From Myxococcales bacterium (GTDB lineage Bacteria; Myxococcota; Myxococcia; Myxococcales; Myxococcaceae), in contig JACPVI010000002.1 of the NCBI GenBank assembly GCA_016191815.1, positions 1 through 64,000 on the forward strand: DNA of 64,000 bases, read 5' to 3'. The stretch's first letter is position 1; every line of letters starts with the position of its first letter. A program made the translations under genes and the position numbers. Under the pieces are notes generated by a model, which saw only the letters and a list, made by a program, of their open reading frames with translations, had not been told where the DNA came from and did no database searches. Shown piece by piece: positions 1-64,000 of this stretch.

Positions 1-318
1 CCGGCGGCCCTCCGCAGGGAGGTGTACGAAAGGGACGGAGGGCGGTGCACCTACGTGAGCGGCGACGGCCGGCGCTGCTCCGAAACCGGCGGACTGGAGT
101 TCGACCACCTCGACGGTTTCGCCCGAGTCGGAGAGCACCGCGCCGGCCGCATCGCGCTCAAGTGCCGCGCGCACAACCAGCACGCCGCGGATGCGCTGTA
201 CGGCCGCGCCTTCATGGACGACAAGCGCCACCGTATCCGCCCCGGGGCGGATAACTCGGCGAGCGGGACCGCGAACTCGCCGCGCCAGTTGGACACCAAC
301 CAGGTGCGCCTCTTGTGA
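1..318 (+). CDS. HNH endonuclease-like protein, C-terminal part (5' end outside window)
   Basis: The frame is open from base 1 and ends at 318, so only about 105 C-terminal residues are present; the first internal start (GTG, 22) lies inside the conserved core and is not the real start. The core reads REVYERDGGRCTYV, a second Cys a few residues on, LEFDHLDGFARVG with the Asp-His pair, then LKCRAHNQHAAD with the closing Asn/His. This is the HNH nuclease arrangement, very abundant in Anaeromyxobacter-type genomes. HNH proteins cut DNA using one metal ion; the substrate here is unknown. The last 30 residues are low-complexity and not part of the fold. Confidence 0.8.
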   Translation, partial: PAALRREVYERDGGRCTYVSGDGRRCSETGGLEFDHLDGFARVGEHRAGRIALKCRAHNQHAADALYGRAFMDDKRHRIRPGADNSASGTANSPRQLDTNQVRLL

Positions 319-491
319 CGCGCGGTCGTTCCCGAAGGCGTACCGAGCGAAACCGTCGCTGGAAGTCGGCACGGCACGTGCGGACGAGCGCCGGCGTGCG
401 CACCGGCCCCCCCCTCGCTCCTCAAGGCAATGCCAAGAAAAAGGCGAAACCCGAGTCTGAGAGAAGCCTCGGCGCTCCGGCCGGCGGACCC

Positions 492-884
492 TTACCCCTT
501 CTTGTGGCGCTGGGCTGCCGTCTTGATGAGCGAGGTCGAGTAGGTGTCGGGCCCGTAGCGGCCGAGGATCTCCGGCTCACTCTGCCCTGGCTTCGGCGCC
601 TTGAGCAGGAAGGGGCCGCGATTGCCCTCTCGGAGCGCGTAGTCTCCGGCGGGCTTGATGGCCTGCACGGTCATCCCCGGGCCGGCGAGCTTCCCGAAGA
701 GGACTTCCTTCACCCTCAGCTCGACCACCTGGCGCGCAGCCTTGCCGGGCACGTCGGTGGCGTCCGGGGGCGCCTTCGGAGCGCGCTCTTGCAGGTCCTG
801 CACGACGATGCGGGCGACCTCGGCGATCACCGCCGCTGATGCGTCGGGGATGACCTCATCGATCGGTTCGGGGGGAATGGCCAT
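492..884 (-). CDS. Hypothetical protein downstream of calpain-like protease
   Basis: A 130-residue protein I do not recognise. It has no signal peptide, membrane segment or cysteine. The middle (VVELRVKEVLFGKLAGPG, then YALREGNRGPFLLK) looks like alternating beta strands and suggests a small beta-sandwich; the end is basic (RHKKG). It starts 24 nt after the calpain-like gene stops, on the same strand, so the two are probably co-transcribed. A role as partner, inhibitor or chaperone of the protease is only a guess from position. Confidence 0.6.
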   Translation of the reverse strand: MAIPPEPIDEVIPDASAAVIAEVARIVVQDLQERAPKAPPDATDVPGKAARQVVELRVKEVLFGKLAGPGMTVQAIKPAGDYALREGNRGPFLLKAPKPGQSEPEILGRYGPDTYSTSLIKTAAQRHKKG

Positions 885-908
885 CGCTGTCCTCCGGCCG
901 AAAGGCCG

Positions 909-2642
909 CTACTGGTCCACGATGTGGAAGCTCTGGTACAGCCTGACGAACTCGGACAGCTCGAGCTTGAAAAAGCCGTCGTTCCTTCCGTCGTTGCCGG
1001 GCTCGCTCTGGCCCCAAGGGTTTCGCAAGAGCACGTACCTCTTGCCGTCGGTCACCTCGGTGCCGAGGACCGAGTAGGCGTGGTTGGCGTAGACGCCGCT
1101 GTTGGTGTAGCGCGCGGCCTCGTCCTTGCCGTAGGTCCCCGCGGCCATCGGCTGCTGGTTCTCCATCCCGCGGGTGATGCGCTCGAAGACGCGGTCCGCG
1201 GTGGCGTCGTTGACCGAGTGGTAGTTGTACGGCCGCCCCATCACCTCGCTCATCACCTGTCCGGCCACTCCGCCGTGCCCGATCGCGTCGTAGCCGCGGT
1301 CGGTGCCGCCCTTCCACTCGGCGTAGGCCTTCTCGATGATGGGGAACCACAGCTCCATCTTGTCCGGCTCCGTACTGCCGCCGAGGCTGCCCCCGTACAC
1401 CGGCCCGCCCCAGGACCGCGCGAAGAGGTCTCCATCGACGGTCACCTCGTGCTTGAGGCCGGCGCCGCCCCACATGTTGCTCTCGTGGAAGGCGACCGTG
1501 TAGGTGCCGTCCCCGTTGTCCTTGATCATCTCGCGGATCTTCTCCGGATGGGCGTGGGCCACGGCGGCCAGCGCGGCGGGGAAGTAGCAGTTGCCGATCG
1601 CGCCCTGGCGCACGTCGGCGGAGCTCGGGTCGTCGATGTACAGCGGCCCAGTGAAGCGCGTCTTGGAGAACCGGGCGGTGCCGTCGGCGTTCCGGTCGTC
1701 GGAGACCGCGGCCGGATCGGGCAGGTCCCGGCCCGGCCCGACGTTGTCGCCGCCCGGCACCTTCAGCGTTCCCGCCACCGTGGCGAAATTGGTGTTGTTC
1801 ACCCCGTCGCTCACCGCCACCGAGAAGGTGTCGCCGGCCCTGCCGTTGAGCTTGAGGTCCGGCGGGAGCGAGCCGTTTTCGGTGACCCGGACGTCCTTGG
1901 ACTCCTGGGTGCGGGTGTTGGTGATACGCAACGTCGCTCCCGGCTCCGAGAGTGGCCGCGCGGTGTTGTGGGTGGCGCTCACCGTGCCGTCGGAAGCGGC
2001 GGCCAGGTCGATGCGCTCGAGGTTCGCCGCCGCGTTTCGCGAGTCGGTGGCCTCGATGCCCTTCGCCTTGATGGTGACCCAATCGCTGGTCGTCCCGTCG
2101 GCAGCGCGCGAGCGCAGGCGGACCACGTCCCCCTCCTTCATGTCCGGGAGGGTGCCGCTGAACTTGCCGAGCTCGTCGGCGCGGCCCACCACCATGGTGT
2201 CGGTGAGGTGCAGCCGGCCGGCCGGGGCGGTGGAGAGGTTGATCGCCTCGATCGTCTCTCCCGGCTTGGCGGTGCCCTGGAGCCCGCGGCTCTGGTCGCC
2301 GGTGATGGTGAGCGGGCCGAAGGTCGCCTGCAGCGCCGCGCGGCCGGTCAACGCCTCGAGGAAGTTCTTCGCGCCCGGGTCCATCTGGAAGCCGGACTGA
2401 TCCAGCAGCGTCTCCAGGTCGCGCTTCTCCACCGAGGAGAGCCCGCCCCTGGCGAGATCGAATTGCTCCTGGCGACTGATGCCCGGCCGGGTGAGCTGGG
2501 AGAGCACGCTGGAGGCCGCCCTGTCCCAGCGGTCGCCCACGCCCGCGAGCAGCTCGAGCACGTTGCGGTCGTCGAGCTTCGGGTTCGGCTGCCGCTGTAG
2601 ATTCTCCGTGAAAGAGCGGATTTCCCTGTCGACGATACGCAC
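909..2642 (-). CDS. Calpain-family (C2) cysteine protease
   Basis: A 577-residue protein whose C-terminal 240 residues carry the papain-like calpain core. Catalytic Cys352 sits in QGAIGNCYFPAAL, His521 in ANHAYSVLG and Asn541 in VLLRNPWGQ, the three positions expected for clan CA family C2. The first 100 residues are helical and residues 105-300 look like beta-rich repeats. I see no calcium-binding EF-hands and no signal peptide. The start is GTG at 2642 with AGGAGG at 2648-2653, five bases upstream. Bacterial calpain homologues are soluble regulatory or secreted proteases; the target is unknown. The small gene 24 nt downstream is probably in the same transcript. Confidence 0.85.
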   Translation of the reverse strand: MRIVDREIRSFTENLQRQPNPKLDDRNVLELLAGVGDRWDRAASSVLSQLTRPGISRQEQFDLARGGLSSVEKRDLETLLDQSGFQMDPGAKNFLEALTGRAALQATFGPLTITGDQSRGLQGTAKPGETIEAINLSTAPAGRLHLTDTMVVGRADELGKFSGTLPDMKEGDVVRLRSRAADGTTSDWVTIKAKGIEATDSRNAAANLERIDLAAASDGTVSATHNTARPLSEPGATLRITNTRTQESKDVRVTENGSLPPDLKLNGRAGDTFSVAVSDGVNNTNFATVAGTLKVPGGDNVGPGRDLPDPAAVSDDRNADGTARFSKTRFTGPLYIDDPSSADVRQGAIGNCYFPAALAAVAHAHPEKIREMIKDNGDGTYTVAFHESNMWGGAGLKHEVTVDGDLFARSWGGPVYGGSLGGSTEPDKMELWFPIIEKAYAEWKGGTDRGYDAIGHGGVAGQVMSEVMGRPYNYHSVNDATADRVFERITRGMENQQPMAAGTYGKDEAARYTNSGVYANHAYSVLGTEVTDGKRYVLLRNPWGQSEPGNDGRNDGFFKLELSEFVRLYQSFHIVDQ

Positions 2643-2687
2643 GAGTGCCTCCTGCCGGTTCCGGCGCCGAGGGGGTTGGCAGAGGTC

Positions 2688-2712
2688 ACACCATTCTTTC
2701 GGTTGGTGTCAA
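2688..2712 (-). promoter_or_regulatory. Operator-like inverted repeat overlapping a TTGACA -35 box
   Basis: Upstream of the calpain-like gene, ACACCA and TGGTGT form a perfect 6-bp inverted repeat with 10 bp between them (2688-2709). On the minus strand TTGACA occupies 2712-2707, so the repeat overlaps a perfect -35 hexamer. No good -10 is visible 17 bp further on, so the promoter call is weak. The pattern fits a dimeric regulator acting at this promoter. Confidence 0.35.
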
Positions 2713-2842
2713 CCCGGCCTCGCGATTCCGGAACAGCGCCCGCGCGGTCGCGCTTGGCCCAGGACGACCGGTGACGGAGTGCAACCGCCGGGCGCGGTAC
2801 CGGGACCGCACCCGTTGGCCCACGGCGTTCCGGGATAGCCGG

Positions 2843-3859
2843 CTACTCCCGCAGTCGGCCGGGCGCGTAGTCGCCGACGTAAAGCGCCTGGGGGACGCTG
2901 GCGTTCGGGTCGCCGATGCCGCGGTAGGCATCGAAGATCTTGCCGTTGATCACCACCGCATCCGAGCCGTAGCGCCAGCCGTCGCCCACCGCGCGGCTGG
3001 GGTGGTTCACCACCCGGTGGGCGTCGTAGCCCGCCGCGCGCAAAGCGCCGATCACCTCGGTCATGATCCTGTACGCCACCTGCCGGTCATCGACCGCGAA
3101 CCAGTCGGGGTGCTGCTCCTTCACCCATCGCGCCGCGCTCTTCACCGCGGACTCGAGGCTGCCCTTGTCGATCGGTGCGGTCGCATAGTGCGGCAGCATC
3201 GGCACCGTCGAGAGCGGCGCTCCTGGCTCGGTGGGGGCGCCGCCCGGCCCGGTCGGAGGAGTCGGGTCGGTCGGCTCCGGTGGCCGCGGGCCGTTCCCGT
3301 GTTCGCCGGTCGGCTGCCAGGCGAGCGCGATGTAGCTCGGGTCGTTGCTGCCCGCGCCGCGGACGAAGTCCACCACCTCGCCCCGGGGATTCTCGCGGGT
3401 GTGGATCATCGCCTTGTCGCCGCTCACCCACGAAACCTGGAAGCCCGCCTGCTCCATGCCCGGCTGGATGTACTGCTTGAACCAAGCCTCGGCCTCAGCC
3501 TTGGACTGCGGCATCTTGCCCGCCGCCTGCGCCAGCTTGGCGAAGGTGTACTTGGCCGACTTCGGACGACCGTCGGCACCCATGACCAGATCCGCGGCCA
3601 GCTTCTGCGCGTCGAAGCCGGTGAAGACCGGAGCGCGCGACGGCAGCTGGCTGGCCGGCCGGGAGTCGATGACTGGCGCCCCCGCCGTGCCGCCGGCCGC
3701 CTCGAACGAGTCGCGGGCAACTGGGCTGCTTCCGTTCGACGATGGGGCGGGAGGAACCTGAGCAGCCTGGCCGGCCGCCCGCGCCCGAAGCTCCTTCACG
3801 ATCTCCCGAAGTGCTGCCAGGCCGATTGCCGCGAGCACCCGCTTGAACCCGATTCTCAT
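2843..3859 (-). CDS. Hypothetical protein with Pro-rich linker
   Basis: I chose the inner ATG at 3859 (MRIGFKR...), which gives 338 residues; an ATG at 3877 would add six. A short hydrophobic stretch (VLAAIGLAALREIV) near the N-terminus could be a weak anchor. Residues around 80-190 (TGFDAQKLAADLV onward) and the final 110 (SAARWVKEQHPDW to the end) look like two compact domains joined by a Pro/Gly/Thr linker. I do not recognise either domain. It lies upstream of the calpain-like gene on the same strand with a 200-bp gap that has its own candidate promoter, so it is probably a separate transcript. Confidence 0.55.
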   Translation of the reverse strand: MRIGFKRVLAAIGLAALREIVKELRARAAGQAAQVPPAPSSNGSSPVARDSFEAAGGTAGAPVIDSRPASQLPSRAPVFTGFDAQKLAADLVMGADGRPKSAKYTFAKLAQAAGKMPQSKAEAEAWFKQYIQPGMEQAGFQVSWVSGDKAMIHTRENPRGEVVDFVRGAGSNDPSYIALAWQPTGEHGNGPRPPEPTDPTPPTGPGGAPTEPGAPLSTVPMLPHYATAPIDKGSLESAVKSAARWVKEQHPDWFAVDDRQVAYRIMTEVIGALRAAGYDAHRVVNHPSRAVGDGWRYGSDAVVINGKIFDAYRGIGDPNASVPQALYVGDYAPGRLRE

Positions 3860-3906
3860 CGTTTGATCTCCAAGCAACTGCCCTTTGATGGCTTATCGGC
3901 AGGGAA

Positions 3907-3966
3907 TTCGCGGGGTTGCTCTCAGGCGGTGATAACCGCAGTCTCAGGAACTGAGAACCCCGCGAA
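3907..3966. other. Compact multi-branched inverted repeat (possible structured RNA or recombination site)
   Basis: Two perfect 11-bp arms, TTCGCGGGGTT (3907-3917) and AACCCCGCGAA (3956-3966), enclose two further perfect hairpins: GCGGT-GATA-ACCGC and CTCAG-GAA-CTGAG. Together they make a tidy three-way junction of 60 nt. It lies between divergent genes: 48 nt upstream of the unknown minus-strand gene and 84 nt upstream of mutM. Either strand could fold the same way. No T-run follows, so a simple terminator is unlikely. Confidence 0.5.
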
Positions 3967-4050
3967 GGATGGTGAGAATTCGAGCGCAATCTGCTTGCTG
4001 CTCCAGGGCTGTGCTAGAGCCAGGTGGTTTCGGGGTATTGAGGCGCACGG

Positions 4051-4872
4051 ATGCCCGAGCTGCCCGAGGTCGAAGTCACCCGCCGAAATCTGGAGCGCTG
4101 GCTTTCAGGGCGCAGGGTGATCCGCGCCGAGGCGGAGCGCACCCGCACCTTTCGCGGCTCCAGGCCGGAGCTGTTCGAAGAGCTCCGCGGACGGCTGCTT
4201 TGGGCCTCGCGCCGGGGGAAGTACCTCCTGCTCGAGTTCGAGGGCGGTCGCGGCCTCCTGGTGCACCTCGGCATGACCGGGAAGCTGGTGAAGCGGCAGC
4301 TGGGGACCAAGGAGCCCCACAGCCGTGCGAGGCTCGTCCTCGACGACGGAGAAGTGGTCCACCTTTTGGACACCAGGCTGTTCGCACGGATCGAGGCGGC
4401 GCCTGCGAAGGGGTTGAGGGAGCTGCCGGCCATCGCCGCGCTGGGAATCGACGCGCTCGAGGACGGGCTCACCCCCAAGAAGCTCGAGCAGGCCATCGGC
4501 GACTCGAGGCAGGACTTGAAAGTGGCCCTGATGGACCAGTCGCGCATCGCCGGGCTGGGCAACCTCCACGCCGCCGAGGCCCTGTTCCGGGCCGGCCTCC
4601 ACCCGGCGCGCAAGCCGGCGTCGCTCTCCAAAGAGGAGTGGAGGCGCCTGTGTCGCGCCATCCGCGACGGCATCTCCTTCGCCATCGAGCGCGAGACCGC
4701 GGAGGAGATGGAGTACGTGGAGGAGCCCGGCGCGGAAAACCCATTTACGGTCTACGGGCGCGGCGGAGAGCCGTGCCTGCGGTGCGGGAAAACGGTGAGG
4801 TCAATCACTCAAGGGGGGCGCACCACCTACTTTTGCCCCTCCTGCCAAAGGAAGAGAGGACGGAGCCGATGA
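4051..4872 (+). CDS. mutM: Formamidopyrimidine-DNA glycosylase (Fpg/MutM)
   Basis: A 273-residue base-excision enzyme that removes 8-oxoguanine and formamidopyrimidines and nicks the abasic site. It starts with the required MPELPEVE (catalytic Pro2 and Glu3 after Met removal), keeps Lys57 in RRGKYLLL, and ends in the four-Cys zinc finger: Cys242, Cys245, Cys262 and Cys265. Length is normal for the family. Its stop overlaps the ATG of the epimerase gene (ATGA at 4869-4872), so the two are translated together although their functions are unrelated. Confidence 0.97.
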   Translation: MPELPEVEVTRRNLERWLSGRRVIRAEAERTRTFRGSRPELFEELRGRLLWASRRGKYLLLEFEGGRGLLVHLGMTGKLVKRQLGTKEPHSRARLVLDDGEVVHLLDTRLFARIEAAPAKGLRELPAIAALGIDALEDGLTPKKLEQAIGDSRQDLKVALMDQSRIAGLGNLHAAEALFRAGLHPARKPASLSKEEWRRLCRAIRDGISFAIERETAEEMEYVEEPGAENPFTVYGRGGEPCLRCGKTVRSITQGGRTTYFCPSCQRKRGRSR

Positions 4873-5300
4873 GCGCAGTGAAGTGCTTGGGGCTGGACCA
4901 TGTGGCGATCGCCGTCTCGGAGCTGGAGCGCGCCATCGAGCTGTACCGGGACGCGTTCGGGCTGCCGCTATCGGAGGTGGAGGAAGTCCCCGAACAAAAA
5001 ACAAAGGCGGCCATCTTCGGCCACGGCCGCGGGAGGGTGGAGCTGCTCTGCCCGACGGTGGAGGACAGCCCGGTGGCCCGCTTCCTCAAGAAGCGCGGGG
5101 AGGGCCTGCACCACCTCTGCCTCGAGGTGGAGGACATCGAAGCGGCGATGGCCGAGCTGAGGGCGAAGGGCGCGCCGCTGATTGACCAGGTGCCGCGGCC
5201 CGGCGCCGGCGGAGCGAAGGTGGCCTTCATCCACCCCCAGGGCTGCTTCGGAGTTCTGGTGGAGCTTCGAGAAGGGCCGAAGGGCCAACAAGCAAATTGA
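4869..5300 (+). CDS. mce: Methylmalonyl-CoA epimerase
   Basis: A 143-residue vicinal-oxygen-chelate (glyoxalase-fold) protein. It interconverts (S)- and (R)-methylmalonyl-CoA between propionyl-CoA carboxylase and methylmalonyl-CoA mutase. Two beta-alpha-beta repeats are visible: GLDHVAIAVSELERAIELYR with the metal His, and GLHHLCLEVEDIEAAM with the second; the closing GVLVELRE supplies the metal Glu. The start is the ATG that overlaps the mutM stop; longer in-frame reading upstream is just the other frame of mutM. A cobalamin adenosyltransferase at 53 kb fits the same pathway. Confidence 0.9.
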   Translation: MSAVKCLGLDHVAIAVSELERAIELYRDAFGLPLSEVEEVPEQKTKAAIFGHGRGRVELLCPTVEDSPVARFLKKRGEGLHHLCLEVEDIEAAMAELRAKGAPLIDQVPRPGAGGAKVAFIHPQGCFGVLVELREGPKGQQAN

Positions 5301-5325
5301 CACCCCCGGATGCGGCCGCTTAACT
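5297..5325 (+). promoter_or_regulatory. Candidate sigma-70 promoter for the barrel-protein gene
   Basis: TTGACA at 5297-5302 is followed by a 17-bp spacer and TTAACT at 5320-5325. The -35 is perfect, the -10 matches three of six consensus bases. It starts inside the stop codon of the epimerase gene and lies 45 bp before the ATG at 5371. Confidence 0.4.
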
Positions 5326-5370
5326 GCCGCGCCCTCGCAGCAAAGACGAAGGAAAGGGAGATCCACTCCT

Positions 5371-7212
5371 ATGGCCAGTCACCGCCCCGAGCGCAGTCGA
5401 GCGGTGCTTCTCGCGGCGCTGCTCGCTTCCCAGGCGGCCTATTCCCAGGCCGGAGCCGAGGTCTCCGACAAGCCCGCGAGCGCGCCCACCGGCGACAAGG
5501 AAGTCGAGGAGCTTCGCCGCGAGCTGGAGGCCACCAGGAAGGAGCTGAAGGAAGTCCGCGAGGAGTTCCGCGCCCAGCTGGCCACCCAGTCCGCCGCCCA
5601 GGCCTGGGAGGAGGAGTGGGTCGAGGAGAAGAGGAAGCTGGAGCTGTTCGTCCCGGACGGCTATTTCCGGGTGCGGCCGGACCTCTTCCACAAGTTCGAT
5701 CTGGCCCGGCAACCAGACCCTTCGGGCTTCCCGCTCTTCCCGCGCTCGCCGACCTCCGAGCTCAACCGCACCCAGGCGGGGGTCAACATGCGGTTCAGGT
5801 TCGAGCCCACCTTCAACATCTCCGAGGAGGTCCGCCTGCGGCTGCAGCTGGACGCCCTGGACAACGTGCTGTTGGGCTCGACGCCGGACTACGCCTATAG
5901 CCGTTTCGCCCTGGTGGGCTACCCCTACGATCGGGACCAGTTCTCCATCTTCTCGGAGTCGCAAGTTCCCCCCAGGAGTGGCCTCAACGCGCTCCAGGAC
6001 TCCATCTCGCTCAAGCGCGTCTATGGCGAGGTGAGCACTCCGGTGGGCATCCTCCGGTTCGGCCGCATGGGCTCGCACTGGGGCCTGGGCATGGTCCGGA
6101 ACGACGGCAACTGCCCGGAGTGCGACTTCGGCGACCACGTCGATCGGCTGATGTTCGTCACCGAGCCGTTCACCGGAATCTACGTGACCCCCATGCTGGA
6201 GCTCAACCTCGAGGGCCCCTCCTCCGCCCGCCAGGGGGGGGGCGGCCAGCCGTTCGACCTGTCCAACGAAGACGATGCCCACGGCTACGTGGTGGCCATC
6301 GCCCGGAGGGACACCGAGCAGCAGGCGAGGGCCAAGCTGGAGAACAACCTCCACGTGCTCAACTACGGGCTGCACTTCACGTACCGTATCCAGCGCAATG
6401 ACCCGGCGGAGTTTCTCGGCCAGCCCTTCCAAGGGGAGGGAGGAGAGCTGAAAGGCTTCGGCTACGTCCCGCGCGGGGGGACCCTCTACATCCCCGACCT
6501 GTGGGCGAAGTACGAGCGGAAGCTGTTCAGCTTGGAGCTGGAGGCGGCGGCCGTGCTGGGAACGATCGGCAACCGCGCGCAGACGGCCGGTGAGGCCGAG
6601 ACGACCGATGCGGCCCAGCCCATCAACGTCATTCAGTTCGGAGGCGTGGCGCGAGGCGAGTACCGCCTGATGGAGGGCTCGCTCCGCCTCCGGATGGAGC
6701 TGGGCTTCGCCTCGGGAGACGACGCTCCCGGCTTCGGCAATTTCCCGCGGCGCCGGGGGGCCTCCGGAGTCAGCCAGGCGGGCGACATCGACGGCCCACA
6801 GTTCGGCTGCCGCGCCACCGGCTGCGACGACACCATCCGCAATTTCCGCTTCAACCGCGACTACCGCATCGACCTCGTCCTCTGGAGGGAGATCCTCGGC
6901 GGAGTCACCGACGCGATCTATGCCAAGCCGACGCTCGAGTACAAAGTGGCGGAGGGCTTCCACCTCTACGCGAGCGCCATCTACTCGCGGTCGGTGTACG
7001 CCCAGTCCACGCCCTCGTCGGTGGACCCCAACCTGGGGGTGGAGCTGAACGGCGGGGCGCGCTACGAGACCGAGGACGGCTTCTTCGCCGCGATCGACTG
7101 GGGCATCCTCTTCCCCTTGGGTGGCCTCGGCGACACCCGGCCCACCGCCCAGGGCACCCAGCTCGACGGCCCCGCCCAGGCGCTCAGGGGGGCCGTCGGG
7201 GTGCGTTTCTAG
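5371..7212 (+). CDS. Probable outer-membrane beta-barrel protein (TIGR04551-like)
   Basis: A 613-residue protein. The ATG at 5371 gives a signal peptide (VLLAALLASQAAYSQAGA), then a short coiled coil (EELRRELEATRKELKEV) and a long region of alternating aromatic/polar strands typical of an outer-membrane barrel, ending in the barrel-like GAVGVRF with a terminal Phe. Motifs such as LELFVPDGYFRVRPDLFHKF and NMRFRFEPTFNISEEVRLR resemble the myxobacterial family I remember as TIGR04551; that assignment is from memory. A short coiled coil before a barrel recalls porins that trimerise or touch peptidoglycan. Transport substrate is unknown. Confidence 0.65.
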   Translation: MASHRPERSRAVLLAALLASQAAYSQAGAEVSDKPASAPTGDKEVEELRRELEATRKELKEVREEFRAQLATQSAAQAWEEEWVEEKRKLELFVPDGYFRVRPDLFHKFDLARQPDPSGFPLFPRSPTSELNRTQAGVNMRFRFEPTFNISEEVRLRLQLDALDNVLLGSTPDYAYSRFALVGYPYDRDQFSIFSESQVPPRSGLNALQDSISLKRVYGEVSTPVGILRFGRMGSHWGLGMVRNDGNCPECDFGDHVDRLMFVTEPFTGIYVTPMLELNLEGPSSARQGGGGQPFDLSNEDDAHGYVVAIARRDTEQQARAKLENNLHVLNYGLHFTYRIQRNDPAEFLGQPFQGEGGELKGFGYVPRGGTLYIPDLWAKYERKLFSLELEAAAVLGTIGNRAQTAGEAETTDAAQPINVIQFGGVARGEYRLMEGSLRLRMELGFASGDDAPGFGNFPRRRGASGVSQAGDIDGPQFGCRATGCDDTIRNFRFNRDYRIDLVLWREILGGVTDAIYAKPTLEYKVAEGFHLYASAIYSRSVYAQSTPSSVDPNLGVELNGGARYETEDGFFAAIDWGILFPLGGLGDTRPTAQGTQLDGPAQALRGAVGVRF

Positions 7213-7252
7213 TCGAGCGTCGAGGGTCGAGTGTCGAGGGTCCGCGTCGAGC
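7212..7252 (+). repeat. Tandem GTCGAGN heptamers
   Basis: Four back-to-back heptamers, GTCGAG followed by a variable base, run from 7212 to 7239, and a fifth copy lies at 7246-7252. They begin at the last base of the barrel-gene stop codon and run into the start of the lptM-like gene. The same motif fills the etfB-etfA gap and appears in decayed form around 51.02 and 53.9 kb. Confidence 0.8.
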
Positions 7253-7422
7253 GACCGTTGAGCGCCGCCAGGGTCCTGGGCTGGGGATTGCTCGCGACTT
7301 GCCTGGCGTGCGGCGTCAAGGGGCCCCCTCGGCCTCCCACCGAGGAGCCCACTCGCTCCGCGCCTCCGGCGGATGCGCCCGCCCCCGACGCCGGTTGCCA
7401 AGGCTGCCCCGCGCGGCCATGA
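7231..7422 (+). CDS. lptM: Small LptM-like lipoprotein
   Basis: A 63-residue lipoprotein with signal peptide ending in lipobox LACG and the hallmark CGVKGPPRPP right after the Cys. The same CG-KGP start marks LptM (YifL), which helps the LptD/E lipopolysaccharide translocon mature at the outer membrane, and which is usually encoded just before lysA, as here. The rest is Pro/Ala-rich with two more Cys. The first start (GTG 7231) lies within the heptamer repeat; TTG at 7258 is a possible later start that still keeps the signal peptide. The stop overlaps the lysA ATG (ATGA, 7419-7422). Confidence 0.75.
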   Translation: MSRVRVERPLSAARVLGWGLLATCLACGVKGPPRPPTEEPTRSAPPADAPAPDAGCQGCPARP

Positions 7423-8663
7423 ATCACTTCGCCTACCGCGCCCATCAGCTCTTCGCCGAGCAGGTGCCGCTCTCGGCAATCGCCCGAGAGGTCGGCACCC
7501 CTACCTACGTCTACTCGAGCGCTACCCTGAAAAGACACTTCCGGGTGCTCGACCAGGCCTTCGCCCAGGTGCCCCACCTGCTCTGCTACTCAGTCAAGGC
7601 CTGCCCCAACCTCGCCGTCCTCCACCTCTTCTCCAGGGAGGGAGCTGGCTTCGACATCGTCTCCGGCGGCGAGCTGGAGAGAGTGCTGCGAGCTGACCCC
7701 GACGGCGCCGGGAAGACCGTCTTCTCCGGCGTGGGGAAGTCCGAGGAGGAGCTGGCCGCCGCCCTCAATGCCGGAATCCTCATGTTCAACGTCGAGAGCG
7801 CCGAGGAGCTGCTCCTCCTCGACCGGGTCGGCCGCAGCCTCGGCCGGAAGGCTCCCTTCGCCATCCGCGTCAACCCCGACGTCGATCCCCACACCCACCG
7901 GCACATCGCCACCGGCATCCACACCGCCAAGTTCGGCGTCGCGTTCGCCGAGGCCGCTTCGCTCTACCGCAAGGGCCGGCGCATGCGGGGCCTAAGACCG
8001 CTCGGGCTCGATTGCCACATCGGCTCCCAGCTCGTCGACGCCGCCCCCGTCCGCGCCGCCATCGGAAGGGTCGCCGACCTCTACGGCCGCCTCCAGGGCC
8101 AAGGGCTGGGCTTGCGCTTCCTCGACGTCGGCGGCGGCCTCGGCATCACCTACCGCGAGGAGAGACCCCCTTCCGTCGAGGAGTACGCCTCCGCCGTCTT
8201 CGAGCCTTTGCGAGGCCTCGACACCACCCTCATCCTCGAGCCCGGCAGGGTCCTGGTGGGCAACGCCGGACTTTTGCTCACCCGGGTGCTCTACCGGAAG
8301 CGGATCGGCCAAAAGCAGTTCGTGGTCGTCGACGCCGGGATGAACGACCTCATCCGCCCCGCCCTCTATGAGGCCCATCACGAGCTTTTGCCCGTACGGC
8401 GCCGCCGCGGCGCGGCGGTCACCGCCGACGTGGTGGGGCCGGTCTGCGAGTCCAGCGACGTCCTCGCCCGCGAAAGGCGCCTCACCCTCCCTCGCCAAGG
8501 AGAGCTCCTGGCGGTGATGAGCGCGGGCGCCTACGGGATGAGCATGGCCTCCAACTACAACTCTCGCCGCCGCCCCGCCGAGGTGATGGTCGAGGACCGC
8601 CGCTTCCGCGTCGTCCGCCGGCGGGAGCGGCGAAGCGACCTCTGGCGCGGCGAGAGCCCCTAG
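7419..8663 (+). CDS. lysA: Diaminopimelate decarboxylase
   Basis: A 414-residue fold-type III PLP enzyme that decarboxylates meso-diaminopimelate to L-lysine, the last step of the pathway. The PLP lysine is Lys60 in LCYSVKACPN; the glycine-rich phosphate loop is FLDVGGGLGITY; GPVCESSD carries the active-site Cys supplied to the partner subunit; and EPGRVLVGNAG follows the usual order. The start is the ATG overlapping the lptM stop; upstream in-frame reading is only the other frame of lptM. It is the first of the lysA-dapA-dapB run. Confidence 0.96.
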   Translation: MNHFAYRAHQLFAEQVPLSAIAREVGTPTYVYSSATLKRHFRVLDQAFAQVPHLLCYSVKACPNLAVLHLFSREGAGFDIVSGGELERVLRADPDGAGKTVFSGVGKSEEELAAALNAGILMFNVESAEELLLLDRVGRSLGRKAPFAIRVNPDVDPHTHRHIATGIHTAKFGVAFAEAASLYRKGRRMRGLRPLGLDCHIGSQLVDAAPVRAAIGRVADLYGRLQGQGLGLRFLDVGGGLGITYREERPPSVEEYASAVFEPLRGLDTTLILEPGRVLVGNAGLLLTRVLYRKRIGQKQFVVVDAGMNDLIRPALYEAHHELLPVRRRRGAAVTADVVGPVCESSDVLARERRLTLPRQGELLAVMSAGAYGMSMASNYNSRRRPAEVMVEDRRFRVVRRRERRSDLWRGESP

Positions 8664-8679
8664 GCTATTCGTGCCCGCA

Positions 8680-9564
8680 ATGAAGAAATTCCACGGCTCG
8701 ATGGTCGCCCTCGCCACCCCGTTCCGCAACGGCGGCCTCGATGAGGAGGCCTACCGCGGCCTCATCCGCTACCAACTGGAGAACGGCACCGAGGGGCTGG
8801 TGCCCATCGGAACCACCGGAGAAGCCGTCACCATGAGCGCGGAGGAGCGCGCGCGCGCGGTGCGCCTCGCCGTGGAAGCCGCCGGAGGCAAGGTGCCGGT
8901 GATCGGCGGCGCGGGCTCCAACAGCACCCGCGAGACCGTCGAGGCGGTGAGGATGGTCCGGCAGGCCGGCGCCGACGGGGCGCTCGTCGTCACCCCGTAC
9001 TACAGCAAGCCCACCCAGGCCGGCCTGGTCGAGCACTACCGGCAGGTGGCCAAGGCTCATCCCGGCTTTCCCATCGTGGCCTACAACGTTCCGGGCCGCA
9101 CCGGGGTGGACCTCTCCGCTGAGAGCTGCCAGCGGCTGTGCGACATCCCCGAGGTGGTGGCCCTCAAGGAAGCGACCGGCCAGATGTCCCGCGCGCTGGA
9201 GGTCGTCGAGCGCTGCGGAGAGCGGCTGACCTTGCTCTCGGGCGACGACTTCACCGTGCTCCCCTTCATCGCCTGCGGAGGCAAGGGAGTCATCTCCGTC
9301 TCCGCCAACGTCGCGCCGAGGATGATGGGCGAGCTGGTGCGCGTCTCCCGCGCGGGCGAGCTGGAGAGGGCGCGCGCGCTCCAGCTCGAGATGAACAACC
9401 TGCACCGGCTGCTCTGCGTCGAGTCGAACCCCATCCCGGTCAAGTGGGCGCTCCACCTCATGCAGAAGTTCGGCCCGGAGATCAGGCTGCCGCTCACTCC
9501 CTTGGGCGAGGCCAACGCTGCAGAGCTGCGCGAAGAGCTCGTCCGCCTCGGGCTGGTGGGGTAG
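8680..9564 (+). CDS. dapA: 4-hydroxy-tetrahydrodipicolinate synthase
   Basis: A 294-residue (beta/alpha)8 aldolase that condenses pyruvate with aspartate semialdehyde, the committed step to diaminopimelate and lysine. Key residues are all visible: Thr45/Thr46 in GTTGEA, Tyr135 in AYNVPGRTG, Arg140, and the Schiff-base Lys163 in [10 protein letters not shown] prefer the ATG at 8680 ([15 protein letters not shown], the normal family start); a GTG at 8671 would add three residues. It begins 16 nt after lysA. Confidence 0.96.
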
Positions 9565-9592
9565 CTCGACCGATGGAGGAAGTGGAGGATCG

Positions 9593-10411
9593 ATGATCCG
9601 CGCCCTCGTCACCGGAGTCACCGGAAGAATGGGCAGCACCCTCGTGCGCATGGTCCGGGACGACGAGGGAATGACGCTCGCCGCCGGAACCGAACGCGCA
9701 GGCTCCCCCGCGATCGGGCTGGACGTGGGGCTCGCCGCGCGGATCGGCCCCCTCGAGGCGCCGGTGCTGGAGGACCTCGAAAAGGCCATCGCCTCCGGCA
9801 AGCCCCAGGTGGTGATCGACTTCACCAGCGCCGAGGCCAGCGTCGTCCACGGCAGGATCTGCGCCGAGCTGGGCGTCGCGCTGGTGGTCGGCTCCACCGG
9901 CTTCTCCGAGGAGGCGAAGGCGGAGGTCGCGCGCTGCGCCCAGAAGGTGCCGGTGGTGATGTCGCCCAACATGTCGGTGGGAGTGAACCTGGTGATCAAG
10001 ACCGCCTGCGAGCTGGCGAAGGTGCTCGGGGAATCGTTCGACGTGGAGATCGTCGAGCTGCACCACCGGATGAAGAAGGAAGCGCCCTCGGGCACCGCGT
10101 TGCGGCTGGCGGAGGACCTCGCCAAGGCACTCGGCCGCTCGAGCTCGGACATCCACGTCGCCCGCCGGGGCCACCTGGGCGAGCGGCCGCCGAAGGAGAT
10201 CGGCATCCAGTCCTCGCGCGGAGGGGACGTGGTGGGCGAGCACACCGTCCTCTTTCTGGGCGACGGCGAGCGGGTGGAGCTGACCCACCGCGCCACCAGC
10301 CGCGACCAGTTCGCCCGCGGGGCGGTCCGGGCCGCCAAGTGGGTGGTCTCCCGCCCGCCAGGGCTCTACGACATGAACGACGTGCTCGGGCTCCGCCCGC
10401 CGAGGGGCTGA
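9593..10411 (+). CDS. dapB: 4-hydroxy-tetrahydrodipicolinate reductase
   Basis: A 272-residue reductase that makes tetrahydrodipicolinate with NAD(P)H, the step after DapA. The nucleotide loop GVTGRMG is at residues 8-14; the catalytic signature [15 protein letters not shown] contains His157/His158 and Lys162. Length is normal. It sits 28 nt after dapA and one base before the start of the shortened FAH gene, in an evident operon. Confidence 0.96.
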
Positions 10412-10412
10412 G

Positions 10413-10841
10413 GTGCGCTTCTGCCGGATCCGCATCCAGGGCGCGCCCTCCTACGCCCTGATCGAAGGCGGGTGGCTGTTGCCCTTGGACGCGCCGCCCT
10501 GGGCGGACGGCAGGCCCAGCTGGGCCGCTTCCCGCTCCAAGAGCTTCGATACCTTCGCCTGCGCCGGCCCCTGGGTGGAGGCCGAGCTGTCTTACGATGA
10601 CCTCCAGCTCGTCTGCCGGGTAAACGGGGAGGTTCGCCAGATAGGCCGCACCTCCGAGATGGTCTTCTCGCCCGCCTGCTTGCTCTCGTTCATCTCCCAG
10701 GTGATGACGCTCCTTCCGGGCGACCTGGTCGCCACCGGGACACCGCCTGGGGTGGGAGCCCTCCGCGCGGGGGACCGGGTGGAGGTGGAGATCGAGGGAA
10801 TTGGCGCGCTGCACAACCCGGTTGAGTCGGCAGCGCCGTGA
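10413..10841 (+). CDS. FAH-family protein with large internal deletion
   Basis: Only 142 residues, against about 250 for fumarylacetoacetate-hydrolase-fold enzymes. The first 30 residues match a normal N-terminal domain (ALIEGGWLLPLDAPPW) and the rest matches the normal C-terminal half (SKSFDTFACAGPW, RVNGEVRQIGRTSEMVFS, MTLLPGDLVATGTPPGVG). Missing is the middle with the metal-binding Glu-x-Glu and Asp. The joint falls around residues 34-44 and is in frame, so the gene still reads through. GTG start one base after dapB; its TGA overlaps the folK GTG. Probably inactive as a hydrolase; it may only link translation of dapB and folK. Confidence 0.75.
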   Translation: MRFCRIRIQGAPSYALIEGGWLLPLDAPPWADGRPSWAASRSKSFDTFACAGPWVEAELSYDDLQLVCRVNGEVRQIGRTSEMVFSPACLLSFISQVMTLLPGDLVATGTPPGVGALRAGDRVEVEIEGIGALHNPVESAAP

Positions 10842-11338
10842 GCGACCTGATCTACATCGGGCTCGGCTCCAACCTGGGCGACCGGGAGAAGCTGCTCCAG
10901 GAGGCGGTCCTCGCCCTCTGCCGTATCGACGCGGTGGCGGTGGTCGGCCGCTCCTCCCTCTACGAGAGCGCCCCGCTCGGCCCGCCGCAGCCGCGCTACC
11001 TCAACGCGGTGGTGTCGATCGAGTGCGCCCTCGAGCCGGAGCGGCTGCTCACCATCCTCAAGGAGATCGAGCGCGACCTCGGGCGCACCGAAGGCGACCG
11101 CTGGGGGCCGAGGCCGATCGACCTCGACATCCTCTTGTGGGGAGAGCGGGTGGTGGCTGACGCGAAGCTGCAGATCCCCCACCTCGACCTGCACAACCGG
11201 CGCTTCGCCCTCGAGCCCTTGTGCGAGCTGGATCCGAGCGCGGTCCACCCGCTCCTCGGCGCCACCATGCGCGAGCTTTGGTCCAGGCTGTCGCACCAGG
11301 ACGTGGTGAAGCTCGACTCCGCCCAGTGGCAGGACTAG
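10838..11338 (+). CDS. folK: 2-amino-4-hydroxy-6-hydroxymethyldihydropteridine pyrophosphokinase
   Basis: A 166-residue HPPK that transfers pyrophosphate from ATP to the pterin, feeding dihydropteroate synthase in folate synthesis. It opens with YIGLGSNLGDR (pterin-binding start) and has the signature RWGPRPIDLDILLWGE with the two metal-binding Asp, then PHLDLHNRRFALEPL. It starts at a GTG that overlaps the upstream stop (GTGA), so it depends on translation of the shortened FAH gene. It closes the lysA-dapA-dapB operon. Confidence 0.95.
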   Translation: MSDLIYIGLGSNLGDREKLLQEAVLALCRIDAVAVVGRSSLYESAPLGPPQPRYLNAVVSIECALEPERLLTILKEIERDLGRTEGDRWGPRPIDLDILLWGERVVADAKLQIPHLDLHNRRFALEPLCELDPSAVHPLLGATMRELWSRLSHQDVVKLDSAQWQD

Positions 11339-11370
11339 ATGCACTCCGCGCGCTCCCGCATTCGCCGGTT

Positions 11371-11391
11371 CCCTCTCCCTCTTGGAGAGGG
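11371..11391. repeat. Hairpin of the CCCTCTCC/GGAGAGGG family
   Basis: A perfect 8-bp stem (CCCTCTCC and GGAGAGGG) with loop CTCTT lies between folK and the TPR gene. It may act as a terminator although no T-run follows. Similar GC-rich hairpins sit at the ends of three other genes in the window (38980, 47733, 58430). Confidence 0.55.
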
Positions 11392-11412
11392 CTAGCCTGA
11401 GGGTGCCTCTCC

Positions 11413-12606
11413 ATGATCTTCCGCCCCGCTCTCGCCTGTAGCCTTGCGGCGCTGCTCCTTTCGGCCGGCGCCACCTCCCAGGAGCTTCCTCCCGGCCACC
11501 CGCCCCTCGACGCGCCCGCAACCTTGGCGCCGCCACTGCCCTCGGGACATCCGCCCGTCTCGCAGAGCACCGCGGCCCCCAGCATCGAGGAGCTGATCCG
11601 CAAGCTCGACGCCCAAGGGGACCTCAAGACGAAGGAGAAGACCTTCGAGATCGCCGCCGCCATGGGGAAGCTCTACTACTCGACCGGGCGCTTTGGGGAG
11701 GCGGTCGAGTACCTAGGGCAAGCCGAGGCCAAGGCCGAGCCGACCAGGAAGCTCTACCTGGAAGCGCGCAAGAAGGCCGCCAAGGCGAAGAAGGAGATTC
11801 CCACCGCTTCGTCGGCCGGCTGCGCCCCAAACAAGGATGCGAGCCTGGAGTCCCTGCACACCGCGGCCGAGGCGAGGGCCAAGTCCGGCGACCCGGCCGC
11901 CGCAGCCGCCTGCGCGAGGGCGGCGCTGGCTCCGCTCACCGAGGTGGAGCTGACCTTGGCCCACGCGAAGTTCATCGTGGGCGACGCGCCGGGCGCGCTC
12001 GCGGCTCACGAGCGGCAGCTCGAGGTGAACGAGGCCAGCCCCGATGCGCTCTTCGGCCGGGCGATTGTCCTGCTCGACAGCCGCGGGGAGGACGTGAATG
12101 CGCTGGAGCAGGCACGGGCCGGATTCGAGCGCTACGTCCGCGACTACCCCAGCTCGCCGCGGGCCGAGCAGGCCAAGGCGCTGGCGGCCCGCGCCGGCGA
12201 GGCCATCGCGGCGGGAGGAATCTCGAAGCTCGCCGGGAGGAAGCCGACTCCCCCGCCGCCGCCCGGCCCGGAGATGTCGAAGCTGGTGGAGGAGGCGGAG
12301 GAGCTGCTCTCCAAGGGTCGCTTCCAAGAGGCGCTGGAGAAGTACAAGCAGGTGATGCCCATCCTGCCCACCAGCGGGCGGGCCACCGCGGGGATGGCGT
12401 GGTCGCTGATCGCGCTCGACCGGAAGCCGATGTCCGAACGGGTTTGGGCGGTGGCGATCGAGACGGATCCTTCGGCGGTGGAGAGGCTCGGGGACACCCT
12501 GAAGGCCAAGGGCGACGAGAAGGGGGCGAAGGCGGTCTGGCAGCGGCTGCTCAGCAGCGCCCCGGACTACTCGGGCAAAGCAAAGCTCGCCGAGAAGCTG
12601 CGCTGA
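11413..12606 (+). CDS. Secreted TPR-repeat protein
   Basis: A 397-residue protein with a signal peptide (LACSLAALLLSAGATSQ), a Pro-rich linker containing twin GHPP motifs (ELPPGHPPLD, PLPSGHPPVS), and then alpha-helical TPR-like pairs: IAAAMGKLYYSTGRFGEAVEY, ARAALAPLTEVELTLAHAKF, and a C-terminal set from LLSKGRFQEALEKYKQVM. TPRs mediate protein contacts, so it is probably a periplasmic scaffold. Two Cys (GCAPNK and ACARAA) could form a disulfide. Partner unknown; it is separated from folK by 74 bp with a hairpin. Confidence 0.75.
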   Translation: MIFRPALACSLAALLLSAGATSQELPPGHPPLDAPATLAPPLPSGHPPVSQSTAAPSIEELIRKLDAQGDLKTKEKTFEIAAAMGKLYYSTGRFGEAVEYLGQAEAKAEPTRKLYLEARKKAAKAKKEIPTASSAGCAPNKDASLESLHTAAEARAKSGDPAAAAACARAALAPLTEVELTLAHAKFIVGDAPGALAAHERQLEVNEASPDALFGRAIVLLDSRGEDVNALEQARAGFERYVRDYPSSPRAEQAKALAARAGEAIAAGGISKLAGRKPTPPPPPGPEMSKLVEEAEELLSKGRFQEALEKYKQVMPILPTSGRATAGMAWSLIALDRKPMSERVWAVAIETDPSAVERLGDTLKAKGDEKGAKAVWQRLLSSAPDYSGKAKLAEKLR

Positions 12607-12630
12607 CGCTGCGAGGAGGTAGCCCTGCGG

Positions 12631-13260
12631 TCAGGAGCGCCGCCGGCGCATGGCCTTTCCGAGCGCGGCGCGGTACTCGTCGACGGCCTTCATCGGGTCG
12701 TCCCGGCCGACGAACCGGCTCAAGAGCGCGAAGTCCAGCTCGGGGACCAGCTCGCTCCTCGAGGCGTGCCGAAAGCCGCTGCCGCGCCTGATGGAAATCT
12801 CGAAGCGGCCGTCGCGGCGGAGGCACCATAGCTCGCGTACCCCCAGCCCCGCGTAGATGGCCAGTTTGTCGAGCAGCGGGTTGGTGCGGATGATCTCCAC
12901 CACGATGTCCGGAGGTCCTGGCCGGCGGGGGCCGACGTAGAAGCCCGTGTCGGGCTCCGCGCCGAGCTCCCGTTCGCGGAGCTTCATCGTAAAAGAGCCA
13001 CTAGGACTCAGCACCAGGCCCATCTGCCGAGCAAAAGCCACCATCAAGGCGCTGATGTCCTCCTTGGAGAATTCGTGTTCGCGCGAAGGGGACATCAGCT
13101 CCAGCTCTCCTTTGCGGTAGGCGATGCGCACGCTGCTGTCGTCGCCGCGCATGCGCAGCCAGTGCTCGAACTGCTTCCAACTGACGTTGTGCAGGACGAC
13201 TCGCTGCTCGTCCTCAACCCGAGGCTCGTCGGGGGAGATGGTCGGATGAACGTAGTTCAC
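12631..13260 (-). CDS. Uma2-family putative nuclease (DUF820)
   Basis: A 209-residue protein with the Uma2 pattern of PD-(D/E)XK nucleases: [13 protein letters not shown], then [11 protein letters not shown], then PDIVVEII and a C-terminal GVRELWCL. The Asp and the Asp/Glu of the last two motifs are the expected metal ligands, but the usual downstream Lys is not clear. Uma2 genes are multicopy and mobile in many bacteria and their biological role is unsettled. It is convergent with the TPR gene (24 bp between stops) and lies 21 bp downstream of kdsD on the same strand. Confidence 0.8.
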
Positions 13261-13281
13261 GAGTTGGAATCTACACCGGCT

Positions 13282-14355
13282 TCAGACGAAGCGCGCCGCG
13301 AGCAGGTCCTGTACGTCGAGCAAGCCCACCGGCCGGCCGTCCTCGTCCACCACCGGGAGCTGGTCGACCTTGTGCTCGCGCATCTTGGCAGCGGCGGAGA
13401 GCACCAGGTCGTCGGCCTTCACCACCCGCGGCTGCCGGCCCATCACCTCGCGCACCGGTGCGGCGAAGTCGATCGAGCCGCGCTCCACCAACCGCCGCAG
13501 GTCGCCGTCGGTGAAGATGCCCACCAGCTTGCCCGATCGGTCCACCACGTTGGCGGCCCCGGGCCTGCCGGGCGTCTTGGTCATCACCACCACCACCTCG
13601 GCGAGCGGCGCGCCCTCGCGAACCACCGGGTTGGCCTCGCCCGCGCGCATCACCTCGAACACTCGGCGGGCAGCGCGGCCCAGCTTCCCTCCCGGATGGA
13701 GAAGCGCGTAATCGTCGGAGGTGAGGTGGCGCCGCTTCACCAGCGTCATCGCCAACGCGTCGCCCATCGCGTGCATCGCCGCCGAGGAGGCGGTTGGCAC
13801 CAGTCCCATCGGGCAGGCTTCGTCGATGCGGCCGATGTCCAAGACCACGTCGGCGCTGCGGGCGAGCGGAGAGGCGGGATCTCCGGTGATGGCGATGATC
13901 CGCGCGCCGATCCGGCGGAGCCAGGGGATCAGCCGGACGATCTCCTCGGTCGAGCCGCTGTTCGAGAGCGCCACCACCACGTCCCCGCGCGAGACTCTCC
14001 CCAGATCTCCGTGCCCGGCCTCCGCCGGGTGCAGGTAGAACGAAGGCACCCCGGTCGAGGCAAGCGTGGCGGACAGCTTCTGGGCGATGAAGCCCGGCTT
14101 CCCCATGCCGGTGAGCACCACGTGCCCCGCGCAGGACAGCAAAAGCTCCAGCGCGGCGAGGAAGCTCTCCGAAAGCCTCGATCTGAGCGAACGGATGGCC
14201 GAGGCCTCGGCCTCCAACACCCCCCTCGCGTAGGCGACGAGCCGAGAGGCCTCGCGGCCGCGCACGCGCCGGCGGGTCCTGGCTGGGCGCACGTCCTGCC
14301 GCACCACCCTCAAGGCGGGAGCCCTGGTCGCCAGGCTTCTGGGGGAGCGGGCCAT
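13282..14355 (-). CDS. kdsD: Arabinose-5-phosphate isomerase (KpsF/GutQ/KdsD family)
   Basis: A 357-residue protein with an N-terminal SIS sugar-isomerase domain ([19 protein letters not shown], then [11 protein letters not shown]) and two C-terminal CBS domains ([16 protein letters not shown] and [16 protein letters not shown]). It interconverts ribulose-5-P and arabinose-5-P, the first step of KDO synthesis for lipopolysaccharide. The first 35 residues are Arg-rich and not part of the family, so the real start may be later, but no better start codon is evident. It diverges from the transaldolase gene. Confidence 0.9.
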
Positions 14356-14454
14356 CGTGCGGGCCGCTTCTTACACCTGGGGCAACCTGCCCGCCACCTT
14401 GACGCCAGTCGTGCCAGTCGGCTACTGCCCAAAACGTCCTGGCCAGGAGGGCCC

Positions 14455-15105
14455 ATGAAGTTCTTCATCGACAGCGCCGACGTGAATGAGATCCGCGCCG
14501 CCCAGGCCATGGGCTGCATCGACGGCGCCACCACCAACCCCTCGCTCTTGGCCAAGGTGGGCCGGCCGCTGGAGGAGACCATCCGGGAGATCTGCTCGAT
14601 CGTCGGCGGACCGGTGAGCGCCGAGGCGGTCTCGCTCGGAGCCGAGGAGATGATCAAGGAGGCCCGGGTCCTCGCGAAGATCCACGAGCACGTGGTGGTG
14701 AAGATCCCGATGGGAGTGGAGGGGATGAAGGCGGTGAAGGCGCTCGCTGCCGAGGGGATCCGCACCAACGTCACCCTGGTCTTCTCGCCCAACCAGGCGC
14801 TCCTCTGCGCCAAGGCGGGAGCGACCTATGTCTCGCCGTTCGTGGGCAGGCTGGATGACGTCTCCGAGGACGGGATGGAGATGGTCCGGCAGCTGATCGA
14901 GATCTACCGGAACTACCAGCTCCGCACCCAGGTCTTGGTAGCCAGCGTGCGCAACCCGCTCCATGTGCTGCAAGCGGCGAGAATGGGAGCGGAGGTTGCG
15001 ACCATCCCCTTCAACGTGCTCCAAAAGCTCGCCCAGCACCCCCTCACCGACGCCGGGATCAAGAAGTTCCTCGCCGACTGGGAGAAAGTCCCCAAGCCCA
15101 AGTAG
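14455..15105 (+). CDS. fsa: Fructose-6-phosphate aldolase-like transaldolase
   Basis: A 216-residue short transaldolase (TalC/FSA type). The start [24 protein letters not shown], Schiff-base Lys83 in HVVVKIPMG and [11 protein letters not shown] are all present, and length is typical of the short subfamily. Family members either cleave fructose-6-P or act as transaldolase in the pentose-phosphate pathway; sequence alone does not separate these. ATG at 14455 is preceded by a full AGGAGG at 14445-14450, which decides the start over the much longer open frame. Confidence 0.92.
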
Positions 15106-15113
15106 CAGGAGTT

Positions 15114-15130
15114 CGCGGAGAGCCTCCGCG
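15114..15130 (+). terminator. Hairpin after the transaldolase gene
   Basis: CGCGGAG-AGC-CTCCGCG is a perfect 7-bp stem with a 3-nt loop, 8 nt after the stop codon. No T-run follows, as is common in very GC-rich genomes, so termination strength is uncertain. Confidence 0.4.
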
Positions 15131-15234
15131 CGGGGCTGCTCATTTCGGTTGCGCCGGCCCGCGTTGATGCGTAAATCGACCGCCGCGCTGCGCCGCGTCA
15201 TGCGCCGAGAAAACCCAGCCGAGAGGAGTCGGGC

Positions 15235-16032
15235 GTGAAGATCCTGGTGACCGCCAAGCGGGTCGAGGACCCCGAGTCGAAGATCAAAGTGAAGCCGGAC
15301 GGCTCCGGCATCGTGCTCGAGGGACTGAAGTACAAGATCAACCCCTTCGACGAGATCGCGGTCGAAGAGGCCTTGCGACTCATCACCAAGCACGGCGGAG
15401 AAGTGGTGGTGGTGTCGATCGGCGGCAAGGAGGTGCAGGAGCAGCTCCGCCACGCGCTCGCGATGGGCGCCCACAAGGCCGTGTGGGTGAACCACCCGGG
15501 CCCGATCGATCCGATGGGAGTGGCCGGGCTGCTCCAGAAGGTGGTGGAGCGCGAGAAGCCCGAGCTGGTCATCCTCGGCAAGCAGGCCATCGACGACGAC
15601 CAGAATCAGGTGGGCCAATACCTGGCCGAGTGGCTGGGCTGGTCGCAGGCCACGTTCGCCTCCAAGGTCGAGTCCTTCGAGTCGGAGGCGGAGAAGAACA
15701 AGGTGCCCGCACTCACCCTCGGCGCCGACCTCGAGTCGGTGCGAGTGATGCGCGAGGTGGACGGCGGCCTCTCCACCCTGGAGTGCGCGCTGCCGGCGGT
15801 GGTCACCACCGACCTGAGGCTCAACCAGCCGCGCTACGCCTCGCTGCCCGGAATCATGAAGGCCAAGCAGAAGCCCATCGAGGAGCTGACCCCGCAAGGC
15901 CTGGGCGTCGAGGTGGCCCCCAAGCTCAACGTGGTCAAGATGTCCGCGCCGCCCGCGCGCAAGGCCGGCATCAAGGTCAAGGACGTCGCCGAGCTGGTCG
16001 CGAAGCTGCGGAGCGAAGCAAAGGTGATCTAG
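15235..16032 (+). CDS. etfB: Electron transfer flavoprotein subunit beta
   Basis: A 265-residue EtfB. The opening KILVTAKRVEDPESKIKVKP, NPFDEIAVEEALRL and the AMP/FAD-binding region LGKQAIDDDQNQVGQYLAEWLG are characteristic, as is the signature VREVDGGLSTLECALPAVVT. With EtfA it carries electrons from acyl-CoA dehydrogenases to the quinone pool. GTG start with GAGAGGAG upstream. etfA follows after a 71-bp gap filled by heptamer repeats. Confidence 0.96.
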   Translation: MKILVTAKRVEDPESKIKVKPDGSGIVLEGLKYKINPFDEIAVEEALRLITKHGGEVVVVSIGGKEVQEQLRHALAMGAHKAVWVNHPGPIDPMGVAGLLQKVVEREKPELVILGKQAIDDDQNQVGQYLAEWLGWSQATFASKVESFESEAEKNKVPALTLGADLESVRVMREVDGGLSTLECALPAVVTTDLRLNQPRYASLPGIMKAKQKPIEELTPQGLGVEVAPKLNVVKMSAPPARKAGIKVKDVAELVAKLRSEAKVI

Positions 16033-16103
16033 GTCGAAAGTCGAGGATCGAGCGTCGAGGCGTTGTCGAGCGGATGTCGAGCGCTTTCTAGCTGGGAGTC
16101 GAG
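16033..16103 (+). repeat. GTCGAGN heptamer repeats between etfB and etfA
   Basis: The entire gap is made of GTCGA-type heptamers: GTCGAAA, GTCGAGG, ATCGAGC, GTCGAGG at 16033-16060, further copies at 16065-16071 and 16076-16082, and a last GTCGAG at 16098-16103 directly before the etfA ATG. No separate promoter is evident, so the two genes are probably still one operon. Confidence 0.8.
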
Positions 16104-17066
16104 ATGGGAATCGTCCTCATCGTTGCGGAACAACAAATAAACGGGAGCTTGCGGAAGGCAAGCCTCAATGCGATCGCCGCCGGAAAGCAGCTCGCCCAAA
16201 AGGCCGGCGCCGAGCTGCACGTCGCCGTCTTCGGCAAGGACGTCGCCTCTGTCGCCGGACAGCTCGCGGAGTACGGGCCGAAGGTCGTCCATGCAGGCAG
16301 CAGCCCAGGGTTCGAACACTACCTGGCGGAGACGTTCGCCGCCGCAGCCGCTGACCTCGCCAAGAGCATCGGCGCCGATTTCGTCGGGGCAGCCTCCACC
16401 GCCATGGGCAAGGACCTCATCCCCCGCGTCGCCGCCAAGCTGCGCGCCGCCATGGCCTCCGACGTCATGCGCTTCGACGAAGGCGGAGCCGACATCTCCT
16501 TCGTGAGGCCGATGTGGGCCGGGAACGTCATCGCCGACGTCCGGCTCTCTACCCCCATCAAGGCGTTCACCGTCCGCGCTACCGAGTTCCCTGCCGCCGA
16601 GAAGGGCGGCAAAGGCGAGGTGAAGTCCTTCTCGCCCTCCGTGCCCCCTTCGGCCACCCGATTCATCGAGTTCAAGGAGCTCAAGAGCGCTCGCCCCGAG
16701 CTGACCGAAGCCCGCGTCGTCGTCGCCGGCGGCCGCGGCACCAAGGGCGACTTCAAGGAGATTGAAGCCTTGGCCGACGAGCTGGGCGGCGCCGTGGGCG
16801 CCTCCCGCGCCGTGTGCGACGCCGGCTGGGTTCCCAATGACCTCCAGGTCGGACAGACCGGAAAGGTCGTCGCCCCCCAGCTCTACATCGCCGCCGGAAT
16901 CAGCGGCGCCATCCAGCACCTCGCCGGCATGAAGGGCTCCAAGACCATCGTCGCCATCAACAAGGACCCCGAGGCCCCCATCTTCCAGGTGGCCGACTAC
17001 GGAATCGTCGGCGACCTGTTCAAGGTGCTCCCCGAGCTGCGCCAGGCCATCAAGGCCTCCAAGTAG
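16104..17066 (+). CDS. etfA: Electron transfer flavoprotein subunit alpha
   Basis: A 320-residue EtfA, partner of EtfB. The N-terminal half is the Rossmann-like domain ([20 protein letters not shown]); the C-terminal FAD domain shows [40 protein letters not shown], then [20 protein letters not shown] and [13 protein letters not shown]. All are diagnostic. The ATG at 16104 abuts the heptamer repeat, which leaves no normal ribosome-binding site; the GTCGAGATG context is unusual. Confidence 0.96.
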
Positions 17067-17072
17067 CGGCGC

Positions 17073-18101
17073 GTGCTCCAGCCGCCCGTCAGCGAGGCGA
17101 CCGACGAGGCCTTCCTCGCCGCCCTCGGAATCCACCGCGTCGCCATCCCGGTGCCGTTCCCCGACGCCGGCGGACCGGTCAACACCTGCTTCCTCGAGAA
17201 CCGCGACGGCTCCTTCACCCTCTTCGATGCCGGACTGGGGACCCCCGACGCCGAAGCCGCCTTCCGCGCCTCCGCCGAGGCGGCGGGACTTTCCCTCGCC
17301 AAGGTGAGCCGGATCGTCGTCAGCCATGGCCACATCGACCACTACGGACTTGCACAGACCCTCTCCGAAGAGACCGGCGCGCAGGTGTTCGTCCATCCGG
17401 CCGACTGGGACAAGGTCGTCGGAGACGGCCGCTGGGTCGAACAGGCCGACCGCTACCGCTCCTACTTCGCCAGGCTCAGCGTGCCCGAGGAGCTGATCCA
17501 CAAGATGGCCAAGCTCGCCGGCTCCACCTCGCGCTTCGCTCGCCGGGTCGACGAGGCAAGGGCCCAACCGCTCTCGGCCGGCCAGCGCTTCGAGTTTGCA
17601 CGCTTTACCGCCGACGTCCTCCACATGCCCGGGCACACCCCGGGGCTGGTGTGCCTGTGGCTCCACGAGCAGCGCATCCTCCTCGCCGACGACCACCTGC
17701 TCGCCCGGGTGTCGCCCAACCCTCTTCTCGAGCTGGGCCCCAAGGGCGAGGAGGACAAATTCCCAGCCCTGCTCACCTACCTCGCATCCGCTCGGGCCGC
17801 GCACCGGCTGGACGTGGAGTGGGTGGTGCCGGGGCATGGTCCCCCCTTCCGCGGCCACCGCGCGCTGCTCGATTCCTTGTTCGAGTTCTACTCCCGCCGG
17901 CAGGAGCGGATTCTCTCGCGGCTCGCCGAGAGCGAATGCTCCGCCCTCGAGCTGGTCGTGGCGCTCTTCGGGGCCACGGACCCGGTGCGGCTCTACCTCA
18001 CCCTCTCGGAGGTGGTGGGCAACCTCGAGGTGCTCGAGGACGCCGGCAGGGTCCGGCGCCGTCTGGAGGCCGGGAAGTACCGATTCTCCCTTACCTCCTG
18101 A
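17073..18101 (+). CDS. Metallo-beta-lactamase-fold hydrolase
   Basis: A 342-residue MBL-fold protein with SHGHIDHYG (HxHxDH), a downstream His in [12 protein letters not shown], the Asp in LLADDHLLA and the last His in VVPGHGPPF, so both metal sites are complete. The C-terminal 80 residues ([10 protein letters not shown] to the end) form a small winged-helix-like domain often seen in LACTB2-like hydrolases. Substrate cannot be told; thioesters and glutathione conjugates are common in this group. GTG start six bases after etfA, so it may serve the same acyl-CoA metabolism. Confidence 0.85.
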
Positions 18102-18232
18102 GCTTCCAGGGCGGCTTTCTCGGAGAGCCCCCGGCGGGTTAAGCTGCTTCTTCCCGCGGGCCGGGTGCGGAGATCCGAAGCGGCACAAACCCCTGGTTTG
18201 CCCGAGCGGGCTTGGCTAAGAGGGCGCCATCC

Positions 18233-18526
18233 ATGGAAATCCCGATGAACGCGGTGCCGCGGGTCCACTCCGAGGCAGGCGTTCAGCGGGTGGGGGGCAG
18301 GTTCATGGCTACCAGCCCTGACGACTCTCTGCACACCTTCGAGGACGAGGGGGGCCAGGTGTCGGAGGTGGCGGAGCGGATCATCGAGCTGGTCGACGGG
18401 CAGCGCACGTTGGCGCAGATAGTCGAAGTCCTCTGCGAGGAGTTCGAGGTGGAGCGGGAGCCGTGCGCTTCGGACACGGCGAGGTTCGTCGAGCTTTTGG
18501 TCGAAAAGAAGGTGCTGGTCCTGTGA
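18233..18526 (+). CDS. PqqD-like RiPP recognition protein
   Basis: A 97-residue stand-alone PqqD-fold protein (RiPP recognition element). The middle, EVAERIIELVDGQRTLAQIV, and the end, TARFVELLVEKKVLVL, match the usual LLDG-RT--EI and final FL--L---GLV helices. PqqD-like proteins bind the leader of a precursor peptide and bring it to modifying enzymes. The ATG at 18233 is preferred; TTG at 18212 would add seven residues. The only peptide I find that fits as its client is 6 kb downstream (24477-24638), followed by an HPr-kinase-like gene. PqqD/HprK-related pairs are known as a family association; function is unproven. Confidence 0.8.
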   Translation: MEIPMNAVPRVHSEAGVQRVGGRFMATSPDDSLHTFEDEGGQVSEVAERIIELVDGQRTLAQIVEVLCEEFEVEREPCASDTARFVELLVEKKVLVL

Positions 18527-18558
18527 GCTGAATGGGGACTGGTCCACCGGGAACGAAT

Positions 18559-18580
18559 GCGGGCCTTCCTTTGGGCCCGC
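18559..18580 (+). terminator. Hairpin between the PqqD-like gene and the giant lipoprotein gene
   Basis: GCGGGCC (18559-18565) and GGCCCGC (18574-18580) form a perfect 7-bp stem with an 8-nt loop. It sits in the 71 bp between the two genes. It could be a terminator or attenuator that lowers downstream expression; no T-run is present. Confidence 0.35.
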
Positions 18581-18597
18581 CCAAAGAGGGCGATCAG

Positions 18598-21500
18598 ATG
18601 CATCGAGTCGGAACGAAGCTCTTCTGTGCCGGAGCGTTGCTGTGGATGGCCGGGTGCGACTGCGGGGGCCAAAAGCCGCGGGAGCTCCTCATCAGTTTCG
18701 TGAAGCCGACCGACGGCCAGCAGCTCACCGCCAACGACGACCTCGATTCGGCGGCGCCGGGGGTGCAGGTGGACGTGGAGGTGACCGTCACCGACAAGGA
18801 CGGGGCTCCGGTGACCTTGGAGAGCGCGGTCCTCGCGACGAAGCTCACCAGCGAGGTCGACTGGGTCGCGGGTCCGGAGGGGAGCCTCGAGGAGGGCAAG
18901 GCTACGTTCGCCAGGACCACCCTGCAGGCGCGCGCCAACCAGCTGCGGGTGACCGTGAGGGAGCCGGGCGCAGCGGAGGCGCAGCCGGTCACCATCACGG
19001 TGAACGTGGGCGCGGAGGGGCCGGCGCTGTCGATCGCCAGCCCGGCCGAAGGCCAGATCCTCAGAGCCGCCGACGATGCCAGCACTGCCGCGGGGTACCA
19101 GCTCAAGTTCGTGGTGGACGCGCCCGGGTTCGTGGGGGCGACGGGGAAGGTGCTGTGCGACCAGGTGTGCGGGCTGCCGCCGGTCTCTTTCAGCGTGGGA
19201 GCGGACGGCAAGGCGGTGGCGGAGGCAACCCTCACCGAAAGCGCATGCGACGCCGAGTCACCGGCTTGCTATGCGGTGGTGACCAACTCGGCGGGCGCCC
19301 CTTTCAGCTCGCAGGTCCGGAAGTTCACCGTCGATTCGGTGGCGCCGTCGGTGGAGATTTCCACGCCCGTCAAGCCGGTGGCCACGGCCACCTTCCGGAT
19401 CGAGGCGGCGGTGGGCTGCGCGGGCTCCGGAGCGACCGCCACGCTCACCTCTTCGGCTGGCGTCACCCTGACTGCCCCGGTGAGCGCGGGGATGGTGGGC
19501 TTCACGCTGAACGCCAGCTCCGGGCCCGGCACCTACAGCTACGTGTTGGCGGTGACGGATTCGTCCGGGAACAAGACCAGCCGGAACGTGGACGTGGTGG
19601 TGGCCTCGGCGGCGCCGGTGGTGAGCCTCGCCGCGCCGGCGACGGTGACCGCGGACGCCAACGGCGACTCGAGCGATGGAGTGCAGGCCTCGGTGTCGGC
19701 CACGCTCCCCGGAGAGACCGCCGCTACCGAGCTGCGCTACTGGACCAGCGTCACCGGAGCGCTGGGCAGCCCCAGAGGCGTCACCACGACTCAGTCCGGC
19801 GCGGATCGGGTGGCCACCTTCCTGGTGGACGTGGCCGAGGGCTCCAACAGCCTGAAGGTGTGCGCGACCAACATCGCGGGCCTGGAGACGTGTGAGTTCC
19901 GGAACCTGGCGGTGAGCACGGGCAGACCGCAGTGCCGGATCACCTCCCCGCTGGACAGCGAGTCGCGCAGCTTTGGCGGGTCGCTCTCGGTGACGGTGGA
20001 GTCGGTGCCGGGGAACGTGACGGTGACGGCGTACGACTCCAGCGGGCAGCCGACCGCCAGCGCTCCGACGCAGGTGGTGGCGGGGAGGGCGGTGGTTTCG
20101 CTGGCCTTGCCGGCGGATGGCGACTACCGGCTGCTCGCCTCATGCCCAGCAGGGGGAAAGAGCCAGCAGCTCCGCTACCGGAGGGACTCGGCGGCGCCGA
20201 CCATCAGCTCGGCGGTGGTGAGGGGGGACAGCTCGGGTCAGGGGACGTTGGGGCCGACCGTGGCGGACACCTCGGTGTTGCCGGGGCGGCAGGTGGTGCT
20301 GGACGTGACGACGGACCCTGGCGCACAGGTGCTGGTGAGCGGATGCAAGCTGGTGGGGGCGTCCTCGGCGACGGCGGACGCGACGGGGAAGGCGGAGGTG
20401 CGGGAGATCACCATCGGCGAGTCGGGCTCTTGCGCGCTGACGGTGAAGGCGCGGGACGCGGCAGGGAACGAGGGGACGACGCAGGTGCCGCTCACCCTGG
20501 CCTTCCAGCCGGCGCAGGTGGACATCGCGGATCCGGCCTTCGGGAGTGTGCTCGGCTCGGCCGATGGGACGCCGAGGTCGGGCGGGGGATTGACGGTACC
20601 GGTGACCGTGAGCATCGGCGCGCTCTCCGGGACGGGGAAGCTGAGGCTTCTGGCCAACGGGAATCAGGTCGGAGAAGCCGACGTGCAGGCGGGGGACTCG
20701 ACCAAGACGTTCGCCAAGGTGGACCTGGACGAGGGGGCGAATCTCCTCCAGGCCATCCTGGTGAACAGCGGCGGGCTGACCTCGTGCGCGATCGGGACGG
20801 TGTACGTGAAGACGAGCTCCAACACCGTGACGCTGAGCTCCCCGAGCACCGCGGCCCCGGTGACCTACAACATTTCGTTCGACCTCGACCGGAACACGCC
20901 CGGGCTGCAGCTTTCGCTCGGATATTCGCTGACCGGCGCCACCGCCGGGGTGCGCGTTGACATCTGCACCGACGTGCCATTGACCAAACAGGGGGCGCCC
21001 TGCGCCGACGGCTCCGGGTGGTTCGCGCTGGCAACGCAAGTGCCGCCGATAAACACCTCCTTCACTTACCCCGAGGGCAAGTACCGGCTGCGCGCGGTGG
21101 TGGTCGACGGCACCGGCACCTTCCCGCGATCCGCAGATGCGGTTCTGACGGTGGACACCGAGCGACCCCGGGTCGTGGCCCTGGCGCTGGTGGGCGATGC
21201 CAACGGAGACCGCAAGCTCAACCAGGCGGAGTCTCCCTCCGGAGATCCGCAACTCGTGGTGGCGACCGCAGGACTGCCCGACGGAGCAGCCGTGTCCGTG
21301 AAGAACAAGCTCCAGCGCGCGACGGTGTACGGAACCGGCACCGTCGCGAACGGGCTCGCCACCATCGGACTGGCCGCGCTGCCCAACAAGAATGAAGCCG
21401 ACTACGAGCTCGCCGTGGAACTGGTCGACGATGCCGGCAACCGCAACAAGCTCGATCCTCCGGCGGCGGCGCTGGACCCGGTCAACACCGATGCCTTCGC

Positions 21501-24486
21501 GAGCGTCCGGGTGGACCGCGTCCCGCCCGTCCTCCAGTACCTCTCCCCCGCTCCCAGCCGGACCGTGCTCGGGCCCGGAGACGACGCCGACGGCAACTCT
21601 GCCAACGGGACCTTCGTGCTCAGGGTGGTTCTCCAGACCAGCGCCGATGTGACCAGCGCCGCTGGAGTCCAGGTCACGCGCCAGGGGACGACTCCGAGGA
21701 CGTACGCGCCCGATGGCCAGCTTCAGGTGACCGATGACACCAACCTGACCGCGAGCGGCACGGCCACGTACGTCTTCGACGTGCAGGCGACCGATGAGGC
21801 TTTGAACGTGACCACCTTGGCTTCGCGTTCGATCACCGTCGATCTGCAGCCGCCGGCGATCACCATCACGGCTCCGACCGCGGGGACCTACAACACCAGC
21901 ACCCAGCAGGTAAATGTCGCGGTAACCGACGGCGAAGGGCAGGTGGTGAAATTCTTCACCACGCTGCAAGGTCTGCCCGAGTCGCAGATCGGGACCGCCA
22001 CGGTCAGCGGTGGGGTGGCTCAGGTCAGCCACTCGTTCGCGGACGGAAGCAACACGCTCCGCGCGGAGGTCACGGACGCCGCCGGCAACCTGGCCTCTGA
22101 CACCGAGGGCCCCGTGGTCATCGACACGCTGGGCTGCAGCGTGGTCTTCACCAGCCCGCAGAACAGCGTGGCGACCTTGAACATCGCCGACGATCTCACC
22201 CAGGTGACCCCCGGGCTCCAGTATCAGTTCAAGGGGGTCACTTCGGACTGCAAGGGACTGTTGGTGACCCTCTACAAGGGTTCGCCTGGGACGCAAGTCG
22301 GATCCGCGTTGGCGGACGGCACCACGGGTGCGTTCGTCTTCAACCCGGTGACGCTCGCCGACGCCGAGCAAGCCGTGTTCCGTGCGGAGATGGACGACGG
22401 AGTGGGGAACCTGACCTTCGACACGGTGAACGTGACGGTGGACATCACCCGGCCGACCATCAGCACGGTGTCGCCGGCCGGCCCCAGCTTGTTTGTGGTG
22501 GCTGACTCCAACATCAATCTGCGGCCCACGCCTGCGCCCGGCTACGTGGTGGACTTGGTGCCCGATGGCGACGCGCAGCTCGCCCTCTCGTTCGCCGCTG
22601 GAGGAGCCCTCAACGGCACCGCGCAGGTGTCGTACCGGGGAACGGCGCTCCTCAGCCCGGCGGTGGCGGTGGATGCGGACCCGAAGACCATCCCCCTTCC
22701 CAGCCTCACCCTGCTCCACAACACGTCAGGAACCTTGGAGATCAAGGTAACGGATCAAGCCGGCAATGACGCCACCTACACGATGGCGCTCACCATCGAC
22801 GTTCAGCCGCCGGCGGCCCCCGTCGCCGTGCTCACGATACCGGCGGCCGACGAGCGCAAGGCGAACGTCAACGTGACCTGGGGCACGGTGTACGACGACG
22901 GGAGCAACTCCAGCTCAGGGTCGCCCACCAACATCGATCTGCGCTGGACCACCGGCGTGGTGATGAGCAACGGCATCACCACCGAGAACGAGTTCTTCGA
23001 TACGACTACCGTCCGACAGGCCGGCGGCGGGTTGCTCGGCGGGTCCCTCACCTCGTACCAGCTGACGTCGCTTCCGCCTTTGGCGGCGTACTTCGTCAAG
23101 GTGCGCGCCATCGACGAGCGCGGAAATTACTCGCGGTTCGCCGGCGCCGCGCAGACGCGCAAGGACAACTTCTGGAGCACCGCGACGGTGACCAACCCGA
23201 CCACCCTGACGGGTTTTGCGATCGACATGGTCTCCAACGGCGACGTGAACGGAGACGGCACCGACGACATCCTCCTCAACGCCTATCTCACGCCGCCCGG
23301 CGGGGCGTTCATCTTGTACGGCAATTCGAATTTGGCGAGTGCGACGCTGCAGCAGCTCTCGCCGCCGAGCGCAGCTTCCCAGTGGTATGGGACCGACATC
23401 TCTGTTGGCAACGTCGGGGACGACACGAACGAGGGCAGACCGGACGTGCTGGTTTCAGCTCCCCTGTGGAGCGAGGGTGGCCTTTCGAATCAAGGCCGCA
23501 CCTTCCTGTACTTCGGGCGAAACGCCGCGACGATAGACGTCACGTCGTACGTCGAATTCCGAGGCGCCGGCGCCAATAGCCAACTCGGGCGCAACCTCGC
23601 CGCGATTGGAGATACGAATGGTGATGGAATCGGCGAGTTGATGTTTTCAGCCGCTCCCGAAAACGGCGGGCAGGGCCGCATCTACATGTTCTACGGGCGC
23701 ACCAAGGCTGCTTGGCTTGCGCTCGCGTCGTCCGGATACGTCGACGTGTCACCGACGACGTGCACCACGGCGAACCAGTGCAGGATTCTCGACGGGCCGC
23801 TACCAGTCGACACCGCCGCTCCGAGCGGGAACCAATATGGTCGCTTGCGCGGCTACTCCTACCTGGGCGACTTGGACGGGGACGCACATGGCGATTTCAC
23901 GACGGCTACCTCGAAGGAGGTCTTGAACAAGGTCTTCCTCTTCTCCGGCCAGACGGTAAAGAACAAGGCGACGAGCGTTCCCGCGACCGACGCCATTCAG
24001 GTGCTCACTCAGGGGCCGAATGCCGGCACCTCGCTCAACGGATTCGGCGGGCGGGTGTTGAGCAACGTGAATCTCGTCGGAGGTGCGGGGAAGGACCTTG
24101 TCTCTAATCAGGTGGTGCAAAACCGGGTGCATCTCTTCGCGGATGGGACCGCGTCAGGCTACGCGACGCCGCCCCTCACCATCAGCGGTGCGCGAGGATT
24201 CGGCTACGCGATCGCCGCGGGCGATCTGAATGCGGACGGTAAGCTCGACTTGATTGCCGGGGAGACCACGACTAGCAATTGCTCGGCCTGGGTGCTGTAC
24301 AACCGAGGGGTCTCCGGATCCGAATTCGACACCTCACCGGGCGGGAGCTTTGCCCAGTCGCGCTTGACCGCTCCGACGCGCCTCGGTATTAGCGTAGTCG
24401 TTGGGGATTACAACGGCGATGGCAAACCTGATCTGGCGGCGGGCGACAACCTGGATGGCCGAGGAAAGGTGACCCTATGGTACTGA
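18598..24486 (+). CDS. Giant lipoprotein with Ig-like domains and FG-GAP repeats
   Basis: At 1962 residues the largest protein here. The ATG at 18598 gives a lipoprotein signal peptide with Cys20 in LLWMAGCDCGG; an ATG at 18532 would bury it. Residues 30-1400 are a chain of Ig-like beta-sandwich modules (repeated endings such as VDSVAPSVEISTP, VDTERPRVVAL, VDLQPPAITITAP). About 1405-1520 resembles a fibronectin type III module. Residues 1520-1962 hold six FG-GAP repeats with calcium loops (DVNGDGTDD, DTNGDGIGE, DLNADGKLD, DYNGDGKPD), probably a beta-propeller. Such proteins are surface adhesins or binding platforms. Its last 10 bases overlap the start of the small peptide gene. Confidence 0.9.
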   Translation: MHRVGTKLFCAGALLWMAGCDCGGQKPRELLISFVKPTDGQQLTANDDLDSAAPGVQVDVEVTVTDKDGAPVTLESAVLATKLTSEVDWVAGPEGSLEEGKATFARTTLQARANQLRVTVREPGAAEAQPVTITVNVGAEGPALSIASPAEGQILRAADDASTAAGYQLKFVVDAPGFVGATGKVLCDQVCGLPPVSFSVGADGKAVAEATLTESACDAESPACYAVVTNSAGAPFSSQVRKFTVDSVAPSVEISTPVKPVATATFRIEAAVGCAGSGATATLTSSAGVTLTAPVSAGMVGFTLNASSGPGTYSYVLAVTDSSGNKTSRNVDVVVASAAPVVSLAAPATVTADANGDSSDGVQASVSATLPGETAATELRYWTSVTGALGSPRGVTTTQSGADRVATFLVDVAEGSNSLKVCATNIAGLETCEFRNLAVSTGRPQCRITSPLDSESRSFGGSLSVTVESVPGNVTVTAYDSSGQPTASAPTQVVAGRAVVSLALPADGDYRLLASCPAGGKSQQLRYRRDSAAPTISSAVVRGDSSGQGTLGPTVADTSVLPGRQVVLDVTTDPGAQVLVSGCKLVGASSATADATGKAEVREITIGESGSCALTVKARDAAGNEGTTQVPLTLAFQPAQVDIADPAFGSVLGSADGTPRSGGGLTVPVTVSIGALSGTGKLRLLANGNQVGEADVQAGDSTKTFAKVDLDEGANLLQAILVNSGGLTSCAIGTVYVKTSSNTVTLSSPSTAAPVTYNISFDLDRNTPGLQLSLGYSLTGATAGVRVDICTDVPLTKQGAPCADGSGWFALATQVPPINTSFTYPEGKYRLRAVVVDGTGTFPRSADAVLTVDTERPRVVALALVGDANGDRKLNQAESPSGDPQLVVATAGLPDGAAVSVKNKLQRATVYGTGTVANGLATIGLAALPNKNEADYELAVELVDDAGNRNKLDPPAAALDPVNTDAFASVRVDRVPPVLQYLSPAPSRTVLGPGDDADGNSANGTFVLRVVLQTSADVTSAAGVQVTRQGTTPRTYAPDGQLQVTDDTNLTASGTATYVFDVQATDEALNVTTLASRSITVDLQPPAITITAPTAGTYNTSTQQVNVAVTDGEGQVVKFFTTLQGLPESQIGTATVSGGVAQVSHSFADGSNTLRAEVTDAAGNLASDTEGPVVIDTLGCSVVFTSPQNSVATLNIADDLTQVTPGLQYQFKGVTSDCKGLLVTLYKGSPGTQVGSALADGTTGAFVFNPVTLADAEQAVFRAEMDDGVGNLTFDTVNVTVDITRPTISTVSPAGPSLFVVADSNINLRPTPAPGYVVDLVPDGDAQLALSFAAGGALNGTAQVSYRGTALLSPAVAVDADPKTIPLPSLTLLHNTSGTLEIKVTDQAGNDATYTMALTIDVQPPAAPVAVLTIPAADERKANVNVTWGTVYDDGSNSSSGSPTNIDLRWTTGVVMSNGITTENEFFDTTTVRQAGGGLLGGSLTSYQLTSLPPLAAYFVKVRAIDERGNYSRFAGAAQTRKDNFWSTATVTNPTTLTGFAIDMVSNGDVNGDGTDDILLNAYLTPPGGAFILYGNSNLASATLQQLSPPSAASQWYGTDISVGNVGDDTNEGRPDVLVSAPLWSEGGLSNQGRTFLYFGRNAATIDVTSYVEFRGAGANSQLGRNLAAIGDTNGDGIGELMFSAAPENGGQGRIYMFYGRTKAAWLALASSGYVDVSPTTCTTANQCRILDGPLPVDTAAPSGNQYGRLRGYSYLGDLDGDAHGDFTTATSKEVLNKVFLFSGQTVKNKATSVPATDAIQVLTQGPNAGTSLNGFGGRVLSNVNLVGGAGKDLVSNQVVQNRVHLFADGTASGYATPPLTISGARGFGYAIAAGDLNADGKLDLIAGETTTSNCSAWVLYNRGVSGSEFDTSPGGSFAQSRLTAPTRLGISVVVGDYNGDGKPDLAAGDNLDGRGKVTLWY

Positions 24487-24638
24487 AGGCTCCGCTCCGT
24501 AAGCCTCGGCGTCCCTACCGCGCGCCGCGTGTCCGCTCACAGAAGCTCCTTGTGCCGAATCTCTTCGACCACAGCCCGACTTGCGGCGGAGGTACGTACT
24601 ACGACTCCGGCTGTGACTGCTGCCTGCCCGATCCCTGA
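24477..24638 (+). CDS. Candidate RiPP precursor peptide, 53 residues
   Basis: A short gene whose ATG lies inside the end of the lipoprotein gene (ATGGTACTGA, 24477-24486). The first half is basic: KPRRPYRAPRVR at residues 9-20, containing Tyr14-x-x-Pro17-x-Val19, the YxxPxL/V pattern that PqqD-like domains bind in lasso-peptide leaders. The last third is very different: PTCGGGTYYDSGCDCC with Cys36, Cys46, Cys48 and Cys49, then LPDP. Basic leader plus Gly/Cys/Tyr core, next to a PqqD-like gene, a kinase, a protease and an acetyltransferase domain, is how peptide natural-product precursors look. The product class is unknown; no cyclase is visible. Confidence 0.65.
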   Translation: MVLKAPLRKPRRPYRAPRVRSQKLLVPNLFDHSPTCGGGTYYDSGCDCCLPDP

Positions 24639-24652
24639 TCAAGACTTGATCA
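24636..24652. promoter_or_regulatory. Perfect palindrome at the peptide/kinase boundary
   Basis: TGATCAAG-A-CTTGATCA is a perfect 8-bp inverted repeat around one base. It begins at the TGA stop of the peptide gene and covers the proposed TTG start of the kinase gene (24646). The centre is too tight for a good hairpin, so a dimeric DNA-binding protein is more plausible than RNA structure. Chance cannot be excluded. Confidence 0.35.
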
Positions 24653-25413
24653 GGAAACTCCGAACGGGGACCTGGGCGGCCTCGGTGACCGAAGAGATCG
24701 AACGCCTGGCCGCCCCGCGCTGTCTCCTCGGGCCGTTCGCGGCCTGTCCTTCCACGTTCGACGAACTGAGGATCGAACCGGCGGGGGAGTTTGCCGGCGC
24801 GGAGCTACCAATCGACGGCCTGGAGTCACGGCTTGGCTCCTACCGGGTGGAGGGCGATCGGATCCTCGTGCGGATCATCGATGATCCTCTCGCCGCCGAG
24901 GCGGCGCTTCGCATCCTCTGGCACGTCGCCATCGCCCGGCAAGGCGGCGTCCTCGTACATGCCAGCGGCGTACTCTTCGGCGAGGAAGGCGTCGTCGCCC
25001 TCGGCCCCAGCGGAGCCGGAAAGTCCACCTTTGCCGCCCTCTGCACCGCCGCTGGCGGGCGCCTCATGTCCGACGAAATCATCGCCCTCTACCCCGACGG
25101 CTCCGCCCACGGCACCCCCTTCCGCTCCGACAACCCCGCCCCCGGCTGCCCCGACCGCGTCAGACTCCGCTCCCTCTTCCTCCTCGAAAAAGGCGGCGAG
25201 GAACGCCTCTCCCCCGTCGAGCCGTCCGAGGCCATCGCCGCCCTCCTCTCCCAGTGCTTCCGCTCCAACGACGGCGAGCTCTCCGGCGCGGAGACGATGA
25301 AGCGGCTTGCTCCGCTGATCGACGACCCCGGCGTCCATAGGCTCCGCTTCCGCAAGCACCTCGACGCCGGCCGGTTCGTCAAGGAGTGGCTCGGTGCCCC
25401 TCTCCGCCGCTGA
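24646..25413 (+). CDS. HPr kinase-like protein
   Basis: A 255-residue protein with a HprK-type P-loop: GGVLVHASGVL, then LGPSGAGKST with Lys126, then MSDEIIALYPDG and GTPF. It is shorter than true HPr kinase/phosphorylase, which has an extra N-terminal domain, and there is no PTS gene nearby. Relatives occur beside PqqD-like genes and, in some lasso-peptide clusters, phosphorylate the precursor peptide. The open frame extends to a GTG at 24529, but that would run through the peptide gene; TTG at 24646, 7 nt after the peptide stop, fits better (GTG at 24685 is another option). Proposed role: ATP-dependent modification of the peptide; inference. Confidence 0.75.
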   Translation: MIRKLRTGTWAASVTEEIERLAAPRCLLGPFAACPSTFDELRIEPAGEFAGAELPIDGLESRLGSYRVEGDRILVRIIDDPLAAEAALRILWHVAIARQGGVLVHASGVLFGEEGVVALGPSGAGKSTFAALCTAAGGRLMSDEIIALYPDGSAHGTPFRSDNPAPGCPDRVRLRSLFLLEKGGEERLSPVEPSEAIAALLSQCFRSNDGELSGAETMKRLAPLIDDPGVHRLRFRKHLDAGRFVKEWLGAPLRR

Positions 25414-26374
25414 GCTGGCCGATCTGCTCGAGGCCCGCCCACCCGGAAGCAGACTCTGGGTCCGCGCCTCCGGCCGGAGCATGGTCCCTTTCCTCCGCTC
25501 CGGCGACTCGCTTCAAGTCCTCCGCTGCGGCGCCGAGCAACTCGCCCGCGGCGACGTCGCCGTCGTCCGCCGCGCCCGCTCCTCGCTCGTCGTGCACCTG
25601 GTCGTCCAGCAGCACCCCCTGCGCACCGCCACCTTCCGCGGCCAGCTCGACCCCGAAGGCCAGCCCCTCGGCCGAGTCATTCGCGTCCGCCGCGGGCGCC
25701 TCTCCCTACCGCTCCCCCCGCTGTCACGCCCAGCCGTTTGGCTCCTCCATCGCGCCACCGTCGCCGCCGCCCAGGGCGCCCCTCGAAGGGCCCTCCTCCT
25801 GCTCCGAGATGCCCTCTCCTCCGCGGCCACGCTCCCGCTTCGCCGCGCCCTCGCCGGAGAGCTGACTATTCGGCGCCTCGGCCCCGACGACTTCGATCAG
25901 GCCAACCTCTACCTCGGCGACCACCTGCCCCAGGCCGGCACCCTCGAGAACCACCGCACCGGCTTCGGCGCTTTCGGCCGCTCCGGCCGGCTCCTGGGCG
26001 TGGCCCTCATCCCCACGGGGAACCCGCCCTTCGTCCGCCACCTGCACGTCTCCCGCCTCGCCGCCGGAATGCGCGTCTCCGAACAGCTCGCCACCGCAGC
26101 CTGCGAGTGGGCCCGCTGCGAAGGCCACTCCGAGCTCGCCGCCGAAGTGCCCGAGCGCGAATCGGCACTCATCCACTCGCTCCTCTCGATTGGCTTCCAG
26201 CGCGAATCGGGGAAGCACCGGCCTCCCGAAACGCCGGGCCCCCCGACACCGCTCGGGGCGAGCGGGGCCCCATCTGGGCCCGACTCGGGGTCGATGGACC
26301 CGCGCCGGCACGCCGCGGGAGAGAGCATCAGGCTGGTCCGGAAAACCGTTGCGCCCGCGCACGCGGGCGGGTGA
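25394..26374 (+). CDS. S24/S26-like peptidase fused to GNAT acetyltransferase-like domain
   Basis: A 326-residue two-domain protein. Residues 1-100 resemble signal-peptidase/LexA-type serine proteases: nucleophile Ser29 in RASGRSMVPFLRSGDS, then LARGDVAVVRR and VVHLVV. The general-base Lys expected there is replaced by His68, as in other peptide-cluster S24/S26-like proteins, so activity is uncertain. Residues about 155-280 look like GNAT: LTIRRLGPDDF, LGVALIPTG, AGMRVSEQLATAACEWAR, and ALIHSLLSIGF. A Pro/Gly insert follows, then the final strand SIRLVRKTV. The start lies 20 nt inside the kinase gene, so both are in one operon. Proposed role: leader removal and acetylation; inference. Confidence 0.7.
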   Translation: MPLSAAELADLLEARPPGSRLWVRASGRSMVPFLRSGDSLQVLRCGAEQLARGDVAVVRRARSSLVVHLVVQQHPLRTATFRGQLDPEGQPLGRVIRVRRGRLSLPLPPLSRPAVWLLHRATVAAAQGAPRRALLLLRDALSSAATLPLRRALAGELTIRRLGPDDFDQANLYLGDHLPQAGTLENHRTGFGAFGRSGRLLGVALIPTGNPPFVRHLHVSRLAAGMRVSEQLATAACEWARCEGHSELAAEVPERESALIHSLLSIGFQRESGKHRPPETPGPPTPLGASGAPSGPDSGSMDPRRHAAGESIRLVRKTVAPAHAGG

Positions 26375-26400
26375 AGGTCTCCCGCCCGGAGACATCCCGC

Positions 26401-27537
26401 GTGAGCTCGCCTGCCACCCCGCTTCCATCCGAACCGCCCCCCGCCGATCCCGCCCCGCCCGGGGACCGGGCCTGGCTCACCTCCGACCGCGTCTTCCTCG
26501 CGCTCCTCGCCCTCTCCCTGCCAACGGCGATCGCCTCCCACTACTTCTTCCCCGGCACCAACACCTTCATCCTCTGCGCCATCGCCCTCGTCCCCCTCGC
26601 CCGCATGATGGGTGAGTCCACCGAGGTGATCGCCCACCGCCTCGGCTCGGGCCTGGGCGGGCTGATGAATGCCTCCTTCGGCAACGCCGCCGAGCTGATC
26701 ATCGCCATCGCCGCCCTGCGGTCCGGCAAGGTGGAGGTGGTGAAGGCCTCCATCACCGGCGCCATCCTCGGGAACATCCTCCTGGTGCTCGGGGCCGCCA
26801 TCCTGGTCGGCGGCCTCAGGCGCGAGAAGCAGACCTTCAACTCCACCGCCGCCCTCTCCGGCGCGGCGATGATGTTCCTCGCCCTCACCGCGATGGCGGT
26901 GCCGGACCTCTTCCATATCGTCCGGGGCGACGAGGCGGTGCCGGTCCTCCAGAAGCTCTCGGTGGGCATCTCGGTGGTGCTGCTCGCCATCTACGCCCTC
27001 TCGCTCCTCTTCTCGCTTCGCACCCACAAGCACATCTACGCCGGAGAGGACCACGGCACCGAGGAGGAGCTGCCCAAGTGGTCCGTCCGCAAGGCGGTGG
27101 CGATCCTCCTCGGCTCCACCGCGGGGGTGATCGTCGTCGCCGAGTTCCTGGTCCACGCGCTCGAGGACGCGATCGAGACCTTCGGCTTCACCCACACCTT
27201 CGTGGGGGTGATCATCATCGCGATCGTCGGCAACGCCGCCGAGCACTCCACCGCCATCCTGGTGGCGCTGAAGAACAAGATGGACCTCGCCTTCAACATC
27301 GCCATCGAGTCCTCCAAGCAGATCGCCCTCTTCGTCGCTCCGGTGCTGGTGCTGTTGGCCATTCCCCTGGGACAGCCGCTCACCCTCGAGTTCTCCCACA
27401 TGGAGGTGTTCGGCATCGCGGTGGGCGTCGGCGGCGCCACGCTGATCGGCCTGGACGGCGAGTCCAACTGGCTCGAGGGAGCGATGCTGCTGGGCGTCTA
27501 CGCCATCCTGGGTGTGGCGTTCTTCTTCATTCCCTGA
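26401..27537 (+). CDS. Calcium/proton antiporter (CaCA family, Cax type)
   Basis: A 378-residue membrane protein with 11 hydrophobic segments and the two inverted alpha-repeats of Cax exchangers: GNAAELIIAIAALRSGKVEV with ITGAILGNILLVLG, and GNAAEHSTAILVALKNKMD with IAIESSKQIALFVAP. The paired GNAAE Glu residues bind Ca2+, which is expelled against protons. An acidic cytosolic stretch (GEDHGTEEELPK) lies mid-way. GTG at 26401 has GGAGA eight bases upstream; GTG at 26371, overlapping the upstream stop, would add ten residues. Its stop overlaps the next gene (TGATG). Confidence 0.92.
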   Translation: MSSPATPLPSEPPPADPAPPGDRAWLTSDRVFLALLALSLPTAIASHYFFPGTNTFILCAIALVPLARMMGESTEVIAHRLGSGLGGLMNASFGNAAELIIAIAALRSGKVEVVKASITGAILGNILLVLGAAILVGGLRREKQTFNSTAALSGAAMMFLALTAMAVPDLFHIVRGDEAVPVLQKLSVGISVVLLAIYALSLLFSLRTHKHIYAGEDHGTEEELPKWSVRKAVAILLGSTAGVIVVAEFLVHALEDAIETFGFTHTFVGVIIIAIVGNAAEHSTAILVALKNKMDLAFNIAIESSKQIALFVAPVLVLLAIPLGQPLTLEFSHMEVFGIAVGVGGATLIGLDGESNWLEGAMLLGVYAILGVAFFFIP

Positions 27538-28457
27538 TGGGCGCCGCTTCCTCGGGCCTTAGGGCCGACGCGGTTCTCCTCTTCATCACCGGGCTCTGGG
27601 GCATCACCTTCGTCGCGGTCAAGGACGCCCTCGCCCTGGCGGATCCGCTCTCGTTCCTCGCGCTCCGCTTCACCGTGGGAGCCGCCGCCGCCACCGCCGC
27701 CGCCATCGCTTCCCGAAACGCCGCCGCCCTCACCAGGCGGAGCAACGCCGGCGCGGGCCTCTTGCTCTCCGGCTTCCTCTTCGCCGGCTATGCACTCCAG
27801 ACCTTCGGCCTCGAACGCACCTCGCCATCGCGCTCGGCGTTCATCACCGGCCTGTCGGTGCTCCTGGTGCCTTTCCTCTCCATCGCGGTGTTCCGGCGCT
27901 GGCCGAGGGGGCCCTCGCTCCTGGGCGTGCTCATGGCGGTGTCGGGCCTCCAGCTCCTCACCGGGGTCGACGCCGCCGCCGGTTTTCGAACCGGCGACCT
28001 TCTCACTCTGGGCTGCGCGGTCGCCTTCGCCTTTCACATCGTGCTCACCGAGAAGCTTGCGCCGGGGCGGCCGGTCTCGGCGCTGGTGGCGGTGCAGCTC
28101 GCCTCCACCGCGCTCCTCTCCGCCGCCTGCGTCCCTTTGGGAGGCTTCCGCGTGCAGTGGACCTGGGCGCTCGCCGGCGCCCTCCTCTTCTGCGGAGTGT
28201 TCGCCAGCGCGCTGGCCATCCTGCTTCAGACCTGGGCCCAGGCGCGCACCAGCGCGGTGCGGGCGGCGCTCATCTTCTCGCTCGAGCCGGTCTTCGCCGC
28301 TCTCTACTCGCTGGCGGCCGGGCGCGAGCGGCTCGGCCTGCGCGAAGCGGCGGGAGGCGCGCTGATCGTGCTCGGAGTGGCCACCGCCGAGGCCGGAAAT
28401 GCCTTCTGGGCCCGCCTGCGGGAACGACGCGCATCGGCTGAACGGGCGTTGCGGTAG
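27537..28457 (+). CDS. EamA/DMT-family transporter
   Basis: A 306-residue protein with ten membrane helices in two EamA repeats. LLFITGLWGITFVAVKDAL opens the first; the second includes ALIFSLEPVFAALYSLAAG, the usual EP motif near the end of this family. DMT exporters move small metabolites or drugs. The ATG overlaps the stop of the Ca2+ antiporter gene, so it is co-translated, but a shared function is not evident. Confidence 0.88.
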   Translation: MGAASSGLRADAVLLFITGLWGITFVAVKDALALADPLSFLALRFTVGAAAATAAAIASRNAAALTRRSNAGAGLLLSGFLFAGYALQTFGLERTSPSRSAFITGLSVLLVPFLSIAVFRRWPRGPSLLGVLMAVSGLQLLTGVDAAAGFRTGDLLTLGCAVAFAFHIVLTEKLAPGRPVSALVAVQLASTALLSAACVPLGGFRVQWTWALAGALLFCGVFASALAILLQTWAQARTSAVRAALIFSLEPVFAALYSLAAGRERLGLREAAGGALIVLGVATAEAGNAFWARLRERRASAERALR

Positions 28458-28470
28458 AGTCCGCCACCCC

Positions 28471-29442
28471 ATGGCGGTGCAACTCCAGAAGGCCGGCCTG
28501 CAGCTCTCCGGCAGCTCGCTGTGGTTCGACGCGCGGAGGAAGACCGAGCTGTCCTTCGTCTCCCACGCGCACTCGGATCACCTGGCGCGCCACGAGCGAA
28601 TCATCGCCACCGCGCCCACCATCGAGCTGATGTCGCAGCGGCTGGGCAAGCTCCCCGGAGCGCTTCCCGCTCCCTACAACCGCCCATTCGAGCTCGGCCC
28701 GCTCGCCCTCGAGTTGTTGCCCGCGGGCCACATCCTCGGCTCCGCGCAGCTTCGAGTCACCCGGGCGGACGGCCATCGCGTCGTCTACACCGGGGACATC
28801 AGCCTGCAGCCGCCGCTCACCGCCGAGCCCGCTCAGCTCGCCGAGTGCGACACGCTGGTCCTCGAGTCCACCTTCGGCCATCCGCGGTACGTCTTCCCCC
28901 CCCGAGCCGAGGTGCTGGAGGAGGTCGAGGCCTGGGTTCGGCGGCAGCTCGAGAGAGAGCTGGCGCCCATCCTCTTCTGCTACGCGCTGGGCAAGAGCCA
29001 GGAGGTGATCAAGTACCTCGGAGACCGTGGCTACCGCCTCTGCGCTCATCCCGCGACGTACGACACCTGCCTCGTCTACCGCTCGCTGGGCGTGGAGCTG
29101 TCGGTGCGGCGCTTCGAGGGAGAGCTCCGGCCCGGGGAGGTGGGCGTCTTCCCTCCCTTCGGGCGCTCGGCGGCGCTCAAGCGCATCCGACCGCGCGCCA
29201 CCGCGGTGCTCACCGGCTGGGCGGTGGACCGCGGCGCGGCAGGGCGGTACCGGGCAGACGTCGCCTTCCCGCTGTCGGACCACGCCGACCACCCCGCGCT
29301 GCTGGAGTACGCACGCCGCTCCGGCGCCTCGGAGGTGATCACCCACCACGGCTTCGCGCGGGAGCTGGCCCAGGCGCTAAGAGCGCTGGGCATCTCCGCC
29401 CGCGCCGCCGATCAGCCGGTGCAGTTGCAGCTCGGCCTCTGA
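28471..29442 (+). CDS. MBL-fold exonuclease (beta-CASP-like, ligase-associated type)
   Basis: A 323-residue protein. FVSHAHSDHLARHERI carries the HxHxDH metal motif; AGHILGSAQL and YTGDISLQPP give the next ligands, LESTFGHPRY and the closing LSDHADHPALLEY match the beta-CASP/mRNA 3'-end-processing-like exonucleases often annotated as ligase-associated DNA exonuclease. These act on nucleic acid 3' ends. No ATP-dependent ligase is nearby, though Ku and LigD polymerase lie 16 kb away. ATG at 28471 is chosen since translation upstream is unlike the family. Confidence 0.82.
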   Translation: MAVQLQKAGLQLSGSSLWFDARRKTELSFVSHAHSDHLARHERIIATAPTIELMSQRLGKLPGALPAPYNRPFELGPLALELLPAGHILGSAQLRVTRADGHRVVYTGDISLQPPLTAEPAQLAECDTLVLESTFGHPRYVFPPRAEVLEEVEAWVRRQLERELAPILFCYALGKSQEVIKYLGDRGYRLCAHPATYDTCLVYRSLGVELSVRRFEGELRPGEVGVFPPFGRSAALKRIRPRATAVLTGWAVDRGAAGRYRADVAFPLSDHADHPALLEYARRSGASEVITHHGFARELAQALRALGISARAADQPVQLQLGL

Positions 29443-29455
29443 TCATCGGCGGGGC

Positions 29456-32455
29456 TCAAGGCGGAGTGTGCATCTTGCGCCTCAGGAGCCAGTAGCGCTG
29501 CTGGTACTCCAGGTTGAGCGGGTCCTCGAGGAGGGCAGCTTCGAGCTGCGCCAAGGCCAGCGCTGGGTCCTCCTCCGCCGCCGCCAGAGCTTCCTTGAAG
29601 CGCCGCTCCGAATCGTCCCGGGCGGACTGGCTCTTGAGCGCCAGGAGCCTGCGCCTCACCTCCTCCGCCTGCGCGGGCGTTACGCCCGAGGCAATGGCCT
29701 GGGCTGCGCCCTTGAAGTTGCCTCGGCTGCCGTCGTATTCGAGCCGAGCCAGCGCCGAAGACAGGGTGTCGGCTGCTTGCCGGGCGCGATGAAGCAGCGC
29801 CTCCGCGTGCGCCCGTTGCTTTGCGGAGAGGCGCAACTGGAGCGTCGCCTCGAGCTCCAGCCGAACAGCGCGGGCCTGCTGCTTCACTCTGGCCAGCGAC
29901 GCCTCCCGTTCCAGACCAAGAATCGAATAGAAGTCTCCTGCGAGGCACTCGTGGTACTTGGTGATGATCGGCGTGGCTCGCGGCTCGTCGTTCAGGCTCG
30001 CCGGTGGCGGCGGCAACTTCAGCGGCGGCAGGGTCGCGAGCAAGCTCTCAATCGCCGGAGGGACCTCGTCCATTTCGAGGCCAAAGCCCGGCGGCAGCCC
30101 CCAGGCGTCCGCGTCGGAGGGATGAATGAGCCGCACCACCATTCCCCGAACGGCCACCGACTGACCCTCGGGCAACGTCAGCTGAACCTGCACGCTCGTG
30201 CTCAGGGGCGGAGGCTGGGAGCACAACAGAAACATGCCGGTGCGAGAGAGGTCCGTGCACCTCGCGTCCACCAGCATCGTTCCCTCCGGCGAGAGAACCG
30301 TGGCGGGGAGATCGGTTTGGTGGCGCATGTGCTGTGACCCGGGAGGACTCCACTCGCTGGCTTTGAGACCACTGCCCATGATGGGAGCGACCGGCACTTC
30401 ATCGAGGGCTTCGCGGAACACCGCTGCGTCGGAGAAACGGTCGGCTGGATTCTTGGCGATGGCCTTCATGATCGCCGTCGAAAGCGCAGCCGAGACGTTC
30501 GGGTTCACCTCATCCGGAGGGGGCGGCGTCACCTCGCGGTGTGCGAGTAGTACCGAGGTGACCCCTCCCGCACGGAACGGCAGCTTCCCCGTCACGACCT
30601 GGTAGGCAATCACCCCCAGCGAGTAGACGTCGGCGCGCCCGTCGACCGGGGCTCCGGAAGCCCACTCCGGCGCCATGTACTCCGGGGTGCCCACGATGAC
30701 GCCCACGGGAGTCCGTTGCGGGTCGTTCTCCAGGGCGAAGAGCTTGGCGACCCCGAAATCCAGCACCTTCACGAAGGTCGAGCCGCGCCTCTTGTCGAGC
30801 ACGAAGATGTTCTCAGGCTTGAGATCGCGGTGGATGACACCGCTGGAATGCGCCGCGTGAAGGGCGTCGCACACCTGCCGGAGGATCGCCACCACCCGGG
30901 ATTCCTCCATGGGCTGCTCGATCAACTCGGCCAATGGCCGGCCCTCGAGGTACTCCATGATGAAGTAGTAGCGCCGGGGAGGCACCACGTTCATGTCGAA
31001 GATGTTGACGATGTTCTCGTGGCCGATGAGGTTGACCGCCCGGGCCTCGGCGTAGAAGCGCGAGATCAGCGCGCTGTCCGACGAGAGGTGCTCGTGAAGC
31101 ACCTTCACCGCGACCTTGCTCCCGATGACGGTGTGCTCACCGAGGTACACCGTGCCCATGCCTCCCGCGCCCAGCTTGCGCACGATGCGGAAGCTCCCGA
31201 TGGCGGTGCCCAAAAGCCCGTCCTCGGCGCCGGGCAGGGGAGCCGCCCATTGCGCCGAGAATGGCGAGCGCCCCACCAAGGTTGGACAGAGGTCTCGAGG
31301 TGAGTGGTCGAGCCCACACTGACCGCAACGCGCCGGGCTCGCCTTCTCAAACAGCCATTCGGTGATCGCCTGACTTGGCTCTACCCATAGCAGCTGCGCG
31401 AACTTGCTGGTCTCCGCAGCGCCCAGGCTTGGCCTCAGCTGCGACTGGCAGCGTGGGCACCGCTCGCCATCGTTCAGGTGGAGTCCCCTGCCGCGGACTT
31501 CGAGCAGCGCTACCTGATCGCAGCTCTCGCAGCGGTGCGGGAGCACCGCCGAGAGCAGCGGCACCAATTCGCCGCCCCTGGTGTCAGACAACGCCCTGAC
31601 AAAATGCAGCGGCGCGCGCAGTACTTGGACGCGGATTGCGTCCGAGAACACCAGCTCCAGCAGCTGGGCGAGGCCCTGCTCGCATATCGCCGCGAGATCC
31701 GCAGTCACCAGGGCCACTTCTCCCTCCACCCCAGCGGCGAGCCTCCTCAGGTTCGCCCTGCCGTCGAGGTCGCCTGAAAGCGTCATCACCGTGAGGCGCT
31801 CTCTGACCTCCTTGCTGAGCTTCAACCGGTGCGGCCCAGGCTCCGGAGCGCCCTTGAGCAGCGCGTCCACCAATGGCGGCGGGCTGGGCCGGAGAACGCT
31901 CTTGGCGTACTCGAAATAGACCGATGGGTCGTCATCGAATTCCGCCATCGCGCCACAGCTGGGACATGGCACCGGAGGAGGCTCGGCCGGAGGCACATCG
32001 AACCGGGCGTCGAACAGAAGCTCCACTTGCCGGCCGCATTTTCCGCACTGGTAGGGCAGATAGAAGCTGATCAACTCGCCGCGACCGGCGAAGCCGCTGA
32101 CGGTGTTGAATTGCGCCATGATCTGGGGTCGGCAGCGGCTGAAGCAGTAGTAGTCAGCCGACAGGCCACCCACCACTTCTAGCCAGTTGCGCACCCCGTA
32201 CGAGGTGATCCGGTTCACTCCGTCCAAATCCAGAACCAGCACCCCAAGCGGCCCGACAGCGAGCTGCTTCCTGTCGAACCGTTCATCGATGTCCCCTGAC
32301 AGCTTGACTAGCCGCCCTGCGCCGGCGATCGAGTGCACTTGAGTCAAGCCGCGCCCCCACTGCTGCCCGCAAGTTAGCAGAAGCGCGACTTGCGCCGCTG
32401 ACGAGAAAAACTTCGGGTATCGCTGGAAAACGAAATGGCCAAGCGAGGTGGCCAA
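29456..32455 (-). CDS. Multidomain Ser/Thr kinase (STAS-like, zinc ribbon, kinase, PilZ, J-like)
   Basis: A 999-residue cytosolic protein. Residues 40-390 contain two STAS-like segments (VLVLDLDGVNRITSYGV; ALVTADLAAICEQGL) each followed by CxxC zinc ribbons (CGKC/CPSC, CESC/CPRC, CGQC). Residues 420-690 are a full Hanks kinase: GAGGMG, Lys451, HRDLKPEN with Asp544, and DFG at 566-568. A PilZ-like domain (ARCTDLSRTGMFLL) covers about 715-800, but the c-di-GMP RxxxR signature is not clear. The tail begins with FYSILGLEREASLARVKQ, a J-domain-like start without HPD. It may couple envelope or c-di-GMP signals to phosphorylation. The true start could be later than ATG 32455. Confidence 0.85.
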   Translation of the reverse strand: MATSLGHFVFQRYPKFFSSAAQVALLLTCGQQWGRGLTQVHSIAGAGRLVKLSGDIDERFDRKQLAVGPLGVLVLDLDGVNRITSYGVRNWLEVVGGLSADYYCFSRCRPQIMAQFNTVSGFAGRGELISFYLPYQCGKCGRQVELLFDARFDVPPAEPPPVPCPSCGAMAEFDDDPSVYFEYAKSVLRPSPPPLVDALLKGAPEPGPHRLKLSKEVRERLTVMTLSGDLDGRANLRRLAAGVEGEVALVTADLAAICEQGLAQLLELVFSDAIRVQVLRAPLHFVRALSDTRGGELVPLLSAVLPHRCESCDQVALLEVRGRGLHLNDGERCPRCQSQLRPSLGAAETSKFAQLLWVEPSQAITEWLFEKASPARCGQCGLDHSPRDLCPTLVGRSPFSAQWAAPLPGAEDGLLGTAIGSFRIVRKLGAGGMGTVYLGEHTVIGSKVAVKVLHEHLSSDSALISRFYAEARAVNLIGHENIVNIFDMNVVPPRRYYFIMEYLEGRPLAELIEQPMEESRVVAILRQVCDALHAAHSSGVIHRDLKPENIFVLDKRRGSTFVKVLDFGVAKLFALENDPQRTPVGVIVGTPEYMAPEWASGAPVDGRADVYSLGVIAYQVVTGKLPFRAGGVTSVLLAHREVTPPPPDEVNPNVSAALSTAIMKAIAKNPADRFSDAAVFREALDEVPVAPIMGSGLKASEWSPPGSQHMRHQTDLPATVLSPEGTMLVDARCTDLSRTGMFLLCSQPPPLSTSVQVQLTLPEGQSVAVRGMVVRLIHPSDADAWGLPPGFGLEMDEVPPAIESLLATLPPLKLPPPPASLNDEPRATPIITKYHECLAGDFYSILGLEREASLARVKQQARAVRLELEATLQLRLSAKQRAHAEALLHRARQAADTLSSALARLEYDGSRGNFKGAAQAIASGVTPAQAEEVRRRLLALKSQSARDDSERRFKEALAAAEEDPALALAQLEAALLEDPLNLEYQQRYWLLRRKMHTPP

Positions 32456-32485
32456 CCGGTGCTCGGGTCGCCGTCGATGCCGACT

Positions 32486-33922
32486 TCACGGGGACTGAAC
32501 CAGGAGCTTCTCCTTCCCGCACACCCCGCAGCGGAGGTGCACGAAGAGATCTCCGTCGCTCTCCTCGGGCACGGTGCCCAGCTCGACGCCCAGCTCCTCC
32601 TTGGCGAGCTCGGCCACCTTCTGGGGGATGTCCGCCGCCTTGAGCGACTGCACGAAGGACATCTCGCGGTCGTGGCACTCGCGGCTCTCCGGCTCGGCCA
32701 GCCACGAGGGCTCCACCTCCCCAGGGAGCAGCGCCAAGGCCTCGAAGTGCGAAGCAGACTCGGCCAGGTAGGCGAGCCTGCGCAGGCGCGACTCCTCGGG
32801 GATGGCGGCGAAGGCCCGAAACCCTTCCAGCAGGGCGGCCCGGTCGGAGCCGGTCGCCGCCTGGGCCAGCTCCAGCGCCGGCTCGGCCGACTCCACCGCC
32901 TCCTCCCAGTTGTTGTCCGGGTGGAAGCCGGCCTCGAGCAACGCGGAGAAGAGCTGGGCGGCCGCCAGCCTCCGCCGCACTTCGCCCCCGTGCTCCACCG
33001 CCTCGTGCGGCAGCCGGAGCTCCAAGAGCGCCCCGGCGATGCGCGGATCCACCGGCCCGGTGAGGTCGTCGACCTCCAGCTCGGCGCGGAGCGCGTCCTT
33101 GAGCGCCCTCGCCGCGGAGAAGCGGAACTGCGGCTCGGCTCCGACCTCCTTGAGGTACATCGCGGCGATCGGCGCGTCCTTCGAGCCGAGGCGGAGCGCC
33201 TTCTGGGCCCGCTCCACCGTGCCGGGGTCCGCCACCGCCCGGCGCCCCTCGAGTCGGGCCTTCACCGCCTCGCGGAAGAGGGACTCCAGCCCGGCGCCCG
33301 CGAGCCTGGGCGGTAAAAGCGGCCTCAGCCCCGGCGCATCCAGCACCCAGGCCGGGGGGTTGCCCAGCTCCTTGAGCCCGCGGAACAACAGCGCCCCAGG
33401 TGCATCCTGGGGCCGAAACGGCGGCAGCTCCAGCTCCTGCGGCGCAAGGCCCGAGGCGAGGGCGGTGCGCTGGTCTCGCGTGAAGGAGGTGATGCCCACT
33501 GCCGGCGGCGGTGGCGGCGGTGGCGCCTCCTCTCCGTCGAGGCCAACCACCCGGTCCAGGTCCACTTCCTCCAGCTCCAGGGCGTCCAGCCCCCTGGCTC
33601 CGGAGAAGTCGCAGCGGAGCAACTTCACCCGCTCGAAGGTGGCACCCTCGAGGTTGGCCCCGCGGAAGTCGCAATCCTGGAGCCGGCCGCCATGGAAGTA
33701 GGCGTTCGAGAGATCCGACTCCCGGAAGCTCACCTTGGTGAGGTCGCACTTCTCCCACTCGGTGCCCACCAGCCCCAGTCCGGAGAGGTCGGCGTTGGCG
33801 GAGAAGAGGTTGGCGAAGGTGGCGCCGGTGTGCTCGAGCGGGACCTTCCCCGCCTTGCGGAGTCGGTTCCACTCGGTGGACCCTGCTTTGAGGATCTCCT
33901 CGATGATGGGGGGCTTGGGCAT
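32486..33922 (-). CDS. Pentapeptide-repeat protein with C-terminal CxxC
   Basis: The ATG at 33922 (MPKPPIIEEILKAG) gives 478 residues. Residues 40-120 are pentapeptide repeats (FANLFSANADLSGL, ESDLSNAYFHGGRLQDCDF, GANLEGATFERVKLLRCDF), forming a right-handed beta helix. A Pro-rich linker follows, then a 330-residue mostly helical region I do not recognise. It ends in HLRCGVCGKEKLL, a single CxxC that may bind zinc with a partner. It sits 30 nt upstream of the kinase gene on the same strand, so it may be a partner or substrate. The gene diverges from the pseudouridine synthase. Confidence 0.75.
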   Translation of the reverse strand: MPKPPIIEEILKAGSTEWNRLRKAGKVPLEHTGATFANLFSANADLSGLGLVGTEWEKCDLTKVSFRESDLSNAYFHGGRLQDCDFRGANLEGATFERVKLLRCDFSGARGLDALELEEVDLDRVVGLDGEEAPPPPPPPAVGITSFTRDQRTALASGLAPQELELPPFRPQDAPGALLFRGLKELGNPPAWVLDAPGLRPLLPPRLAGAGLESLFREAVKARLEGRRAVADPGTVERAQKALRLGSKDAPIAAMYLKEVGAEPQFRFSAARALKDALRAELEVDDLTGPVDPRIAGALLELRLPHEAVEHGGEVRRRLAAAQLFSALLEAGFHPDNNWEEAVESAEPALELAQAATGSDRAALLEGFRAFAAIPEESRLRRLAYLAESASHFEALALLPGEVEPSWLAEPESRECHDREMSFVQSLKAADIPQKVAELAKEELGVELGTVPEESDGDLFVHLRCGVCGKEKLLVQSP

Positions 33923-33989
33923 GGTTCCGTATATATCGGCGTGGTCGGGCAGGTTGCGCCAGACAAAAGTACAGCGCAAGAAGGGGCGG

Positions 33990-34943
33990 ATGATCGAGCT
34001 TCGGGTGGAAGAGGACAGCGCCGGGGTGAGACTGGACAAATACCTCCGGACGAAGCTGCCGGCGGTGCCGCCCTCGCACCTGTTCAAGATGATTCGCACC
34101 AAGAAGGTGCGGGTAAACGGGAAGCGGGCCCAGCCGGAACAGAAGCTCGCCAAGGACGACCTGGTGGCCATCCGCGGCGCCGAGGAGCGCCTGCTCACCC
34201 CGCCGCCGCGGCGAAAGGAGCCTCCGCCGGTCGACGCCTCGAAGCTCAAGGTCCTCTTCGAGGACGAGTGGATGATGGCGGTGGACAAGCCCTCGGGCCT
34301 GGCGGTGCACCCCGGCAGCGGCATCAGAGGCGGCACCCTGGTGGACTACGTGCGTGCCTACCTCGGGCCGAGGGCGGTGCGCAACGACTTCGCCGCCAGT
34401 CCGGCGCACCGGCTCGACCGGGAGACCTCGGGCACCATCCTGGTGGCCAAGCGGCGGCCCGCCATGGTGCACTTCACCGACGTGTTCACCCGCGGACTGG
34501 CGAGGAAGCGCTACCTCACGCTGGTGCAGGGCCGGGTGCCCAAGGACAAGGGCGTCATCGATCTCGCGCTGTCGGAGCACCAGCAGACCGCCGAGTCCAG
34601 GGCCCTAAGAGGAGTCAACCTCCAGCAGGCCTCCACCCGCTACGGGGTGCTCGGGCGGACGAGCGCCTGCTCCTACCTGGAGGCGATTCCGGAGACTGGC
34701 AGGACCCACCAGATTCGGAGACACTTGGCCGCCGTCGGCCACCCGGTCGCGGGCGATCGGAGGTACGGTGACTTCGCCTTCAACCGCGAGGCGAAGGCGC
34801 GGTGGGGCCTCAGGCGGCTGTTCTTGCATGCCGAACGGATCGAGTTTCCACACCCCGCCGACCGCCAGAGGATGACCATCGTGTCGCCACTGCCGGAGGA
34901 GCTGTCTGACGTGTTGCGCCGAGCGGGCATCGAGCAGAGATGA
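33990..34943 (+). CDS. RluA-family pseudouridine synthase (RluC/RluD-like)
   Basis: A 317-residue enzyme. The S4 RNA-binding domain is at residues 10-70 (GVRLDKYLRTKLPAVPPSHL); the catalytic domain has AVDKPSGLAVHPGSG and the hallmark HRLDRETSG with the nucleophilic Asp, then KRYLTLVQG and GRTHQIRRHL. It isomerises uridines in 23S rRNA; RluC and RluD cannot be told apart here. The ATG at 33990 has AGGGGCGG just upstream. Its stop overlaps the PBP start (ATGA, 34940-34943). Confidence 0.93.
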   Translation: MIELRVEEDSAGVRLDKYLRTKLPAVPPSHLFKMIRTKKVRVNGKRAQPEQKLAKDDLVAIRGAEERLLTPPPRRKEPPPVDASKLKVLFEDEWMMAVDKPSGLAVHPGSGIRGGTLVDYVRAYLGPRAVRNDFAASPAHRLDRETSGTILVAKRRPAMVHFTDVFTRGLARKRYLTLVQGRVPKDKGVIDLALSEHQQTAESRALRGVNLQQASTRYGVLGRTSACSYLEAIPETGRTHQIRRHLAAVGHPVAGDRRYGDFAFNREAKARWGLRRLFLHAERIEFPHPADRQRMTIVSPLPEELSDVLRRAGIEQR

Positions 34944-37534
34944 GCGCACCGGCGACATCCGGTGCGGCCGAAAAACCGCGCGCGGTCCGCGAGCAGCACC
35001 GGCTGCTGCTCCTGGGAGTGCCCGCGTATCGCCCGTGGTGGAAGCGGCTCCTCTCGCTCTTGGGAGTGCTGGCGCTGAGCGGCGCCACCGCGGCGGCGGG
35101 CACCGGCCTGGCGCTGTACTACAAGTTCTCGGTGGGGCTGCCGGAGATTCCTCGCGTCGACGAGTACTGGCCGCCGATCCTCACCGAGGTCTACACCGCC
35201 GATGCGGTGCTGGCGGGGGAGTTCTACGCCGAGCGGCGGAAGGTGGTCCCCTACGATCACATCCCCAAGCGGCTGGTGCAGGCGTTCATCGCCTCCGAGG
35301 ACGCGAGCTTCTTCGACCACGGCGGCGTGGACTTCGTGGGCACCACCCGGGCAGCCTTCAAGACGCTCCTCAAGAAGGCCTCCGGGTCGGGCTCGGTGCA
35401 GGGCGGCTCCACGCTCACCCAGCAGACCGCCAAGGCGGTGCTCATCTCCGCCGAGGGATACAAGGCCGCCACCGTGAAGAAGCTCTCGAGGAAGATCCGC
35501 GAAGCCATCCTCGCCTATCGGCTGGAGCGTGCGCTCACCAAGGAGGAGATCCTCTACCTCTACCTGAACAACGTGTACCTCGGGCACCACTCCTACGGGG
35601 TGCAGTCGGCGGCGGAGAACTATTACCGGAAGGACGTGCGCGACCTCAACCTGGCCGAGATGGCGCTGGTGGCGGGGCTGCCGCAGGCGCCCTCGCGCTA
35701 CTCGCCCTTCACCAACCCGGAGGCGGCGAAGAAGCGGCGCAGCTACGTGCTCAGGCGGATGCTGGAGGAGGGGATGATCTCCAGGGAGGAGCACGACCAG
35801 GCCAACGCGGATGAGGTGGCGGTCTTCCCGGTGGAGGACGTGTTCCACGAGTTCGCCCCCTACTTCACCGAGGAGGTGCGGCGCGACGTGGTGGCGCGCT
35901 ACGGCAACCCGGCGCTGCTCAGCTCCGGGCTCAAGGTCTTCACCACCATGGACTCGGAGAAGCAGCGCGCCGCGCAGGAGGCGGTGTTCCGGGGGCTATT
36001 GGCGGTGGACAAGCGGCAGGGCTTCCGCGGCCCGTTGCTGAACCTCTCGGAGAAGGAGCGCGACGCCTTCCTTGAGCGGAGCGAGAAGGCGCTCGCAGCA
36101 GAGAAGATCCAGCCCGAGCGCTTCTACGTCGGGTTGGTGACCGGCATCGACGAGGAGAAGGTTTCGGCCGACGTGCAGGTGGGGCCGCACAAGGGCAAGC
36201 TGCCCCTGCTCGGAATGCGCTGGGCCCGCATGCTCAACGCCGAGCACTACTACCCCTCGGTGGTGATCTCCAAGGTGAGCCCGCCGCTCAAGGTGGGCGA
36301 CGTGGTGCTCTTGCGCGCGGTGGCCGAGGCGAAGGACCTCTACGACGACAAGGAGCAGTACGACGAGGGCGCCAACAAGAAGCTGCCCGAGGGCGTGCAG
36401 CTCTTCCGGCTGGAGCAAGAGCCGGAGCTCCAGAGCGGGCTGGTCTCGGTCGATCCTCACCGGCAGTACCTGCTCGCGATGGTGGGGGGCTACGACTTCG
36501 ACGCCAACGAGTACAACCGCGCCTTCCAGGCCTGCCGGCAGCCGGGGAGCGCCTTCAAGCCGATCGCCTACTCCGCGGCGATCGAGCAGTTGAAGTGGAC
36601 CGAGGCCACGGTGATCGTGGACAGCCCGATCGTCTATGACGACCCGGAGAACCAGAACCGCTGGAAGCCGGAGAACTACGGAGAGGACTTCCAGGGGGAC
36701 GTGCTGCTCCGCACCGCGCTGGTGAACTCGATGAACATCCCGGCGGTGAAGACCTTCATCGCGGTGGGGGTGAAGAAGATGGCAGCCTGGACGGCGAAGC
36801 TCGGGCTCACCACCCCGATGAACCAGGACTTCTCCGCGGCCCTCGGCTCTTCCTGCGTCTATCCCTTCGAGCTGACCCAGGTGTACGCCACCTTCAACCG
36901 CCTCGGAGTTTCCAAGCCCACCTTCTTCATCCGGAAGATCGAAGACCGCTTCGGCAGGCTGGTGGAGGACCACACCGCGTTCGACGACCCCTGGGCCGGC
37001 CTGGTGGACCGGGTGGCCGCCGGCTACGCACGGATGTACGAGCCGGGCACGAAGGTGATGGAGCCGGAGACCGCCTACATCATGGTGGACCTGATGCGCG
37101 GGGTGGTGAAGGAAGGGACCGGCGCGCCCGCCTCCCGGCTGGGCAAGCCCGCCGCTGGAAAGACCGGCACCACCAACGACTCCTTCGACGCCTGGTTCGC
37201 CGGCTTCACCAAGGACCTCGTCACCACCGTCTGGGTGGGCTACGACCTGAACCCGCACCCGCTCGGCAAGTACGAAACCGGAGGGCGCGCCGCGCTGCCC
37301 ATCTGGCTCCGGTACATGCGGCAGGCCCTCGATGGAAAGCCTCAGCCGGAGATCGATCCGCCAGGCTCTTTGGATCTGGTCCGGCTCAAGGTGGACACCA
37401 AGACCGGCAAGCTGGCCTCCTCGGCCAGCAAGCACCAGGCGGACATGTGGTTCCTCCGCGGCACCGAGCCGAAGGAGCAACAGCCCGAGAAGGGCGCGAT
37501 TGACACCGGCGGCTGGTTGATGGAGACCCGCTAA
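34940..37534 (+). CDS. Penicillin-binding protein 1A (GT51 + transpeptidase)
   Basis: An 864-residue bifunctional peptidoglycan synthase with one N-terminal membrane anchor (residues 37-60). The GT51 domain has catalytic Glu120 in EDASFFDHGGVD and GGSTLTQQTAK. The transpeptidase domain carries nucleophile Ser in GSAFKPIAYS, the SxN motif in VNSMNIPAVK and KTGTTND. A 130-residue insert between domains (about 340-490) looks like the PBP1A OB-like module. It polymerises and crosslinks peptidoglycan outside the inner membrane. Its start overlaps the stop of the pseudouridine synthase. Confidence 0.95.
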   Translation: MSAPATSGAAEKPRAVREQHRLLLLGVPAYRPWWKRLLSLLGVLALSGATAAAGTGLALYYKFSVGLPEIPRVDEYWPPILTEVYTADAVLAGEFYAERRKVVPYDHIPKRLVQAFIASEDASFFDHGGVDFVGTTRAAFKTLLKKASGSGSVQGGSTLTQQTAKAVLISAEGYKAATVKKLSRKIREAILAYRLERALTKEEILYLYLNNVYLGHHSYGVQSAAENYYRKDVRDLNLAEMALVAGLPQAPSRYSPFTNPEAAKKRRSYVLRRMLEEGMISREEHDQANADEVAVFPVEDVFHEFAPYFTEEVRRDVVARYGNPALLSSGLKVFTTMDSEKQRAAQEAVFRGLLAVDKRQGFRGPLLNLSEKERDAFLERSEKALAAEKIQPERFYVGLVTGIDEEKVSADVQVGPHKGKLPLLGMRWARMLNAEHYYPSVVISKVSPPLKVGDVVLLRAVAEAKDLYDDKEQYDEGANKKLPEGVQLFRLEQEPELQSGLVSVDPHRQYLLAMVGGYDFDANEYNRAFQACRQPGSAFKPIAYSAAIEQLKWTEATVIVDSPIVYDDPENQNRWKPENYGEDFQGDVLLRTALVNSMNIPAVKTFIAVGVKKMAAWTAKLGLTTPMNQDFSAALGSSCVYPFELTQVYATFNRLGVSKPTFFIRKIEDRFGRLVEDHTAFDDPWAGLVDRVAAGYARMYEPGTKVMEPETAYIMVDLMRGVVKEGTGAPASRLGKPAAGKTGTTNDSFDAWFAGFTKDLVTTVWVGYDLNPHPLGKYETGGRAALPIWLRYMRQALDGKPQPEIDPPGSLDLVRLKVDTKTGKLASSASKHQADMWFLRGTEPKEQQPEKGAIDTGGWLMETR

Positions 37535-37575
37535 AGCCTCGCCCTAAGTCGCTCGCGGCGAAGATCGCGCCGGCC

Positions 37576-39009
37576 ATGTCATCCCAGTCCACCGTCGCCG
37601 CCTCGCGCGCGCCCGCGCTCCCCTCCGCTCGCGGTGAGCTGTCCGCCCTCTTGTCCTTGGCCGCCCCCATCGCGCTCGCCCAGGCCGGGCAGGCGCTGAT
37701 GGGAGTGGTGGCCACCGCCATCGTCGGCAGAGCCGGCGCCGCCGCCCAGGCCGGGGTGGGGTTGGGAAACGGGCTCTTCTTCACCGTGGCGGCCTTCGCC
37801 ATCGGGCTGATGCTCGGGTTGGATCCGCTCATCTCCCAGGCCTTCGGGGCCGCGCAGGCCCGAAGGGCGAGAGAGCTGTTGTGGCAGGGCGGCTGGATGG
37901 CCCTCTTCACCTCGGCGGCGATGCTCTTGCCCCTCTCGCTCATCCCACTCGGGCTGGGCGCGGCTGGGATCGAGGCCGAGGTCGCCCACGAGGCCTCGCG
38001 CTACCTCTTCTGGCGGCTGCCGGGGCTGTTGCCGCTGTTGTGCTTCGTGGCCGCCCGCGGCTATCTGCAGGCGGCGGCACGGCCGCTCTCCCTGGTGCTG
38101 GCAACGGTGATCGCCAACCTCGCCAACGCGGGAGCGGGGGTGCTGTTGGTTTTCGGCGGCGGGGCGCTGCCCGCTTGGGCGGGGCCTTTGTGCCGAATTC
38201 CGGCGATGGGCGCGGCGGGAGCGGCGCTGGCCACCAGCTTCGCCGCGGCGCTCCAACTGGTCATCGCGGTCCTCGCGGTGGGCAAGGCGCCTAAGGGCGA
38301 GGCGCCGGTCTTGCGCCGGGCGGTGGCGGCAGACCTTTTGGCCGCGGCGCGCGTGGGGCTCCCGGTGGGCTTGCAGATGGCCGCCGAGGTCGGAGTGTTC
38401 GCCTTGGTGGGGCTCCTGGCGGGCCGGCTGGGAAAGGAGAGCCTCGCCGCTCACCAGGTGGCGCTCACCTACGCGAGCTTCACCTTCTGCCTGGCGCTCG
38501 GGGTGGGCAACGCCGGCTCGGTGCGGGTGGGGTGGGCGATCGGCGCGCGTGACACCCCAGCGGCGAGGAGGAGCGGGCTTTGGGCGGTCGGCGGCGGAGT
38601 GGGAATGATGAGCCTGTCGGCGGCAGCTTTCCTGCTCATACCCGGTCCGCTGGCAGCGTTGATGACGGGTGCGTCCGAGGTGCAGGCGATCGCGGTGAGG
38701 CTCCTCGCGGTGAGTGCCGTCCTCCAAATCTCCGACGGCGTGCAGGGTGTGGCGGCGGGCATTCTGCGGGGGGCGGGTGACACCCGGGTCACCTTCTGGG
38801 CCAACGTCGCGGGTCACTACGCGTTCGGGTTGCCGGTGGGTGTGCTGTTGGGGCTGAAGCTGGGCCTCGGAGTGGTGGGACTGTGGTGGGGGCTATCCGC
38901 GGGGCTCTCGGCGGTGGCGGTGGGGCTGTTGGCGCGCTTTCTCTGGCTCACCTCGCGCGAGGTGGCCCCGCTATCAGTACCCTCTCCCGCCAGCGGGGGC
39001 GGGGATTAG
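37576..39009 (+). CDS. MATE-family efflux transporter
   Basis: A 477-residue protein with 12 hydrophobic segments. IALAQAGQALMGVVATAIVG and LGLDPLISQAFGA at the front, and GLPVGLQMAAEVGVFALVGL at the midpoint, are the two halves typical of MATE exporters, which expel cationic drugs or metabolites using Na+ or H+. The last ten residues (VPSPASGGGD) come from a GC-rich hairpin repeat rather than the family. It begins 41 nt after the PBP gene. Confidence 0.92.
   Translation: MSSQSTVAASRAPALPSARGELSALLSLAAPIALAQAGQALMGVVATAIVGRAGAAAQAGVGLGNGLFFTVAAFAIGLMLGLDPLISQAFGAAQARRARELLWQGGWMALFTSAAMLLPLSLIPLGLGAAGIEAEVAHEASRYLFWRLPGLLPLLCFVAARGYLQAAARPLSLVLATVIANLANAGAGVLLVFGGGALPAWAGPLCRIPAMGAAGAALATSFAAALQLVIAVLAVGKAPKGEAPVLRRAVAADLLAAARVGLPVGLQMAAEVGVFALVGLLAGRLGKESLAAHQVALTYASFTFCLALGVGNAGSVRVGWAIGARDTPAARRSGLWAVGGGVGMMSLSAAAFLLIPGPLAALMTGASEVQAIAVRLLAVSAVLQISDGVQGVAAGILRGAGDTRVTFWANVAGHYAFGLPVGVLLGLKLGLGVVGLWWGLSAGLSAVAVGLLARFLWLTSREVAPLSVPSPASGGGD
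38980..39005. repeat. GC-rich hairpin repeat ending the MATE gene
   Basis: CCCTCTCCCGC is followed by CAG and CGGGGGCGGGG. The core CCCGC/GCGGG pairs perfectly. The repeat encodes the MATE tail PSPASGGG and holds its stop. It belongs with the hairpins at 11371, 47733 and 58430. Confidence 0.5.
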
Positions 39010-39061
39010 CATTCGACCCTGGCACCCGAGGTGGAATAGCGTTGGCCTCTCGGGAAGGAAC

Positions 39062-42000
39062 TTGGCTCGCGCCGCTGCCACCTTGGGCCTCTGTGGCGTC
39101 CTGCTCCTTTCGTGCAACCGAATGGAGACGGCGGAGCGCTTGGCCTCGCGCGACCCCGAGCTCTCCGCCCTTCTTGCCCCCGCCCCATCTGGCTTGGAGC
39201 GTCAAGGAGCGCTCCTCACCTCGCCCGGATTCCGCGAAGCCCAGCGCGCCTCCACCAGCGCCTTGAGCGCCGCGGTGCCCGCGAGGGCCGACCAGCCCAT
39301 CGAGGTGAGCGTGGGGGGCCGTGACGACTTCCGCCTCCGGCTGTGGCCGCTCGAGGCCAAGGGCGCGGAGGCGGCCCTGGAGCGGGGAAGGGCCTTCTTT
39401 CCCAACGCCTTCCAGTCGACCGACCTGATCGCGGTGGCGGATTCGGAGCGGCTCGAGCTGCTCTTTTTGCTCCGGGACGCCGACGCTCCCGCCGCCTTCG
39501 CCTGGCGAGTGGAGCTGCCCGCCGGCCTAGCCAGAGTGGAGGAGCTTCCTTCCGGCGGGCTAGGCTTCACCGACTCGTACGGCGTCGCCCGCATCCGTGT
39601 GCCTCCGCCCTTCGCGGTGGATTCTTTGGGCACCCGCAGGGAGGCCGAGCTTTCCTATCTGGACGGGCGGCTTTCCCTGCGGCTGGACTCGAGTGGGCTC
39701 CAGTTCCCGGTTCTCCTGGACCCTGGCTTCGAAGTCGGAGCCTGGCGGCAGGCGTTTCCCGCGACGGCACCGTTCGGCCGCCGCTACCACGCCATGGCGT
39801 ACGACGCCGACGCGGGCACCGCGGTGCTTTTCGGGGGCGAATCCCCCGCGGGCTACAACTCCGAGCTGTGGGAGTGGGACGGCGCCAACTGGAGGCGTAC
39901 CTCCCCCGATGGAGGCGCCTGGCCCTCCAACACCGCCTACCACGCGATGGCCTACGACTCCTCCCGCGGGACGGTGGTGGTGTTCGGAGGGGCCAGTACC
40001 ACAACTCAGCTTTGGGAGTGGCGCGCGGGCGGCTGGGTCAACCGCACTCCCAGCCCGCTGCCCACCGATGGCGGCTGGCCCACGGGCAGGTACTTGCACG
40101 GGCTCGCGTATGACTCCGCGCGCAAGGTGACGGTGCTGTTCGGAGGCAATGACGGCGCCAGCCAGCTGAACGACACCTGGGAGTGGGACGGGGCCGCCTG
40201 GAGGCGAAGGCTCCCCGCCTCGCTTCCCCCCGGCGGGCCGAGCCCGCGCCTCGCCTACGACTCACTGCGGAGCAAGGTGGTGATGTACGGGGCCGGCCCC
40301 TCGTACGACCAGACCTGGGAGTGGGACGGAAACAACTGGGCGCAGTTCGACGGCGGAGGACCCGGCAGCCGCTACTACTTCGAGATGGCCTTCGACTCCA
40401 GTCGGAGCCGCACCGTTCTCTTCGGCGGCCCCACCGGCGTCAACGACACCTGGGAGTTCGACGGCACGAGGTGGGTGAGGAGAAACGCCGGAGGCTCCGG
40501 CGCGCCACCCTACCGCTACGGCCTTGCGATGGCCCATCACGCCGCCCGGAAGCGGACGGTGATGTTCGGCGGCTACCGCTCCGCCACCTACTACTCCGAC
40601 ACCTGGGAGCTCTATTCGCGCGGCGGGCCCTGCGCCACCGCCGCCGACTGCGTGACGCCCTACTGCACCGACGGCGTCTGCTGCGAGGACCAGACCTGCA
40701 CCGGCCTGTGCCGTTCCTGCGACAACGGCAGAAACCCCGGCGTCTGCGACCTGCACCTCGCCGGCGACCAGGACCCCGATAGCTGCACCGGGACCCAGGC
40801 CTGCGACTCCGCCGGGGTGTGCAAGCTGGCCGCGGCCCAGTCCTGCACCTCCAGCTCCAACTGCGCCTCCGGCTACTGCGTGGACGGAGTCTGCTGCCGC
40901 ACCTCCTGCTGGACCACCAGCTACCCCTGCGTCTCCTGCACCCAGCCCGGCCAGGTCGGCACCTGCGTGTGGATGACCAACGTGGAGGACACCGAGGGCG
41001 CCGTCCTCTGCTCGGGCTTCGGCCGCTGCGACGCCGATGCGGGCTGCAACTACTACAACGGCCAGTATTGCTCGAGCGCGGGGAGATGCCTGAGCCAGCA
41101 GTGCGTGGACAGCGCCTGCTGCTCCCAGGCGAGCTGCCCGGGGGTCTGCCGCTCCTGCGCCTACCCCGACGCCGGCACTTGCGCCACCGTGGTGGGAGGA
41201 ATGCAGGACCCGGACTCCTGCACCGGGGTCAACGCCTGCGACAGCTCCGGCCAGTGCAAGATCCGCGCGGGCCAGCCCTGCGATGCCGGCAGCTCCTGCT
41301 CCACCGGTTACTGCGTCGATGGCGTCTGCTGCTGGCAGTTCGGTTGCGGCTTGTGCGAAGCCTGCAACCTCCCGCCGGACGCCGGAGTGTGCCGGAGCGT
41401 CAGGAACGCCCAGGATCCAGACACCTGCGCGGTGACTCGCGCGTGCAGCAGCTTCGGAGCCTGCCTCGACTTCAACGGCCAGCCTTGCGACGCGGGGACG
41501 AGCTGCGCCAGCGGGCTGTGCACCGACGGAGTCTGCTGCGCCTCGATCTGCGGACTCTGCCGCACCTGCAACGGGGCCGATGCCGGAAACTGCCAGCCGG
41601 TCGTCAACGCCCCCGACCCCGACAGCTGCTCCGGCACGCGCATCTGCGATGGCACCGCCACCTGCAAGGACCTCGACGGCCAGCCCTGCGCCACCGGAGC
41701 GAGCTGCGCCACCGGCAACTGCGTGGACGGTGTCTGCTGCGTCCAGTCCAGCTGCCCGGGTCAGTGCTACTCCTGCAAGACTTCAGCGACCCCGGGTTTC
41801 TGCGGTCCAGTGGTACCGGGGCAGCCGGACCAGAAGAGCTGCAACGGCACTCGCTCCTGCGACAGCTCCGGCCAGTGCCTCGACGGCAACGGCCAGCCCT
41901 GCGACGGAGGCCAGAGCTGCGGCAGCGGCGCCTGCGTCGACGGGGTCTGCTGCGAGAAGGCCTCCTGTGCCCCCTGCCAGGCCTGCAACCTCCCCGCCGA

Positions 42001-43186
42001 TGCGGGCTACTGCCTGCCGGTCCGGGGGACGGTGGACCCCGACTCGTGCAGCGGGGCGCTGACCTGCTCGGCCCAGGGCGAATGCCGGAGCGTCAAGGGC
42101 CGAAGCTGCGATGGCGGCCAAATCTGCGCCAGCAACTTCTGCGTGGACGGCGTCTGCTGCGACCGGGCCAGCTGCGGGAGCTGCCAGGCCTGCAACCTCC
42201 CCGCCGACGCCGGCTCCTGTACGCCGGTGCGGGGAGCGGTGGATCCGGACAGCTGCTACGGCGATCGCACTTGCACCTCCACCGGAGTGTGCAGGAGCCA
42301 GATCGGCCGGCCCTGCCAGAGCTTCCTGGACTGCGCGAGCGGCTTCTGCGTGGACGGGGTCTGCTGCGAGGGCGCCTGCGACCAGGGCTGCCAGCGCTGC
42401 AACCTGGCCGGCTCGATGGGCCTGTGCCGGGCGGTGCCGGCGGGTGAGCAGTCGCCGCGCTGCGCGCCCTACGTGTGCACCGGCGCGGCGGCCTGCCCCC
42501 AAAGCTGCGCCAACGATCAAGGCTGTGTCGGAGGCAACTCCTACTGCGAGGGCGGCCAGTGCATCGCGGCGCTCCAGAAGGGCGCGCCGTGCAGCCGGGC
42601 CCAGCAGTGCACCTCAGGGTTCTGCACGGACGGGGTCTGCTGCGACCAGGCCTGCGACCAGGGCTGCGGCGTCTGCGCCAAGGCCTCCGGTGCGCGGGTG
42701 GACGGAGAGTGCGCCATTCGCCCCGCCGGCCAGGTCTGCCGGGCCTCGGCCGGGGAGTGCGATCTCCCGGAGGCCTGCAGCGGTGGCACCGCCACTTGCC
42801 CCGAGGATGGCTTCGAGCCCGAGGGCAAGCTCTGCGCCGGGGGCGTGTGCAAGTCGGGCAAGTGTGTGGCCCCGGGGAGCGACCAGGCCGACGCGTTCTC
42901 CTGCGGGTGCAGCTCCGGGCCGGTAGCCCTGCTCTGGGCGGCGCTGGCCTCTTGCGTGGCCTGCGTGGGCCGACGCCGGCACAGCGATGGAGCGCCGAGC
43001 GGTGGGCTCCATCGGCCACCGGGGCGCTGGGCCCGAGCGCAGTCGAGGGCACACTTCGGATTGGCCGAAAGCCAAAACGTGGTCGGCGACGTGAACGTGG
43101 TCGGCAGCCACGTCGCCGTCGCCGTCGCCGTCGCCGTCAACGCTCACGTCGTCGAAATGACGCTCGATCAAGGCGAGAATGTTTAG
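39062..43186 (+). CDS. Kelch/Cys-rich surface lipoprotein with MYXO-CTERM-like segment and extra tail
   Basis: A 1374-residue protein starting at TTG (39062, AAGGAA upstream), which gives lipobox LLLSC (Cys18). Residues 235-515 have six Kelch repeats (HAMAYDADAGTAVLFGG and similar), probably a beta-propeller. Residues 520-1270 repeat a Cys-rich unit about ten times; nine carry DGVCC (CVDGVCCEKA, CTDGVCCDQA and so on). Residues 1279-1306 (CGCSSG, a hydrophobic stretch, then GRRR) match a MYXO-CTERM sorting signal. Normally the protein ends there, but this one continues 68 residues through a low-complexity repeat. Likely an exported, surface-attached binding protein; ligand unknown. Confidence 0.88.
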   Translation: MARAAATLGLCGVLLLSCNRMETAERLASRDPELSALLAPAPSGLERQGALLTSPGFREAQRASTSALSAAVPARADQPIEVSVGGRDDFRLRLWPLEAKGAEAALERGRAFFPNAFQSTDLIAVADSERLELLFLLRDADAPAAFAWRVELPAGLARVEELPSGGLGFTDSYGVARIRVPPPFAVDSLGTRREAELSYLDGRLSLRLDSSGLQFPVLLDPGFEVGAWRQAFPATAPFGRRYHAMAYDADAGTAVLFGGESPAGYNSELWEWDGANWRRTSPDGGAWPSNTAYHAMAYDSSRGTVVVFGGASTTTQLWEWRAGGWVNRTPSPLPTDGGWPTGRYLHGLAYDSARKVTVLFGGNDGASQLNDTWEWDGAAWRRRLPASLPPGGPSPRLAYDSLRSKVVMYGAGPSYDQTWEWDGNNWAQFDGGGPGSRYYFEMAFDSSRSRTVLFGGPTGVNDTWEFDGTRWVRRNAGGSGAPPYRYGLAMAHHAARKRTVMFGGYRSATYYSDTWELYSRGGPCATAADCVTPYCTDGVCCEDQTCTGLCRSCDNGRNPGVCDLHLAGDQDPDSCTGTQACDSAGVCKLAAAQSCTSSSNCASGYCVDGVCCRTSCWTTSYPCVSCTQPGQVGTCVWMTNVEDTEGAVLCSGFGRCDADAGCNYYNGQYCSSAGRCLSQQCVDSACCSQASCPGVCRSCAYPDAGTCATVVGGMQDPDSCTGVNACDSSGQCKIRAGQPCDAGSSCSTGYCVDGVCCWQFGCGLCEACNLPPDAGVCRSVRNAQDPDTCAVTRACSSFGACLDFNGQPCDAGTSCASGLCTDGVCCASICGLCRTCNGADAGNCQPVVNAPDPDSCSGTRICDGTATCKDLDGQPCATGASCATGNCVDGVCCVQSSCPGQCYSCKTSATPGFCGPVVPGQPDQKSCNGTRSCDSSGQCLDGNGQPCDGGQSCGSGACVDGVCCEKASCAPCQACNLPADAGYCLPVRGTVDPDSCSGALTCSAQGECRSVKGRSCDGGQICASNFCVDGVCCDRASCGSCQACNLPADAGSCTPVRGAVDPDSCYGDRTCTSTGVCRSQIGRPCQSFLDCASGFCVDGVCCEGACDQGCQRCNLAGSMGLCRAVPAGEQSPRCAPYVCTGAAACPQSCANDQGCVGGNSYCEGGQCIAALQKGAPCSRAQQCTSGFCTDGVCCDQACDQGCGVCAKASGARVDGECAIRPAGQVCRASAGECDLPEACSGGTATCPEDGFEPEGKLCAGGVCKSGKCVAPGSDQADAFSCGCSSGPVALLWAALASCVACVGRRRHSDGAPSGGLHRPPGRWARAQSRAHFGLAESQNVVGDVNVVGSHVAVAVAVAVNAHVVEMTLDQGENV
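43077..43140. repeat. Low-complexity repeat at the end of the Cys-rich gene
   Basis: Two direct copies of ACGTGGTCGGC are followed by four to five CGTCGC/GTCGCC units (43111-43138). The block encodes the odd tail NVVGDVNVVGSHVAVAVAVAV. It reads like intergenic repeat DNA captured by an open frame. Confidence 0.7.
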
Positions 43187-44622
43187 GCCAGCCGGTAGAT
43201 GCCCACCTCGCCACCCACCCCCTTGAGGATCGCCCGATCCTCCCGGGCACTCAGGCCGGCCGCCTCGGCCACCGAGCGCACCCTCGGGTCGCCGTAGACG
43301 CTGCGCGTGCAGGCGATCTCGTCGGCCCCGGCCACTCCCTGCACCCGGGCGGCGATGTTTACCGTCTGCCCGAAGTAGTCCAGCCGCTCGTTGGACTCCA
43401 CCGCGATGCAGGGGCCCTGGTGAAGGCCGATCTTGAGCTCCAGCCCGCCACCGCCGACCTTCTTCACCTCGCGCCTCATCGCCGCCGCCGAGTCCATCGC
43501 CGCAGCCGCCTCGGCGAAGCTCGCCATCACCGCGTCGCCAATGGTCTTCACCACCGCGCCGCCGCGGGTAGCCACCGCCTCGCGCAAGACGTCGAAATGC
43601 TCCCGCACCAGCGCGAAGGCGCTGAAGTCGCCCACCCGCTCGTACAGCTCCGTGGAGCCCTTGAGGTCGGTGAACAGCACCGTGAGGCTCTTGAACTCGA
43701 GCCCCCGCTCGCCAGGGATGCTCTGCGAGCGAAACAGCTCGCGGAAGGTGTTGGAGGTAACCAGCCGCTTGGCGGTGAGGTACGGGGCCCGGATTATCTC
43801 GGGGTAGTCCCCCTCGCCGCGGTCCTCGGGAAGCGGGCTCTTCATCAACACCACCGGCGTCTGGCCGTCGGTGCGGTTGTGAACCGTCAGCGCGAAGGCT
43901 CCCTTGGCCACGGTGACTTCCTCGGGGATGAGCTTCCCCTCCACCAGGTGTAGCTCCGCGCCGGAGGGGGCCCCCTCGGCCAGGTGCACGTGCGTCCAGC
44001 CGTGGTGGGCGGGCGCGTTGATTCCCAGCTCGCCCTCGGCGAGCTCCGCGCGGAAGGTATGGGCCTGGTAGGGACCGATGCTCTGTTGGCTGAGCGCCCC
44101 GGTCGCGATGGCGTCTCGGATGAAGGAGGGGAGCTGTGCGCTGGGAGAGTAGTGAAGCCGGAGGTAGTCATCGGCGACCGACAGCTTCCACGGCTCGTGG
44201 TAGCAGAGCTTCCGCACCGAGGGGGAGACGGTGAAGGCGATCTCCACGCTGTCGTCCTCGACGGGCGCCTCGAGCTGGCAGAGCGGGCAGCGCTGGTTGG
44301 CGAGCGACTTGAGGCTGGAGGCGGTGCTCAAGAAGGCGGAGCACGCCGGGCACAACACGCCCCAGGCGAAGTCCAGGATGCCCGCGTGCGCGGCGCAGAG
44401 GAACAGGTCGATCGCCAGCGGCTCCGAAAGGCCCGCGGCCGCTCCGTACCGGAGCGGGCTCATCCGGAACAGCTCCTCGTCGGGGGCTTCGCAGAGGTGG
44501 CGCTCGAAGCGCTCGAGCACCGCTGGGGCGAAGCTCGCCCGGGCACGGACCACTTCCATTCTTCCCGACAAGGCGGCGCGGTTCACGCGCGCCATACTAA
44601 CGGGGGCCACGGAGGGCCGCAC
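43183..44622 (-). CDS. Class III adenylate/guanylate cyclase with DUF5939-like N-terminus
   Basis: A 479-residue soluble protein. The C-terminal 190 residues are a class III cyclase: VLFTDLKGSTELYERVGD (first metal Asp), VVKTIGDAVMASF (second metal Asp), KIGLHQGPCIAV and YFGQTVNIAARVQ. The N-terminal 280 residues contain CPAC and CPLC, a zinc-ribbon pair, and a ligand-binding-like region, in line with the domain I remember as DUF5939. It makes cAMP or cGMP. The start may be one of several Met within the first 22 residues. Its stop overlaps the stop of the Cys-rich gene by 3 nt (convergent). Confidence 0.85.
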   Translation of the reverse strand: MRPSVAPVSMARVNRAALSGRMEVVRARASFAPAVLERFERHLCEAPDEELFRMSPLRYGAAAGLSEPLAIDLFLCAAHAGILDFAWGVLCPACSAFLSTASSLKSLANQRCPLCQLEAPVEDDSVEIAFTVSPSVRKLCYHEPWKLSVADDYLRLHYSPSAQLPSFIRDAIATGALSQQSIGPYQAHTFRAELAEGELGINAPAHHGWTHVHLAEGAPSGAELHLVEGKLIPEEVTVAKGAFALTVHNRTDGQTPVVLMKSPLPEDRGEGDYPEIIRAPYLTAKRLVTSNTFRELFRSQSIPGERGLEFKSLTVLFTDLKGSTELYERVGDFSAFALVREHFDVLREAVATRGGAVVKTIGDAVMASFAEAAAAMDSAAAMRREVKKVGGGGLELKIGLHQGPCIAVESNERLDYFGQTVNIAARVQGVAGADEIACTRSVYGDPRVRSVAEAAGLSAREDRAILKGVGGEVGIYRLA

Positions 44623-44624
44623 GA

Positions 44625-45563
44625 TCAGCGCGAAGGGGCGCGCGCCTCACGGTAGGGCGCGGGCAACCGCTGTTTCAGCTCGAGCACCGGCGCGAAGAGG
44701 TCGCCGCGTTCCTCCACCCGGTGCAGCACCGCCGCCGCGTCGAAGTCGAGGAGTCTCGCCTTTCCGCTCTCGAGGGCGTCCATCACCTCCTCCCACTCCA
44801 GCGGGGTGGAGGCGGTGGGCCGCTCGCGGGCACGCAAGGAGTAGACGCTCACGGTGGTCTTGTGCCGGTCGTTCTGGCTCCAGTCGACCAGCACCTTCCC
44901 GATGCGGAGCGACTTGGCCATGTTGGACACCACCTTCTCCGGGTGCCGCCGCTCGAGCAGCTCGGCGATCGCCCGGGAGAAAGTCTTGGTGTCCTCGTAG
45001 GTGAGCGGAGTGTTGAGCGGCACGTAGACTTGAAGCCCCTTGCCACCAGAAGTCTTCGGAAAGCACGAGAGCCCCAACCCCTCCAGCATCTCCCTCAGGT
45101 GGAGCGCCACCTCGCAGCAGTCGACCACGTCCGCGGGCGGCCCCGGATCGAGGTCGAAGGCCATGGCGGTGGGCCGGTCCATGTTCCTCCACAGGGACAG
45201 GGAGGGGTGCAACTCCAGCGCCGCCAGGTTGGCCAGCCACACCAGGGTGGGCAAGTCATCGACGAGGCAGAAGTCGATCTTCCCCTCCCGGTGCTCGCTG
45301 TAGATGGGCGCGGTCTTCACCCACCTCGGCCGGTGCGGAGGGCAGTTCTTCTCGTAGAAATAGGGCCCCTCGACTCCCTCGGGGTAGCGCTTGAGGGTGA
45401 GGGGCCGGTCTTTGAGGTGCGGCAGGAGCACCGGCGCGATGCGGATGTAGTACTCGATCACCTGCTGCTTGGTGAAAGCCACCTCGGGGTAGAGCACCTT
45501 GTCGAGGTTGGACAGCTCGAGGGTCTTCCCCTCCAGCTTGAGGCGAGTGGAGTCGCTAGGCAT
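44625..45563 (-). CDS. ligD: LigD-type polymerase/primase for non-homologous end joining
   Basis: A 312-residue stand-alone archaeo-eukaryotic-primase polymerase. Catalytic Asp137 and Asp139 are in AMAFDLDPG, motif II is SGGKGLQVYVPL and the third Asp lies in KVLVDWSQND. It fills gaps and adds nucleotides at broken ends held by Ku. There is no ligase or phosphoesterase domain, so a ligase must come from elsewhere. It follows Ku by 9 nt on the same strand, an end-joining operon, and stops 2 nt upstream of the cyclase start. Confidence 0.93.
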   Translation of the reverse strand: MPSDSTRLKLEGKTLELSNLDKVLYPEVAFTKQQVIEYYIRIAPVLLPHLKDRPLTLKRYPEGVEGPYFYEKNCPPHRPRWVKTAPIYSEHREGKIDFCLVDDLPTLVWLANLAALELHPSLSLWRNMDRPTAMAFDLDPGPPADVVDCCEVALHLREMLEGLGLSCFPKTSGGKGLQVYVPLNTPLTYEDTKTFSRAIAELLERRHPEKVVSNMAKSLRIGKVLVDWSQNDRHKTTVSVYSLRARERPTASTPLEWEEVMDALESGKARLLDFDAAAVLHRVEERGDLFAPVLELKQRLPAPYREARAPSR

Positions 45564-45572
45564 CGCAGAGCC

Positions 45573-46457
45573 TCAAGCGGCGGAGGTCTTCTTGCGGCCA
45601 CCCTTCCTGGGCTTCCTCCGCTCCCGGGCAGCCTCCTCGCGGAGCCGTCGCTCTCCTTTCTCCTCCGCGCCCTCCCGCCTCTTGGTCTTCGCGAGCGAGG
45701 CTTCCAGCGCCTCCATCAGGTTGACCACCTTGGCCCTCGGGGCCTCTACCGGGCGCTGGACGACGATCTTCTTCCCTGTGGCCTTGCGTTCGATCAGCTC
45801 CAGCACCCGCTCGCGGTAGTCGTCGCGGTACTTCTCCGGCTCGAACCGGGTGGTGAGCGATTCGACCAGTTGCTCGGCCATCTCCAGCTCGCGGGGATCG
45901 GGCTTCTGCTCCTTGGCGGGCAGGCCCTCCAGCTTCTCGGCGGGGACGATCTCGTCGGCGTACTGCATGGTGGAGAGCGCCAGCGCCCTTCCCAGCGGCC
46001 TCAGGGTGCAGAGATACTGCTTGGTCCGCATCACCACCCGGGCGATCCCCACCCGGCCGCTCTTCTGGAGCGCCTGGTGGAGCAGCGCGTAGGCCTTGGC
46101 CGCGCCCCGGTCGGGCACCAGGTAGTAGGTGTGCTCCCAATAGATGGGGTCTATCTCTTCCAGCGACACGAAGTCCTCGATGTCGATGGTGCGGGTCGCC
46201 TCGGGGTCCAAGGCCTCCAGCTCTTCGGGGCTGATCACCACGAAGTGGTCGGGCGAGACTTCGTAGCCCTTCACCACCTCTTCGAAGGGCACCTCGTGCC
46301 CGCCTTTGATGCACACGCGCTTCTGCCGGATTCGCCCGCCGTCCTCGCCGTGCAGCATGTTGAAGCGCACCTCCCTCTGCGAGAAGGCGCTGTAGAGCTT
46401 CACCGGCACGTTCACCAACCCGAAAGCGATGGAACCGGACCAGATCGGCCTGGGCAT
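45573..46457 (-). CDS. ku: Ku protein (NHEJ end-binding)
   Basis: A 294-residue bacterial Ku that binds DNA double-strand ends as a homodimer and recruits LigD. The opening PIWSGSIAFGLVNVPVKLYS, CIKGGHEVPFEEVVKGYE, YYLVPDRGAAKAYALL and IARVVMRTKQYLCTLRP are diagnostic. The C-terminus is a long basic, helical tail (KTKRREGAEEKGERRLREEA to KKTSAA) that extends DNA contacts in some species. GGGAGGAA lies upstream of the ATG. Diverges from the YihY gene. Confidence 0.95.
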   Translation of the reverse strand: MPRPIWSGSIAFGLVNVPVKLYSAFSQREVRFNMLHGEDGGRIRQKRVCIKGGHEVPFEEVVKGYEVSPDHFVVISPEELEALDPEATRTIDIEDFVSLEEIDPIYWEHTYYLVPDRGAAKAYALLHQALQKSGRVGIARVVMRTKQYLCTLRPLGRALALSTMQYADEIVPAEKLEGLPAKEQKPDPRELEMAEQLVESLTTRFEPEKYRDDYRERVLELIERKATGKKIVVQRPVEAPRAKVVNLMEALEASLAKTKRREGAEEKGERRLREEAARERRKPRKGGRKKTSAA

Positions 46458-46561
46458 CGTGGTTCCTCCCTCTGAGCAAGTTCTGGCCCCGACAGGGCCC
46501 GCGCAAAGGGCGAGCGCCCTCCTGCCGCTCCGCCGGTGGGCGTGCCGGCGGATGCCTGCTC

Positions 46562-47728
46562 GTGCCCAGGACCAGTCGCCTCCCCATGCTGGGCCAAGCG
46601 CCTCGAATGCCCAACCTTCCCGCGGAGGTGGCCTTGCGCGGATTGAAGGGAATGGCCCTGCCCGGCCGGGGGATGGGGTGGAAGGAGTTCTTCTCCCTCC
46701 TTGGGGTGGAGTACAAGCGCGACCGCGTCTCGGAGGTCGCCGGCGCGCTCACCTTCTTCAGCGTGCTGGCGCTCTTCCCCTTCCTGCTCTTCATGGTGGC
46801 GCTCGCGAGCCTGATCATCGACCCGGCGACCGCCCGGGCCCTCGTCGATCAGCTCGCCAGGGTCGCGCCCTCGGAGGTGACCGAGATCATCGGCGAGAGG
46901 ATCGAGGCCCTAGGCGAGCGGAGCAGCGTGGGCCTGCTCACCATCGGCGCCGCGGTGGCCTTCTACTCCGCCTCGCGGGGCATCGTGGCGGCGATGAAGG
47001 CCTTCAACACCGTGTACGGGGTGGCGGAGAGCCGGCCGTTCTGGAAGGTGCAGCTCATCGCCTTCGCGATGACCTTCGCGGCGGCGGTGCTGGGAATTTT
47101 GGCCGCACTGGTGGCGGTGGCCACCCCTGCCGCGGCGAGCGCTCTGGGCGAACCGGCCGGCGCGGTCTTGAATGGGCTGCGGCTGCCGGTGGCCGGCTTG
47201 ACGATGATGCTCCTCTGGGCGCTGCTCTACTTCTTCCTCCCCGACGTGGAGCAGGAGTTCCGTTTCATCACTCCCGGCTCGGTGGTGGGGGTGCTGATCT
47301 GGCTGCTCGCCTCCTGGGGCTTCTCCCTCTACGTGGCCAGGTTCGGCGAGTACGACGCCACCTACGGAGCCTTGGGAGGGGGAATCGTGCTCCTGTTGTG
47401 GATGTGGATCTCCTCTCTGCTGCTCCTGTTGGGCGCGGAGATCAACGCGGTGGTCGAGCACAAGTCTCCGGAGGGCAAGGGCGCGGGCGCGCGCCGGGTA
47501 GGACGCCGCCTCCCGAGGGCCACCAAGACCGAGGTGGAGGACTCGGGCGGGGCACTGCCGGTCTCGCCTCCAGGCGCCCCGCTCGCGGTCAGCTTGGAGC
47601 TCGATCGGCGCCGCCGCGCGCCCGAGGCGGCGGTGAAGAAGAGCCTCCGGCGGCGGACGGTCGAGCTACTGGCCGGTGCGGCGCTGGTCGGAACCCTCGT
47701 CTGCTTGGCCCGGGCTCCCTCACCCTGA
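46562..47728 (+). CDS. YihY/BrkB-family membrane protein
   Basis: A 388-residue protein with six hydrophobic segments: AGALTFFSVLALFPFLLFMV, VGLLTIGAAVAFYSASRGIV, LGILAALVAVATP, GSVVGVLIWLLASWGFSLYV and GGGIVLLLWMWISSLLLLLGAEIN are family hallmarks. The first is the classic start of the conserved core. Function is unsettled; early reports of RNase BN activity were wrong. A basic cytosolic tail ends in one more hydrophobic stretch. The start (GTG 46562, ATG 46586 or ATG 46607) cannot be settled. Confidence 0.87.
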   Translation: MPRTSRLPMLGQAPRMPNLPAEVALRGLKGMALPGRGMGWKEFFSLLGVEYKRDRVSEVAGALTFFSVLALFPFLLFMVALASLIIDPATARALVDQLARVAPSEVTEIIGERIEALGERSSVGLLTIGAAVAFYSASRGIVAAMKAFNTVYGVAESRPFWKVQLIAFAMTFAAAVLGILAALVAVATPAAASALGEPAGAVLNGLRLPVAGLTMMLLWALLYFFLPDVEQEFRFITPGSVVGVLIWLLASWGFSLYVARFGEYDATYGALGGGIVLLLWMWISSLLLLLGAEINAVVEHKSPEGKGAGARRVGRRLPRATKTEVEDSGGALPVSPPGAPLAVSLELDRRRRAPEAAVKKSLRRRTVELLAGAALVGTLVCLARAPSP

Positions 47729-50293
47729 ACCGCTCCCGCTCGCGGGAGGGGGAAGTGGAGGCTCCACCGGCAGCTCCAGGGTGAAGGTAGAGCCGGAGCC
47801 GAGCTGGCTCTGCACCTGGATCGAGCCTCCCAGCGCCTCGACGATCTGCCGGACCACCCACAGCCCCAGGCCCAGCCCCCCGTAGTGGTGCCCAGGCACC
47901 GCCCGCTCGAACCGCTCGAAGATTCGCGCCTGGTCCTCGGGGGCGATGCCGATGCCCCGGTCGCGCACGGTGAGCCTGGCGGTGCCGCCCTCCTGCGCGA
48001 GGCCGACCTCGATCGGCTGACCGGCCCCGAACTTCACCGCGTTCGAGACCAGGTTGGTCACGGCCTGTTCCAGCCGGAGCCGGTCCCACTTGCCCCGCAC
48101 TTCTCCCGGCGCGGTGACCAACAGCGGCGAGTCGGCCCGCTCCAGGTCATCTCGGAAATAGGAGACCACCTCTCGGACCACTTCCCGCAGGTCCACCTCC
48201 TCGCGCTCGAGGGTCAGCCTCCCGCTGGTGATCCGGCTTATCTCCAGTAGGTTGTTCACCAGCCGCTCCATGCGGGCAACCTGGCGTCCCATCGCCTCGA
48301 GCCTGGGGACGAACCGGTGGGGCAGCGACGCCGTCTCCAGCCGGTCGCAGGCGCGCCTCAGGCTCTCCAGCTGGAGAGAGAGCGGAGTGAGCGGCGTCCG
48401 AAGCTCGTGGCCGGCGATGGTGAGGAAGTCGTCGCGGACCCGCACTGCCTCTTGGGTCTCCTGGTAGAGGCGGGCGTTCTCCACCGCCTGGGCGGCCCGA
48501 GAGGCCAGCTCGAGCCCGAGCGACAGGTCGGCCTCGGTGTACCTGCGCCGGCCGGAGGCCACCAGGTTGATCGCCCCGAACGCCTTCCCCCTCGCCATCA
48601 AGGGAATGATCATCGCCGAGCCGAAGCCAGCCTCCTTGAGCAGCCGCAGGTGCTCTGGATCGCGCGCGTAGGCCGCGAGCAGCTCGCCGGTGACTTCGGG
48701 GATGAGCTCCGGCTCCCCGGTGCGGACTACCTTCGCCGCCCCATGCGGCGCGCCGGCCACCGGCGGGTAGCGCCGGGTCAGCTCCTCTGCGGCCCGCAGC
48801 TTCGCTGGATCCGAGTGCGCGACCGCCACCGGGCGGAGGGCCGCGGCCGCTCCTTCGACCAGGTGGATCCAGCACCAGTCCGCCAGCCCCGGCACCGCGA
48901 GAGCCGCGACGTTCCTCAAGGTGGCCTCGAAGTCGAGGCAGCCTCCCAGGATGGCTCCCGCCCTGGCGAGGTAGCGCATCGCTTCGGCGGCGCGCCGCCG
49001 CTCGCTGGCATCGCGGAAGACCACCACCAGCCCGCGGAGCTGCCCATCGGCCGAGAGGATCGGCGAGCCGCTCTCCTCGATGGTTCGCTCCGTCCCGTCC
49101 CGCGCCACCAGAAGGACCTGGTTGAACGGATTCATCGCCGTGTGGCTGCGAACGATCCTGGTCGCCGGATCCTCGACCGGCGTGTGGCTCTTTTCGTCGA
49201 TGATCCGGAAGACCCTACCGAGCGGCTGGGCTTCGGCCTCCTCCTTCCGCCAGCCGGTGAGAGCTTCGGCGGCGGCATTGAAGAAGGCCACTTTCCCGCG
49301 GGTGTCGGTGGCGATCACCGCATCGCCGATGCTCCGCAGGGTGGTGGAGAGCCACTCCTGGCTCTCCCGCAGCTTCTCCTCCGCGGACAGCCGCTCGATG
49401 AACTGGCCGAGCTGGAAACCCATGGCGGCCATCACCCGCTGCAGCTCCTCGTCCGGCTCCCTCGGCTCCGGCGAGAGGAACTCGAGCACGCCCAGCGCCC
49501 GATCGGCGCCGGCGACCGGGAAGAACATCGCGCACCGGAGACCACTTTCCGCCGCCGCCGCCGCCCGGCGGTATCGCTGGTCGCGGGTGACGTCGACGCT
49601 CCAGAGCGGGCGGGCCTCCTGCCACACCTTGCCCACCAAACCCTCCCCATGGCGGAAGCAGAGGCCCCTGCTCGCCTCGACGAAGCCGGCTGCTCGCTGA
49701 GGAGACGAGGCCCACAGGGCCACCGGCGCAAGGGCGCTGGAGCCATCGGGCATCCACAGCAATCCCACCCCCCATCCCAGAGACTCACCGATCGCCTGGA
49801 GAATCCGCGGAGCCGCCTCGCTCAGGCTGCGCGACTCGGTGAGCACCTTCATCAGCTCGTACTGCGCAAGCACTCGCTGCCGGGCGAGGACCTTCTGTTC
49901 CAGGTCGACCCGGGCGCCAAGGGCCCTGATCACCCCCAGCACGAGGATGTCTTCGCCCGAGCCCAGGGAGGACACGTTCAGCTCGACCGGCACTTCCTCC
50001 CCGTCCTTCCTCCGGGCGGGCACCTTGAACGGTTGGCCCGGCCGGCCCGGAGATTCCGAGAACCTCGCGAAAGCGACGCGGTGAGACTCGCGCAGCCGCT
50101 CGGGGATGAGGAGCGTCAAGGGCTCGCCGATCAGCTCTGACCGGTTCCACCCCAGCAACGTCTCCGCGGCTCGGTTGAAATAGACGATGCAGCCCGACCT
50201 GTCCGCCGCCACCACCGCGTCGGAAAAACTTTCCAGTACCGCCCGGAAATCCAGCATGGTCACGGGCACGCTCGGGAATCTGCCTTCCAACAA
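47720..50293 (-). CDS. Hybrid-free sensor histidine kinase, PAS-GAF-PAS-GAF-HisKA-HATPase
   Basis: An 857-residue soluble sensor. Order: PAS (about 13-125; SFSDAVVAADRSGCIVYFN), GAF (155-310), PAS (320-440; IGDAVIATDTRGKVAFFN), GAF (455-610), HisKA with phosphorylated His629 in AGHELRTPL, then HATPase with N-box VSNAVKFG, DRGIGI, and GLGLGLWVV. Without membrane segments it senses internal signals, perhaps redox or small ligands. No response regulator is adjacent, so its partner is encoded elsewhere. Met13 (MLDFRAVLES) is a possible start. The tail is Pro/Ser/Gly-rich. Confidence 0.92.
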   Translation of the reverse strand: MLEGRFPSVPVTMLDFRAVLESFSDAVVAADRSGCIVYFNRAAETLLGWNRSELIGEPLTLLIPERLRESHRVAFARFSESPGRPGQPFKVPARRKDGEEVPVELNVSSLGSGEDILVLGVIRALGARVDLEQKVLARQRVLAQYELMKVLTESRSLSEAAPRILQAIGESLGWGVGLLWMPDGSSALAPVALWASSPQRAAGFVEASRGLCFRHGEGLVGKVWQEARPLWSVDVTRDQRYRRAAAAAESGLRCAMFFPVAGADRALGVLEFLSPEPREPDEELQRVMAAMGFQLGQFIERLSAEEKLRESQEWLSTTLRSIGDAVIATDTRGKVAFFNAAAEALTGWRKEEAEAQPLGRVFRIIDEKSHTPVEDPATRIVRSHTAMNPFNQVLLVARDGTERTIEESGSPILSADGQLRGLVVVFRDASERRRAAEAMRYLARAGAILGGCLDFEATLRNVAALAVPGLADWCWIHLVEGAAAALRPVAVAHSDPAKLRAAEELTRRYPPVAGAPHGAAKVVRTGEPELIPEVTGELLAAYARDPEHLRLLKEAGFGSAMIIPLMARGKAFGAINLVASGRRRYTEADLSLGLELASRAAQAVENARLYQETQEAVRVRDDFLTIAGHELRTPLTPLSLQLESLRRACDRLETASLPHRFVPRLEAMGRQVARMERLVNNLLEISRITSGRLTLEREEVDLREVVREVVSYFRDDLERADSPLLVTAPGEVRGKWDRLRLEQAVTNLVSNAVKFGAGQPIEVGLAQEGGTARLTVRDRGIGIAPEDQARIFERFERAVPGHHYGGLGLGLWVVRQIVEALGGSIQVQSQLGSGSTFTLELPVEPPLPPPASGSGSG
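47733..47748. terminator. Hairpin between convergent genes
   Basis: CTCCCGC-TC-GCGGGAG lies 5 nt after the YihY stop, and within the 3' end of the convergent histidine-kinase gene. It is symmetric and could terminate both. It belongs to the GC-rich hairpin repeat group at gene ends. Confidence 0.4.
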
Positions 50294-50442
50294 ACCACTT
50301 GGAGGAGGGCGGAATTCTACCTAGAGAACGTACGGGGGCACGTCCGGCTGCTCGATGGTCCGGAAGTGAACGTGAGGGCCGGACGGCTGGTGGTGCGGGC
50401 ATCGAAGGTGGGGATTCGCGAACGCTGGTAGCCTTGGGCGAG

Positions 50443-51018
50443 GTGAGCGCGTCCATTTGGCTCTTGTGGCTCTGTCTCGCCGCGGGCGGAGCGGAGGAGG
50501 TGCCTCCGCCGACGCAGTGCAGCGACGAGTATGCGGCCTGCCGGGAGGACTGCGCGATGGCCTTCGGCACGGCGATGAAGGCGCGGCCGCAGTTCGCCAC
50601 GTGCATCAAGAAGTGTCAGCGGCAGCAATCGCTCTGCCGCGAGCGCCACTTCGAGCTGCACCGGAACCAGCTCGAGCCCGGAGCGCTGGAGGCGCGCAGG
50701 CCCAAGGAACGGGAGCCGACGACGACGAGGGCTGCGGAGAGCGTTCCGAGTGCCGGCGAGCTGCCCAAGCGGACAGCCACGCGAGCGGCGGAGCTCGATC
50801 CGGCTCCTGAGCCGAAGTCCGAGCCTGCCGCGGCGGATCCGCCGGCGACGGCTCCGCCGCCCGCGGCCGAGCCCGAGAAAGTCCCAGCCCCGGAGGCTCC
50901 TTCCGAGTCCAGCTCGGAGGAGCCACAGGCGTCGCAGCCGCCGCCGGAGAAGCCGCCCCCACCCAAGCCCAAGGAGAAGAAGCGCCCGCTGGACGAGTGG
51001 GATCCTGAAGCGCTGTGA
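50443..51018 (+). CDS. Small secreted protein with Cys-rich helix and Pro-rich tail
   Basis: GTG at 50443 gives a 191-residue protein with signal peptide IWLLWLCLAAGGA; a longer frame from 50299 would overlap the histidine-kinase promoter and bury the signal. Mature residues have CSDEYAACREDCAMAF and CIKKCQRQQSLCRERHF, a Cys-spaced helical hairpin (six Cys). The rest is Pro/Glu/Ala-rich, ending PPPPKPKEKKRPLDEWDPEA. I do not recognise it; the pattern suggests a periplasmic or surface protein spanning the wall. Confidence 0.6.
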   Translation: MSASIWLLWLCLAAGGAEEVPPPTQCSDEYAACREDCAMAFGTAMKARPQFATCIKKCQRQQSLCRERHFELHRNQLEPGALEARRPKEREPTTTRAAESVPSAGELPKRTATRAAELDPAPEPKSEPAAADPPATAPPPAAEPEKVPAPEAPSESSSEEPQASQPPPEKPPPPKPKEKKRPLDEWDPEAL

Positions 51019-51020
51019 AA

Positions 51021-51053
51021 CGAGTCGAGTCCAGGTCCTCGACCGTCGACTCG
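51021..51053. terminator. Inverted repeat between convergent genes
   Basis: CGAGTCGA (51021-51028) and TCGACTCG (51046-51053) are perfect 8-bp arms with a 17-nt loop. They fill the 37 bp between the two convergent genes. The arms contain the GTCGA core of the heptamer repeats elsewhere, so this may be the same repeat family folded on itself. Confidence 0.45.
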
Positions 51054-51055
51054 CT

Positions 51056-51955
51056 TCACCTTTGCGCCAGTCGCACGCCCAGGAGCACCAGCCCGCCACC
51101 CAATAGCACCTCCGAGGCGAGAGGGTCTCCGAGCAGGGCCCAGGCCGCGACGGCGGTCGCCACCGGCTGGAGGTTGGCGAACACCGCCACCCTCGAGGCC
51201 TCCACCCGCGCGAGGGCGTAGTACCAGAGCAGGTAGGACACCACCGAGGTGAGCAACACCAAGTAGAGGACGCAGCCGAGGGTGGTGGCGCTGGCTGACC
51301 GCAAGGATTGGACGTCCAGCCAGCTGGGGGCAAAGGGTGCGAGCCACAGGCTGCCGGCGATGAGGCTCCAGCAGCTGCTGCGGATGGGGCCGAATGTGGC
51401 GGCGAGCCGCTTGCCCTCGGTGGTGTAGGTCACCCAGGCGGCCACCGCGGCGAGGATGTAGAGATCCCCGGTCCGCGGACCGGCGGCCGCCTCGAGCCCG
51501 CCGCCGAGCAGGAGCACCGCCACTCCAAAGAGGGCGACTGCGATGCCCGAGAGCCGCAGGGCCTTCAAGCCTTCCCTGCCCAGGGCCATGCTGAGCAGGT
51601 ACACCCCGATGGGGGTGAGCGCGTACAAAAGCGCCGCGTGGGTGGGCTCGGATCGCGACAGCCCGAACAGGAAGAGCCCCTGGTTGATCGGCCCGGCGAG
51701 CAAGCCGAGAACCAACAGCCCAGGCAGGGCCCGCAGCGGAGGAAGCACCGGCCCCTTCGTGAAGGCCAGCACCGCGGCGAAGACCGGCGCCGAGAGCAAA
51801 AGGCGCAGGAGCACCAGCTCGGTCGGGGCCAGCTCAGCCATCGCGCGCTTGGCGGCGAGGTAGGTGCCGGCGCTGATCAGCGTCTGGACGACGAGGGCGC
51901 CCCACACCCAGGGGCTGGGCCGGCTCGCTAGGCGCCCATCTGCCGCACCGCCCAT
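51056..51955 (-). CDS. EamA/DMT-family transporter
   Basis: A 299-residue protein with ten hydrophobic segments in two EamA repeats (VWGALVVQTLISAGTYLAAKRA; SYLLWYYALARVEASRVAVF with the usual ANLQPV-A-V-AW ending). Function: export of small metabolites. ATG at 51955 overlaps the end of queG by 28 nt. It is the second EamA gene of the window, but different from the first at 27.5 kb. Confidence 0.85.
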   Translation of the reverse strand: MGGAADGRLASRPSPWVWGALVVQTLISAGTYLAAKRAMAELAPTELVLLRLLLSAPVFAAVLAFTKGPVLPPLRALPGLLVLGLLAGPINQGLFLFGLSRSEPTHAALLYALTPIGVYLLSMALGREGLKALRLSGIAVALFGVAVLLLGGGLEAAAGPRTGDLYILAAVAAWVTYTTEGKRLAATFGPIRSSCWSLIAGSLWLAPFAPSWLDVQSLRSASATTLGCVLYLVLLTSVVSYLLWYYALARVEASRVAVFANLQPVATAVAAWALLGDPLASEVLLGGGLVLLGVRLAQR

Positions 51956-52932
51956 CGCGCCGCCTCCCTCACCAGCTCGCTTGGATCCCCAGCCAGCACG
52001 GCGAGGAGCGGAAGGGCCTCTCTTTCCTTGGAGGCGCCGAGCGCGTAGGCCGCGTTCCGCCGAAGCCCGTCGTACTTGGCCCGGGCCACCGCCATCCCCG
52101 GCACGAGCTGACGGTGCCGCTCGGGGCTCAGGCCGGCCAACTGCGCGAGGGAGAGCGCGGCGAGGGGCCTTATCCAGAAGCGAGGCCCGGCTGGAACGGG
52201 CGAGGCGTTGTGCGGGCACACCTCCTGGCACCGGTCGCAGCCGAAGGCGACGCCCGAAAATGCCCTCCGCACCTTCTCGGGTGCTGCCTCGGGGTTCTCG
52301 ATGCTGTGGTAGGAGAGGCAGGAGCGCGCGTCCACCCGCGCGTCGTGGCCGATGGCGGAGGTTGGGCAGGCGCTCAGGCAGAGCCGGCAGGAGCCGCAGC
52401 GCTCGGTGGCGGGGCCGTTCGAGTAGCTGTCCACCTCGCAGTCGAGCACCAGCGCGGCGAGCACGACGTACGAGCCGAACCGCGAGGTGACGAGGCAGCC
52501 GTTCTTTGCCACGTAGCCCAGCCCCGCGCGGGATGCCCACACCTTTTCCATCAGCGGCGCCGTGTCGACGGCGGCGTAGGCCCTGACGGTGGGCCATTCG
52601 TGGGAGAGCTGGTTGCGGAGCGCCCTCAGCCGGTCCTTGAGGGTGTGGTGGTAATCGCGGCCTCGGGCGTAGCGGGCGATGGGCGAGGCGCCCTCCTGGT
52701 AGTAGTTGCAGGCGAGCGCCACCACGGTGCGCGCACCGGGAAGCAGGCGGGTGACGTCCAGCCGCTCGGAGGCGCGCTCCCGCATCCAGTGCATCTCGGC
52801 GTGCATCCCCTCTTCGAGCCAGGGAGCCAACGCCTGTGGGGGAATGGGCTCGGCAGGCGCAAGGCCGCAGAGGTCGAAGCCGGCCTGGCTGGCCAGTTCG
52901 AGGACTCGCGCGCTGCTCAGCGGGGCGGCCAT
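51928..52932 (-). CDS. queG: Epoxyqueuosine reductase
   Basis: A 334-residue iron-sulfur and cobalamin enzyme that reduces epoxyqueuosine to queuosine in tRNA. Two 4Fe-4S clusters: CGSCRLCLSACPTSAI and FGCDRCQEVCPHN. The cobalamin region AYAAVDTAPLMEKVWASRAG and GYVAKNGCLV is typical, and the last 60 residues are HEAT-like (ALGASKEREALPLLAVLAGD). ATG at 52932 (MAAPLSSARVLELA) is chosen because the longer frame is unlike the family. A cobalamin adenosyltransferase gene ends 22 nt upstream. Confidence 0.93.
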   Translation of the reverse strand: MAAPLSSARVLELASQAGFDLCGLAPAEPIPPQALAPWLEEGMHAEMHWMRERASERLDVTRLLPGARTVVALACNYYQEGASPIARYARGRDYHHTLKDRLRALRNQLSHEWPTVRAYAAVDTAPLMEKVWASRAGLGYVAKNGCLVTSRFGSYVVLAALVLDCEVDSYSNGPATERCGSCRLCLSACPTSAIGHDARVDARSCLSYHSIENPEAAPEKVRRAFSGVAFGCDRCQEVCPHNASPVPAGPRFWIRPLAALSLAQLAGLSPERHRQLVPGMAVARAKYDGLRRNAAYALGASKEREALPLLAVLAGDPSELVREAARWAVRQMGA

Positions 52933-52954
52933 TGCCGTGCGGGCGTGGAGTGCG

Positions 52955-53509
52955 TCAGCCCCTCTTCGGCATCCAGGGCACGTCTGGGGTGCCGGCCCGG
53001 AGATTGGCGACTCGGGCCATGGTGAAGAGCAGATCCGACAGCCGGTTGAGGAAGACGACGCCAGTGGAGTCGATCTTCCCCGAGCGGAACAGAGGCACGA
53101 CCTTTCGCTCGGCTCGCCGGCAGACGGCCCGGGCAAGGTGGAGGGCGGCGGCGGGCCGGGTGCCGCCTGGAAGGATGAAGCTCGACAGGGGAGTCAGCAC
53201 GCGGTCGAAGTCGTCAATGGCCTTCTCCATCGCGCTCACCCACTCCGGGTTCAGCTTGGGAATGACCTTCTCGGCCTTGGTGCCGGCGGGGGTGGCGAGG
53301 ACTGCGCCGAGGACGAACAGCTCTTCTTGAAGCTGGTGAGCGAGGCCGTCCAGCTCGCCCAGCCCCTCGGCGCGGGCGAGGCCGACCGCGGCGTTCAGCT
53401 CATCCACCTCGCCGTAGGCGTCGACGCGGGCATCGTCCTTTCCCACCCGGCCGCCGCCGAAAAGGCTGGTCTCTCCGGTGTCTCCGGTCTTGGTGTAGAT
53501 GGGGCTCAA
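52955..53509 (-). CDS. Cob(I)alamin adenosyltransferase (PduO type)
   Basis: A 184-residue ATP:corrinoid adenosyltransferase: SPIYTKTGDTGETSLFGG, RVDAYGEVDELNAAVG, RAVCRRAERKV and LNRLSDLLFTMAR are signature motifs. It makes adenosylcobalamin, which methylmalonyl-CoA mutase needs, consistent with the epimerase at 4.9 kb. The start is TTG at 53509, overlapping the TGA of the upstream lipoprotein gene (TTGA); no ATG is available. It forms an operon with the lipoprotein and queG. Confidence 0.92.
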   Translation of the reverse strand: MSPIYTKTGDTGETSLFGGGRVGKDDARVDAYGEVDELNAAVGLARAEGLGELDGLAHQLQEELFVLGAVLATPAGTKAEKVIPKLNPEWVSAMEKAIDDFDRVLTPLSSFILPGGTRPAAALHLARAVCRRAERKVVPLFRSGKIDSTGVVFLNRLSDLLFTMARVANLRAGTPDVPWMPKRG

Positions 53510-53907
53510 GGCGCGCTCCGGGGCGGAGGGAGGTCGATCTCCGCAAACTGGACGACCTTGTATTCCGCCTCGAGCTTCCGCACCACCACCAGCACGCGCT
53601 TGTGCAAGTCCGTCCCGGCCGAGTCGACCCGCACTGAATAGGTGAGCTGGGCGCCGTCGGGCAGCCGTTCCTCCCTCACCAGCTCGTAGAAAACGCGCGG
53701 CTCGGCGCCGGTGCGGGGCATTCCCTGGACCAGGGCCTTCTCGGCCAGGAGGCGCTCCTTGGCGCCCTCGGCGGCAAAGCGGAGGGCGCGCTGGTGATCC
53801 CGCTCGACGTAGTAGGCGTCGATGAAGCCGTCCGCCGAAGTCCTGGCGCCGTCCTTGGCGCAGGCAAGAGACAACCACGGGCTCAGGAGGAGGAAGCGTC
53901 GGAGCAT
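53506..53907 (-). CDS. Small lipoprotein, unknown function
   Basis: A 133-residue protein with lipoprotein signal LRRFLLLSPWLSLACAKDG (Cys16). The mature part has a helix (FIDAYYVERDHQRALRFAA) and then strands (LTYSVRVDSAG, KRVLVVVRKLEAEYKVVQFAE), like small NTF2-type ligand-binding lipoproteins. I do not recognise a named family. Its stop overlaps the start of the adenosyltransferase gene, so it is co-translated. Confidence 0.7.
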   Translation of the reverse strand: MLRRFLLLSPWLSLACAKDGARTSADGFIDAYYVERDHQRALRFAAEGAKERLLAEKALVQGMPRTGAEPRVFYELVREERLPDGAQLTYSVRVDSAGTDLHKRVLVVVRKLEAEYKVVQFAEIDLPPPRSAP

Positions 53908-53965
53908 CGCAGTCGAGGGTCCAGTGTCGCGGGCGACCCGTCAAGCCTCGACCTTCGACGGCAGT

Positions 53966-54766
53966 TCAGTACTGCGTCACCACCGGCGCCGCCGACTTGA
54001 GGTAGAGGAACTTGGCCAGCCCGAAGCCGAGCAGCACGAAGGCGCCCGCCCAGGCCCAGCTCAGCTCGTGTCCGAACACCGTGGGGAAGTGGTTGCTGAT
54101 CATGAAGAACATCAGCGGCACCGAGAGGTAGGTGTTGTGCTTCGACCTGAGGGCGGCCATCGCCGGCACCGAGGGGTCGGGCGCCGGAGCTTTGCCCTTG
54201 ATGCCGGCGATGATTCTCCGCTGGGCCGGCCAGATGCGCATCCACACGTTCAGCATCATCGTGGTCCCGAACAGCCCGCCGAGGTGGATGAACGCCGCTC
54301 GCCCGCTCATCACCCGCGAGAGGCCGAACGCGATTGCCACCACCAGCGCGAAGGAGAGCGCCCCGGCGAAAAGCTCGTTCTTCGCCAGGGGCGAACGCCA
54401 CAGTGCGTCGTAGAGGAAGAAGCCGGCCACGACCACGCCTGCTCCAACCAGCGCCACCCCGCCCACGCTGTTGCCCGACTCCGGCCTCACCAGGATGCCG
54501 CCCATGTACACCACCACCCCCAAGAGCACCGCCCCGGTGATCCAGGTGAACACCGCCCCCCAGCGGAAGAAGTAGAGCGCCCGCGGCATCAGCTCGGGCA
54601 CCACCTTCTTCTTCGAGTCCGCGTCGTACGTCTTCACCACCTGCGCGTTCACGAAGTTGAAGAACCACAGGTGACCAACCCACATCACCCCCGCCACCAG
54701 GTGTAGCCAGCGGAAGAGGTTGTTGGCCCACTCGAAGCTCAGCGCCTTGAGGGTGTCGATGTCCAC
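53966..54766 (-). CDS. puuD: PuuD-like membrane protein lacking the cytochrome c domain
   Basis: A 266-residue protein with about eight membrane helices. NNLFRWLHLVAGVMWVGHLW, ALYFFRWGAVFTWITGAVLL and TMMLNVWMRIWPAQRRIIAG match the membrane part of bacterial urate hydroxylase PuuD (DUF989). Full-length PuuD has a C-terminal cytochrome c; this one ends after the last helix. Conserved His in WLHLVAGVMWVGH could bind heme. Urate oxidation is possible but, with no purine genes nearby, uncertain. Confidence 0.75.
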   Translation of the reverse strand: MDIDTLKALSFEWANNLFRWLHLVAGVMWVGHLWFFNFVNAQVVKTYDADSKKKVVPELMPRALYFFRWGAVFTWITGAVLLGVVVYMGGILVRPESGNSVGGVALVGAGVVVAGFFLYDALWRSPLAKNELFAGALSFALVVAIAFGLSRVMSGRAAFIHLGGLFGTTMMLNVWMRIWPAQRRIIAGIKGKAPAPDPSVPAMAALRSKHNTYLSVPLMFFMISNHFPTVFGHELSWAWAGAFVLLGFGLAKFLYLKSAAPVVTQY

Positions 54767-54836
54767 ACTCCACCTCCCGGAAGTCGGGTCTCAGTGGAAG
54801 CTCTGCTAACGCGCTCACCCTGGCCCGTCGCCCGGC

Positions 54837-54854
54837 TTGCCAACGGATTGGCAA
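54837..54854. promoter_or_regulatory. Operator-like inverted repeat TTGCCAA-N4-TTGGCAA
   Basis: A perfect 7-bp inverted repeat with a 4-bp centre lies 71 bp upstream of the puuD start (minus strand), in the gap after thyX. A third TTGGCA half-site follows at 54866-54871. This arrangement fits binding of a dimeric regulator. No match to a sigma-54 promoter (no TTGCA at the right distance). Confidence 0.4.
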
Positions 54855-54878
54855 AACTCCACCGGGTTGGCAGGGCGG

Positions 54879-56408
54879 TCAGAGGACCCGCCCCAGCTGC
54901 TCCAGCTCCAGCCCCCAGGCGGGCACCCCGCAGTACCTCGGGCCCTCCGGACAGAACGGCGCCCGCCCCGCCTCCTTTCGGAGCCCGCAGGGAGGCAAGA
55001 GGTGACGGGCGAGCAAGGGGTGCACCTTCCGGACCTGGAGCACCTCCTCCAGGGAGGCGCGCCAGATTTCCTCCTGCGCGTTGAAGCAAAGCCGCTGCAC
55101 CCATTTGTGGTGCAGGTGCAAGAGGTCTCCCGACTCGAGGAAGCGGATGGGGAAGGCGTTGGGCACGAGGTACAGCGCCAGCTCCGCCGAGACCCCCGCC
55201 TCGAGGAGCCGCCCGATCGCCACCCAGGTCCGGCGCATCGATTCCAGGTAAAGCTCGCGCGCCTCTGGCACCGCCTCGATCAGCCCAGGGACCACCACGT
55301 CCACCTCGCCGGGCTCGAAGTGGGCGAAGAGCACCGGCCGCGAGGCGGGCGCCATCCGGTGCCGTTGGTCTTGGCTATCTGCGCTGTGGGAGAGCTTCTT
55401 TTGGAAGGTGAAGTGTGCGTGCGAGAGCGCCCGGGTCAGCTTGGAGAGGGTGGTCAGCGTCAGCGCCTCGCCGAGGTAGCGGTTCTGCGCGGGAGAGAGG
55501 ACCAGCTCGATCGCCGACTCGTCTCCCATCTCCCCGCGGGCCAGCCCCAAGACGTCTCGCACTCCCTGGGCCACCGACTCCGCCCCGCTCACCTTGTAGT
55601 CCACCAGCCGCGAGCGGTAAGGCCCCAGCCGCCGGTCGAACTCCGAGCGGTACTCGCGTGAGCCTCCCAGCTCGAGCCGTCCGCGCTCCTTGAGGGCCGC
55701 GTACTCCAGCGTCTCTTCCAGCGGGAGAGGGTCCTCGAGCTTCCGGAAATAGAGCGGGTCTACCCGCGACACCTCGGAGACCATCGCCTCCACCACCAGC
55801 GCGGTCTCCGCGGGCACATCCAGCTGGCGGCACAGCCGGTGGTAGCGGTGCAAGGTGAGCCCGGAGACGGTGTGGTAGAGGTGCGCGAGGGTGCCGATGG
55901 GAAGGACGTAGCGCGCCACCTCTTGGGCGCGCTTTTTCACCGCGGAAGCCCACTTCTCCTTCGAGCGGCGCCGCCCGGGGAAGAGCCGGAAGTACTCCTC
56001 GGAGACTTTGGGCGAGAGCAGCTCCAACAGCGCGCGGTAGGAGACCATCTGAGCTTCCACCGCCGCCCGGTACACCCCCTCCTCGCGCTCGCCCAGCTCG
56101 GGCAACAGCACGTTGCCCGGCTTCACCTCCACGTACCTTTGGCTCACCTGCTCCGAGTTGTAGAAGGGGTGGCTGTGCAGGAAGGACCAGATGCACTGCC
56201 GGCTCACCCCTTCGATCGCAAACTGGAAGGCGGCGTGCTGCAGGATGGTGTGGTGCCCCGCCTCGTACGTCTCATTGGCGATCCGGTCCCGCGCCTCCCT
56301 GGAGCGCTCGTCCCTCCCCACCTCCTCGGCGGTGATGATCCGCCCGGAGTAGCAGCTCCGCGCCGCCGCCACCGCGTTGTCGTACGACGACGGCCCGAAG
56401 CTGCTCAC
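54879..56408 (-). CDS. thyX: Tandem ThyX-like (flavin-dependent thymidylate synthase) protein
   Basis: A 509-residue protein made of two ThyX-fold halves (about 1-235 and 240-480); usual ThyX is about 230 residues and works as a tetramer. The first half keeps SEQVSQRYVEV but has HSH where the RHR of the motif should be. The second half has QDQRHRMAPASRPV, so RHR is there but the Ser-Arg-Tyr part is degenerate. The halves could build one composite active site. The family makes dTMP with FAD, NADPH and methylene-folate. GTG start at 56408 is uncertain; in-frame sequence upstream (KVAL) fits the family but lacks a start codon. Confidence 0.8.
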   Translation of the reverse strand: MSSFGPSSYDNAVAAARSCYSGRIITAEEVGRDERSREARDRIANETYEAGHHTILQHAAFQFAIEGVSRQCIWSFLHSHPFYNSEQVSQRYVEVKPGNVLLPELGEREEGVYRAAVEAQMVSYRALLELLSPKVSEEYFRLFPGRRRSKEKWASAVKKRAQEVARYVLPIGTLAHLYHTVSGLTLHRYHRLCRQLDVPAETALVVEAMVSEVSRVDPLYFRKLEDPLPLEETLEYAALKERGRLELGGSREYRSEFDRRLGPYRSRLVDYKVSGAESVAQGVRDVLGLARGEMGDESAIELVLSPAQNRYLGEALTLTTLSKLTRALSHAHFTFQKKLSHSADSQDQRHRMAPASRPVLFAHFEPGEVDVVVPGLIEAVPEARELYLESMRRTWVAIGRLLEAGVSAELALYLVPNAFPIRFLESGDLLHLHHKWVQRLCFNAQEEIWRASLEEVLQVRKVHPLLARHLLPPCGLRKEAGRAPFCPEGPRYCGVPAWGLELEQLGRVL

Positions 56409-56529
56409 CAGCGCTACCTTCGGCGGCGTCTTGATCGGCGGTCTTCCGATGGCTCTCCCCTTCTTCCAGAAAAAGAGGCCCGCGGATGCTCGGCCAATTG
56501 CCTCCTCCCTTCAACCAGCCCAGATTCGC

Positions 56530-56556
56530 AATTGATTTTGATTCTCAAGATTGATT
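56530..56556. promoter_or_regulatory. Candidate Fur box upstream of the iron permease
   Basis: An AT-rich island in very GC-rich DNA: AATTGATTTTGATTCTCAAG then ATTGAT. It matches the proteobacterial Fur-box style (NAT-rich hexamers with TGATTCTCAA). It lies 47 bp before the GTG start of the FTR1 gene and 120 bp before thyX. Iron-responsive repression of the permease is a reasonable inference. Confidence 0.5.
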
Positions 56557-56602
56557 CCGCCACGACGGTGTGGTAAGTGGGAGGCAGAGCGAGGTTTCAT
56601 CC

Positions 56603-58459
56603 GTGCGGCCCGTCGTCTTCCTGACGCTCCTGATGTCCTTCGGGGCCCTGGCCCAGGGAGGTGAGGAAGCGGGGGACTGGCACCGGCTGGTGGGAATCCT
56701 CCAGTACCTCCAGGCGGACTACCCCTCGGCCGTGGCCTCCGGGGAGGAGCTCGAGCTCGAGGAGCAGCGCTCCTTCATCCGGGAGGCGGTCCTCGCCGCC
56801 CGACAACTCGGCCCCAGAGGCGAGCCCTTCGCCGCTCGCCTGGACGGATTGAGGAGGCGAATCGAGGCGGGGGAGGATCCCGAGGGGGTGAACCGGGAGT
56901 GCGGCGAGCTGGTGGAAGGGCTGGTGCTAGCCGGGGGCCTCTCGCGGAGCCCTCGCCGGCCGCCGGATCTCCACCGGGCGGGCGAGCTGTTCAAGGTCAA
57001 CTGCGCGCCCTGCCACGGGCCGAAGGGCGACGGGAAGACCGAGATCGCCCAGACGATGAATCCGCGCCCATCGAGCTTCCTCGGCGCGGAGGCAATGGAC
57101 GCGCTCACCCCTTACAAGGCCTTCAACACCGTGAGCTTCGGAGTGGAGGGAACGGCGATGCCCTCCTTCTCCACCCTGGAAGAGGAGGATCGCTGGGCGC
57201 TCTCCTTCTACCTCTTCACGCTGCGCCAGGCCGCCTGCCTGGAGAAGCCGAGGCGCGCCACCCTGGAGGAGCTGGCCACCTCGACTGATCCGCAGCTCGC
57301 CCTCCGCTTCGGGCCTTTGGCCCTGCCCTGCCTGCGCCAGCGCCCTCCGGAGGTGGACGAGGAGCGGTCGCTGCTCGCCGCCCGGAAGGGCATCGAGGAC
57401 GCCCTCCATCTGGCCTCGGAAGGGAAGCACGCCGCCGCCCGCGAGGCGGTCCTGGACGCCTATCTCACTGGGCTGGAGCCGGTGGAGCCGCTCCTCCGTG
57501 CGCGCGACGGCAAGCTGGTCCGCGAGCTGGAGGAGTCCTTCGGCAAATTGAGGCTCGCCGCGGAGAACCAGAGCCCGCACCTCTCCGATGAGGGCAGGAA
57601 GCTGTTGGCGCTGATCGACCGGGCCCGGCGGACCGGCGCAGGCCAAGGCGATTTCTGGGTGGTGTTCTGGGAGGCGTTCATCATCCTCCTCCGCGAGGGC
57701 TTCGAGGCCACGGTGGTGATCGCCGCCCTGCTCGCGGTGCTCAAGAAGATGAGCGTCCACCGCGCTCAGGCCTCCTACGTGCACCTCGGCTGGGTGCTGG
57801 CCCTCCTTTCCGGCGGGCTCGTCTTCGCGTTGGGCCGGAGCGCCCTCGCCGCGGCCGACCGGGAGTGGATGGAGGCGGTGGTGGGCCTCTTGGCGGTGGG
57901 GATGCTCCTGTACGCGGCGCTGTGGCTCAACGCGCGGGCCAACGTGCGGAAGCTGATGGGAGAGCTCCGCTTGCGCACCCAGGGGGCGATCGGCCGGGGC
58001 AGCTTGCTGGGGCTGTTCGGCATCTCCTTCACCGCCGTGCTGCGCGAGACGGTGGAGACGGCGGTCTTCCTGCAGGGGCTCGCGGTGGACTCCGGCTCGG
58101 GGACGCTCTACGGGGCCTTGGCCGGCGCCGCGGCGCTGTTGGCGATGGTGGTGGCGGTGAACCGGGTCGGCTACCGGCTACCGATGAAGATTTTGTTCAA
58201 CGCCTCCACCGTGGTGCTGGTGGCCACCGCCGCGGTGATGCTGGGCAAGGCGCTTCACGCGTTCCAGGAGGTGGGTGCCTTGCCGCTGGCGCCGGTGCGG
58301 ATGGTGCGGCTCGAGGCGCTCGGCCTCTACCCGGATGCGGTGAGCCTCTTGCCGCAGGCGCTGCTCGCGATAGCGCCGCTCTTGTGGCTGGCCCTGCGCC
58401 GCCGCGCCGCGGAGCCCCAGGACGGGCTCCCCTCTCCGTCCGGGAGAGGGTTGGGGTGA
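56603..58459 (+). CDS. Cytochrome c-FTR1 fusion iron permease
   Basis: GTG at 56603 gives 618 residues with signal peptide PVVFLTLLMSFGALAQ. The periplasmic part has a cytochrome c (CAPCHG with Cys134, Cys137 and His138; Met ligand in GTAMPSF). The C-terminal half has seven helices of FTR1 with the two REXXE Fe(III) motifs: LREGFEATVV and LRETVETAVF. It oxidises or delivers iron and moves it across the inner membrane. The last residues (LPSPSGRGLG) come from a hairpin repeat. A Fur-like site lies upstream. Confidence 0.92.
   Translation: MRPVVFLTLLMSFGALAQGGEEAGDWHRLVGILQYLQADYPSAVASGEELELEEQRSFIREAVLAARQLGPRGEPFAARLDGLRRRIEAGEDPEGVNRECGELVEGLVLAGGLSRSPRRPPDLHRAGELFKVNCAPCHGPKGDGKTEIAQTMNPRPSSFLGAEAMDALTPYKAFNTVSFGVEGTAMPSFSTLEEEDRWALSFYLFTLRQAACLEKPRRATLEELATSTDPQLALRFGPLALPCLRQRPPEVDEERSLLAARKGIEDALHLASEGKHAAAREAVLDAYLTGLEPVEPLLRARDGKLVRELEESFGKLRLAAENQSPHLSDEGRKLLALIDRARRTGAGQGDFWVVFWEAFIILLREGFEATVVIAALLAVLKKMSVHRAQASYVHLGWVLALLSGGLVFALGRSALAAADREWMEAVVGLLAVGMLLYAALWLNARANVRKLMGELRLRTQGAIGRGSLLGLFGISFTAVLRETVETAVFLQGLAVDSGSGTLYGALAGAAALLAMVVAVNRVGYRLPMKILFNASTVVLVATAAVMLGKALHAFQEVGALPLAPVRMVRLEALGLYPDAVSLLPQALLAIAPLLWLALRRRAAEPQDGLPSPSGRGLG
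58430..58450. repeat. Hairpin repeat at the end of the iron permease gene
   Basis: CCCTCTCC-GTCCG-GGAGAGGG is a perfect 8-bp stem, followed by TTGGGGTGA, where the TGA is the gene's stop. It encodes PSPSGRG. Same family as 11371-11391 and related hairpins. Confidence 0.65.
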
Positions 58460-58465
58460 AGGAAC

Positions 58466-58792
58466 TCACTCCAGCTCCAGGGCGGCGAGCAAGGCCGAGC
58501 GCAGCCGTGAGAGCTTTCCCGCGCCCAGCGAGCCCACGAAGTCAGTGAGCGAAGCCTTGGGCAGGCTCACCAGTTCGTCGCAGTGAACGCTGCACTCGTG
58601 CTTGAGCCCCTCCTCGACTCCGACTGGCACCTGGGTGGCGAGCCCGTGGTAGGCCGAGTAGATGGGAGCGCAGATGACGGTCGAAAACCGAGAGTCCAGG
58701 AGGACCTGCCGGCTGACCACCGCAAAGACTCGGCTCCGCCGCGGATCCCTGGTCGATCCCCGATAGACCCGGTAGAGGTCTCCCCGCCTCAC
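58466..58792 (-). CDS. MazF/PemK-like toxin
   Basis: A 108-residue protein with the MazF/PemK start [41 protein letters not shown] and [20 protein letters not shown], then [14 protein letters not shown]. Family members are mRNA-cleaving toxins. GTG at 58792 overlaps the TGA of the antitoxin gene (GTGA), so the toxin is made only with the antitoxin. The pair faces, and nearly touches, the iron permease gene. Confidence 0.85.
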
Positions 58793-59019
58793 GGCTCGAC
58801 CTGATAGGCCAGCACGTCCCCCGCCTCTCGGTTCAGCGCCTCCGCATGCCGATCGAGAAGCGCCCGCTCGCGCGCCTGCCTGGCGAGGCGCGCCTGCTGC
58901 TCGAGGTACTCGCGCACCGCCAGCTCGATGACCTCCGAGCGCTTGCCCGCGCGGCCGGCGAGCTTGTCCAGAGCCTCGACTACGTCTCTCTCCAGGGTGA
59001 CCGAAGTCTTCACTTTCAT
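58789..59019 (-). CDS. Ribbon-helix-helix antitoxin
   Basis: A 76-residue protein beginning [20 protein letters not shown], a classic CopG/MazE-type ribbon-helix-helix, followed by an amphipathic helix ([20 protein letters not shown]) that would wrap the toxin. It should repress its own promoter together with the toxin. ATG at 59019 lies directly after an AT-rich stretch. Confidence 0.85.
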
Positions 59020-59045
59020 ACCACAAATAATACTACCATCCTGTG
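59020..59045 (-). promoter_or_regulatory. Promoter/operator of the toxin-antitoxin pair
   Basis: Read on the minus strand, GATGGTAGTATTATTTGTGG directly precedes the ATG. TAGTAT or TATTAT would serve as -10, which puts the transcript start within a few bases of the start codon (leaderless). The AT-rich run stands out in GC-rich DNA. The -35 is not clear. Confidence 0.4.
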
Positions 59046-59083
59046 ACCTGGAAGAAGCCACCCGGACGCACCCGGTCCCGCGC

Positions 59084-59830
59084 TCAAGCTGACAATTGGC
59101 CCACCGCCCACACCGTGGCCACGCCGAGCAGCACCAGCCCGAGCTGGAGGAGGCCGGCCCCCCGGCCCTTGCGGTGCTGCAGCGCCGGCACCAGCCCGGC
59201 CAGCGCGATGTAGACGAAACCGCCCGCCGCCAGCGGGAGCAAGACCCCGAACACCGCCGGAGAGGAGGCGCCCGCAAACGCCAAGAGCGCTCCCGGAACC
59301 GGGGTGAGCCCGGAGAGGTAGTTGAGCAGCATCGCCCGCCGCTTCGGCATGCCCGCCTCGAGGAGGATGGCGAAGTCGCCGATCTCCTGCGGCACCTCGT
59401 GGGCGAAGATGGCCACCGCCGCCGCGGTGCCCACCTCCGAGCTGACCCCGAAGGAGACTCCCAGCACCAGCCCGTCGATGAAGTTGTGGAGCGCGTCTCC
59501 CCACAAGAGCGCCACCGCGGTGGTCCGCTCCACCGAGCCCTCGCCGTGATGCCGGTGGGCGTGGTGCCGCCACCTGAGCGCGCGCTCGAAGAAGATGAAG
59601 CCCAGCATGCCGGCCAAGAAGAGCCACATCGCCTTCATCGGCGGGGCGTGCTCCAGGGCCTCGGGGAGAAGCCCCAGCACCGCCGCCGCCAGGAGCGTCC
59701 CGACGGCGTAGGCGAACAGCCATCCGGCCGCGCGCTCGGCGCGCCGCCCGAGCGTGAGGATGAGCCCACTCCCCACCAGCGCCGCGGTGCTCGCCCCGAG
59801 CGCTCCTAACACCGGCCACAGCCAGCTCAC
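59084..59830 (-). CDS. ZIP-family metal transporter
   Basis: A 248-residue protein with eight helices. The metal-binding helix motifs are HNFIDG (His115, Asp119) and HEVPQEIGD (His144, Glu145); a His-rich loop (WRHHAHRHHGEG) lies between helices 3 and 4. ZIP proteins import Zn2+ or Fe2+ to the cytosol. The PQEIGDFAILL stretch is typical of bacterial ZIPs near GufA/ZupT; metal unknown. Close to the Fur-controlled iron permease. Confidence 0.92.
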   Translation of the reverse strand: MSWLWPVLGALGASTAALVGSGLILTLGRRAERAAGWLFAYAVGTLLAAAVLGLLPEALEHAPPMKAMWLFLAGMLGFIFFERALRWRHHAHRHHGEGSVERTTAVALLWGDALHNFIDGLVLGVSFGVSSEVGTAAAVAIFAHEVPQEIGDFAILLEAGMPKRRAMLLNYLSGLTPVPGALLAFAGASSPAVFGVLLPLAAGGFVYIALAGLVPALQHRKGRGAGLLQLGLVLLGVATVWAVGQLSA

Positions 59831-59928
59831 AGGACTAGGCTGCGCCCGCTCCCACGCGCGCGCAGAGCGGCGCCCCTGTCGGCGAAGGCCAACGCGTCGC
59901 TTGAAGGCTCACCTTCCACACGACGGCA

Positions 59929-59956
59929 GCTCCCGCCCTCGGGGAGCCTTTTTTTT
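59929..59956 (+). terminator. Intrinsic terminator-like hairpin with T-run
   Basis: GCTCCC (59929-59934) and GGGAGC (59942-59947) form a stem with a 7-nt loop, followed by C and eight T. It is the clearest rho-independent terminator in the window, yet no annotated plus-strand gene ends before it. An unseen small RNA in 59831-59928 antisense to the ZIP leader is possible. Confidence 0.55.
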
Positions 59957-60109
59957 CATCGTGAACGTGAATTCACGTTCATTCTTGCGAGCCAGCTTGG
60001 GCCCCTCGTTGACTCGACAACCCACTGAATTCACAGGGTGAAAACCGCTTCTGCGGGCGCACTCTCGGCGAAATTTTCGTGAACGTGAATTCACGTTCAC
60101 GATGAAAAA
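59952..60109. repeat. Element bounded by 30-bp inverted repeats, each holding a 20-bp palindrome
   Basis: The sequence 59952-59981 is the exact reverse complement of 60080-60109. Each arm contains the perfect palindrome TGAACGTGAATTCACGTTCA; in the right arm it extends to 24 bp. A weaker GAATTC-centred palindrome lies between, at 60029, giving spacings of about 58 and 60 bp. No transposase; MITE-like or a cluster of regulator sites. Confidence 0.75.
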
Positions 60110-60280
60110 TTGGTGGGCCCGGGGTGCCCGCCGGCGGGTTCATTCCATTTGAGCGCCTCGAGGCGGCGGCGGCCGCAAGCCTTGCTGCCTGGCAAGTGGT
60201 GCGACGCGGAGGACCGTGCGGCAAGTCGCTCGCCTGAGCTGAGGGCTCGCGACTCGACCGGGGAAGCCTTCGCTGGCTGG

Positions 60281-60828
60281 TCACGGCCCCTTGAGGAGCC
60301 CTGGCCCGAGCTTGTTGCGGCAGGCCTCGCAGAAGCCGCCGCGGCTCGCGTCCAGCGAGCGGATGAGCTTGCCCTTGGCGTCCGCCATCACGCACCCGTC
60401 CACCTCGCAGTGCTCGAGCCCCAGGGTGTGCCCAAGCTCGTGCACCGCCAGGTCCGCCAGCCGGCGGAGCCGCTTTGCCTCCGTGGCGCTGTGCTTCCTC
60501 ACCAGGAAGGTGGACACCACGCAGCTCTTCCCATCGATGGTGCCCAGGCCCCCGATTCCCCAGTCGCGGATCTCCCCCTTGGTGGTGGAGATTTCTGCCT
60601 CTTCCGAGGGGAGTAGTAGGCCTCCTTGGGAAGCGGGCGCGAGGCCTCCACGCGCACCTCGACCTCGAGCTTTTCGCGCACCGCGGCCGCCACCTGGTCG
60701 AGGTGCTTCCGCTCCACCTCTCCAAACGGCAAGAGGGAGACCACTCTCCTCGCAGCCGGCTGGGCGATCGCGGCTGGGCCGAGGAGCGCCAGGAGGGGAA
60801 CCGCCGTCCAAGGCCGCATCGCACCCAT
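60281..60828 (-). pseudogene. Archaemetzincin-like metalloprotease, frameshifted by an internal deletion
   Basis: The N-terminal part (from ATG 60828; RRVVSLLPFGEVERKHLDQV then PLPKEAYYSPRKR) and the C-terminal part (EISTTKGEIRDWGIGGLG to the stop at 60281) are in different frames, meeting near 60600-60612. About 25 residues that normally join them (after YYSPRKR) are missing, so a deletion whose length is not a multiple of three explains it. The zinc site HELGHTLGLEHC and the two later Cys pairs are intact. A signal peptide (VPLLALLGPAAIAQPA) starts it, unlike typical cytosolic archaemetzincins. Confidence 0.8.
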
Positions 60829-60867
60829 GGCCCCGCCGCTCCTCCCGTGGATCCGCCGGGCGGCGCC

Positions 60868-62379
60868 TCAGGAGAGGAAGTACCGCTCGTCCTTCCGCTT
60901 CACCTTCCCCTCGCGGGAGAGCTTGATCAGGATGGCCAGCGCGCTCCGCTCCGCCACCGGGTGCATCCCCTCTGGGGTGTCGCCGTAGGCCTTGGGGACA
61001 ATCTCCTGGATGGCGGCGCCGGCCGGCCCGATCGCCCCCAGCACCAGCCTCTCCCGGAACTCCCGGTGGTGAAGGTACTCGGCGAGCTTCGCCACCCCAT
61101 CCGGCATCACCGGCCCGTGCGAGGGGTACAGGGTGCCCACCGGCAAATCCTTGAGGCGCTGGAGCTGAGCGAGGTAGTCGGTCATGTCGCCCTCCGGCGG
61201 GTCGATCATCACCGTCCCGGTTCCGGCCACCATGTCGCCGACAATCGCCGCCCGCGTCGCCTCGTCCACCAGGCAGAGGTGGCCGCGGGTGTGCCCGGGC
61301 GTGTGCAAAACCCTCAGGCGCATCGGCCGCCCGCCGGCGATGTGGATGATCTCCCCGTCCTCGAGCACCCGCTCCACCTCGAACGGGAGCCGCTCGGCAG
61401 TGCGGCGGTGGCACCAGACCGGCACGTTCAGCCGCTCTTTCACCGCCTTGGCGCCGCCGATGTGATCCGAATGATGGTGGGTGAGCAGGACCGCCTTCGG
61501 CCTCAGCCCCTCCGCCCTGAGCCCGCTCACCAGCGCCAAAAGCCGCGCGTACTGGCGGACCTCCGGCGAGCCTGGGTCGACCACCAGCATCTCCCCGTTC
61601 CCGAGCACGTAGGCGTTGGTGTGGGTCGCCGGCGGGAGGGTGACGGTTTCCAGCGGGAAGACGCGGATTCCCCGCTGGAACTCGATGCGAGTGGCGGTGA
61701 AGTTTGGGCTGTGGGGCGGGAGCGACATCCTCGCGGCAGCGTCGGCCACGCTGGTGAAGCCGGCGAGCGTCTGCATCGCGAACAGGTTAGGCGGGTGGAG
61801 CAGCGCGGTCCCCTGCTCCCAGCGCAGGAGCGCGTCCGCCGGACGAACCCAGCCGCCCTCCGCCACCTCGCCCGGCCAGGCCTCGGCCTGCGATGCGCCC
61901 GGCATCGCCACCAAGAACAGCCGCGCGTCGAAGCGCCGGGGCATGAAGGAGGGAGTGATCCACCGGCCAGCGTCGTGGAAATCCTGCGCCCGCACGGAAA
62001 GCCGCCAGCGGGAGAGCAGCTCGCCGAACGAAACCTTTCCCTCCAACAGCTCCCTCCTCGCCTGGCGAAGACCGTCGGCGGAGGGCGGCGAGCCCTCCGC
62101 CACAAGCACCCCGGCCTCCTCGAACAGCTCCCGGGCCGCGCAGACCCTGAGCGCGGCGTCCATCCCAAAGACGCCCTCCACCGGCACCGCGCCGTCTGCG
62201 GCATCCACCCGCCCGCCGGGGAAGGCGTGGAAGCCGGGCGCGAAGGACACCTGCGAGCTGCGCTTGAGCCAGAACACCTCCACCGTGTTGCCCGCCCGCC
62301 GGAACGGCACCGCCACCGCCGCGTCGGCGGGCCTCGGGGGTGGAGGCCCCGCGGGCAAGCCCGGCAAAGGCTCGCTCAC
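60868..62379 (-). CDS. Nudix hydrolase fused to MBL-fold hydrolase
   Basis: A 503-residue fusion. Residues 15-200 are a Nudix domain (FPGGRVDAADGA, then RVCAARELFEEAGVLV as the Nudix box with an insert). Residues 220-440 are a metallo-beta-lactamase fold: LLTHHHSDHIGG (301-306), His363 in HTPGHTRGHLCL, Asp382 and His421. The last 60 residues are a LACTB2-like winged helix. Nudix cleaves nucleoside diphosphate links, MBL may be a thioester or RNA hydrolase; CoA-derivative clearance is one idea. Its ATG overlaps the stop of the HD gene (ATGA). Confidence 0.85.
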   Translation of the reverse strand: MSEPLPGLPAGPPPPRPADAAVAVPFRRAGNTVEVFWLKRSSQVSFAPGFHAFPGGRVDAADGAVPVEGVFGMDAALRVCAARELFEEAGVLVAEGSPPSADGLRQARRELLEGKVSFGELLSRWRLSVRAQDFHDAGRWITPSFMPRRFDARLFLVAMPGASQAEAWPGEVAEGGWVRPADALLRWEQGTALLHPPNLFAMQTLAGFTSVADAAARMSLPPHSPNFTATRIEFQRGIRVFPLETVTLPPATHTNAYVLGNGEMLVVDPGSPEVRQYARLLALVSGLRAEGLRPKAVLLTHHHSDHIGGAKAVKERLNVPVWCHRRTAERLPFEVERVLEDGEIIHIAGGRPMRLRVLHTPGHTRGHLCLVDEATRAAIVGDMVAGTGTVMIDPPEGDMTDYLAQLQRLKDLPVGTLYPSHGPVMPDGVAKLAEYLHHREFRERLVLGAIGPAGAAIQEIVPKAYGDTPEGMHPVAERSALAILIKLSREGKVKRKDERYFLS

Positions 62380-63665
62380 GAGGGCGCTCCCGGGGAGGAG
62401 CCCGCAAGCCGCACCAGCAGTTTGGCGGCGCGGGCAGCCTGGTCGGGGCGAGCGTAGATGCGCGAGAGCCGCACCGCTCCACTGTACCGCTGATACAAGG
62501 GCGTGTACTGCGCCACCTCGGTCAACCGTCCCAGCGGCTCATCGAGGATGTACAGCGCCGGGCCCTTCCCCTCCTCGAAGTACTTCGACAACACCCCGCG
62601 CGACTCGACCGAGAAGTGCTCGATGCCTTCGGCCTGCAGGGCCGCCGAGAGCGAGCCCAGGTCATACCCCGCATCGCGCTCGGTGAAGTGGGCCACCAGC
62701 TTGAAGCCGTCGCGGGCGACGATCCGCTTCGCCCAGCGGTTGGCTGAGCGCCGGAGCGCCGAGGCCAGCGCCACGTCGTCGCACTCGAGGAAGGCCTCCG
62801 GCTCGTCCGGAACCGAAAACTCGCCCGGCGCCTCCTCGTAGTAGCGCTGGAGCATGTGGTCGAAGCCCACCGAGGTGTGGTGGTAGTAGACCGAGACGAA
62901 CATGTGGTAGCGGCTGAGCAAGAAGTCCTCGAAGGCGAACGCCGCCGCCTTGGAGAGCGCCAGGTAGGCCCGCCCGTCCTTCACCGCCGGGCTCAGGTTC
63001 TGGACGATCCAGTCGAGGTCGTACCGGCCGTAGTGGACGCCGGTGAAGAACGAGTCGCGGAGCAGGTAGTCCATCCGGTCGGCGTCCAGCTCCCCGGAGA
63101 CGAGCGCGCGCAAGAGCGGCGAGTAGTCTATTCCCCCGTCGACGAAGCCCTCCGAAGGTCCGCCCTCGCGCCCGGTGATGAGCGACACCAAAGACTCCGG
63201 GGAGACGCCCTGCGGCTCGAAGCGCTCGCGCAAGAGCTTCGAGAGCGAGCTGTCGAGCAACAGCCGCGCGGCGATGTCCTCGTGCGTCGCCCTGCCTCCT
63301 TGGGGAGCCGCCCAGGATGGGAGACCGAGCTGGCCGCGCGGCGGGGCGATCCGCTCCGAGGCGTGGGAGAGGGGCATGTGCCCGATGTCGTGGCAGAGCG
63401 CCGCCAGCCGGGCCGCGGCGCGGAAGCGCTCCCTCGCCTTGGCGGAGAGAGCCGAGCGCGCGGCGACCGCATCGAACAGCCTCGAGCCCATGTGCATCGC
63501 GCCCAGCGAGTGGGCGTGGCGGGTGTGGGTGGCGCCGGGGAAGGCCAGCTCGCCGAAGCCGAGCTGCTTGATGTGGCGCAGCCTTTGGAAAAACCGGCTG
63601 TCCACCACCGCCTTTTCGCCGTCGCTGACCGGGATGGTGCCGTGGATGGGGTCGCGGACCCGCAT
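62376..63665 (-). CDS. HD-domain phosphohydrolase
   Basis: A 429-residue protein. The start VRDPIHGTIPVSDGEKAVVD, RLRHIKQLG and THTRHAHSLGAMH (His50) are followed by LAALCHDIGHMPLSHASE (His92-Asp93). This is the SAMHD1/YdhJ-like branch, which hydrolyses dNTPs or related nucleotides. GALLRALVSGELDADRMDYLLRDS is the other conserved block. Length is normal. It lies 3 nt after the trigger-factor-like gene. Confidence 0.9.
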   Translation of the reverse strand: MRVRDPIHGTIPVSDGEKAVVDSRFFQRLRHIKQLGFGELAFPGATHTRHAHSLGAMHMGSRLFDAVAARSALSAKARERFRAAARLAALCHDIGHMPLSHASERIAPPRGQLGLPSWAAPQGGRATHEDIAARLLLDSSLSKLLRERFEPQGVSPESLVSLITGREGGPSEGFVDGGIDYSPLLRALVSGELDADRMDYLLRDSFFTGVHYGRYDLDWIVQNLSPAVKDGRAYLALSKAAAFAFEDFLLSRYHMFVSVYYHHTSVGFDHMLQRYYEEAPGEFSVPDEPEAFLECDDVALASALRRSANRWAKRIVARDGFKLVAHFTERDAGYDLGSLSAALQAEGIEHFSVESRGVLSKYFEEGKGPALYILDEPLGRLTEVAQYTPLYQRYSGAVRLSRIYARPDQAARAAKLLVRLAGSSPGAPS

Positions 63666-63668
63666 GCC

Positions 63669-64000
63669 CTACTCGTCCTCGGCGCCCTCGAACTGCACCT
63701 TCGCCTGCTCCATCACATGCTGGACCACCATGAGGTGCCAGGCGAAGTCATGCACCTGCTTCGCGGCCAGGGTGTCCTCCCGAACCGCCGCTTTCGCCTC
63801 CTCGGGGTCGAGGCCGAAGTCCTGGCTCACCTCCTCGAGCAGCCGGTCCATGGTCTCCGAGGTGAGCACCAGCTGGTCCCGCTCGGCGATCGCCTTGAGC
63901 ACCAGGCTGATCTTCAGCCGCCGCTCGGCGTCCGCCCGCGTCTCCCGGTCCTCCAGCCAGCCCGCCAGCGCCTCCTCCTGTTCCTTCACGTCGAACTGCT
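63669..64000 (-). CDS. tig: Trigger-factor-like C-terminal part (start beyond window)
   Basis: The frame is open to the window edge (QFDVKEQEEALAGW), so only about 110 residues are present. ADAERRLKISLVLKAIAERD, followed by LTSETMDRLLEEVSQDFGLDPEEAKAAVRED, then a final helix VVQHVMEQAKVQF, is the helical pattern of the trigger factor C-terminal domain. It would be a ribosome-associated folding chaperone. A SurA/PPIase-like protein with the same helical end is an alternative. Confidence 0.55.
   Translation of the reverse strand, partial: QFDVKEQEEALAGWLEDRETRADAERRLKISLVLKAIAERDQLVLTSETMDRLLEEVSQDFGLDPEEAKAAVREDTLAAKQVHDFAWHLMVVQHVMEQAKVQFEGAEDE

Follow-up and report, generated by a model that had tools for sequence, protein, structure and literature searches.

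Linear polyphosphorylated peptides (LPP), made by the lpp pathway of Paenibacillus and described by their authors as restricted to Bacillota (Popov et al. 2026, PMC13381572), are the closest known counterpart of the locus presented here. In this pathway, the RRE protein LppB binds a YxxP motif in the leader, and LppK adds several phosphates to Ser3 of the core, which stands 18 residues after the leader Tyr (Tyr+18); a Thr in place of Ser3 was not phosphorylated. LppS, with its S29/H68/D93, cuts after residue -1 with the assistance of LppB, and the extended leader consensus is YxxPxVLxHQxIxFETxxS (PMC13381572). Paeninodin-type lasso peptides with an HprK kinase share a [Y/W]xxP leader, a discrete RRE and an HprK-like kinase with our locus. 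In the open-access literature, no report of such a system in myxobacteria was found.

The window, by which we mean the whole stretch of 64,000 nucleotides that was analysed, comes from a Myxococcales bacterium. Its core cassette consists of an RRE, a giant Ig/FG-GAP lipoprotein, a peptide, an HprK-like kinase and an archaeal-type signal-peptidase-like protein (Table 1). In the family, the conserved order of this cassette, here called type 1, is ETF beta, ETF alpha, RRE, lipoprotein, peptide, HprK-like protein and S26-like protein with or without a GNAT domain. Type 1 was assigned to Myxococcaceae/Archangium by named genome records, including those of Archangium violaceum and A. lansinium. The signal-peptidase-like protein of the window, encoded by the gene after the kinase and missed in the earlier note on this DNA, is fused to an acetyltransferase. 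The lipoprotein gene of 5.9 kb encodes a signal peptide with a lipobox (..LWMAGC), Ig-like repeats and a C-terminal FG-GAP propeller, and homologues of it were found at 33 loci, 28 of which have the lipobox. The mature lipoproteins often begin with C-x-C (GCNCG, GCDCG), having a second Cys two residues past the lipidated one (window 18598-18700; homologues at L043-L083). As the earlier note had described, a 53-residue ORF overlaps the end of the lipoprotein gene, sharing 10 nt with the 3' end of the lipoprotein ORF and having its ATG inside the final codons, and its stop lies 7 nt upstream of the in-frame TTG of the HprK-like ORF, approximately where the alignments of HprK-like homologues begin. 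The YxxPxV motif and the four Cys (Cys36, Cys46, Cys48 and Cys49) of the ORF are also present as claimed there.

Table 1. Features of the peptide cassette in the window.
Feature	Position	Strand	Basis and remarks
PqqD-like discrete RRE, predicted YxxP-leader binder	18245..18526 (start uncertain; ORF opens at TTG 18212)	+	PF05402, 1.5e-11 and 3e-12
Giant surface lipoprotein	18598..24486 (ORF opens at 18532; 18598 likely start)	+	Pfam FG-GAP 6.4e-19, Big_13 8e-15
Shine-Dalgarno-like, purine-rich AGGAAAGG	24462..24469	+	7 nt upstream of ATG; from sequence
Precursor peptide gene, 53 aa	24477..24638	+	ATG start; translation MVLKAPLRKPRRPYRAPRVRSQKLLVPNLFDHSPTCGGGTYYDSGCDCCLPDP
Leader motif Y14-R-A-P17-R-V19, predicted RRE-binding site	24516..24533	+	Both Tyr and Pro kept without exception in homologues; lasso and LPP leaders carry this motif too (PMC13381572)
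Predicted core, residues 31-53 (DHSPTCGGGTYYDSGCDCCLPDP)	24567..24635	+	Inferred boundary, may be one residue earlier; Ser33 at Tyr+19 aligned to LPP Ser3
Ser33, predicted phospho-acceptor	24573..24575	+	Ser/Thr at Tyr+18 or +19 in 20/20 type-1 homologues
HprK-like kinase (TTG start)	24646..25413	+	TIGR04352 1.2e-9, under cut-off
Archaeal-type (S26B-like) signal-peptidase-like domain fused to GNAT domain; candidate leader peptidase	25394..26374	+	Weak Pfam S24 and NCBIfam sigpep_I_arch

The 53-residue ORF is a genuine conserved gene and a member of a myxobacterial family of peptide precursors. When relatives were searched for with the HprK-like protein, a match was obtained in 93 of the 145 genomes of the order, and the closer orthologues were all in genomes of the same family. 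The DNA upstream of the HprK-like gene in these relatives contained a short ORF whose leader reads KKxYxPPxVRSEKILVPDLF and whose Cys tail varies, and both the peptides and their flanking genes could be aligned with counterparts in other genera. An equivalent short ORF, with a YxxP leader and at least two Cys, was present at the 3' end of the lipoprotein gene at all 30 related loci in which this end was readable, against a chance expectation of 0.11 estimated from the density elsewhere in a control scan; since the YxxP/Cys pattern was framed after the family had been seen, this contrast is descriptive. Homologous peptides beside HprK-like genes in related genomes, which the earlier note had proposed to search for and the lack of which it had named as refuting its reading, thus do exist. 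In 13 close homologues, Tyr14, Pro17, Cys36 and Cys46 are invariant; of the four Cys, only these two are conserved in this set, Cys48 and Cys49 being unshared and private to the window peptide among its type-1 relatives. The tails vary among the homologues and the N-terminal stretch drifts, and the tail CGGGTYYDSGCDCC of the window peptide is unshared. The genus of the window is represented by one genome, so that this exact peptide had no close sisters with which to compare it. Purifying selection was evident in one genus group, with a pN/pS of 0.14 over the full gene and 0.05 within the core; the values in other genus groups reached 0.5 (type 1) and 0.83 (type 2), and in the type-2 sets constraint was strongest in the YxxP region. 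The ORF is short, Pfam and NCBIfam had no match to it or its relatives, and tblastn found no match to it in plasmids. The first two points would suit a chance ORF without translation. However, the syntenic homologues, the purifying selection and the ribosome-binding site refute this explanation for the family and make its probability negligible.

The same kind of cassette occurs again in this genome. A second, paralogous one on another contig (C27 of G000; L005, 3899-8957, minus strand) contains an RRE, a secreted protein of 1024 aa with a PQQ-type propeller, a YSPPAIV...C...C peptide with two Cys and an HprK-like kinase; no S26 gene was seen at this cassette. In other genera, such type-2 cassettes are ordered S26, RRE, large secreted protein, peptide and HprK, and similar arrangements were found in more distant Myxococcota. 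In the genera g4, g12, g25 and g26, HprK does not adjoin the peptide, and the vicinity showed no S26 gene. The cassette lacks a conserved exporter. An EamA/DMT-like transporter (L043, 3271-4314; equivalents in 20 loci), a possible exporter, is often near the cassette, even without kinase and S26, and was not found in the window. A Ca2+/H+ antiporter-like gene (PF01699; 26400-27537) lies directly downstream in the window, and is near the cassette in several relatives too.

The earlier note had combined the leader and the Cys-rich tail with a PqqD-like RRE protein. The RRE is real, and its gene is not adjacent to that of the peptide but 6 kb upstream, before the lipoprotein gene. It is the best conserved part of the cassette, its orthologues within the family reaching 73% identity. 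In a profile search, its closest solved relative was the lasso RRE TbiB1 (5v1u, 5.7e-8), followed by PqqD proteins, PbaB1 (9x90, 3.8e-5) and LppB (9x8z, 0.1). Its Asp77 stands four residues before the invariant Phe81, a spacing as in D70/F74 of LppB, where the Asp binds the leader Tyr (PMC13381572). The conserved equivalents in every readable related locus, the YxxP motif and this RRE support the prediction that the ORF encodes a RiPP precursor with a PqqD-binding leader.

A leader with YxxPxV and a lasso-type RRE could also belong to a lasso peptide precursor, and an Asp would stand at position 8 if the core started at Cys36. The nearest relatives of the RRE outside the phylum are in lasso-type clusters of Gemmatimonadetes and Acidobacteria MAGs (L094 and L096), and L096 also has an HprK-like gene. 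However, no cyclase or B2 peptidase was found at any of the myxobacterial loci, and the tails of the homologues have no Asp/Glu in common at ring position 7-9, in which they differ from the paeninodin-type peptides as well. Neither the scanned neighbours in the window nor the conserved neighbours included an asparagine-synthetase-like cyclase, and no macrolactam cyclase was among the former. The lasso B2 model (PF13471) reached 22.2 bits in the genome of the window, below its cut-off of 26 and on another contig, and had no match in G046, G085 and G091, three genomes that carry the peptide. With B2 and cyclase missing at these loci, a lasso identity was rejected, and we regard it as very improbable.

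In the alignment of HprK-like proteins, His104, the Walker A motif GxSGxGK[ST] and Asp142-Glu143 are invariant. HPr kinase has Asp-Asp at the place of this Asp-Glu. The AlphaFold model of the kinase (pLDDT 91) has a PEPCK fold (Z 12.9, 4.3 A over 222 residues); the best 50 structural matches were all PEPCK, the fold of which is common to HprK, and HprK chains were absent among these 50. HPrK 1jb1 was matched by the sequence profile of the kinase only at E 0.14. The P-loop region scored 37.6 bits with TIGR04352 (HprK-related kinase A) against a curated cut-off of 200, and membership of that family was rejected. For the S26-like protein, the archaeal-type model scored better of two signal-peptidase models, and because both scores are weak, the assignment rests on motifs. 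Ser28, His67 and Asp85 were invariant in the seven aligned rows, and the Ser/His/Asp triad is kept across a set of 45 loci except for one change of Ser to Cys. The GNAT half, which filled the list of the fold search, resembles the RimI/Naa10 N-terminal acetyltransferases (Z 16), a common fold. At L115 (3357-4694), an HprK-like kinase and an S26-like domain are fused into one protein, which has a Cys (GTCMWP) at the expected catalytic Ser of the S26-like domain.

The earlier note could not name the class of RiPP; the fit to a RiPP is supported, and by analogy the peptide can be classed as LPP-like (PMC13381572). Both systems have a discrete RRE, a YxxPxV precursor with a variable tail, an HprK-like kinase, a Ser near Tyr+18 and a SipW-like Ser/His/Asp peptidase (S28/H67/D85 here), without cyclase or B2. 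However, the hosts are Myxococcota instead of Bacillota, and the myxobacterial RRE is closer to TbiB1 than to LppB by the profile search ranking. A giant Ig/propeller lipoprotein stands between RRE and precursor here, a GNAT domain is fused to the peptidase, the tail is rich in Cys, and the Ser is at Tyr+19 in the window peptide. An MsbA-like exporter and an NTP transferase are absent here among the conserved neighbours and the scanned window genes. The myxobacterial system is conserved across a family, whereas LPP is patchy. Compared with the LPP leader consensus, the type-1 peptide of the window has only Y, P and V, with the Ser one residue further, and the type-2 paralogues have Y, P, V/I, L and Q with the Ser at the exact spacing. 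By this comparison, the myxobacterial system probably works like LPP, and we did not file it as LPP because it lacks the exporter and NTP transferase, its RRE is no close relative of LppB and its leaders match only in part.

Among type-1 peptides, 16 of 20 have a Ser/Thr, the putative phospho-acceptor, at Tyr+19 and the other four at Tyr+18; a Ser is found at exactly Tyr+18, the offset of LPP Ser3, in 14 of 15 type-2 peptides, after an A-L-A motif. These counts are not independent, as the type-1 and type-2 sequences share ancestry. In distant families, offsets between +18 and +20 are found again. On the analogy with LPP, we consider it fairly probable that the ORF is the precursor of a linear, phosphorylated, Cys-containing peptide, which would be docked by the RRE, phosphorylated and trimmed of its leader. 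Tyr14-x-x-Pro17 would be the docking site of the RRE on the leader, and the beginning of the core would offer a Ser/Thr, here Ser33, for phosphorylation by the HprK-like kinase. Cleavage near residue 30 by the signal-peptidase-like protein would take off the leader, after which the new N-terminus may be acetylated by the fused GNAT domain. We infer docking, phosphorylation and cleavage, and possibly acetylation, from the LPP pathway with the same four working parts and from the recurring offsets; the core boundary of the window peptide and its core masses, an [M+H]+ near 2362.8 for residues 31-53 (reduced) or 2509.9 for residues 30-53, with phosphate steps of 79.97 Da, are predictions. With no cyclase at the locus, the product would be linear, disulfides being the one possible exception. 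Once mature, it probably acts on the giant outer-surface lipoprotein of the same operon or together with it; gene order suggests this link, and the lipoprotein might carry, bind or sense the peptide. The fusion of HprK and S26 at L115 and the presence of peptide, HprK and S26 in the paralogous type-2 cassettes count for this pathway. Against it count the Thr in some homologues, whereas LppK did not phosphorylate a Thr replacing Ser3, the type-1 Ser usually standing one position beyond that of LPP when counted from Tyr, the Asp-Glu of the kinase, the separation of kinase and peptide in the four genera mentioned above, and the lack of a conserved exporter.

It is possible that the peptide is modified mainly on its Cys, as thioether, disulfide or otherwise, by enzymes encoded elsewhere, with kinase and peptidase as accessories. 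Cys are the most conserved residues of the tails, their number reaching six in type-3 tails, and at L110 YxxP peptides with HprK and S26 adjoin a radical SAM/SPASM gene. However, no other modifying enzyme is conserved at the type-1 loci, the neighbours scanned in the window within about 12 kb being housekeeping or unrelated genes, and we think this explanation unlikely. The L110 peptides belong to another YxxP precursor family found before HprK-like genes in other Myxococcota (L110, L144, L145, L149, L150, L153, L154 and L120), with tails like GICKGGLGAGPLGPGCSGGPSGCMGGGS; the radical SAM/SPASM gene of L110 lies between PqqD and peptide. These related YxxP/Cys peptides are shared with the radical SAM/SPASM RiPPs, whereas the type-1 cassette has no radical SAM gene and the L110-type tails have no Ser/Thr at Tyr+18/19. 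A lipidation site at the lipobox-like LLAC of type-3 peptides was considered and dropped, there being no hydrophobic signal stretch before it.

The peptide could instead be an unmodified small Cys-rich protein that serves the giant lipoprotein as a structural partner or as a chaperone. In some relatives the kinase has moved away, and there the peptide ORF stays with RRE and lipoprotein, still directly 3' of the lipoprotein gene. However, the contrast between leader and tail, the YxxP motif and the co-occurrence with an RRE are hallmarks of RiPPs, and genes for the kinase and S26 are found again in paralogous cassettes and in distant ones, which makes an unmodified partner quite unlikely.

Routine annotation passes over genes as short as these, and no family model covers them, so that they are invisible in current genome mining. 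If our reading as a phosphorylated precursor is true, phosphopeptide-type RiPPs, described as restricted to Bacillota, reach Myxococcota, and culturable Archangium and Myxococcus relatives make the system directly testable. The function of LPP was left open by the authors who described them (PMC13381572). The pairing of the peptide with a giant surface lipoprotein at every readable locus would give a concrete lead on what it does, and in Myxococcota such peptides look like ancient and stable parts of the genome rather than mobile weapons.
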